Below are positions 1 to 36,184 of a stretch of DNA of 36,184 nt, in pieces. The number at the start of each line of letters is the position of its first letter. Position 1 is the stretch's first letter. Source of the DNA: Candidatus Omnitrophota bacterium. Lineage in GTDB: Bacteria; Omnitrophota; Omnitrophia; Omnitrophales; Danuiimicrobiaceae. The translations under genes were made by a program, and so were the position numbers. The notes beneath the pieces are model-generated. The model was not told where the DNA came from, ran no database searches, and saw nothing but the letters and a program-made list of their open reading frames with translations. The DNA is taken from positions 1 through 36,184 of the forward strand of contig JAHFHD010000006.1 of NCBI GenBank assembly GCA_023247075.1. Reading direction: 5' to 3'.

Positions 1-1
1 A

Positions 2-796
2 AAAATTCAAGCCACGCTTGCTTCCACAGGAACACCGAGTCTTTTTCTTCATCCAGCCGAGGCGATTCATGGGGACCTCGGAATGGTGACAAAACAGGAT
101 GTTGTGCTTGCAATTTCAAATAGTGGGGAGACTGAGGAAATTACTCGGTTGCTCTCTACTTTAAAGCGCATCGGAATTCGTGTCATTAGTTTGACTGGAA
201 ATCCGCGCTCAACTCTTGCGCGGAATTCGGATGTTGTATTAATCGTTGGCCTTGAACGGGAAGCCTGCCCTTGGAATCTTGCTCCCACCGCATCAACAAC
301 AGCTGCTCTTGCAATGGGGGATGCCCTTGCATTGTGTCTGGCAAAGCGAAAAAAATTTAAAGAAGAAGATTTCGCTTTTCTTCATCCAGGCGGAAGTTTG
401 GGAAAAAAACTAATTAAGGTTGAAGACATTATGCGCCGGGGAAAAGGACACGCGATGATTAAAGGAAGCGCTAATCTAAAAGATGCTTTGATGGCCATCA
501 CAAAAGCTCGGGCTGGTTCTGCCACGATTGTGGACAAAAAAGGTAAGCTCAAGGGAATTTTTACGGATGGTGATTTGAGGCGCCATTTTAGAATGAATGG
601 CAGCGTTGTATTAACAGACCGTGTAGAACATTTTGCAACCAAGCACCCCATCACCATTCGAGAGAACCGGCTTGCGGCTGAGGCACTCCAAATTTTGCGA
701 GACAAAAAGATTGACGAACTTCCAGTTGTGGATGAGCAAGGTCGGGCGGTTGGCTTGCTTGATGTTCAGGATTTACTGAAAGCCGGATTTGTTTAA
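2..796 (+). CDS. kdsD: Arabinose-5-phosphate isomerase (KdsD/KpsF family; SIS + two CBS domains), 5'-truncated by the window
   Basis: Open frame extends upstream of the ORF-track ATG at 83 to base 2 (KIQATLASTGTPSLFLHPAEAIHGDLGMV...). SIS motifs HGDLG, SNSGETEE and HPGGSLGKKL; C-terminal CBS pair with TDGDLRR. Confidence 0.93.
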   Translation, partial: KIQATLASTGTPSLFLHPAEAIHGDLGMVTKQDVVLAISNSGETEEITRLLSTLKRIGIRVISLTGNPRSTLARNSDVVLIVGLEREACPWNLAPTASTTAALAMGDALALCLAKRKKFKEEDFAFLHPGGSLGKKLIKVEDIMRRGKGHAMIKGSANLKDALMAITKARAGSATIVDKKGKLKGIFTDGDLRRHFRMNGSVVLTDRVEHFATKHPITIRENRLAAEALQILRDKKIDELPVVDEQGRAVGLLDVQDLLKAGFV

Positions 797-818
797 ATTC
801 TTCAAAAATTGAAGAATT
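796..818. repeat. Perfect 10-bp inverted repeat (AATTCTTCAA-AAA-TTGAAGAATT), intergenic hairpin after kdsD
   Basis: Read directly; overlaps the last base of the kdsD stop codon. Confidence 0.8.
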
Positions 819-841
819 GAACAAAGAACTAGGAGAAATTT

Positions 842-1792
842 TTGGCTAAGCAAAAGTGGTACCGTATTTATTTGTATTTTCTTCTAGAAATTTCACGAAG
901 AATCATTCTTTGGCTGCCAGAGAAGCTCAGTTACACGCTTGCTTTTTTTGTCGGGACAAAAGCTTTTTGGATTTTGAAACGCGAACGAAAAAAAACCGAG
1001 CAACATCTAAAAAAAGCTTTCGGGCCACTCCTCAACGATGACCAAGTAAGTGAGATTGCCAGAAAAATGTTCTGCAATTTTTCAAAGACAGCAGTGGATA
1101 TTTGCCGATTTCCAAAATTAACACGCGCTTATTTGGAAAGTATTGTTCGAGTTGAGCCCGAAGAGATTGAGCGGCTTGACCAAGCTCTTTTGCATGAAAA
1201 AGGAGTGATTGCGCTCACCGGTCATCTAGGAAATTGGGAGTTGCTTGGGGCGTATATTTGTCTCTCTGGATATCCTGGAAGATTAGTTGGCCGAAAAATC
1301 TATTATGACCGCTATGACCAGGTTGTGGTTTACTTGCGAAGTGAAGCGCTTCTTCCAACCATTTACCGGCATTCTTCAGCTCGGACAATTGTCAGAGAAT
1401 TGAGGAAGAATCACATTGTTGGTATATCGGCAGATCAGAATGTAGATCATCTGGAAGGAATTAATGTTCCTTTCTTTGGAGAGCCTGCGTGGACTCTTGT
1501 AGCGCCTGCAAGACTTTCGCTTGCAAGCGGTGCGCCAATCATCCCAATGTTTATGGTGCATGAGGAGAGTGGCTACCGCCTTATTATTGAAGAACCTATT
1601 TGGCCAGTTCGGATGGAGGACAAACAAGAATCTGTCAGGCAACTGACGTTCGAGTGGTCGCGTGTCATGGAGAAATACATACGGAAATACCCGGAACAAT
1701 GGACATGGATGCATAACCGGTGGAGAGCCCCTGTGTTTAAGCGCACCTATTCGCCATCTCTTGTTTTTCAAAAACAGGCAGTTGGTGCGTGA
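842..1792 (+). CDS. Lipid A biosynthesis lauroyl/myristoyl acyltransferase-like (LpxL/HtrB family), TTG start
   Basis: GHLGNWELLG acyltransferase motif, ISADQNVDHLEGINVPFFGEPAW, C-terminal EQWTWMHNRWR. Confidence 0.9.
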   Translation: MAKQKWYRIYLYFLLEISRRIILWLPEKLSYTLAFFVGTKAFWILKRERKKTEQHLKKAFGPLLNDDQVSEIARKMFCNFSKTAVDICRFPKLTRAYLESIVRVEPEEIERLDQALLHEKGVIALTGHLGNWELLGAYICLSGYPGRLVGRKIYYDRYDQVVVYLRSEALLPTIYRHSSARTIVRELRKNHIVGISADQNVDHLEGINVPFFGEPAWTLVAPARLSLASGAPIIPMFMVHEESGYRLIIEEPIWPVRMEDKQESVRQLTFEWSRVMEKYIRKYPEQWTWMHNRWRAPVFKRTYSPSLVFQKQAVGA

Positions 1793-1853
1793 TGAAGATA
1801 TTGATGCAAGCTTGAGCTCAGAGTATTTATTTTGAAAGAAAGGTTTATTTACG

Positions 1854-2747
1854 ATGATGCGGCGATTTATTTTGATTACCGTTGCTCTGATTTTAGTTTA
1901 TGTAGCGCTGATTCAATGGAAAATGTGGGGACATGTAAAGCGCAATGTTGACCCTTCACTTAATAGCGCACAAGGCAAACATGCAGACGGTACGCAGCAG
2001 GTTTACAGTTTTTCATTTTCCAAATACACCGAAACCGGCGCGCGTGAAATTGAAATTCAAGGAGATTCAGCGGATATTCTCGCGGAAAAAGTAAAACTCG
2101 TTAATGTCATCGCAAAGGCTTATGCGGAAGAATCGCCTGTTACCGTAACGGCGGACAAAGGTTCATTCAATAAATCGACGAATGATGTCTGGCTTGAACA
2201 CAATGTGGTAGCGACGACAGAAGATGGAACGCGTCTTATTACCGAGAAGCTCAGGATTCGGCCGGAAAGCAAGCAGATGGAAAGTGACATTGCCACAAAG
2301 GTGAAGAAAAATAACATTCATATTGAAGGAATCGGAGCCAAAAGCGATTCTGGAATTGGCAAGGTGGTATTTAAGAGAAATGTAACGGTTGTGGTTCAAG
2401 ATCCAAATGCAGAGTCCAAACATCCAACGGTGATTACCTGCGATGGCCCACTTGATATTGACTACAAGGCGAATGTGGCGCACTTTCAGAAAAATGTGGT
2501 CGCTCAAGATGAGCGCGGAACCCTGTCTTCTGATTTTATGGATGTGATTTATAATAATTCATCGCGTCGGGTTTCGAAAATGATTGCTTGGGGCAATGTT
2601 GAAATTCTAACGAAAGACGGAAATAAAACTTTAAGTGACAATGCAATTTATTTGGCTGAAGAAGGCCGCGTGATTCTTGGGGGAGATGTAAACGCCAAAT
2701 ATCAAAAAACTGAAGCATCCAAGGAACAAAAGGATTTGCTTCTTTAA
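1854..2747 (+). CDS. lptC: LPS export protein LptC with probable LptA/OstA-like C-terminal domain
   Basis: N-terminal TM anchor; LptC-like stretch (ADKGSFNKSTNDVWLEHNVVATTEDGTRLITEKL) then OstA-like stretch (VITCDGPLDIDYKANVAHFQKNVVAQDERGTLSSDFMDVIY...AWGNVEI). Directly upstream of lptB. Confidence 0.82.
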   Translation: MMRRFILITVALILVYVALIQWKMWGHVKRNVDPSLNSAQGKHADGTQQVYSFSFSKYTETGAREIEIQGDSADILAEKVKLVNVIAKAYAEESPVTVTADKGSFNKSTNDVWLEHNVVATTEDGTRLITEKLRIRPESKQMESDIATKVKKNNIHIEGIGAKSDSGIGKVVFKRNVTVVVQDPNAESKHPTVITCDGPLDIDYKANVAHFQKNVVAQDERGTLSSDFMDVIYNNSSRRVSKMIAWGNVEILTKDGNKTLSDNAIYLAEEGRVILGGDVNAKYQKTEASKEQKDLLL

Positions 2748-2756
2748 AAAAAGAAT

Positions 2757-3482
2757 ATGTTTTTACTTGAGACCAAAGGACTGACAAAATACTACAAGGC
2801 GCGTTGCGTTGCTGACCACGTGTCCATTCATGTGTCGAGGGGCGAAATCGTTGGGCTTTTAGGTCCTAATGGTGCAGGAAAAACCACCACGTTTTACATG
2901 GTGGTCGGTGTGATTGAACCACAAGATGGGCAGATTTTCTTTCGAGGGGATGACATTACCAATCATCCTATGTACCGCAGGGCGCGGCTTGGAATGGGTT
3001 ATTTGGCTCAGGAGCCGTCAATTTTTCGGAAATTAACAGTTGAAGAAAACATCATGGCAATTCTTGAAACCCTTGAAATCCCTCAACTAGAACGCAAAAA
3101 AAGGCTTGAGCGATTGCTTGAGGAGCTTGATATCTCCTACCTTGCGAAGAATATGGCTTACACCCTTTCGGGAGGAGAGCGCAGAAGGCTCGAAATCACA
3201 CGGGCGCTTGCCACGAATCCATCACTCATTTTGTTAGACGAGCCCTTTAGCGGCGTGGACCCAATTGCTGTTTTTGAGGTTCAAAAAATTCTTCAAAAAT
3301 TGAAGTTGCAGGGACTTAGCATTTTACTCACCGACCACAGTGTTCGGGAAACCCTTTCCATCACAGACCGGGCGTACATCATGTGTGATGGAAAGATTGA
3401 GGTTTCGGGCACTTCGCATTTCCTTGTGACGGACAAGCGTGCCCGGGAAATTTATTTGGGAGAACGTTTTGTTTTGGCTTAA
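2757..3482 (+). CDS. lptB: LPS export ABC transporter ATPase LptB
   Basis: Walker A GPNGAGKTTTFYM, signature LSGGERRRLEITRAL, Walker B LILLDEPFSGVDP, LLTDHSVRE. Confidence 0.95.
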   Translation: MFLLETKGLTKYYKARCVADHVSIHVSRGEIVGLLGPNGAGKTTTFYMVVGVIEPQDGQIFFRGDDITNHPMYRRARLGMGYLAQEPSIFRKLTVEENIMAILETLEIPQLERKKRLERLLEELDISYLAKNMAYTLSGGERRRLEITRALATNPSLILLDEPFSGVDPIAVFEVQKILQKLKLQGLSILLTDHSVRETLSITDRAYIMCDGKIEVSGTSHFLVTDKRAREIYLGERFVLA

Positions 3483-3517
3483 TTAAAAAAAGCACATACT
3501 AAAGGGAGAACAAGTGA

Positions 3518-3985
3518 ATGAAAATATCTGAAATTCTTAACCCACGTGGGATCAAAATTGGACTTGAGGCCCATTCAAAAGATCAGGCACTTAAAGCATT
3601 GGTGGATATACTCGCTTCGGCTGAAAAAATAGACGATTCCAAAAGTATTTTAAAAGCACTCATTGAGCGCGAAAATCTTGGGTCGACTGGCATTGGTCAG
3701 GGAATTGCAATTCCACATGGAAAAACTGACAAGGTGAACAAACTTGTTGCTATTTTGGGTGTCAGTCAAAAAGGAATTAATTTTGATGCGTTGGACGGTG
3801 AAGTTGTTTATGTTTTTTTCTTGCTTGTGGCACCCAAGGACACAACAGGTCCCCATCTAAAAGCGCTCGCTCAGATTTCACGTCTCCTCAGAGACAGTTA
3901 TTTTTGCGAATTGATTCGTAAATGTTCAACTCCAGAAGAAATTTTTAATCTAATTAAGAGCGAAGAAGAACGAAAGCATTTTTAA
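3518..3985 (+). CDS. ptsN: PTS EIIA domain protein (PtsN/fructose EIIA type)
   Basis: GIGQGIAIPHGKTD active-site His motif; 155 aa single-domain EIIA. Confidence 0.88.
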   Translation: MKISEILNPRGIKIGLEAHSKDQALKALVDILASAEKIDDSKSILKALIERENLGSTGIGQGIAIPHGKTDKVNKLVAILGVSQKGINFDALDGEVVYVFFLLVAPKDTTGPHLKALAQISRLLRDSYFCELIRKCSTPEEIFNLIKSEEERKHF

Positions 3986-4027
3986 CACGGATTAGTCAAA
4001 GTGCTCGTTTAAAAAACAAATCCAAAC

Positions 4028-4972
4028 ATGAATTATCTTTCTGTTAAAGAATTCTATGAGTTGATGAGGGAGCGATTGAAGCTGAGTGTGCTCACTCCTG
4101 AAGTTCCTATGACTCGCAAAATACATTCACCAGAGATTGACCGCCCGGGGCTTGCACTTTCTGGTTTTTATGATTATTTTGCGTACGACTGCGTTCAAAT
4201 TCTAGGGAAAACCGAAATCAAATTTCTGAAGAAATTGAAATCTCTGCGCCGGGAGCAAAATTTAAAAAAGTTTTTCTCTTACCGGATTCCTTGTGTCGTG
4301 ATTACAAAACAGCAGCCAATTCCTGAGGATTTTTTAAAATATGCAGTTAAATCTGGCGTGACTGTTTTTCGCTCCCCTTACCGTACGAGCCGCGTGGCAA
4401 GTCAGGTGACAATTGGGATTGAAGAGGCAAATGCGCCGGAAACCAGTCTTCATGGCACACTCATTGATGTCTATGGTGTGGGAACGCTTCTGATGGGTGA
4501 AAGTGGAGTTGGCAAATCAGAATGTGCACTTGAACTTGTGGAGCGAGGACACCGGCTTGTTGCCGACGATGTGGTTGAAATCCGTCTGCAAAATCGAGTG
4601 CTGATGGGGAAGTCAAACGAGACACTTCGCCATCGGATGGAAATCAGAGGGCTTGGAATTATTGACATCCGCTCAATTTTTGGGGTCGGTGCAGTCCGAA
4701 ATTTAAAACGCATCACGCTTGCCGTGACACTGGAGCATTGGAAAGAAGACAAAGAATATGAGCGAACTGGCCTAGAAGACAAGTCATATGAAATTTTAGA
4801 CACTCAAATTCCACACTTATTAATTCCCGTTCGACCCGGTAGAAACATCCCTATTTTAGTTGAGACAGCAGCGCTCAGGCAACGGCTTTCAATTATGGGC
4901 GCTCATCCCGCTCACGAGTTTAATCGGGAACTGTTTGACCGCATGCAAGTTCCAGCGCAGCGCGCAGATTGA
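4028..4972 (+). CDS. hprK: HPr kinase/phosphorylase
   Basis: P-loop GESGVGKSECALELVERGHRLVADDVVEI and downstream EIRGLGIIDIRSIFGVGAVR signature. Confidence 0.96.
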   Translation: MNYLSVKEFYELMRERLKLSVLTPEVPMTRKIHSPEIDRPGLALSGFYDYFAYDCVQILGKTEIKFLKKLKSLRREQNLKKFFSYRIPCVVITKQQPIPEDFLKYAVKSGVTVFRSPYRTSRVASQVTIGIEEANAPETSLHGTLIDVYGVGTLLMGESGVGKSECALELVERGHRLVADDVVEIRLQNRVLMGKSNETLRHRMEIRGLGIIDIRSIFGVGAVRNLKRITLAVTLEHWKEDKEYERTGLEDKSYEILDTQIPHLLIPVRPGRNIPILVETAALRQRLSIMGAHPAHEFNRELFDRMQVPAQRAD

Positions 4973-4997
4973 CAAAGTGGAATTTCTCCCCCCGCGT

Positions 4998-6245
4998 ATG
5001 AAATTTTTCCGATGGCTGTACCCAGGACTTGGAATCAAGCGATGGGTCATGCTTGCAGTGCTGGGCATGGGCATCTTGGTGCTTGTGGCTTTGTCTGCGA
5101 TTAAAACGATGTCACAACAAAGTGCGATTCTTGCAAGTCTTGCAACCGCATTTCTTGTTTTTGGTATTTTTTTGGTTTACTCATCTTTAAAAAATATTGT
5201 GCGAATTTTTGTACGTGCACTGATGCCAGAACCCCAGGAACATTTAGCGGACATTGTTTATCAAAGCCGGAAGAGAGATTTTTTGTCACGCGGTCCACGC
5301 GTAGTGGCAATTGGCGGTGGCACTGGTCTAAGCGTTTTACTTCAGGGGCTTAAAACTTACACAAATAATATTGCAGCAGTCGTAACCGTCACGGACACTG
5401 GTGGAAGTTCAGGTCGTTTGCGGGATGAATTAGATGTTCCTCCGCCTGGAGACATGAGAAATTGCCTGGTCGCACTTGCAGATGCTGAGCCCTTAATTCG
5501 AGATTTATTTCAATACCGATTCGAAGATGGTACAGGCCTAAAAGGTCATAGTTTTGGCAACCTGTTTATCACAGCGCTTTCTAAAGTAACAGGTGATTTC
5601 GAGCGTGCAATTCGCGAGTCAAGCAAGGTGCTGGCAATTCGCGGCCGCGTTTTACCTTCGAGCCTTGACAAGGTGTCGCTTGTCGGTGAGTTTGAAGATG
5701 GAACAGTCGCTGAAGGAGAAACTTTAATTACAAGTAGACGAAAATCCATTCGCCAACTTTCTTTAAAGCCGCTAGATTGTAAAGCAACGGCTGAAGTGCT
5801 TGAAGCAATTGAAAATGCCGAGCTCGTGGTCATCGGCCCTGGGTCTCTCTACACAAGTATTCTTCCTAATTTGTTAATACGAGATATTTTTGACCGCTTG
5901 ATGGATTCGGACGCACATAAAATTTTTGTCATCAATGCAATGACGCAACTTGGAGAAACGGAATCAATGAGCGCATTTGACCATCTTCGTGTGTTGGTCG
6001 CACACACGAATCCAAAAATTGTGGATTCGAGCCTCATTAATGACCAAACAATTCCTGCAGAGGTTTTGATGCGTTATTCCGGAACCCACTCGATTCCGGT
6101 GCTCCCTGATGTGGAACGGTTTTCGGAGCATGGATTCCGGGTGATTGCCGGAAGTCATCTGCGAATTGATACTCAAGTGCGTCATGATCCTGTAAAACTT
6201 GCAAAGGCGATTATGGACGAATATGCCAGCATTTTGAAACAATAA
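4998..6245 (+). CDS. yvcK: Membrane-anchored YvcK/CofD-like (gluconeogenesis factor family) protein
   Basis: AIGGGTGLSVLLQGLK, VTVTDTGGSSGRLRDELDVPPPGDMRNCLVALA. Two predicted N-terminal TM segments. ORF track start 4860 lies inside hprK; ATG 4998 follows the hprK stop and is preferred. Confidence 0.9.
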   Translation: MKFFRWLYPGLGIKRWVMLAVLGMGILVLVALSAIKTMSQQSAILASLATAFLVFGIFLVYSSLKNIVRIFVRALMPEPQEHLADIVYQSRKRDFLSRGPRVVAIGGGTGLSVLLQGLKTYTNNIAAVVTVTDTGGSSGRLRDELDVPPPGDMRNCLVALADAEPLIRDLFQYRFEDGTGLKGHSFGNLFITALSKVTGDFERAIRESSKVLAIRGRVLPSSLDKVSLVGEFEDGTVAEGETLITSRRKSIRQLSLKPLDCKATAEVLEAIENAELVVIGPGSLYTSILPNLLIRDIFDRLMDSDAHKIFVINAMTQLGETESMSAFDHLRVLVAHTNPKIVDSSLINDQTIPAEVLMRYSGTHSIPVLPDVERFSEHGFRVIAGSHLRIDTQVRHDPVKLAKAIMDEYASILKQ

Positions 6246-6349
6246 CTTTCTAATACCTTATCAGGTTTATTTTTATGAGTTTAAGGTACTGTGGGCGTCT
6301 CGATAAATCAAATACAAACTTAAGGTTGACGCTCCACTGTTAAAATTCT

Positions 6350-6631
6350 ATGAATTTTTCAAGTGAAATTAAGAAAAAAGTAACCATTCAAAATAAGCTC
6401 GGACTTCATGCGCGTCCTGCAGCGCTCTTCGTGAGGACAGCTAGCCGCTTTGAAAGCACCATTACGGTTCAAAAAGGGAAACTTAAAGTAAATGGCAAAT
6501 CAATTATGGGAATTATGATGCTTGCCGCAGGTCCCGGAAGTCAGCTCGTTCTGAGTGCAAAAGGCAGTGATGCAGAACGGGCGCTTGAAGAGCTTGAGAT
6601 GCTTGTAAACAGTAATTTTGGTGAGAATTAA
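6350..6631 (+). CDS. ptsH: Phosphocarrier protein HPr
   Basis: LGLHARPAALF (His-15 site) and NGKSIMGIMMLAAGPGS (Ser-46 regulatory site). Confidence 0.96.
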   Translation: MNFSSEIKKKVTIQNKLGLHARPAALFVRTASRFESTITVQKGKLKVNGKSIMGIMMLAAGPGSQLVLSAKGSDAERALEELEMLVNSNFGEN

Positions 6632-6637
6632 ACAGAG

Positions 6638-8386
6638 ATGGAAATCTTAAGAGGGATTCCAGTTTCACCTGGCGTTGCGATTGGACGAGCATTTGTGCTC
6701 AGGAGTGAGGACTTTTTTTCAGCAGCCAGAACAGAGATTACGCCAGATGATGTGCCGCGTGAAATTTTAAGGTTTGAGGAAGCGCTTACACGCACTCGCT
6801 CTGACCTCATGAAGGTCAGGCGGAAAATTGCGCAGGAGCTGAGTCACGAACATTCTGAGATTTTTAACGCGCACCTTTTGATTTTGGAAGATCGAACGCT
6901 GATTGAAGACGTTCTTTCTCAAATTAAAGGAGAAAAAGTTTCCGCGGAATTCGCTTTTACGACAGTAATCAAACGCTATTTTGAAGCATTTCAGCATGTA
7001 GACGACGAATACTTAAGAGAACGTCTTGCTGACATTAAGGACGTAGGGAAGCGCATCATCTTGAATCTTCTGGGAAAAAAACATCAGTCGCTTGAGCATT
7101 TGAGTGAGGATGTTATTTTAATTTCAAATGATTTGTCACCTTCCGAAACAGCCTCAATGGACCGGACGCATGTGATTGCGTTTGGAACGGACATCGGCGG
7201 ACCAACTTCCCATACAGCAATTATGGCTCGTTCACTTGAAATTCCTGCTGTGGTGGGGCTCGACCGCATCAGCACAATGGTTGTGACGGGCAAACACATC
7301 ATCATTGATGGAAACCGCGGAATTGCAATTGTCGACCCCGATCAATCAACCATTGAGCGCTATGAACAGGAGGAAAAACGTTTCGCGCAATTTGTCATTC
7401 AACTTGACGCGATTAAATTATTGCCGGCTGAAACACTGGACGGTCATCGAGTAGAGCTTCTCGCCAACATTGAATTTCCGGCAGAAATTCCTTCTATTTT
7501 GTCACATGGGGCCGAAGGGATTGGGCTCTACCGCACAGAATACTTCTACATGAATCGGGTCGATTTACCGACTGAGGATGAGCAATTTGTTGCTTACCGG
7601 GAAGTGGCAGAGCGTTTGAATCCGCGGCCTGTGATTATTCGTACTTTAGATCTCGGTGGGGACAAATACTTGTCGTCTCTTGATCTTCCGAAGGAGATGA
7701 ATCCATTTATGGGTTGGCGTGCGATTCGATTTTGTCTGGCCAGGCCGGAAATTTTTAAGGCTCAGTTGCGTGCCGCTTTACGTGCAAGCGTCTTTGGGAA
7801 ACTCAAACTGATGTACCCGATGATTTCAAACGTGACGGAAGTAAGAGATGCAAATCGATTGCTCAGTGAGGTCAAAGAAGAACTTAAAGCAGCCCGTGTT
7901 GCATTTGATGAAAAAATGCAGGTCGGGGCCATGATTGAAATTCCATCTGCTGCTTTGATTACAGACGTTCTGGCGGATGAAGTGGATTTTTTTTCAATCG
8001 GCACCAATGACTTAATTCAGTATTCGCTTGCGGTTGACCGTGTCAATGCGAAAATTGCTTATTTGTATGAACCGACACATCCTGCCATTCTCAAGTTGAT
8101 TCAATTAACGGTGCAAAACGCAAAAAGGAAAAAAGTTTGGGTGAGTGTTTGCGGCGAAATGAGCAGTGACCCCGCCATGGCTATTCTTTTGGTGGGTTTT
8201 GGGATTGATCAATTGAGCATGGGGCCATTTGCACTGCCCAAGGTAAAAAAGGCAATTCGCTCCGTCACCTTAAAACAAGCAAAGGATCTTGCGGTGCGCG
8301 CGCTTCAGTTTACTACTGGTGAAGAGATTAAGAAGTTTTTAGAAGCTAAGGTTAAGTTACTTGCTCCAGATCTTTTTCAAGATTAA
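6638..8386 (+). CDS. ptsI: Phosphoenolpyruvate-protein phosphotransferase (enzyme I)
   Basis: GGPTSHTAIMARSLEIPAVVG, EGIGLYRTEYFYM, IRTLDLGGDKYL, SIGTNDLIQYSLAVDR, VSVCGEMSSDP. Confidence 0.97.
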   Translation: MEILRGIPVSPGVAIGRAFVLRSEDFFSAARTEITPDDVPREILRFEEALTRTRSDLMKVRRKIAQELSHEHSEIFNAHLLILEDRTLIEDVLSQIKGEKVSAEFAFTTVIKRYFEAFQHVDDEYLRERLADIKDVGKRIILNLLGKKHQSLEHLSEDVILISNDLSPSETASMDRTHVIAFGTDIGGPTSHTAIMARSLEIPAVVGLDRISTMVVTGKHIIIDGNRGIAIVDPDQSTIERYEQEEKRFAQFVIQLDAIKLLPAETLDGHRVELLANIEFPAEIPSILSHGAEGIGLYRTEYFYMNRVDLPTEDEQFVAYREVAERLNPRPVIIRTLDLGGDKYLSSLDLPKEMNPFMGWRAIRFCLARPEIFKAQLRAALRASVFGKLKLMYPMISNVTEVRDANRLLSEVKEELKAARVAFDEKMQVGAMIEIPSAALITDVLADEVDFFSIGTNDLIQYSLAVDRVNAKIAYLYEPTHPAILKLIQLTVQNAKRKKVWVSVCGEMSSDPAMAILLVGFGIDQLSMGPFALPKVKKAIRSVTLKQAKDLAVRALQFTTGEEIKKFLEAKVKLLAPDLFQD

Positions 8387-8422
8387 ATAGAAAAATGTTT
8401 CACAACAAATGACAGGGGGGAT

Positions 8423-9517
8423 TTGCATTACATGGAAAAGTTAGATCAATTGGCACAAATTCAAAAAATTGACCAGCAAAATATGCTCGGACTGATTGCC
8501 GGGTTTTCAAAACAAATCAGTCATGCGTGCGAAATTGGTGAGAAAGTGGTGCTGGACACTACTTTTGGGCGTGGAATTTCCAACATCGTTTTTTCTGGCT
8601 TGGGCGGTTCTGCCATTGGCGCAGATGTGATTAAATCTTTTCTTCAATATCAAAGCAAAGTTCCTATTCTGGTTAATCGCCATTACCAGTTACCAGAGTT
8701 TGTTGGAAAAGAGACACTGCTTGTCATTTCCAGCTATTCAGGGGACACCGAAGAGACACTTAGTTCATTACGTGATGCGCTCAAACGAGGTGCGCGGATT
8801 CTTGCAATTTCATCGGGAGGGAAGTTGCGTGAGCTTGCTCGCGAACACGGGTTCCCGTTTATTGAAATTCCAAAGAGTTTTCCTCCGCGCGCGGCGCTTG
8901 GTTATTCTGTCATTCCTCTTCTTTTAGTTCTGTCAAAGCTTGGTCTAGCTGGAGATTTTCATAGGAATGAAATTTCAGAAGTTGAGGGATTGCTTGAACA
9001 TCTTTGCACATCTCAATTTGGGGTCGAGGTACCCACGCGTGAGAATCAAGCGAAACAATTTGCAAGTTATTGTTACAATCGCTACCCCATTATTTATTCA
9101 GGCACAGACTTCTTTGATGTGGTGGCTCTCAGATGGCGTGGTCAGATTGAAGAAAATGCCAAAGCACTTGCTTCGCACCATACTCTTCCTGAGATGAATC
9201 ACAATGAGTTAGTTGGGTGGAAGTACCCAGTTCAATTTTTAAAGAACACAATCGTGTTCATCTTAAGAGATGAAAGCGACCACCAGAGAGTCCAAATGCG
9301 AATGGATTTGACGCGTGGAATTATTAAGCCGCTTGCAAGCGACGTCATTGACATCCATTCTCAAGGTAAAAGTTTGATTGCCCGCATCTTTTCATTAATT
9401 TATTTGGGCGACTGGATTAGTTTCTATTTGGCGATTTTAAATGGAATTAATCCAACGCCAGTCGAGGTCATTCAATTTTTAAAATCAGAACTGGCCAAAG
9501 AACAGGTCGCTCTTTAA
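8423..9517 (+). CDS. Bifunctional phosphoglucose/phosphomannose isomerase family (SIS domain)
   Basis: FSGLGGSAIGADV, ISSYSGDTEETLSSL, PEMNHNELVGW; size and layout match PF10432-type PGI/PMI. Start TTG 8423 or ATG 8432. Confidence 0.87.
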   Translation: MHYMEKLDQLAQIQKIDQQNMLGLIAGFSKQISHACEIGEKVVLDTTFGRGISNIVFSGLGGSAIGADVIKSFLQYQSKVPILVNRHYQLPEFVGKETLLVISSYSGDTEETLSSLRDALKRGARILAISSGGKLRELAREHGFPFIEIPKSFPPRAALGYSVIPLLLVLSKLGLAGDFHRNEISEVEGLLEHLCTSQFGVEVPTRENQAKQFASYCYNRYPIIYSGTDFFDVVALRWRGQIEENAKALASHHTLPEMNHNELVGWKYPVQFLKNTIVFILRDESDHQRVQMRMDLTRGIIKPLASDVIDIHSQGKSLIARIFSLIYLGDWISFYLAILNGINPTPVEVIQFLKSELAKEQVAL

Positions 9518-9520
9518 CCG

Positions 9521-10276
9521 ATGAAAGCAGTTTTCCTTTGCGCTGGCTACGGAACCCGCCTGTACCCGTTGACCATTGACCGGCCAAAAGCACTTCTTGA
9601 GATTGCCGGTGCCCCACTTTTAAATCATTTGATTGCGAAATTAAAAATGATTCGGGGACTAAATGAGATTATTTTGGTCTCCAATTCAAAGTTCTACCAG
9701 TCGTTTTGTGATTGGAAACAGTCTCTTTCAGTTTCTGCCCAAGTTCATGTGATTGATGACGGCACAACGAGCAATGAAAACCGGCTGGGGGCCATTCGCG
9801 ACTTAAAGTTGGCGCTTGATGAGCGGCGCGTTAAGGATGATGTCCTCGTTCTTGCAAGTGATAATTTGTTTGACGCCGACATTACTTCTTTTGTATCTTA
9901 CGCAGAACAGAAAAATGCGCCTGCGGCTGTTGGTGTGTTTGATGTCCTTGATTTATTAATGGCGTCAAAGTATGGAATTGTCAAGACAGATGCAGCAGGG
10001 CAAGTAACGGATTTTTTTGAGAAACCAAAAGATCCGCCTTCAACCCTCGCTTCTATGGGTATTTATTACCTCAAGGCAAATACATTGCCATTTATTGCGG
10101 AATATCTTGCGGAAAATAAAAATCCAGATGCGCCGGGGTATTACATGGATTGGCTTTCCAAGAAAACGCGTCTTTACGCGTTCCGATTTTTGGGGAAGTG
10201 GTTTGACATCGGTGATGTGAAGTCTTATGAAGCGGCTAACACTTATTTTAAACAAATTGCACCGCATTCAAATTGA
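9521..10276 (+). CDS. Sugar-phosphate nucleotidyltransferase
   Basis: MKAVFLCAGYGTRLYPLTIDRPKALLEIAGAPLLNHL NTP-transferase signature; GKWFDIGDVKSYEAAN near C-terminus. Confidence 0.9.
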   Translation: MKAVFLCAGYGTRLYPLTIDRPKALLEIAGAPLLNHLIAKLKMIRGLNEIILVSNSKFYQSFCDWKQSLSVSAQVHVIDDGTTSNENRLGAIRDLKLALDERRVKDDVLVLASDNLFDADITSFVSYAEQKNAPAAVGVFDVLDLLMASKYGIVKTDAAGQVTDFFEKPKDPPSTLASMGIYYLKANTLPFIAEYLAENKNPDAPGYYMDWLSKKTRLYAFRFLGKWFDIGDVKSYEAANTYFKQIAPHSN

Positions 10277-10354
10277 GGCCAATAGAATTTTTGCGTCGAA
10301 CATAATTGGTGAAACGTTCATCCTAAATTCATGAAGAAACGGAGAAAAAAAACT

Positions 10355-11521
10355 ATGAGCATAAAAACAGAAAAGCATTTATTCACTTCAGAATCTGTGA
10401 GCGAGGGCCATCCGGACAAGGTGTGCGACCAGGTGTCAGATGCCATATTAGATGAATACTTAGCGCAAGATCCTTTTGCGCGGGTGGCGTGCGAAGCGCT
10501 TGTCGCGAGAAATCAGTTAATTGTCGCTGGTGAAATTACAGCAAATGCAAAGGTGGATGTTTCAAAAACGGTTCGCTCTGTTATTCAGGAAATTGGCTAT
10601 GACCGGCCTGAACTTGGTTTTGATTTTAGCTCATGCAACATTGTGACTTATCTCCATCAGCAATCTCCTGACATTGCGCTTGGTGTGGACCGCGGGGGAG
10701 CGGGTGACCAGGGAATGATGTTTGGCTATGCAACTAGTGAGACGCCTGAATTTATGCCGCTTCCGATTATGCTTGCGCATCAGCTGGTTTATGAGCTTGC
10801 TCAAATTCGCAAACGCAAAGAGTTAAAATATTTGCGTCCGGATGCCAAAAGTCAGGTGACGGTGGAATATGATGGAGGCAAACCGGTTCGCGTTGCCGCG
10901 GTTGTGGTGAGCACACAGCATGATGGTGATGTGTCGCTAGAAACAATTGAGCGTGATATACGCGAGATTTTAATTCCCCGAATCATTCCTGGAGAATATT
11001 TGAGCGAAGCCACTCAAATTTTTGTGAATCCAACCGGCCGATTTGAAGTGGGCGGCCCTGTGGGCGACACAGGGTTGACAGGCCGCAAAATCATTGTCGA
11101 TACCTATGGCGGCGCCAGCGCGCACGGCGGCGGTGCTTTTAGCGGAAAAGACCCATCAAAGGTAGACCGCTCTGCCTCTTATTTTGCGCGTTATGCAGCT
11201 AAAAATGTGGTAGCTGCCGGACTTGCGTCCCGATGCGAAATCCAAGTGGCGTACGCAATTGGTGTTCGAGAACCTGTTTCAATTATGGTGAATACATTTG
11301 GGACGGGAATTGTCTCAGATGAACAAATCGTAAATGCCTTAAGGCAGACCCTAGATTTTACGCCGCTTGGAATTATTGAGCGGCTTCAACTTAGGCGTCC
11401 TATTTTTAGAAAAACCGCAGCGTATGGACATTTTGGACGAACGGACAAGGATTTTACTTGGGAAAAAACAGATGCAGCTGAAACGCTTAAAGCGGCACTC
11501 TTAAAAACTGCCACTGCATAA
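10355..11521 (+). CDS. metK: S-adenosylmethionine synthetase
   Basis: [56 protein letters not shown] 10355 has an upstream GGAG; ORF-track ATG is 10331. Confidence 0.97.
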
Positions 11522-11527
11522 CTTGTA

Positions 11528-11621
11528 CTTAGTTACTCGAGTTTGGCACTTTTCTTTTCCCCTCGCCCCCAATGGGGGAGAGGGGGTTAATTTAAAAAAG
11601 TGCCAAACTCGAGCTTAGTTA
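11528..11621. mobile_element. MITE-like palindromic element (11536-11613) flanked by 8-bp direct repeats CTTAGTTA
   Basis: Perfect 18-bp inverted repeats CTCGAGTTTGGCACTTTT (11536-11553) and AAAAGTGCCAAACTCGAG (11596-11613), inner CCCCTC-GCCCCC-AAT-GGGGG-A-GAGGGG; CTTAGTTA at 11528-11535 and 11614-11621. Confidence 0.8.
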
Positions 11622-11654
11622 GACAAATTAATTAATCGTCGGTAAGACCTTTAA

Positions 11655-12950
<1,296 letters not shown>

Positions 12951-12964
12951 CAATTCACTTACCT

Positions 12965-13009
12965 AATTGAATGGGCCGGGACATTTTTCCGGCCTGTTCA
13001 ATTTTTTTT
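12965..13009 (+). terminator. Intrinsic terminator after ahcY
   Basis: AATTGAA-tg-GGCCGG...CCGGCC-tg-TTCAATT followed by a T run. Confidence 0.88.
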
Positions 13010-13102
13010 GCCAGCCTTAAGTTTCAAGCATTTCCTCTCTTTCTCCACTAAGCAATATCTCGAATCTTCATATTAATTTATTTTAGTAAGCCTTCGCTTT
13101 TC

Positions 13103-13132
13103 TTGACAGGCTTTCCTCGTTCCAGGCATATT
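13103..13132 (+). promoter_or_regulatory. Candidate sigma70-type promoter for the signalling cluster
   Basis: TTGACA (13103-13108), 18-nt spacer, CATATT (13127-13132). Confidence 0.5.
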
Positions 13133-13219
13133 TTAATCAACCTTAGCTAAGTCATGCATCTATTGGCTTGTGCTGTCAAAAACTAAATTAACCATCCAGT
13201 AAAAAAGGTACTTAAAGTA

Positions 13220-13402
13220 ATGCCGGACAAATCATTTCTCACAATTGAAGATGTAGCTGCGCGATTTGGAATCAACTCGTCAACCGTCTACCGGCTTGCC
13301 CAGCAGGGAAAAATTCCAGCTTTTAAAATTGGTTCTCAATGGCGTTTTAGTAAAGAGTTACTCGACAAATGGGTCATGAACCGCGTGAATTTGGAGTCAT
13401 AA
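13220..13402 (+). CDS. Excisionase-family helix-turn-helix DNA-binding protein
   Basis: FLTIEDVAARFGINSSTVYRLAQQGKIPAFKIGSQWRFSKELLDKWV is the typical small MerR/excisionase wHTH pattern. Confidence 0.85.
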   Translation: MPDKSFLTIEDVAARFGINSSTVYRLAQQGKIPAFKIGSQWRFSKELLDKWVMNRVNLES

Positions 13403-13409
13403 GATCAAG

Positions 13410-14453
13410 ATGAAATCAATCAAACGGCATATTATTTATTTTTGGGTCCCGACAATTATTTTGGCTGGATTTTTTCACTCGCACCTTGTTTTTGCAGAAG
13501 TGGGACCTGTTTCCAAAAACGCTGTCGCAAGCGACGTGAAAATTACCCGAGAAGAAATCACTTCTGCTGACGTATTTCAAAGAGCTCAAGTATTTCAAAA
13601 TGAACTTAAACTTATTTGCTACGAACTCGGGGTGTCTCAAGCTGAAGCCATGTCGCTTCAAGTGTCAAATGCCGAGATGCGAGATGTTTATTACCAGGCC
13701 ATTCAACTTTTTGAGCGCTCAAGAGAGTTGTCGATTGAGTATCAAGGATATCCAAGTACAGACGAAAGCTCTCTCTTTTTGAATGACCCACAGGCATTTG
13801 ACGTTTGGACGGTGATGGGCAGTGCGCTTGAGTATTTGAATGGAATTAAGAAAAAACTGGGTACTTTAAATCAAGAGGGTGATGGACTCCCTCGTGACAA
13901 TTCAAATCAGCCGAATTTGAACAATCTTTTGACCATGATGATTCAATTAAATCATGAGATGGACGCAGCTTCGCCTCAAGGTGTTTCTCTAAGTGATGGG
14001 TATCAAGGCATTACGTTTGCTATTGGATATTCAGCGAGGCTGCTGAGCGTGTTTCCAGATGCCAAGAGAATTCCAGATGCACCTCCGATTGAACATGGCA
14101 AGCGCTTGATTGATGTTAAGGAAAGACTGATTCAATGTGATCATTTCATTCGAGAAATTGCCCGCGTTTCTCAAGTGCCTCTTCTTTCGGTGGAGCAGAA
14201 GAATGATGTTAAAAGTCATGTGACTTCAAGCGATATTTATGATTTTTCGTTTTTACTGGTCGCTAAACTTTCAGCATTACACAATCGATTGAAGGATTCA
14301 CAAGCGCTTCCCGAAGCTTATTTTTCTGGACAAAAAATTCCTGCGCAATTGCATCAGCGCGCGGGCATTCTTGAAGATCAATTGTCTCAGCTGGTTCAAT
14401 TTGTCAAAGCGAATCCGAAGTGGCTTGAAACAACCGAGATGAGCCATGAGTAA
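13410..14453 (+). CDS. Uncharacterised exported protein with probable internal duplication
   Basis: N-terminal signal-like hydrophobic segment (IIYFWVPTIILAGFFHSHLVFA); helix-rich remainder, no recognised domain; overlaps the next gene by 8 bp. Confidence 0.7.
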   Translation: MKSIKRHIIYFWVPTIILAGFFHSHLVFAEVGPVSKNAVASDVKITREEITSADVFQRAQVFQNELKLICYELGVSQAEAMSLQVSNAEMRDVYYQAIQLFERSRELSIEYQGYPSTDESSLFLNDPQAFDVWTVMGSALEYLNGIKKKLGTLNQEGDGLPRDNSNQPNLNNLLTMMIQLNHEMDAASPQGVSLSDGYQGITFAIGYSARLLSVFPDAKRIPDAPPIEHGKRLIDVKERLIQCDHFIREIARVSQVPLLSVEQKNDVKSHVTSSDIYDFSFLLVAKLSALHNRLKDSQALPEAYFSGQKIPAQLHQRAGILEDQLSQLVQFVKANPKWLETTEMSHE

Positions 14454-16794
14454 TGCACAAACTGGAATGTTAGAAATTGCGGAAGCAATCAATCAAAAAC
14501 GAAAAGTGAATCATCGGCAGAGCCTGGGCAAAAGACTTCTTTGGTCGCATTTATTGATTGCACTAGTTGGTGTGGTGATGCTCGTTGTGGCTCTTGGATT
14601 TGCCATTTGGCTTCGAATGAGTGCTTTACACCTCGTGGGGTTTAGGGGTCCTGCTGCAGTAGCATCATCTGCTGCACTGCAAGGAATTGAAGAGACACTC
14701 TCGGCGCTCAAAGGATGGATTTCTTTTCGTGCATCACAATATGCGTCGCAGCGAAAAAATGCGTGGCACGAAGAAATAAAACCTGCTATTCGCGAATTGG
14801 TGTCAATTAGCTCCCGGTGGACAGACCCAAAAGACCAAGCGCGTCTTGCGCGTCTTGCCGAATCACTAAGGGATTTAGAAGAATGGCAGTGGTGGGTGGA
14901 AGACGCGGCAGGGGAAGTTGGCAATGAACCAGCGCGCTTGCTTTTCTCTCGCTACTTGGAGCCGCTTTTATACAACGCTGTCAACATCAGCAAGTCGCTT
15001 ATTTCCCTCGAACTTAAAAAGCCGCAATCGAAGCAACGTTCCTTGATTTTGGGGTATCTTTCAGATTTACGCACTATTTTCTCAACCGTTCAAGACAAAT
15101 CTAATCAGTTTCTTGTGAGCGGCGACGGCAAAGATGAGGGGGAACTTCACAACAGTGTCAATTTAGCCAAGCTTCGCTTGGGCCAGTTAACTGAACGGCA
15201 ATATTTTTTGACTGAGGAACAAACGGAATTATTTGAGGCGTTGACTGAAGCTGTCAATTCATATGGAGTTTTGAGTACAAAATTGATTTCGATGCGCAGA
15301 TCCGAGCGGTGGAATTTGGCGCGATTTTGGTTCGCTCAAAAAGTTTCATCTCTTGCAGAGCAAAGCAAGCAATTTTTAAGCATGATTTCACAAATGCAGG
15401 CTGAGTTGATGACACTTGACGGCACTATGGTTTATGAAATTAGTAATGTGACCATTTTGGTTTCCCTCATTTTGATTGGCGGACTTATTCTACTTGCTTA
15501 CTCCATTGCTGCCCGCAGTTCAGTTCGGATTGTTCAGCCCATTGCTTCGCTTGTGCAGGCAACCCAACGCTTCGCCATGGGTGACTTGGATGTCAACATT
15601 CCGATTACAAGTGAGGATGAAATCGGCGAGCTTGTTGGGTCTTTTAATCGAATGAGGCGGACACTTAAAGAGCAGCGCTCCCAGCTTGAAGTTCAAAAGC
15701 GTGCACTTGATGAAATTGCCATTGTAGCGGAAACCGATGCTCAAGGCAGAATCACGTATGCCAATGACCGATTTTGCAAGGTGTCGCAATACAGTCGGGA
15801 AGAATTAATCGGCGCTACGCATCGACTTATTAATTCAGGATATCACTCAAAGGAATTTTGGAATGATTTGTGGAAAACCATCAGTTCTGGGCAATTGTGG
15901 CGAAAAGAAATTAAGAATAAGGCCAAAGATGGATCTCAGTACTGGGTCGATGGAACAATCGTCCCATTTTTAGGTGCAAGTGGAAAGCCTGAAAAATATC
16001 TTTCAATCCGTTTTGTTGTTACAGAACGTAAAGAGATTGAAGAGGCTCTGAGGCAGGCACTCTCAGAGTTGGGGCGGTCGAATAAAGAACTAGAACAATA
16101 TGCTTACGTGGCTTCTCATGATTTAAGAGAGCCGCTTCGAATGATTGCCAGTTACGCACAGCTCTTGGTCAAGCGTCATCAAACGACACTGGATGATGCT
16201 TCAAAGGAATATGTGGAAATTATTGTAGATGGGGCAAAACGGATGCAGCAACTCATTGAAGATCTTCTTTCGTACTCGCGCGTGGACACTCAAGGGAAGT
16301 CTTTTCAAGCGGTGGACGGTAATCGGGCACTTGAAACCGCACTGCAAAATTTAACGGTAGCGATTGGAGAAGCTCACGCCAACATTAAGCGTGATTCCTT
16401 GCCAACTTTTATGGGGGATGAAGGTCAGATTGTCCGTTTGTTTCAGAATCTGATTGGCAATGCTATTAAATTTCGGGGAAAGAATCAGCCGGAAATTCAA
16501 GTGACGGCTCGCCCAGAAAAAAACGGATGGCTTTTTAGTGTGCGTGACAATGGAATTGGAATTGACGCAAAATATTATGACCGGATATTCCAAATTTTCC
16601 AGCGTCTTCATACCAAAGAGGAATACTCAGGCACTGGAATTGGACTTGCTGTGTGCCGGAAAATTGCCGAGCGGCATGGCGGAAAAATTTGGGTGGAATC
16701 CGAACTGGGCGTTGGAACTACTTTTTATTTTACAGTGTTAGAAACACCATCAACTGAATTTCAATCTACTGGGCACGAGCAAAATCATGAGTGA
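14446..16794 (+). CDS. Membrane sensor histidine kinase (sensor region, HAMP, PAS, HisKA, HATPase)
   Basis: Two TM segments; HAMP RIVQPIASLVQATQRFAMGDLDVNIPITSEDEIGELVGSFNRM; PAS; LEQYAYVASHDLREPLRMIASYAQLL; HATPase DNGIGID and GTGIGLAVCRKIAERHGGKIWVESE. Confidence 0.93.
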   Translation: MSNAQTGMLEIAEAINQKRKVNHRQSLGKRLLWSHLLIALVGVVMLVVALGFAIWLRMSALHLVGFRGPAAVASSAALQGIEETLSALKGWISFRASQYASQRKNAWHEEIKPAIRELVSISSRWTDPKDQARLARLAESLRDLEEWQWWVEDAAGEVGNEPARLLFSRYLEPLLYNAVNISKSLISLELKKPQSKQRSLILGYLSDLRTIFSTVQDKSNQFLVSGDGKDEGELHNSVNLAKLRLGQLTERQYFLTEEQTELFEALTEAVNSYGVLSTKLISMRRSERWNLARFWFAQKVSSLAEQSKQFLSMISQMQAELMTLDGTMVYEISNVTILVSLILIGGLILLAYSIAARSSVRIVQPIASLVQATQRFAMGDLDVNIPITSEDEIGELVGSFNRMRRTLKEQRSQLEVQKRALDEIAIVAETDAQGRITYANDRFCKVSQYSREELIGATHRLINSGYHSKEFWNDLWKTISSGQLWRKEIKNKAKDGSQYWVDGTIVPFLGASGKPEKYLSIRFVVTERKEIEEALRQALSELGRSNKELEQYAYVASHDLREPLRMIASYAQLLVKRHQTTLDDASKEYVEIIVDGAKRMQQLIEDLLSYSRVDTQGKSFQAVDGNRALETALQNLTVAIGEAHANIKRDSLPTFMGDEGQIVRLFQNLIGNAIKFRGKNQPEIQVTARPEKNGWLFSVRDNGIGIDAKYYDRIFQIFQRLHTKEEYSGTGIGLAVCRKIAERHGGKIWVESELGVGTTFYFTVLETPSTEFQSTGHEQNHE

Positions 16795-17239
16795 AAAGAT
16801 ACGTCGGTCAATCAACATTCTTTTGGTGGAGGATCGTCCCGAAGATGTTCGTCTGACTCAGGAAGCGTTCAAACTAGTTTCCTCGGTCAAAAATTTGTCT
16901 GTGGCAAAGGATGGAGTTGAAGCGATGGCTTATTTAAAACGGGAAGGCGTTTATCAAAAATGTACCCGTCCCGATTTGATTTTGCTTGATCTCAATTTAC
17001 CTAAGAAAACAGGTTTGGAGGTGCTCAAGGAGATCAAACAGGATTCAAAATTAAAAAACATCCCGGTTATTATGTTGACCACTTCTTGCGCTGAGGAGGA
17101 TGTGGCGAAATGTTATGAGCTTCACGCTAATTGCTACATTGTCAAGCCGGTCGATTTAAATGAATTTGTAGAATGCGTCAAAGCAATTGAACACTTTTGG
17201 ATGAATACTGTGAAACTTCCAAATGAAATTGACGAGTGA
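16787..17239 (+). CDS. Single-domain response regulator (Rcp1-like)
   Basis: ILLVEDRPEDVRLTQEAF, LILLDLNLPKKTGLEVL, IPVIMLTTS, YIVKPVDLNEF. Confidence 0.93.
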   Translation: MSEKIRRSINILLVEDRPEDVRLTQEAFKLVSSVKNLSVAKDGVEAMAYLKREGVYQKCTRPDLILLDLNLPKKTGLEVLKEIKQDSKLKNIPVIMLTTSCAEEDVAKCYELHANCYIVKPVDLNEFVECVKAIEHFWMNTVKLPNEIDE

Positions 17240-17304
17240 CGCTTTTTTAAATTTACCCCCTCTCCCTCTGTTGGGGGCGAGAGGAAAAGAAAAGTGCCAA
17301 ACTC
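17231..17304. repeat. Second, decayed copy of the 11.5-kb MITE-like palindrome (opposite orientation)
   Basis: TTTTTTAAATTTACCCCCTCTCCC...GGGGGCGAGAGGAAAAGAAAAGTGCCAAACTC matches the reverse complement of 11536-11613; AAATT flanks at 17226-17230 and 17305-17309. Confidence 0.75.
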
Positions 17305-17324
17305 AAATTAAAGAGGAATAAGGA

Positions 17325-18839
17325 ATGGAATCGATTCAGGTGCTTCTAGTTGAAGACAGCAAGTTTGACGCAAGACTTGTAAAAGAGTACTTAGTCTGTC
17401 AGTCGGCTTTTGCTTCTAGCTACACCATTCATCACTTTCCACGGCTTTCGGAAGGTTTGAGCTGTTTGGCGGAAAGGAAAATAGATGTCATTTTGCTTGA
17501 CCTAACGCTTCCTGACAGCGCAGGTATTGAAACGTTGCGGGCGATTGCCGGAAAAGCGCCGCATATTCCAATCATTGTTTTGACAGGACTTGGCGACGAC
17601 CGAGTTGCCAGTGAAGCAGTTTCAAAAGGCGCTCAGGATTTTATTGAGAAGGGCACGCTCAATGAAAAAATACTTCAGCGCTCAATTCAATATGCCATTG
17701 AGCGCAAGAGGTCTGAGATGGATTTAAGAAAGGCAACAGAGGAACTTAAAAAGTTGGACCAAATGAAATCAGAATTTGTCTCAACTGTTTCACATGAATT
17801 AAGAACGCCTATGACGATTGTTCGCGAGGGAGTCAGTCAAATGTTAGATGGACTTCTGGGAAGCATTACGGGGGAACAGCGCCAATTTCTCACGATGACG
17901 CTTGAAGGAATAGACCGGCTCTCTGGAATCATCAATGATTTACTCGATATGTCAAAGCTTGAAGCTGGGAGAGTTGAGATCAGCCGGCATTTGGTTGATT
18001 TGACTGCGATTGCAAACCGGGTAGTTAGTGAATTTTCAAAAAGCGAGGCAGTTCTGAAAAAGAAACTGAATCTGAAAGTAACAGCTTCTGAACCGTGTAT
18101 GCACCTGTATGCAGACTCCCAAAAACTGACGCAGGTTTTGGTCAATTTGCTTGGGAATGCAATTAAATTTACAGATTCCGGGTCCGTGACAATTTCAATT
18201 ATTGCTCGCGAGAATCAAGTGGAATGCCATGTCTCAGACACAGGGCGCGGCATTGGTGTTGAGGATTTGCCAAAGGTATTTGAGAAATTTCATCAATTTG
18301 GGAGAACCCCGGGCCCTGGCATCAAAGGAACGGGTTTGGGGCTTTCTATTTGCAAGGGAATTATTGAACTTCACCACGGAAAAATTTGGGTGGAAAGCGA
18401 ACCAAACAAAGGCAGCAGCTTCAAATTTTTGATTCCCCGGTATTCAATGGAGCAACTATTCCAAGAAATTATTAAAGACCACATTGGAAAATCAATCAAG
18501 CGGGAAGAAGCCGTTTCATTTATTGGTCTCCATTTATCTGTGTCAGATGAGCAGAGCGCAGCGGCAAAGCTAGCGATTCACCAATTGGGCGAACTCGCAC
18601 AGAAAACACTCAGAAGAAGCGGGGACATTGTGGTCGGCATTGGCGGAATTAGAGTACTTGCGGTTTTAAGCGCCACCACAAAAAAGGATGCGCGAATTGT
18701 CGAAACGAGGATTCGTGAGGCGCTTAATCAATTTTTAATCAAAGAGAAGTTGCATTCAGAAATCAAAATCGAGCTTCGTCTTGCCGGCTTTCCGTTAGAT
18801 GGTTCGGAAGCAGATGAAATTATTAAAAAAATAATTTGA
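17325..18839 (+). CDS. REC-HisKA-HATPase hybrid kinase with degenerate GGDEF-like C-terminus
   Basis: N-terminal REC (VLLVEDSKFDARLV, VILLDLTLPDSAG); HisKA FVSTVSHELRTPMTIVREGV; HATPase DTGRGIG and GTGLGLSICKGIIELHHGKIWVESE; C-terminal RRSGDIVVGIGGIRVLAVLSATTKKDARIVETRIREAL. Confidence 0.9.
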   Translation: MESIQVLLVEDSKFDARLVKEYLVCQSAFASSYTIHHFPRLSEGLSCLAERKIDVILLDLTLPDSAGIETLRAIAGKAPHIPIIVLTGLGDDRVASEAVSKGAQDFIEKGTLNEKILQRSIQYAIERKRSEMDLRKATEELKKLDQMKSEFVSTVSHELRTPMTIVREGVSQMLDGLLGSITGEQRQFLTMTLEGIDRLSGIINDLLDMSKLEAGRVEISRHLVDLTAIANRVVSEFSKSEAVLKKKLNLKVTASEPCMHLYADSQKLTQVLVNLLGNAIKFTDSGSVTISIIARENQVECHVSDTGRGIGVEDLPKVFEKFHQFGRTPGPGIKGTGLGLSICKGIIELHHGKIWVESEPNKGSSFKFLIPRYSMEQLFQEIIKDHIGKSIKREEAVSFIGLHLSVSDEQSAAAKLAIHQLGELAQKTLRRSGDIVVGIGGIRVLAVLSATTKKDARIVETRIREALNQFLIKEKLHSEIKIELRLAGFPLDGSEADEIIKKII

Positions 18840-18851
18840 TTAGGAGAACCC

Positions 18852-19220
18852 GTGAGTAAAAAAATTCTGGTAGTAGATGATGAACCATTGCTTGTCGCTT
18901 TGGTGAAATTACGGCTTGAGTCTCAAGGGTATGAAGTGGTGGTTGCCTATGACGGTGTTCAAGCTTTAGAGGCGGTGAAACACTCGCAACCGGACATGAT
19001 TGTTCTTGATATTATGATGCCGGCTATGAAGGGTGATGAAGTATGTCGTCGGTTGAGGACCAATCAACAGACGAAAAATATTCCAATCGTTGTATTAACC
19101 GGGTCTCAGCATAGGGAATTTGCTGACCTATGCCTTGAATGTGGTGCTGACGAAGTGCTTCTAAAACCATTTGATTCTCAGGAACTCCTGCAATTAATCA
19201 AGAAACGAATCGCTGCTTAA
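18852..19220 (+). CDS. Single-domain response regulator (CheY-like)
   Basis: KILVVDDEPLLVALVKLRL, MIVLDIMMPAMKGDEVCRRL, IPIVVLTGS, EVLLKPFDSQEL. Confidence 0.95.
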   Translation: MSKKILVVDDEPLLVALVKLRLESQGYEVVVAYDGVQALEAVKHSQPDMIVLDIMMPAMKGDEVCRRLRTNQQTKNIPIVVLTGSQHREFADLCLECGADEVLLKPFDSQELLQLIKKRIAA

Positions 19221-19240
19221 TGAGACAGTTACAGGCAGGC

Positions 19241-20344
19241 TTAACTATTAGCGCGTTTCAAGAAAAAGAAAGCACCAAACCCAAACAGGATGGAGCTTGC
19301 CCATGCGCTCAGCATGGGGAATAGTTTGCCGGCTTTTCCCAGAGCAAGTGAAACCGCTCCGCTGACGTGGAAGAGAACCACCAAACCAAGACACATGAGG
19401 ACATTAAGCGCAATCATTTTTCGCGATGTGGTCCGTGCGACAAGCGGAATGGAGAGAAGCATCACGATGAGGCTTTGCCAGGGTGCCGCGAGTTTGTAGT
19501 GAAGCAACACGTTTTCACTGTCAAGTTTGATTCCACTTTGTTTGAGTTTTCCGATGTATTCTTTCAAGCTCTTGAAACTAATCGCTGGACCTTGACTCGC
19601 GGCCCTCACAAATTCATCCGGCGTTTCACTTACTTCCGAATAAATCGCAAGCTCGCGGTAGGTTGGTTCCCCAATCAGTTCGCCATTGGTTTGAAGGTTG
19701 TAGTCTGAGCATTGGTGTAATTCCCATACATTTGTTTTCCATCGGGCGTGATGTGCCACTGTTTTCTTCTTAATATTTTTCTGGGCGTCGAGCCACAAGA
19801 TGATTAAGTCGTCAATCGTCTGCTTTTTTGAATCAAACCGCCGGGCATAGTAGAGTCTTTCTCGCCCTCCGTAGTGAGTGACGTTTTCAAAAATACCAGC
19901 ACCGGTCTTTTGGGATTGATTTGGTTTTTGTTCAATCGATTCATGTTTGATTTCATTTGCTAATTGGTAGGACTTTGGGACAACTTGATCACTCATGAGA
20001 AAAGTGGCAATGCCGAGGACAAACCCGACAAAAAGAATCGGCCGTATGATGGAGCCAATTTCCAAACCAGCAACTTTCATGGCAATGAGCTCATTATGGT
20101 AATTAAACATGGTGAGGACATATAAAACGCCCAGAAGGCTTGCCCATGAAATGGTACTCACGAACGTTTGGGGAAATAAAGCAGCATAATATTTAAAAAC
20201 CAGCGCCAAAGAAGTTCGGTTCTTAATAATTTCGTCCAGGTGGTTAAAGAGGTCGGACATGTACACTAGAAAAATAAGCGCAAGAGAGCAAAATAAGATT
20301 GGCAGAAGAAGTTGTTTGGTGAAGTAGCGGTCAAGGATGGTCAT
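19241..20344 (-). CDS. LptF/LptG (YjgP/YjgQ) family permease
   Basis: MTILDRYFTKQLLLPILFCSLALIFLVYMSDLFNHLDEII N-terminus, multiple TM segments, conserved EL(I)AMKVAG motif. Confidence 0.9.
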   Translation of the reverse strand: MTILDRYFTKQLLLPILFCSLALIFLVYMSDLFNHLDEIIKNRTSLALVFKYYAALFPQTFVSTISWASLLGVLYVLTMFNYHNELIAMKVAGLEIGSIIRPILFVGFVLGIATFLMSDQVVPKSYQLANEIKHESIEQKPNQSQKTGAGIFENVTHYGGRERLYYARRFDSKKQTIDDLIILWLDAQKNIKKKTVAHHARWKTNVWELHQCSDYNLQTNGELIGEPTYRELAIYSEVSETPDEFVRAASQGPAISFKSLKEYIGKLKQSGIKLDSENVLLHYKLAAPWQSLIVMLLSIPLVARTTSRKMIALNVLMCLGLVVLFHVSGAVSLALGKAGKLFPMLSAWASSILFGFGAFFFLKRANS

Positions 20345-20349
20345 ATTAA

Positions 20350-21126
20350 TTACCGCGCTCGCGCTAAAGTAACAAAATCAACGCGCGCTGCACCACAGTT
20401 TTTAAGGACACGGGCGCATTCGCTTAGCGTACTTCCGGTCGTGACCACATCATCAACCAGCAGAATGGTTTTATTTTTAACTGCCCGCTGATTTCGCACA
20501 GAGAAGGCGCCTTGTAAATTGGTGAGGCGGTTAGCGCGCGAGAGAATACTTTGGGGCAGCGTTGATTTATTTTTTTTGAGTAGATTTTGAACCCTCGCTT
20601 TTCCAATTACTTTTTCCGAAATAATTTGTGAAATCACATGCGCTTGATTGAATCCACGCTCCTGCTTCCGACGGCTGTCAATTGGAACTGGTACGATAAA
20701 ATCGTAGCGACGCTTGCTAATAGTAGCTGCCAGTGTTTTAAACGATTTACGAAAAATTTGGATGAGCCACGGTTTTTGTCCGTATTTAATCTGATGCAAG
20801 ATTTGATTGACCGGTTCTTCATAGCTGGAGAGTGACAATCCAAAGTCAAAACGAGGATTTTGACTTTTGCATTTGGTACACACAGTTTGAATGGAGCCAT
20901 ACGGAGGGAGAAATTCAGCGCATTTAACACAGCTCGGTGACGGCGCGTTTAAGATTTTCGACTCACAGGAATCGCAAAGGTATTTTTCATGGACAAAAAG
21001 CGGCAAACGGCATGCAGTGCATTGAGCAGGGTAAATCAGCCGCATAAATGTTCGCACGTAAAATTTGAATTCCGGATTAATTTCAAACATCAAATCAATC
21101 TTATGCAATCTAAAAGGTTGTGTCAA
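20350..21126 (-). CDS. comF: ComF-family amidophosphoribosyltransferase-like protein
   Basis: N-terminal CxxC pairs; VPVPIDSRRKQERGFNQAHVIS; PRPP motif ILLVDDVVTTGSTLSECARVLK. Start may be the internal ATG at 21090. Confidence 0.88.
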   Translation of the reverse strand: MTQPFRLHKIDLMFEINPEFKFYVRTFMRLIYPAQCTACRLPLFVHEKYLCDSCESKILNAPSPSCVKCAEFLPPYGSIQTVCTKCKSQNPRFDFGLSLSSYEEPVNQILHQIKYGQKPWLIQIFRKSFKTLAATISKRRYDFIVPVPIDSRRKQERGFNQAHVISQIISEKVIGKARVQNLLKKNKSTLPQSILSRANRLTNLQGAFSVRNQRAVKNKTILLVDDVVTTGSTLSECARVLKNCGAARVDFVTLARAR

Positions 21127-21202
21127 TCATAGGTTCGGTCAATTGACGTTTCATTTTGATTCTATCTTATTCTATTGAATGAAGTTAGGGAAGTGGCGTT
21201 TC

Positions 21203-21230
21203 TTGACAAGCGCAAGGTTCCTGCTACAAT
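21203..21230 (+). promoter_or_regulatory. Candidate sigma70-type promoter of rpsU
   Basis: TTGACA (21203-21208), 16-nt spacer, TACAAT (21225-21230). Confidence 0.72.
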
Positions 21231-21302
21231 ACCGCCTCATTCAAGTGTCGCTTTAATTTTTTCTGAGTTGATGAATCAGAACCAGTTGAAAGGTGGTAAT
21301 CA

Positions 21303-21476
21303 GTGCCCAGAATTGATATTGGTGAGCATGAAAGCCTTGAAAAAGCACTTCGAAGACTTAAAAAGAAAATTGAGCGCGAAGGAATTCTCAAGGTCTTGAA
21401 AGCCCGAAAGCATTATGAAAAGCCTAGTGAAAAACGCAGGCGTAAAATGCGAACGGCAAAAAAACGAAAATTCTAA
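21303..21476 (+). CDS. rpsU: Small ribosomal subunit protein S21 (57 aa, GTG start)
   Basis: Not in ORF track. Manual translation MPRIDIGEHESLEKALRRLKKKIEREGILKVLKARKHYEKPSEKRRRKMRTAKKRKF*; upstream AAGGTGGT. Confidence 0.93.
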   Translation: MPRIDIGEHESLEKALRRLKKKIEREGILKVLKARKHYEKPSEKRRRKMRTAKKRKF

Positions 21477-21477
21477 C

Positions 21478-21493
21478 AAGCTGAATGCAGCTT
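21478..21493 (+). other. Small hairpin downstream of rpsU
   Basis: AAGCTG-AATG-CAGCTT immediately after the stop, then only a mixed pyrimidine tract; possible weak terminator/attenuator. Confidence 0.35.
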
Positions 21494-21563
21494 CCTTCCC
21501 TCTGTTTTCTTTGGCTTTGGTCAAAATTCAGATTCCACATTTGTTGATTGTAAAGGCCTCCAG

Positions 21564-22853
21564 ATGACCTCCTCTACAAGCTTTCAGTCTGTTAAAGGAA
21601 TGGATGACCTTGTTAGCCCAGAAGTTGAACGCTGGCAAATTTTAGAAGCGTCCTCCCGTGCATTTTTTGAATCCTTTGGTTTTCGCGAAATCAGAACTCC
21701 TATTGTGGAATCAGCAGGGCTGTTCGCACGCTCGATTGGCGAGGCAAGTGACATTGTTCACAAAGAAATGTACACGTTTCAGGACCGGGCACAGAGAAGT
21801 CTCGCCTTAAGACCGGAAATGACAGCCGCTGTTGTGCGCGCTGCTTTGCAGCATGGCTTAATCAAAGATGATGAGCCTTGTTTTGTTTATTACATAGGAC
21901 CCATGTTCCGGGCTGAGAGGCCGCAGGCTGGCCGAAAGAGGCAGTTTCATCAAATTGGCGTGGAGACACTCAATACCCATTCTGCTTCAAATGACGCCGA
22001 ATTGCTCATTATGATTAGCGCCTATTTAAAAAGTTTTGGCCTGGAGCGATTTACAGTGAAGATTAACCATTTGGGTTCAGAGGAAGATCGAGCTGATTTT
22101 GTTTCGAAACTCAAGAAGTATTTTGAAGCTTCAAAAGAAAAACTCTGCGGTGACTGCCATTACCGACTCGCAAAAAATGTGCTGCGTATTTTTGATTGTA
22201 AAGTTGAGGCCTGCAGGGGACTAGCAGCGCGTGCGCCAAAAATCCAGCTTTCTCCTGAATCCGCCGAAAATTTGGAATCCATTACTTCTTCTTTGAATCA
22301 AGCAAAGTTTCCATATGTACATGACTCCACGCTTGTGCGCGGCCTTGATTATTACACAGGTTTTGTGTTCGAAGTGGTTTCGGAAGGTTTGGGCGCTCAG
22401 GATGCGTTGCTTGCCGGTGGCCGGTATGATTCACTTATTCATGACTTAGGAGGTCCAAAGAAAGGTGCGAGTGGATTTTCAATTGGGGTCGAACGTTTGC
22501 TCAGCGTGCTTGCGCATTACGGAGTTCACTTTGAAAAAGAAATCCAGTCAAGTTTGGTGTATGTAGCACTTTTAATCGATCAAAAAATGAGCTGTATCTT
22601 GTCGCACCGGATTGCGCTTGGTTTGTACAAAGCCAAAAAGCGCGCTCACTTTTCTTTTTCAAACACCTCACTCAAAAATCACCTGAGCCGCGCAAATAAA
22701 ATGGGAGTCGGCCATGTTTTGATTGTGGGGGAGGATGAGCTTGCACAGGATGAAATCAGTTTGAAGAATATGATGACGGGAGAACAGAAGCGTTTTAAAC
22801 TGGATTTACTTGCAAACGCTTTCGAATCAAAAGGACAATCAAATGTTGCGTAG
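21564..22853 (+). CDS. hisS: Histidyl-tRNA synthetase
   Basis: Motif 2 FRAERPQAGRKRQFHQIGVE; LVRGLDYYTGFVFEVV; AGGRYDSLIHDLGG. Confidence 0.95.
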   Translation: MTSSTSFQSVKGMDDLVSPEVERWQILEASSRAFFESFGFREIRTPIVESAGLFARSIGEASDIVHKEMYTFQDRAQRSLALRPEMTAAVVRAALQHGLIKDDEPCFVYYIGPMFRAERPQAGRKRQFHQIGVETLNTHSASNDAELLIMISAYLKSFGLERFTVKINHLGSEEDRADFVSKLKKYFEASKEKLCGDCHYRLAKNVLRIFDCKVEACRGLAARAPKIQLSPESAENLESITSSLNQAKFPYVHDSTLVRGLDYYTGFVFEVVSEGLGAQDALLAGGRYDSLIHDLGGPKKGASGFSIGVERLLSVLAHYGVHFEKEIQSSLVYVALLIDQKMSCILSHRIALGLYKAKKRAHFSFSNTSLKNHLSRANKMGVGHVLIVGEDELAQDEISLKNMMTGEQKRFKLDLLANAFESKGQSNVA

Positions 22854-24597
22854 TCATACTTGTGGTGAACTCAATTTGAAATATGTTGGTCAAACCGTGA
22901 CGCTCACCGGATGGATTAACTCGCGGCGGGACCACGGGAATCTCATTTTTTTTGATTTGCGTGACCGATGGGGAAAAACACAGCTGGTCGTAAACTTGGA
23001 ATCTGATTCGATGCTTCATGAACGCGCTGAAAAGTTGCGTTCTGAGTTTGTAGTTCAGGTTTCTGGTGTCGTCGAAAAACGGCCGGCCGGTACTTTAAAT
23101 TCAAAGCTGAGCACAGGTGAGATTGAGGTACATGTCAAAGCGCTTGAAATTTTGAATACGTCTGAAACTCCTCCCTTTGAGCTTTTGGATGATTTGAATG
23201 TGTCAGAAGAACTTCGACTCAAGTACCGGTACCTTGATCTTCGTCGTCCAGCGATGATGAATCGGCTTCAATTTCGTCATCGGATTGCTCAAACCGCCCG
23301 CCGTTTTTTCGACCAGAAACAATTTCTTGAAGTAGAAACCCCTATTTTAACCAAAAGCACGCCAGAAGGTGCGCGGGATTTTTTGGTTCCATCACGGCTT
23401 GCCAAAGGTTGTTTCTATGCGTTGCCTCAGTCGCCTCAATTGTTCAAACAAATCCTGATGGTTTCAGGTGTTGACCGGTATTTTCAACTCGCGCGCTGTT
23501 TCCGTGATGAAGATTTCCGCGCGGACAGACAATTTGAACACACGCAAATTGACGTTGAAATGTCCTTCGTGACTCAAGAGGACATTATGATGATTATTGA
23601 AGAACTTCTGACGAAAATTTTCAGCGAAGTGTTTAACCGCGAGGTGAAGCGGCCGCTTCAAGTGATGACTTATGATGAAGCCATGAACAGTTATGGTTCA
23701 GACAAGCCCGATCTTCGGTATGGCCTTCAGTTTTCTGATGCAACAAGTTTACTTACTCAATGCGGACTCAAAGTGTTCAAAACAGTGATTGAAACAGGCG
23801 GTGTTGTGAAAGGATTTAAAGTCTCTCAGAATGAATTTTCACGTTCTGAACTGGATGAGTTGACCAAAAAGGTTCAGGATTTTGGCGCAAAAGGTCTTGC
23901 GTGGTTTAAAGTAGCGGAGCAGGAGCTTGAATCCCCAATCGCAAAATTTTTATCTTCGGATGAAAAACAGAGACTTAAAAATCTTTTTCATTTGACAACA
24001 GGAGACACTCTTTTTTTAGTAGCAGACCGGTGGAAAACGGTTTGCGCTGCACTTGGTGAACTCAGGCGGCATCTGGCGCAGGTGCTTCATTTAATTCCAG
24101 AAAATGAAATGAGACTTCTTTGGGTGGTCGACTTTCCACTATTTGAATGGAATGAGGAAGAGAAAAGGAATCAAGCGCTTCACCATCCATTTACTGCACC
24201 CAGAGCAGAAGACAAAAAGCTGCTTGAATCCGAACCTTTGCGTGTGCACGCGCAAGCCTATGACCTTGTTCTGAACGGAACAGAAATTGGCGGAGGAAGT
24301 ATTCGAATTCATGATGAGGAAACACAGAGTAAGGTATTTGGGGTGTTGGGCATTAAATCCGAAGAGGCAAAAGAAAAATTTGGATTTTTGCTGGATGCAC
24401 TTAAATTTGGAGCGCCACCTCACGGAGGAATTGCCGTGGGTCTTGACCGTCTGTGTGCCATGCTTGTGGGTGTTGAATCAATCCGTGATGTTATTGCTTT
24501 TCCAAAAACTCAAAAGGGGACTTGCCTCATGACCGACGCGCCTTCTAAGGTCTACCCCAAACAGTTAAATGAGTTGTCGCTTAAGGTGCAAGCTTGA
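22843..24597 (+). CDS. aspS: Aspartyl-tRNA synthetase (bacterial type)
   Basis: RSHTCGELNLKYVGQTVTLTGWINSRRDHGNLIFFDLRDRWG; FRDEDFRADRQFEHTQIDVEMSF; GGIAVGLDRLCAMLVG. ATG 22843 preferred over track start 22810; overlaps hisS by 11 bp. Confidence 0.95.
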   Translation: MLRSHTCGELNLKYVGQTVTLTGWINSRRDHGNLIFFDLRDRWGKTQLVVNLESDSMLHERAEKLRSEFVVQVSGVVEKRPAGTLNSKLSTGEIEVHVKALEILNTSETPPFELLDDLNVSEELRLKYRYLDLRRPAMMNRLQFRHRIAQTARRFFDQKQFLEVETPILTKSTPEGARDFLVPSRLAKGCFYALPQSPQLFKQILMVSGVDRYFQLARCFRDEDFRADRQFEHTQIDVEMSFVTQEDIMMIIEELLTKIFSEVFNREVKRPLQVMTYDEAMNSYGSDKPDLRYGLQFSDATSLLTQCGLKVFKTVIETGGVVKGFKVSQNEFSRSELDELTKKVQDFGAKGLAWFKVAEQELESPIAKFLSSDEKQRLKNLFHLTTGDTLFLVADRWKTVCAALGELRRHLAQVLHLIPENEMRLLWVVDFPLFEWNEEEKRNQALHHPFTAPRAEDKKLLESEPLRVHAQAYDLVLNGTEIGGGSIRIHDEETQSKVFGVLGIKSEEAKEKFGFLLDALKFGAPPHGGIAVGLDRLCAMLVGVESIRDVIAFPKTQKGTCLMTDAPSKVYPKQLNELSLKVQA

Positions 24598-24622
24598 GTT
24601 CTGAAAATTTCAACTTTTTACC

Positions 24623-24741
24623 TGTCATTCTGAGCCCTTCGCGTGTCATCCTGAACGAAGTGAAGGATCTAGCGCTCAAGGTAAACTCCGCAAAGGATCC
24701 TGCATTTGCTAGATTCTTCGGGCGACACCCTCAGAATGACA
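24623..24741. repeat. Palindromic intergenic repeat of the GTCATTCTGAG...CTCAGAATGAC type
   Basis: Perfect 12-bp terminal inverted repeat TGTCATTCTGAG (24623-24634) / CTCAGAATGACA (24730-24741); nested GTCATCCTGAACGAAGTGAAGGATCTAGC and GCTAGATTCTTCGGG. Confidence 0.8.
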
Positions 24742-24761
24742 TAAATACGGAGAAAATCTGA

Positions 24762-25769
24762 GTGGAAAAAACGATTAAGCTCATTTCAAATGAAGAAGCA
24801 GCACTGCTTTATGGCAGTCTTGATGAAAGATTAAGGCGTGCTGAAAACGAGTTTGGCGTACACGTATCAGCATCCAATCAAAAACTGACGATTTCTGGTT
24901 CCAAGCAAAGCGTCAAAAAAGCCGTCCAATTTTTTGAGGATGAGCTTGACCTCATCAGGAATGACGCGATGCGTGCCGCCCAAGTTGAAACTGGCGGTGG
25001 CTACGGAAAAAATCGCAGTTCAGAAGGAAAATCTGCATCATTCAAACGAACTTTAAAAGAAAAGAATTCCTCAACTTACGATGCACTCAAAGTGGACGGG
25101 GAATTACAAATGGGATTTTTTTTAAAGGGAAAGGTTGTCCAGCCTAAAAGTGAAAATCAGCGGTCTTACATTCAAAGTATTCAGCGTAATGACATTGTGA
25201 TTGGCATTGGTCCGGCTGGTACTGGGAAGACTTACCTCGCGATGGCTTCAGCCATTGACGCCTTGAAGCATAAAAGGGTGAGCCGGCTTGTTTTAACCAG
25301 ACCTGCTGTGGAAGCGGGAGAGAGTCTTGGCTTTTTACCAGGTGACCTGACTGCCAAGATTAATCCCTATTTACGGCCGCTTCATGACGCGCTTTATGAC
25401 ATGATGGATTTTGACGAAGCAGCGCGCTATTTGCGGCATGGAACGATTGAAGTGGCGCCTCTTGCTTACATGCGCGGAAGAACACTTAATGACAGCTTTG
25501 TAATTTTGGATGAAGGACAAAATTGCACGCATGAACAAATGAAGATGTTTTTAACCCGGCTTGGACAGTCGTCGCGCGCGGTGGTGACTGGGGACATCAC
25601 TCAAATTGATTTACCCAGCGGAAAGCGCTCCGGTCTTGTCACCATCCAAAACATACTCCGCGAAATTCATGGGATTAAATTTTGCTATTTGAATGAGCGT
25701 GATGTGATTCGGCACAAATTGGTTCAGGAAATCATTTTGGCTTACGAAAAGCATGATCGGAAACCGTAG
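24762..25769 (+). CDS. phoH: PhoH-like ATPase (GTG start)
   Basis: GIGPAGTGKTYLAMASAIDAL, LTRPAVEAGESLGFLPGDLTAKINPYLRPLHDALYDM, FVILDEGQNCTHEQMKMFLTRLG. Confidence 0.94.
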   Translation: MEKTIKLISNEEAALLYGSLDERLRRAENEFGVHVSASNQKLTISGSKQSVKKAVQFFEDELDLIRNDAMRAAQVETGGGYGKNRSSEGKSASFKRTLKEKNSSTYDALKVDGELQMGFFLKGKVVQPKSENQRSYIQSIQRNDIVIGIGPAGTGKTYLAMASAIDALKHKRVSRLVLTRPAVEAGESLGFLPGDLTAKINPYLRPLHDALYDMMDFDEAARYLRHGTIEVAPLAYMRGRTLNDSFVILDEGQNCTHEQMKMFLTRLGQSSRAVVTGDITQIDLPSGKRSGLVTIQNILREIHGIKFCYLNERDVIRHKLVQEIILAYEKHDRKP

Positions 25770-26288
25770 GTGAGGCGTCGGTCGCGCATTCAGAGAAACA
25801 ATCAAGTTTTCGTTTCAAATCAGGCACCCCAGTTTCAAATACAACTTTCCCACGCAAGGCGTTTTGCGCAGGCTATTTTAAAACTTCTTCGCTTCAAAAA
25901 AGTTGTGTTGAGTCTTACTTTTGTGACAGACCGCGTGATGTCCAATTTAAACCAGCAGTTCTTAAATCATTCGTACGTTACGGATGTTTTGGCTTTTCCA
26001 GTTTCTCAGAAATTGAAAGTAAATCGACTTCAGAAATCACAGCGCGAAACTCAAAATCAATTTCTAGGTGAAGTTGTGATTGCGCCCAACCAAGCAAAGG
26101 TTCGTTCTAAGGAGTACGAAGTTTCATTTTCTGACGAGCTTTCGCGCTACATTTGCCACGGAATTCTTCATCTTGCTGGCTTTCGCGATAAAACTGTCGC
26201 TCAAACAAAAAAAATGAGACAGAAGGAAGATTTTCTTTTGACTCAATTACTTAAAGACCGCTTGGGGATTATTTCTCATGGCAATTAA
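25770..26288 (+). CDS. ybeY: Endoribonuclease YbeY (GTG start)
   Basis: NQQFLNHSYVTDVLAFPVS, LGEVVIAPNQA, ICHGILHLAGFRDKT. Confidence 0.88.
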   Translation: MRRRSRIQRNNQVFVSNQAPQFQIQLSHARRFAQAILKLLRFKKVVLSLTFVTDRVMSNLNQQFLNHSYVTDVLAFPVSQKLKVNRLQKSQRETQNQFLGEVVIAPNQAKVRSKEYEVSFSDELSRYICHGILHLAGFRDKTVAQTKKMRQKEDFLLTQLLKDRLGIISHGN

Positions 26289-27042
26289 AACGGATGAAGC
26301 TTTTGTTTTGACGCGGATGTGCTTCCGAGAGACTTCTATGATTCTGACGCTTTTTGCAAAGGAAGCAGGGAAAATTAAACTCCTCCTCAAAGGTGTTCGC
26401 GGTGAAAAAAATCCAAAATTGGCGCGTTTTGAACCATTCACAAAAGTGTCTGTCGTGTATTACGAAAAACTCAGGTCAGACCTTCATCTAGGAAGTCAGC
26501 TTGAGATTCTAGATGCACAATTGGGACTTCGGAATCAATTGAGCCGAATTGCTTTTGCAAGTTATTTAACGGAGCTCGTCGACACGCTCTTTGCCGCGCA
26601 GGACCCGCATGAGGATGTTTATGATTTGCTAGAGGCTTCTTTTGAGTGTCTTCAGCATTTTACACCGAGCACGGTGGCTCGGGTTTTTGAACTGAAGATT
26701 CTTGAGAAAATTGGTTGGCTTCCTATGCTGCAAGAATGTGCTGGTTGCGGCACAGAAGACTTGTTTCAAAGTTACTTCAGTCCACGTCAGGGTGGTGTTC
26801 TTTGCCTGAGTTGTAAGGCGAAAGATTCCAGCGCGTTTCCAGTTTCAAAAATGACTTGTCAAACACTTGTCTATTTTTTGAGTCATGATTTGTCCGATGC
26901 CGTTCAGCGTGAATTATCTCCTTCAAGCGAACGCGAATTAGCCCGAATTGGCGAAAGATTTCTGCGTTTTCACTTAGATTACCCCCTCCGCTCTACCCGG
27001 TTTCTTTCCGAAGTCCGGTTCCTGTTAGCTCCCAGTCGCTAG
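26278..27042 (+). CDS. recO: DNA repair protein RecO
   Basis: EAFVLTRMCFRETSMILTLFAKEAGKIKLLLKGVRGEKNPKLARFEPF; CAGCG...GVLCLSC zinc motif. Confidence 0.92.
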   Translation: MAIKTDEAFVLTRMCFRETSMILTLFAKEAGKIKLLLKGVRGEKNPKLARFEPFTKVSVVYYEKLRSDLHLGSQLEILDAQLGLRNQLSRIAFASYLTELVDTLFAAQDPHEDVYDLLEASFECLQHFTPSTVARVFELKILEKIGWLPMLQECAGCGTEDLFQSYFSPRQGGVLCLSCKAKDSSAFPVSKMTCQTLVYFLSHDLSDAVQRELSPSSERELARIGERFLRFHLDYPLRSTRFLSEVRFLLAPSR

Positions 27043-27102
27043 TACTACATCTAACTTTAACAATTTAAAAACTCTGCTTCACCCAAAAACTACTTCCCTC
27101 GT

Positions 27103-27131
27103 TTGACACCTAAAATTGAGCATGCTAGCTT
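27103..27131 (+). promoter_or_regulatory. Candidate promoter for the 27.2-28.6 kb uncharacterised cluster
   Basis: TTGACA (27103-27108), 17-nt spacer, TAGCTT (27126-27131); -10 is weak. Confidence 0.4.
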
Positions 27132-27209
27132 TTCATTGAAGTCGCAAACCTTTCCATAAAGAGTTTAGAGTCGTGGTGAAATAGGCTTAAAAAAGGTGGT
27201 CGACATCAC

Positions 27210-27992
27210 ATGAATCACGAATCAAAAAAATATTTGTATTTTGACATTCCTAAGCAAGAACGTGATTCCGCCATTGCTTATTTGCTTGAAGCAATTTTGA
27301 AGTCAAAAATTGCGTGCTCAAAAAATAATTCCATAGAATTAAATTGGGATGAGGACGTTAACATTTATTTAGCCCATCTCTTATTTGCAGCCTCTCTTCC
27401 AGATTACCAACAGGCCATCCGCCGGTATTTGAGTGTAAATGTTAGCGACATGGCCGAGCTACTTGAGGAAAATGACGACCGCATCGTCCGTTACTTTATT
27501 TACAAAGTGAATGCAGACAATTTGTTGATTCATCTGGGCATTTTTCATGAAGTGGATGCAGCCAAAAGTGCATTCCAAAAATCCGAAAAGCAATTTGCAA
27601 GCATGGGCCAAAATTATTACCAGCAGGCTGCCGAATACAATCAAAGGATTTACCGCAGAGACACTGCAATCGGCTCCGTACTTGAAAAACTCTCGCAGCA
27701 TTTTCTGTGGTACCAAAGAGTTCTGCATCATGCCCGTAAGGAATTCTTTCACTTCAGCAATCAATTTCGGGACACCGAATTTGTCAATTTTTGTGACAAA
27801 CTCAGTTCGTACGAGCACAAAGCAAAAGTTTCAGAAGCAATGGACAGGTTCCTCGATCAATTTGCTTTGTGGAAAGGCCACAAGGATCGAGAAACCTACA
27901 CAAAATTAACGCAAATTGCGGAGGAGTTAAAAAAATTAGACCCCGCGTTTTCGTTTGATCTAGATGGAGGAGAAAATCGTGAAGCTGCTTAA
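27210..27992 (+). CDS. Uncharacterised protein P1, C-terminus shares a motif with the two following small ORFs
   Basis: 260 aa with upstream AGGTGG. C-terminal FLDQFALWKGHKDRETYTKLTQIAEELKKLDPAFSF. Confidence 0.8.
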   Translation: MNHESKKYLYFDIPKQERDSAIAYLLEAILKSKIACSKNNSIELNWDEDVNIYLAHLLFAASLPDYQQAIRRYLSVNVSDMAELLEENDDRIVRYFIYKVNADNLLIHLGIFHEVDAAKSAFQKSEKQFASMGQNYYQQAAEYNQRIYRRDTAIGSVLEKLSQHFLWYQRVLHHARKEFFHFSNQFRDTEFVNFCDKLSSYEHKAKVSEAMDRFLDQFALWKGHKDRETYTKLTQIAEELKKLDPAFSFDLDGGENREAA

Positions 27993-28191
27993 GAAAGTTT
28001 TTGGAATTGGGAAAAAAATGAACAAACACATATCTAGCGAAGAAGTGGAGAGCCGCTTTCTCAGGCTTTATTCCCGGTGGCATGAAACACATGATTTGAC
28101 ACTGCGTAAGAAATTATTTCTTCGTTTGAAGCTCGTAATGAGGGAGATGCCCAACTTTGATATCCGGCGAAAATTTCAAAATGCTTTCTAA
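27979..28191 (+). CDS. Uncharacterised small protein P2 (~70 aa)
   Basis: GTG 27979 preceded by GGAGGAG at good spacing (ORF-track start 27964). FLRLYSRWHETHDLTLRKKLFLRLKLVMREMPNFDI aligns gaplessly with P1 and P3. Confidence 0.7.
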   Translation: MKLLKKVFGIGKKMNKHISSEEVESRFLRLYSRWHETHDLTLRKKLFLRLKLVMREMPNFDIRRKFQNAF

Positions 28192-28212
28192 TACCTTCTG
28201 ACATTTATTACA

Positions 28213-28370
28213 GGCGCTTTTTGCGCCAGTACTCATCGTGGCGACTTTGACGTCGCCTACGATTATGTGCGCCAGTACTCATCGCACTGCGCGCTTTTTG
28301 CGCGAGCACTTTCCGGGAAGAACTTGACGTTCTTCTCCGAAAGTGTGTCGGACTTGACGTCGCCTACGAT
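28213..28370. repeat. Cluster of tandem hairpins and short direct repeats
   Basis: GGCGC-TTTTT-GCGCC (28213-28227); ATCGTGGCGAC-TTTGAC-GTCGCC(T)ACGAT (28235-28263); CGCGC-TTTTT-GCGCG (28290-28304); CACTTTCCGGGAAGAAC-TTGAC-GTTCTTCTCCGAAAGTG (28307-28345). Direct repeats TGCGCCAGTACTCATCG (28222, 28268) and TTGACGTCGCCTACGAT (28247, 28354). Confidence 0.85.
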
Positions 28371-28447
28371 GACGTATTGGTAGGAGGTATTGTACCAACA
28401 CACCAAAATCAAATGAAAGTCGGTACCATATCGAAGGCAGGTGCCTA

Positions 28448-28642
28448 ATGCGCTCAAAGATGATGTGGCTTCAGCTTGAAGATGAAAGTGATTTGAAACG
28501 TGAAATTGAGCGGAGACAAGATGAGTTCCTCGATTTGTATTCACTTTACCGCCATACCGGACTTCTCGGCGTCAAAGAGGAACTTTTGCGTAAGGCCTAT
28601 GAATTGCATATTTTGAATCCGAATTTCTCTTTTCACATTTAG
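28448..28642 (+). CDS. Uncharacterised small protein P3 (64 aa)
   Basis: FLDLYSLYRHTGLLGVKEELLRKAYELHILNPNFSF aligns gaplessly with the C-termini of P1 and P2; RBS weak. Confidence 0.62.
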   Translation: MRSKMMWLQLEDESDLKREIERRQDEFLDLYSLYRHTGLLGVKEELLRKAYELHILNPNFSFHI

Positions 28643-28700
28643 TTGTATTTCATAATTGCTCCGATTTAAAAAACTATTTTCTGCCCTCATTTTCCCTGCG

Positions 28701-28730
28701 TTGACACTGAAGCATCCGCTTTGCTAGAAT
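28701..28730 (+). promoter_or_regulatory. Candidate sigma70-type promoter of the dapL-like gene
   Basis: TTGACA (28701-28706), 18-nt spacer, TAGAAT (28725-28730). Confidence 0.62.
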
Positions 28731-28761
28731 CACTCCATAAATCAAGAATGGGAAGCTTCTT

Positions 28762-29964
28762 ATGAAAACAATCATCTCCAATAAAAAAAATAAAACTGAT
28801 GTTTCAACAGTAGCTTCTGAGCGCATCGGAAAGCTGCCTCCCTATTTATTTGCTGAGATTGACCGGCTCAAGAGGGAATTGCTCAAAAAAGGCAAAGACA
28901 TCATTGATCTTGGTGTCGGCGACCCTGATTTACCCACTCCTAAATTTATTATTGAAGCTCTTCGCGAAGCGGCGGGTGACCCCAAAAACCACAGGTATGC
29001 CTTAGACCAAGGACTGCCTGAATTTAGAAATACCATTGCGGAATGGTTTCAGAATCGGTATGGAATCAAGCTTGATCCCAATCGAGAAGTCCTACCTTTG
29101 ATTGGTTCAAAGGAAGGTATTGGACATTTGCCGCTTGCCATTGTCAATCCCCGCGACGTGGTTTTAGTTCCAAATCCGGGTTACCCGGTGTATCAATCCG
29201 CAACCTGGTTTGCCGGAGGAACGCCGGTGTCTATGCCGCTTTTGCCCGAGAATCAATTTCTGCCGGACTTGGGTTCAATCAAAGAAAGTGCTTTGAAACG
29301 GGCAAAATTAATGTACCTCAATTATCCTAATAATCCAACCGGAGCATGCGCGACAAAACAATTTTTTAAAGAAGTTCTTCGCGTGAGCAAGCAATATGGT
29401 TTTGTGGTGTGTCATGACGCGGCTTACAACGAAATGACTTATGAGGGTTACCGCGCTCCAAGTATTTTTGAAGTCAGTGGAACAAAGGAGCGGGTAGTTG
29501 AATTTCACTCTCTTTCCAAAACATTCAATATGACAGGTTGGCGCGTTGGGTTTGCTGTTGGCAATGAACACATTCTTCGGTGTTTGGCCAAAGTAAAATC
29601 CAATCTTGATTCCGGAATTTTTCAAGCGATTCAGTGGTCAGCCATTACGGCACTTAGGGATGGGGGCGACTGGGTGAAAAAGAATTGTGCGATTTATGAG
29701 CGTCGCCGGGACATTCTAATTTCTGGTCTAAATGAAATCGGCTGGAAAGTAGAGAAACCAAAAGCCACCTTTTATGTTTGGATTCCCGTTCCTGCTGGCT
29801 ATACTTCTTCTAGACTTACAGCTAAATTGCTTGAGGAAGCAAATCTCGTGGTGACTCCTGGTAATGGTTTCGGAACATATGGAGAAGGTTATATTCGGAT
29901 GTCACTCACCATTCACGAGAGCCGCTTGAGCGAAGCAATTCAGCGGATTAAAAATCTCCGCTAA
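28762..29964 (+). CDS. dapL: LL-diaminopimelate aminotransferase-like, class I/II PLP aminotransferase
   Basis: DIIDLGVGDPDLPTPKFIIEAL, YPNNPTGACAT, CHDAAYNEMTYEGYRAPSIFEV, EFHSLSKTFNMTGWRVGFAVGN. Confidence 0.85.
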   Translation: MKTIISNKKNKTDVSTVASERIGKLPPYLFAEIDRLKRELLKKGKDIIDLGVGDPDLPTPKFIIEALREAAGDPKNHRYALDQGLPEFRNTIAEWFQNRYGIKLDPNREVLPLIGSKEGIGHLPLAIVNPRDVVLVPNPGYPVYQSATWFAGGTPVSMPLLPENQFLPDLGSIKESALKRAKLMYLNYPNNPTGACATKQFFKEVLRVSKQYGFVVCHDAAYNEMTYEGYRAPSIFEVSGTKERVVEFHSLSKTFNMTGWRVGFAVGNEHILRCLAKVKSNLDSGIFQAIQWSAITALRDGGDWVKKNCAIYERRRDILISGLNEIGWKVEKPKATFYVWIPVPAGYTSSRLTAKLLEEANLVVTPGNGFGTYGEGYIRMSLTIHESRLSEAIQRIKNLR

Positions 29965-29969
29965 GACTA

Positions 29970-30470
29970 ATGGCTCGTCCTATTTTTATTGGAGTAGGGT
30001 CAAATCTTGGCGAGCGACTTCAGACCATACAACTTGCCCAACAGCAATTGGCTTGCAGCGAAGGGATTTTATTCCAGAAAAGTGCTCCAATTTATGAAAC
30101 AGCGCCTGTAGGCGGACCACCACAAGGTTTGTTCCTAAATACGGTTTGGGAAGTGGGAAGCACGAAAACCCCAGAAGAAATTTTAGATTTGCTGCTTCAG
30201 ATTGAACAAAATTTTGAAAGAAAACGGGAAGTGCCGAATGGGCCGAGAACGCTTGATCTGGATTTGCTTTTTTGTGATGATTTGGTGATTCAGTCGAACC
30301 GGCTAGTTCTTCCGCATCCCAAGCTCCAGAGTCGGTGGTTTGTGCTCAAACCACTTTGGGACTTGCGACCAGATTTTGTGCATCCCATATTTGGAAAAAG
30401 TGTTTGTGAATTACTGAGCGAAGTTCATGCGCCTGTTCACCCAACCACAAAAACTTTCAAAGTTTCTTAA
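29970..30470 (+). CDS. folK: 6-hydroxymethyl-7,8-dihydropterin pyrophosphokinase
   Basis: IGVGSNLGERLQTIQLA, APVGGPPQGLFLNTVWE, NGPRTLDLDLLF. Confidence 0.92.
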   Translation: MARPIFIGVGSNLGERLQTIQLAQQQLACSEGILFQKSAPIYETAPVGGPPQGLFLNTVWEVGSTKTPEEILDLLLQIEQNFERKREVPNGPRTLDLDLLFCDDLVIQSNRLVLPHPKLQSRWFVLKPLWDLRPDFVHPIFGKSVCELLSEVHAPVHPTTKTFKVS

Positions 30471-31269
30471 GTCAGAGCGCCGAACGGGCCTGAAAATTGG
30501 TTTTGTCCCGACCATGGGATTTCTTCATCAAGGGCATTTGTCCCTAGTCGCAAAAGCGAAAAGTGAAAATGACGTTGTCGTGGTAAGTATTTTTGTTAAT
30601 CCCGCACAATTTGGACCAAGCGAAGATTTTAAGCGGTACCCCAGAGATGTTGCTGGGGACAAAAAACTTTTAGTTGATGCCGGAGTCGATTGTCTTTTTG
30701 TGCCCACTCAAAAAGCTGTGTACCCGCGTGGCTTTCAAAAGTTGATGAGTGTCGGTGTTCTTGACCAATACTTGTGCGGGCCAAAACGCCCAGGACATTT
30801 TAGAGGTGTTGCCACGGTAGTGAAACGGCTCTTTGAAATGATTGAACCAGACAAAGCTTATTTTGGTCAAAAGGATTACCAACAAGTAAAGGTAGTTGAA
30901 TCTTTGGTTAAACGATTCAAATTTCCGATTCAAATTCGAGTGTGTCCAATTATGCGGGAAAAAGATGGTCTTGCGATGAGTTCCCGAAATGTCTATCTAA
31001 CTTCAGATGAGCGGAAGCGGGCTCTAGCACTTCACCAGTCGCTAAGATTGGCAAAAAGAATGATTCAAAATGGTGTCACGAATGTTTCTGAAATAAGACA
31101 CAAAATGAAAGCGGTATTAAGTGGAAAAGTAAATCAAATCGACTATGCGGAGGTTGCAGATTCAGAGACTCTAAAGCCTCTCAGAAGACTCAAGGAGACT
31201 ATGCTCATTGCGATTGCATGTTTTGTGGGTCAAACAAGATTGATTGATAACCTATTGGTTAAACGGTAA
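30427..31269 (+). CDS. panC: Pantothenate synthetase
   Basis: IGFVPTMGFLHQGHLSLVAKAKSENDVVVVSIFVNPAQFGPSEDFKRYPR; AYFGQKDYQQ; MREKDGLAMSSRNVYL. Confidence 0.96.
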   Translation: MRLFTQPQKLSKFLKSERRTGLKIGFVPTMGFLHQGHLSLVAKAKSENDVVVVSIFVNPAQFGPSEDFKRYPRDVAGDKKLLVDAGVDCLFVPTQKAVYPRGFQKLMSVGVLDQYLCGPKRPGHFRGVATVVKRLFEMIEPDKAYFGQKDYQQVKVVESLVKRFKFPIQIRVCPIMREKDGLAMSSRNVYLTSDERKRALALHQSLRLAKRMIQNGVTNVSEIRHKMKAVLSGKVNQIDYAEVADSETLKPLRRLKETMLIAIACFVGQTRLIDNLLVKR

Positions 31270-31322
31270 AATGCCCCACTTTTGATTGGGAGTAGTGATT
31301 AGGAAATGATTGAGGGGAAAAA

Positions 31323-31685
31323 ATGATTCGCCAACTTTTAAAATCTAAAATTCATCGGGCAACCGTTACCGAAGCCAACCCGGACTATGAAGGCAGCATT
31401 ACGATTGATGAGAAGCTGCTTGAAGAGGCAAATATGGTCCAATGGGAAAAGGTGCTGATTGCCAACTTAACCAATGGGTCTCGGGTCGAGAGTTATGCAA
31501 TTTCCGGCAAGCGGGGCTCAGGCGTGATTTGTGCAAATGGCGGAGCCGCTCTTCATAATCATGTGGGCGATTTAGTTTTGATTATGAGTTTTTGCGCGTT
31601 AAGCGATGAAGAAATAAAGCAGCACCAGCCCAAAATTGTCCGGGTTGATCATTCCAATAAAATCCTTTCCTATTCGAAAATCTAA
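31323..31685 (+). CDS. panD: Aspartate 1-decarboxylase
   Basis: MIRQLLKSKIHRATVTEANPDYEGSITID with Gly-Ser self-cleavage site; ANGGAALHNHVGDLVLIMSF. Confidence 0.95.
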   Translation: MIRQLLKSKIHRATVTEANPDYEGSITIDEKLLEEANMVQWEKVLIANLTNGSRVESYAISGKRGSGVICANGGAALHNHVGDLVLIMSFCALSDEEIKQHQPKIVRVDHSNKILSYSKI

Positions 31686-31689
31686 GCAA

Positions 31690-32499
31690 ATGACCCGTGT
31701 CGGAATATTGGGTTGCGGAGCCATTGGCCAAGCACTAGCTAAGGCGCTATGCACGCAAAAATATCAGCACGTTCAACTTTCCTTTCTCTGCGATCAAAAT
31801 CCTTCTCGAGCAATCGAACTCAAAACCCGCCTGAAATGCGCTGACATAAAAATCTTGGCTTTGCATGAATTGATTACCAAAAGTGATTTTGTTGTTGAAG
31901 CTGCTTCTATTAATGCTGCCCAAAAAATTGTTCCACTTGCACTCAAGCTCAATAAGAAAATTCTGGTGCTGAGCGTGGGAGCGCTTCTTGAGATTGGAAA
32001 CTTAAGAACATTGCTCGCTACTTCAAAAGGGACCATTTATGTTCCATCCGGAGCGCTTTCTGGTATTGATGGAATTTTGGCAGCGCGGGTTGGAAAAATA
32101 ACAAGCGTTGAAATTACGTCTCGAAAGCCGCTTCGGAATTTAAAAAGCTCTCCGTTTTTTCAAAAGGAAGGCAAGCGTTTTGGTATTATTCGGAAACCAA
32201 CTCTTATTTTTGATGGCAATGTTCGAGAGGCTGTCCGCTATTTCCCCGAAAGTTTGAATGTTGCTGCAACACTTAGTCTTGCAGGCATTGGACCAAAACG
32301 CACACGCGTTCGGGTCATTACTTCACCTCTGTACCGGATGAATCAGCATGAAGTAAGGGTGGCGAGTAGTTCGGGGGAAATTTATTGTCAAATGCTCAAT
32401 CTTCCATCCAAGACAAATTCCAAAACGAGTCAACTGGCCGTTCAATCTGCAATTGCAACTCTTTCTAAAATTTTCTCAAAAATAAAAATTGGTACTTGA
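31690..32499 (+). CDS. nadX: L-aspartate dehydrogenase-like (NadX/DUF108 family)
   Basis: RVGILGCGAIGQALAKAL Rossmann motif; VPSGALSGIDGILAA; FPESLNVAATLSLAGIG. ATG 31690 preferred over track start 31636, which lies within panD. Confidence 0.83.
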   Translation: MTRVGILGCGAIGQALAKALCTQKYQHVQLSFLCDQNPSRAIELKTRLKCADIKILALHELITKSDFVVEAASINAAQKIVPLALKLNKKILVLSVGALLEIGNLRTLLATSKGTIYVPSGALSGIDGILAARVGKITSVEITSRKPLRNLKSSPFFQKEGKRFGIIRKPTLIFDGNVREAVRYFPESLNVAATLSLAGIGPKRTRVRVITSPLYRMNQHEVRVASSSGEIYCQMLNLPSKTNSKTSQLAVQSAIATLSKIFSKIKIGT

Positions 32500-35297
32500 T
32501 GGGCGCGCAAATTATTGTTCGTGGAGCGCGGGAACACAACTTAAAGAATATTAATGTTGAAATCCCGCGCAATCAACTGGTTGTGATTACAGGGCTTTCT
32601 GGCTCCGGAAAAAGCTCACTTGCTTTTGACACGCTTTACGCGGAAGGTCAGCGCCGCTATTTAGAAAGTCTTTCAACTTATGCCCGCCAGTATTTGGAAC
32701 GTTTTAAAAAACCAGACGTTGACCATATTTCAGGACTTTCTCCTAGCATTGCGATTGAACAAAAATCAGTGGCCCATAATCCAAGGTCAACGGTGGCCAC
32801 CATCACTGAAGTTTATGATTTTCTGCGCTTGCTTTACTCTAAAGTAGGAACTGTTTTTTGCCCAAATTGCAAAAGAAAAGTGGAATGTCAAACCTTGAAT
32901 CAAATTGCGGAACAGGTTGAAGAGATTGCCCGGGGACGGAGCGCAGCAATCCTTGCTCCAATTGTTCGCGGACGAAAAGGTGAATATCAAAAAGTGCTGC
33001 AGAGTTTTGCGCAAAAAGGTTTTTCACATGTTCGCTTAGATGGTAATAAGTGTGAGCTGCACAAACCGATTAAAATGCATAAAAATAGGCGCCATGACAT
33101 TGATGTTTATGTCGACACTGTGCAGGTCCAAACTGAAAACCGGGAACGGATGAAGCGCTCGTTAAAGGTGGCGATGGATTTAGCAAATGGTCTTGTGGTG
33201 GTTTTGGTGTCCTATGGTTCAAAACAGAAATTAGATGAAGAACATTTGTTCTCTGAAAAAATGGCTTGTCCGTCCTGCCTTACTAGTTTTCGTGACCTTG
33301 CTCCCAATTCCTTTTCCTTTAATAGTCCTTATGGCGCTTGTGAGAAATGCAGGGGAATTGGAAAACTTTCTCAAGTGACATCCAAACAAATTGTGACGAA
33401 TCCTGAAAAGCCTCTTCTTCGCGGTGCGCTGAATGAGGAAATTTTCTTTTCATTCAATCAATATGTCATTGAAGATTTGGTTTATAAGTTGCGCGAGCAT
33501 TTTCATTTTGATTTGGCAACGCCATATCAAGATTTGCCTGAAAATGTCAAAGAGGCATTGCTTTGGGGAGCTGAAGACATGACGGGTTTGATTGGGGAAC
33601 TTGAAGAATTGTTTTATTCAACAAGCTCGCAGGAAGTAAAGCGAAAGGTAAGAAAGTTTATTCGGGAGGATGTGTGTCCGTCTTGTCTGGGCGCGCGGCT
33701 TAAGAGGGAGGCGTTGGGAGTTCAGATTGCTGGTAAAAATATTGTGGAATTGGCAGCGCTTCCAGTGGAAAAGGCGCTTCAATTTATTCGAGCAATCCAT
33801 TATGAAGGAAACGAGAAAAAAATAGCGACGCCAATTTTAAAAGAGATTGAGGACAGAATTTCTTTTCTTGCTGATGTGGGGCTCAGTTACATTACTTTGG
33901 ACCGGCCGGTTAATACGCTTTCGGGTGGAGAGCTTCAGAGAATCCGTTTGGCTGCACAAATTGGAGTGGGCTTAACCGGAGTGCTTTATGTTTTGGATGA
34001 GCCTAGCATTGGTCTTCATCAGCAGGACAATGAAAAACTGCTCAATTCACTTACTCGGCTCAAAGAATTAAAAAATACAGTTGTGGTGGTTGAACACGAT
34101 GAAGAAACTATGCGGCGAGCCGACTACATCATCGACCTTGGTCCAGGAGCTGGAGAGCACGGTGGAAAAATTGTTGGATGCGGAACCGCTCATGAGCTTC
34201 AAGCTCTGAGTCAATCGCTCACAGGTTCTTACCTTTCTCGCGCTCGAACTGTTGCTTTTCCTGGAGAACGTAAAGACTACCGGAAGGCAAAACAACTATT
34301 GATTAAAGGTTGTGCCGAGCACAACTTAAGAAATATTGATGTTTCCTTTCCACTTGGATGCCTGACGGTAGTCACCGGAGTTTCCGGGTCTGGCAAAAGC
34401 ACTCTTGTTCACGACATTTTATTTCGGGCTTTACACAATTACGCCTGGAAAACAGATTACGCGGTTGGCAAGTTTCGCACCATCAACAATCTCAATCTCA
34501 TCGACCAAGTTTCAGAAATTGACCAAAAACCAATCGGCCGAACCCCACGCTCTAATCCTGCAACATACACCGATTTTTTTACAGCCATACGGAAACTTTT
34601 TTCGGAAACCCGAGAAGCTAAAGTGAGAAATTTTAGTCCTTCGCGATTTAGCTTCAACTTAAAAGGTGGTCGATGTGAACTGTGTCGTGGTGAAGGTTAC
34701 CAGCGGCTTGAGATGAGTTTTCTGCCGGATGTGTTTGTTCTCTGCGAGTCCTGTTTGGGAAAGCGTTACAATGAAAGCACTTTAGGTGTCCGGTACCGCG
34801 GAAAAAATATTGCTGAAGTTCTGGATTTGACCGCTGAAGATGCGATGAATTTTTTTGATGCGATTCCAATGGTCAGAGACCGTCTCGCTCTTCTCTGTGA
34901 AATTGGGCTTGGTTATTTGCGGTTAGGACAATCGTCCACTACTTTGTCAGGAGGCGAGGCTCAGCGGATGAAGCTTGCGAGCGAACTTAGCAAGCGAGAA
35001 ACGGGTAAGACACTTTACATTCTAGATGAACCCACTACTGGACTTCATTTTGCTGATGTTGAGAATCTTTTGAAAGCATTGATTCGGCTCAGAGATTCCG
35101 GAAATACAGTTGTTGTGGTAGAGCATAATCTTGATTTGATTAAGGTTGCCGATTTCATTATTGATTTGGGTCCAGGCGGCGGGGAACATGGCGGGGAAAT
35201 TATGGCGGCTGGTTCACCAGATGAAATTTGTAAAGTTAAGAAATCCATTACAGGTCAATATCTCGCTAAATACCTGAATCGAACTACAGCTAATTAA
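32496..35297 (+). CDS. uvrA: Excinuclease ABC subunit A
   Basis: ITGLSGSGKSSLAFDTLYAEGQRRYLESLSTYARQYL; VNTLSGGELQRIRLAAQIG; VTGVSGSGKSTLVHDIL; zinc CELCRGEGY/CESCLGKRY. Start TTG 32496 or ATG 32499. Confidence 0.97.
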   Translation: MMGAQIIVRGAREHNLKNINVEIPRNQLVVITGLSGSGKSSLAFDTLYAEGQRRYLESLSTYARQYLERFKKPDVDHISGLSPSIAIEQKSVAHNPRSTVATITEVYDFLRLLYSKVGTVFCPNCKRKVECQTLNQIAEQVEEIARGRSAAILAPIVRGRKGEYQKVLQSFAQKGFSHVRLDGNKCELHKPIKMHKNRRHDIDVYVDTVQVQTENRERMKRSLKVAMDLANGLVVVLVSYGSKQKLDEEHLFSEKMACPSCLTSFRDLAPNSFSFNSPYGACEKCRGIGKLSQVTSKQIVTNPEKPLLRGALNEEIFFSFNQYVIEDLVYKLREHFHFDLATPYQDLPENVKEALLWGAEDMTGLIGELEELFYSTSSQEVKRKVRKFIREDVCPSCLGARLKREALGVQIAGKNIVELAALPVEKALQFIRAIHYEGNEKKIATPILKEIEDRISFLADVGLSYITLDRPVNTLSGGELQRIRLAAQIGVGLTGVLYVLDEPSIGLHQQDNEKLLNSLTRLKELKNTVVVVEHDEETMRRADYIIDLGPGAGEHGGKIVGCGTAHELQALSQSLTGSYLSRARTVAFPGERKDYRKAKQLLIKGCAEHNLRNIDVSFPLGCLTVVTGVSGSGKSTLVHDILFRALHNYAWKTDYAVGKFRTINNLNLIDQVSEIDQKPIGRTPRSNPATYTDFFTAIRKLFSETREAKVRNFSPSRFSFNLKGGRCELCRGEGYQRLEMSFLPDVFVLCESCLGKRYNESTLGVRYRGKNIAEVLDLTAEDAMNFFDAIPMVRDRLALLCEIGLGYLRLGQSSTTLSGGEAQRMKLASELSKRETGKTLYILDEPTTGLHFADVENLLKALIRLRDSGNTVVVVEHNLDLIKVADFIIDLGPGGGEHGGEIMAAGSPDEICKVKKSITGQYLAKYLNRTTAN

Positions 35298-35351
35298 TAA
35301 ATCCTTGATGGTTAAGGAGTTGGTTCACCTAATTTTTTCTCTCTCGCTGCC

Positions 35352-35380
35352 TTGACACTCAATATTTGGGCAGGTATACT
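35352..35380 (+). promoter_or_regulatory. Near-consensus sigma70-type promoter of the 3'-terminal ORF
   Basis: TTGACA (35352-35357), 17-nt spacer, TATACT (35375-35380). Confidence 0.8.
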
Positions 35381-35397
35381 TATTAAAGAATTTAATA
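35381..35397. promoter_or_regulatory. Palindrome at the predicted transcription start
   Basis: TATTAAA-GAA-TTTAATA, 7-bp perfect arms directly downstream of the -10. Confidence 0.5.
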
Positions 35398-35476
35398 AAG
35401 TAATAAGTTTGGTTATCCTGCCCAATAGTAATAAGGAAGGAGATGCCTTTTAGCAGTTAAATAAAAGGCAACCGAC

Positions 35477-36184
35477 ATGAAAGTAAGTTTGAGGAGACTA
35501 CTTTTCAGGCTTGCATCTTTCATGGTATCAATCTGCCTCATCAATCTCCAGATTTTCGACAGTTCAATTCATCAAATCCATTTCTCAACCACTCTTTACG
35601 CTGCCGAAAATAATTTCCAAACTGCACAAAGAGATGAGGAAACTCTGGTACCTGTCATTCCTGCATTGACCGACAAGCCCATCGAAGTTGAATCTGTTCC
35701 TATAAATTCCCAGCCTTTAATTACCGACCTTGATTTTTTAATGCAGGGTTCATTCACACCGTTTTCTAATTCCAACGAAATTTTAGATCAAGAACAAACT
35801 CATACAAATGATGGTTATGTGACTGAGGTGTATGAATCAGCTTCGGATGGTTTGCATGAGCTTCAATCGGGAGTTGCAGCCGCTTATTTGGCGCGAAATC
35901 TAAATGTGGAAGATTTGCAAAAGCTGCGTGATTACGACGAAGAGGTAGGGCTTTTGGTGGCAGGTGAATTTGTGGTGGTGTATTCAACTGGTGACGACGA
36001 ATTTATTCGCGCACTTCCGCCGGTCGCGTCCCTCATTGAAAACCCTCACGTTTCAATCTCTTCCCATTTCCATAAAGAGCATGGCCCAAGCGATGTTGAT
36101 TTTTTGAATACTCACGGCACCCAGTATGTCATTGGCAGAGATGAGAGCGGTGTTGAGGTTGTGTGGATTTATAATTTGAGCGGA
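35477..36184 (+). CDS. Partial exported protein of unknown function, open at the window end
   Basis: Not in ORF track (no stop in window). 236 codons open: MKVSLRRLLFRLASFMVSICLINLQIFDSS...; signal-peptide-like N-terminus; later SSHFHKEHGPSDVDFLNTHGTQYVIG. Confidence 0.8.
   Translation, partial: MKVSLRRLLFRLASFMVSICLINLQIFDSSIHQIHFSTTLYAAENNFQTAQRDEETLVPVIPALTDKPIEVESVPINSQPLITDLDFLMQGSFTPFSNSNEILDQEQTHTNDGYVTEVYESASDGLHELQSGVAAAYLARNLNVEDLQKLRDYDEEVGLLVAGEFVVVYSTGDDEFIRALPPVASLIENPHVSISSHFHKEHGPSDVDFLNTHGTQYVIGRDESGVEVVWIYNLSG

Follow-up and report, generated by a model that had tools for sequence, protein, structure and literature searches.

Among described systems, the CpcD superfamily of phycobilisome linkers comes nearest in logic to the proteins analysed here. 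CpcD and ApcC are free-standing, the same kind of domain forms the linker domain of a larger enzyme, FNR_L, and its fold is a three-stranded beta-sheet with a helix (PMC6479007). As in these linkers, one small domain is found in our locus both joined to a larger protein, which we call P1, and free, as in the neighbouring proteins P2 and P3 and in free modules encoded elsewhere. The CpcD-type domain serves docking in one assembly, and the counterpart role of the module described here is putative. In contrast to the sheet-and-helix fold of the CpcD type, the modules of P1, P2 and P3 are predicted to be helical hairpins; no sequence match links the two, and the module is without a Pfam match. Because the fold differs, the likeness amounts at most to 'works like' and not to membership. 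The second comparison concerns gas-vesicle accessory proteins. One free module of another Omnitrophota genome lies inside a gvp operon, whereas the trio studied here is encoded between recO and dapL and not in a gvp cluster, and the gas-vesicle Pfam families gave no match to the module.

Here, we analysed a stretch of 36,184 nucleotides (the window), a contig from the 2.28-Mb genome of a Candidatus Omnitrophota bacterium, and compared it with Omnitrophota MAGs as relatives. The features of the locus are as follows.

26278–27042, + strand: recO, conserved neighbour upstream (TIGR00613, synteny)
27210–27992, + strand: P1, all-helical protein of 260 aa with the module at its C-terminus (ORF, homologues, alignment, AlphaFold2, selection)
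27849–27956, + strand: module of P1, residues 214–249, comprising the end of helix 165–224 and helix 227–243 (sequence, profile comparison, model)
27979–28191, + strand: P2, free-standing module with a conserved C-terminal tail LRxEFQxAF (sequence, orthologues, clade, selection)
28057–28164, + strand: module of P2 (profile comparisons)
28214–28404, no strand assigned: copy of a dispersed repeat between P2 and P3 (genome matches, internal repeats, junction lengths)
28448–28642, + strand: P3, free-standing module with a conserved N-terminal lead, 64 aa (ORF, orthologues, clade, selection)
28526–28633, + strand: module of P3 (profile comparisons)
28762–29964, + strand: dapL, LL-diaminopimelate aminotransferase, conserved neighbour downstream (PRK09276, synteny)

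The three open reading frames named in the original prediction exist, encoding 260 aa (P1), 70 or 75 aa (P2) and 64 aa (P3). For P2, which ends at 28191, the candidate starts are ATG 27964 (75 aa) and GTG 27979 (70 aa). A GGAGG at 27966–27970 lies 8 nt upstream of the latter, and a start at GTG 27979, overlapping the end of P1, is most likely. The repeat at 28214–28404 has internal repeats and 61 matches in its own genome. In the relatives P2 and P3 nearly abut, which makes the repeat look like an insertion in the present genome. Rfam gave no match in the region. Ahead of dapL, a promoter-like element (TTGACA-18-TAGAAT, 28701–28730) suggests that dapL may have its own promoter.

The proposed similarity consisted of a gapless C-terminal motif of about 36 residues. 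The quoted 36-mers are correct and free of gaps, with proline at position 32 in all three, and the consensus of the module reads F-L-D-L-Y-S-x-W ... L-D-P-x-F-x-F. The extent had been set too short: the common unit spans about 45–65 residues, including a K-x-D that precedes the 36-mer in P1, P2 and P3 and, in P1 and in free modules elsewhere, a helical stretch further upstream. When best ungapped BLOSUM62 scores of the window sequences were compared with 2000 shuffles, the P1–P3 score of 58 was reached by none of them and the P2–P3 score of 41 by 16, and the P1–P2 score of 29 was equalled or exceeded in 587. Judged from the window alone, the triplet is thus not fully convincing, with only P1–P3 appearing clearly significant, and the P1–P2 result would suit an explanation in which short amphipathic helices resemble each other by chance or convergence and P2 and P3 are spurious or decaying ORFs. 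Homology becomes convincing with the addition of homologues: hhalign comparison of homologue profiles gave probability 97 and E 4.5e-11 for P1–P3, 96 and 1.8e-9 for P1–P2, and 77 and 2.2e-5 for P2–P3, in line with the proposal of a C-terminal motif common to the three. Searched against the whole genomes of 49 relatives, the module profile matched significantly only copies of P1, P2 and P3, one to three per genome.

Homologues of P1 were detected in 46 of 97 genomes, and orthologues of P2 and P3, with the F-L...P-x-F pattern expected by the original prediction, are present in most of the bacterial order (dozens of genomes). The trio is syntenic in relatives, lying between recO and dapL across the order, and most loci follow the arrangement hisS-aspS-(phoH, ybeY)-recO-P1-P2-P3-dapL-folK-panC-panD-uvrA, the P1–P2 and P2–P3 junctions usually abutting or overlapping. 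The complement varies among P1-bearing genomes: some hold all three genes, others P1 with P3, P1 with P2, or P1 only, and if P2 and P3 are adaptors they must be dispensable where one or both are missing. In genome G013 the locus is reduced to recO-P3-dapL (L066); P1 was not detected in this genome, which keeps P3. A tree of 143 modules, in which many other forks stay open as it rests on 60 columns, places P2 in one clade (support 99/98) and P3 in another (98/88); because each forms one clade, both look like single old copies and not like fresh duplications. The P2 tail and the P3 lead are also conserved, outside the module. Within the family, pN was lower than pS in 36 of 36 pairs for each of P1, P2 and P3, with ratios of means of 0.30, 0.37 and 0.31, respectively; synonymous sites are near saturation, which makes the ratios rough and leaves the direction clear. 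On this comparison of coding sequences, all three genes are under purifying selection, P2 and P3 included; neither of the two checks proposed as able to refute the original prediction went against it. Profile E-values, orthologues in dozens of genomes, selection and the single clades together refute the chance explanation, to which we assign a negligible probability. A 334-aa frame that seemed to represent a natural P1–P2 fusion (L072) was not accepted as evidence, as it crosses unknown bases (X in the translation). As a separate observation, the P1 proteins of those family f5 genomes that have P2 (L063, L064, L067–L071, L073–L076) share a conserved C-terminal tail similar to D-E-R-K-C-A, which is absent from the f5 lineages without P2.

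The statement that the proteins belong to no known family held in every library tried (Pfam, NCBIfam, PDB, PHROGs, PADLOC, Foldseek). None of the three proteins exceeded a curated cut-off of Pfam or NCBIfam; TSNAXIP1_N was touched weakly by 15 P1 members (best E 0.0013), most likely as a general helical signal. PHROGs yielded no meaningful match, the weak P1 matches having E 0.026 and 0.06. PADLOC, which covers anti-phage defence, gave none for the three proteins, and one free module touched Csx25 at E 0.018 only. The best match of the PDB profile search was the vimentin coiled coil (E 0.013). With the P1 model as query, Foldseek returned only short helical stretches from the PDB (best E 0.33, TM-scores up to about 0.25 in the rows shown) and a best E of 0.13 against viral models. 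An origin of P1 from mobile elements was rejected, there being no match in phage, plasmid or viral collections. We found nothing on the family in the literature, and we regard it as new.

In the AlphaFold2 model, P1 is entirely helical (mean pLDDT 88.9, pTM 0.71), and its module consists of the end of a 60-residue helix (165–224) and a helix folding back on it (227–243), i.e. a helical hairpin. The most conserved positions in 77 P1 sequences include D47, E48, D49, V50, N51, Y53, N101, D103, F112, Y137, A140, K160, Y168 and L215. Since most of them lie in the body, this pattern suggests a function of the body itself. For P2 and P3, a joined chain was modelled from a relative (L054), in which a single stop separates the two and was read as glycine; it shows two hairpins with the layout of the P1 module and no confident mutual docking (pTM 0.44), so that the placement of the two hairpins relative to each other is not predicted. 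The original prediction that a larger protein is accompanied by two free-standing helical modules is supported by homology, synteny, the single origins of P2 and P3, selection and the predicted hairpins. Its further proposal, that the proteins may bind each other or compete for one interface, is plausible and finds no backing in the P2–P3 chain. In its assembling form, the proposal holds that the modules of P1, P2 and P3 pack together and join the proteins in one hetero-oligomer, in which P2 and P3 cap the ends or fill positions that the P1 arm leaves open. The module common to all, the tight coupling of the genes and their usual co-occurrence in the order would fit such a homotypic assembly, but it is opposed by the lack of confident docking in the P2–P3 chain, by P3 without P1 in G013, by the single free modules that other families have without P1, and by the P1 proteins of other phyla with only their own module, and we consider it rather unlikely.

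Outside Omnitrophota, P1 homologues were found in Krumholzibacteriota, Latescibacterota, Eisenbacteria, Fibrobacterota, Gemmatimonadota and unplaced MAGs, and nearly all of them end in the module. Omnitrophota was the only group in which free modules were detected. None was seen in 20 whole genomes with P1 from other phyla, where the module occurs at the P1 end only, once per genome, or twice in a genome with two P1s. IMP dehydrogenase and regulators are nearby in some of the P1 neighbourhoods outside Omnitrophota; a shared pathway is not apparent from them, and P1 stands alone on its own strand. At the distant P1 loci L126–L166 (Krumholzibacteriota, Latescibacterota and related MAGs), a nitrilase-superfamily gene is often the divergent neighbour. 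Beyond the order, 12 Omnitrophota genomes encode a free module in small ORFs of 63–127 aa, and P1 was not detected in 11 of these. In family f43 the free module lies between a UvrD/PD-(D/E)XK helicase and a gpsA-like gene, in f18 it is found downstream of an smc-like gene and in f55 it adjoins ribosomal protein S21; the names gpsA-like and smc-like were assigned by eye and are to be taken as presumptive. Another copy (L187:7995–8183; genome G112, of another Omnitrophota family) sits inside the gas-vesicle operon at L187:6786–13883 with a GvpN-like AAA ATPase, Hsp20, GvpL/F, a response regulator and a gene at L187:6786–6995 that we take, by eye from its sequence, to be gvpA; the G112 genome also has P1 elsewhere (L189). 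Genome G048 has a P3-like free module in the vicinity of two genes, one for a STAS-PilZ protein and one for a Fis-type HTH protein (L086:688–2255). A P1-like protein of genome G125 (L190:303–941) stops near residue 205 and is without the module; a separate module was not found in this genome, the contig ending 300 bp beyond the gene.

These contexts bear on two further explanations. P2 and P3 could be dominant-negative competitors that occupy the P1-arm site and switch P1 off, as might be expected of modules lacking the P1 body and encoded directly after P1; however, free modules exist without any P1 to regulate, and P2 and P3 are distinct clades with conserved peptides of their own, features that would be superfluous in a pure competitor, making this role improbable. 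Alternatively, the module might bind nucleic acid or a small regulator instead of serving as a protein dock, the cluster then being a regulatory unit. The copy beside the STAS-PilZ and Fis-type HTH proteins and the one accompanied by a response regulator in the gas-vesicle operon are compatible with such a role, but no nucleic-acid-binding family matches and the contexts of the free modules are inconsistent, and we rate it as quite improbable.

We favour, at somewhat short of an even chance, the interpretation that the trio is a cluster with a new docking module at its core, in which P2 and P3 are adaptors bearing different payloads and a third partner is likely. In P1 a long helical arm would end in the module, an alpha-helical hairpin; P2 and P3 would consist of little but the module, to which each adds a short conserved peptide of its own. 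The module would bind one common kind of surface, more probably belonging to a third partner than to P1 alone. As adaptors, P2 and P3 would use the same dock with payloads that differ, the LRxEFQxAF tail in one and the N-terminal lead in the other. Because the P1-P2-P3 layout has lasted across the whole order, the tail is probably a docking part that is also used alone. The module can occur alone, is under selection and is accompanied in each setting by conserved additions that differ (in P1 a body of 200 residues, in P2 the LRxEFQxAF peptide and in P3 the lead), as would be expected of a docking domain with different payloads. Counting against this interpretation are the absence of P2, P3 or both from some P1-bearing genomes, the low pTM of the joined P2–P3 model and the fact that a helical hairpin may serve structure alone. 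Since P3 persists in G013 and free modules persist without P1, at least some copies are likely to have another partner than P1, and together with the weak P2–P3 model this tilts our interpretation towards a third partner. More tentatively, and with doubt about the picture as a whole, we envisage an undescribed docking domain that stems from a protein common to Omnitrophota, Krumholzibacteriota, Latescibacterota and related phyla, was freed as adaptors in Omnitrophota, may be the hub of a cellular complex and could have been reused, e.g. in the gas-vesicle operon.

P1 has been kept across several candidate phyla, yet it is without a family in the curated libraries searched and without a fold match. 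The trio clearly exemplifies the release of a terminal module as genes of its own, which have stayed next to the parent gene throughout a whole order. It makes mutual binding versus a common third partner directly testable, and the free tail copies of 64–70 aa represent small baits for finding the partner of P1. Further downstream in the window (31323–32499), directly after panC, the panD gene overlaps one whose product has the C-terminal domain of aspartate dehydrogenase.
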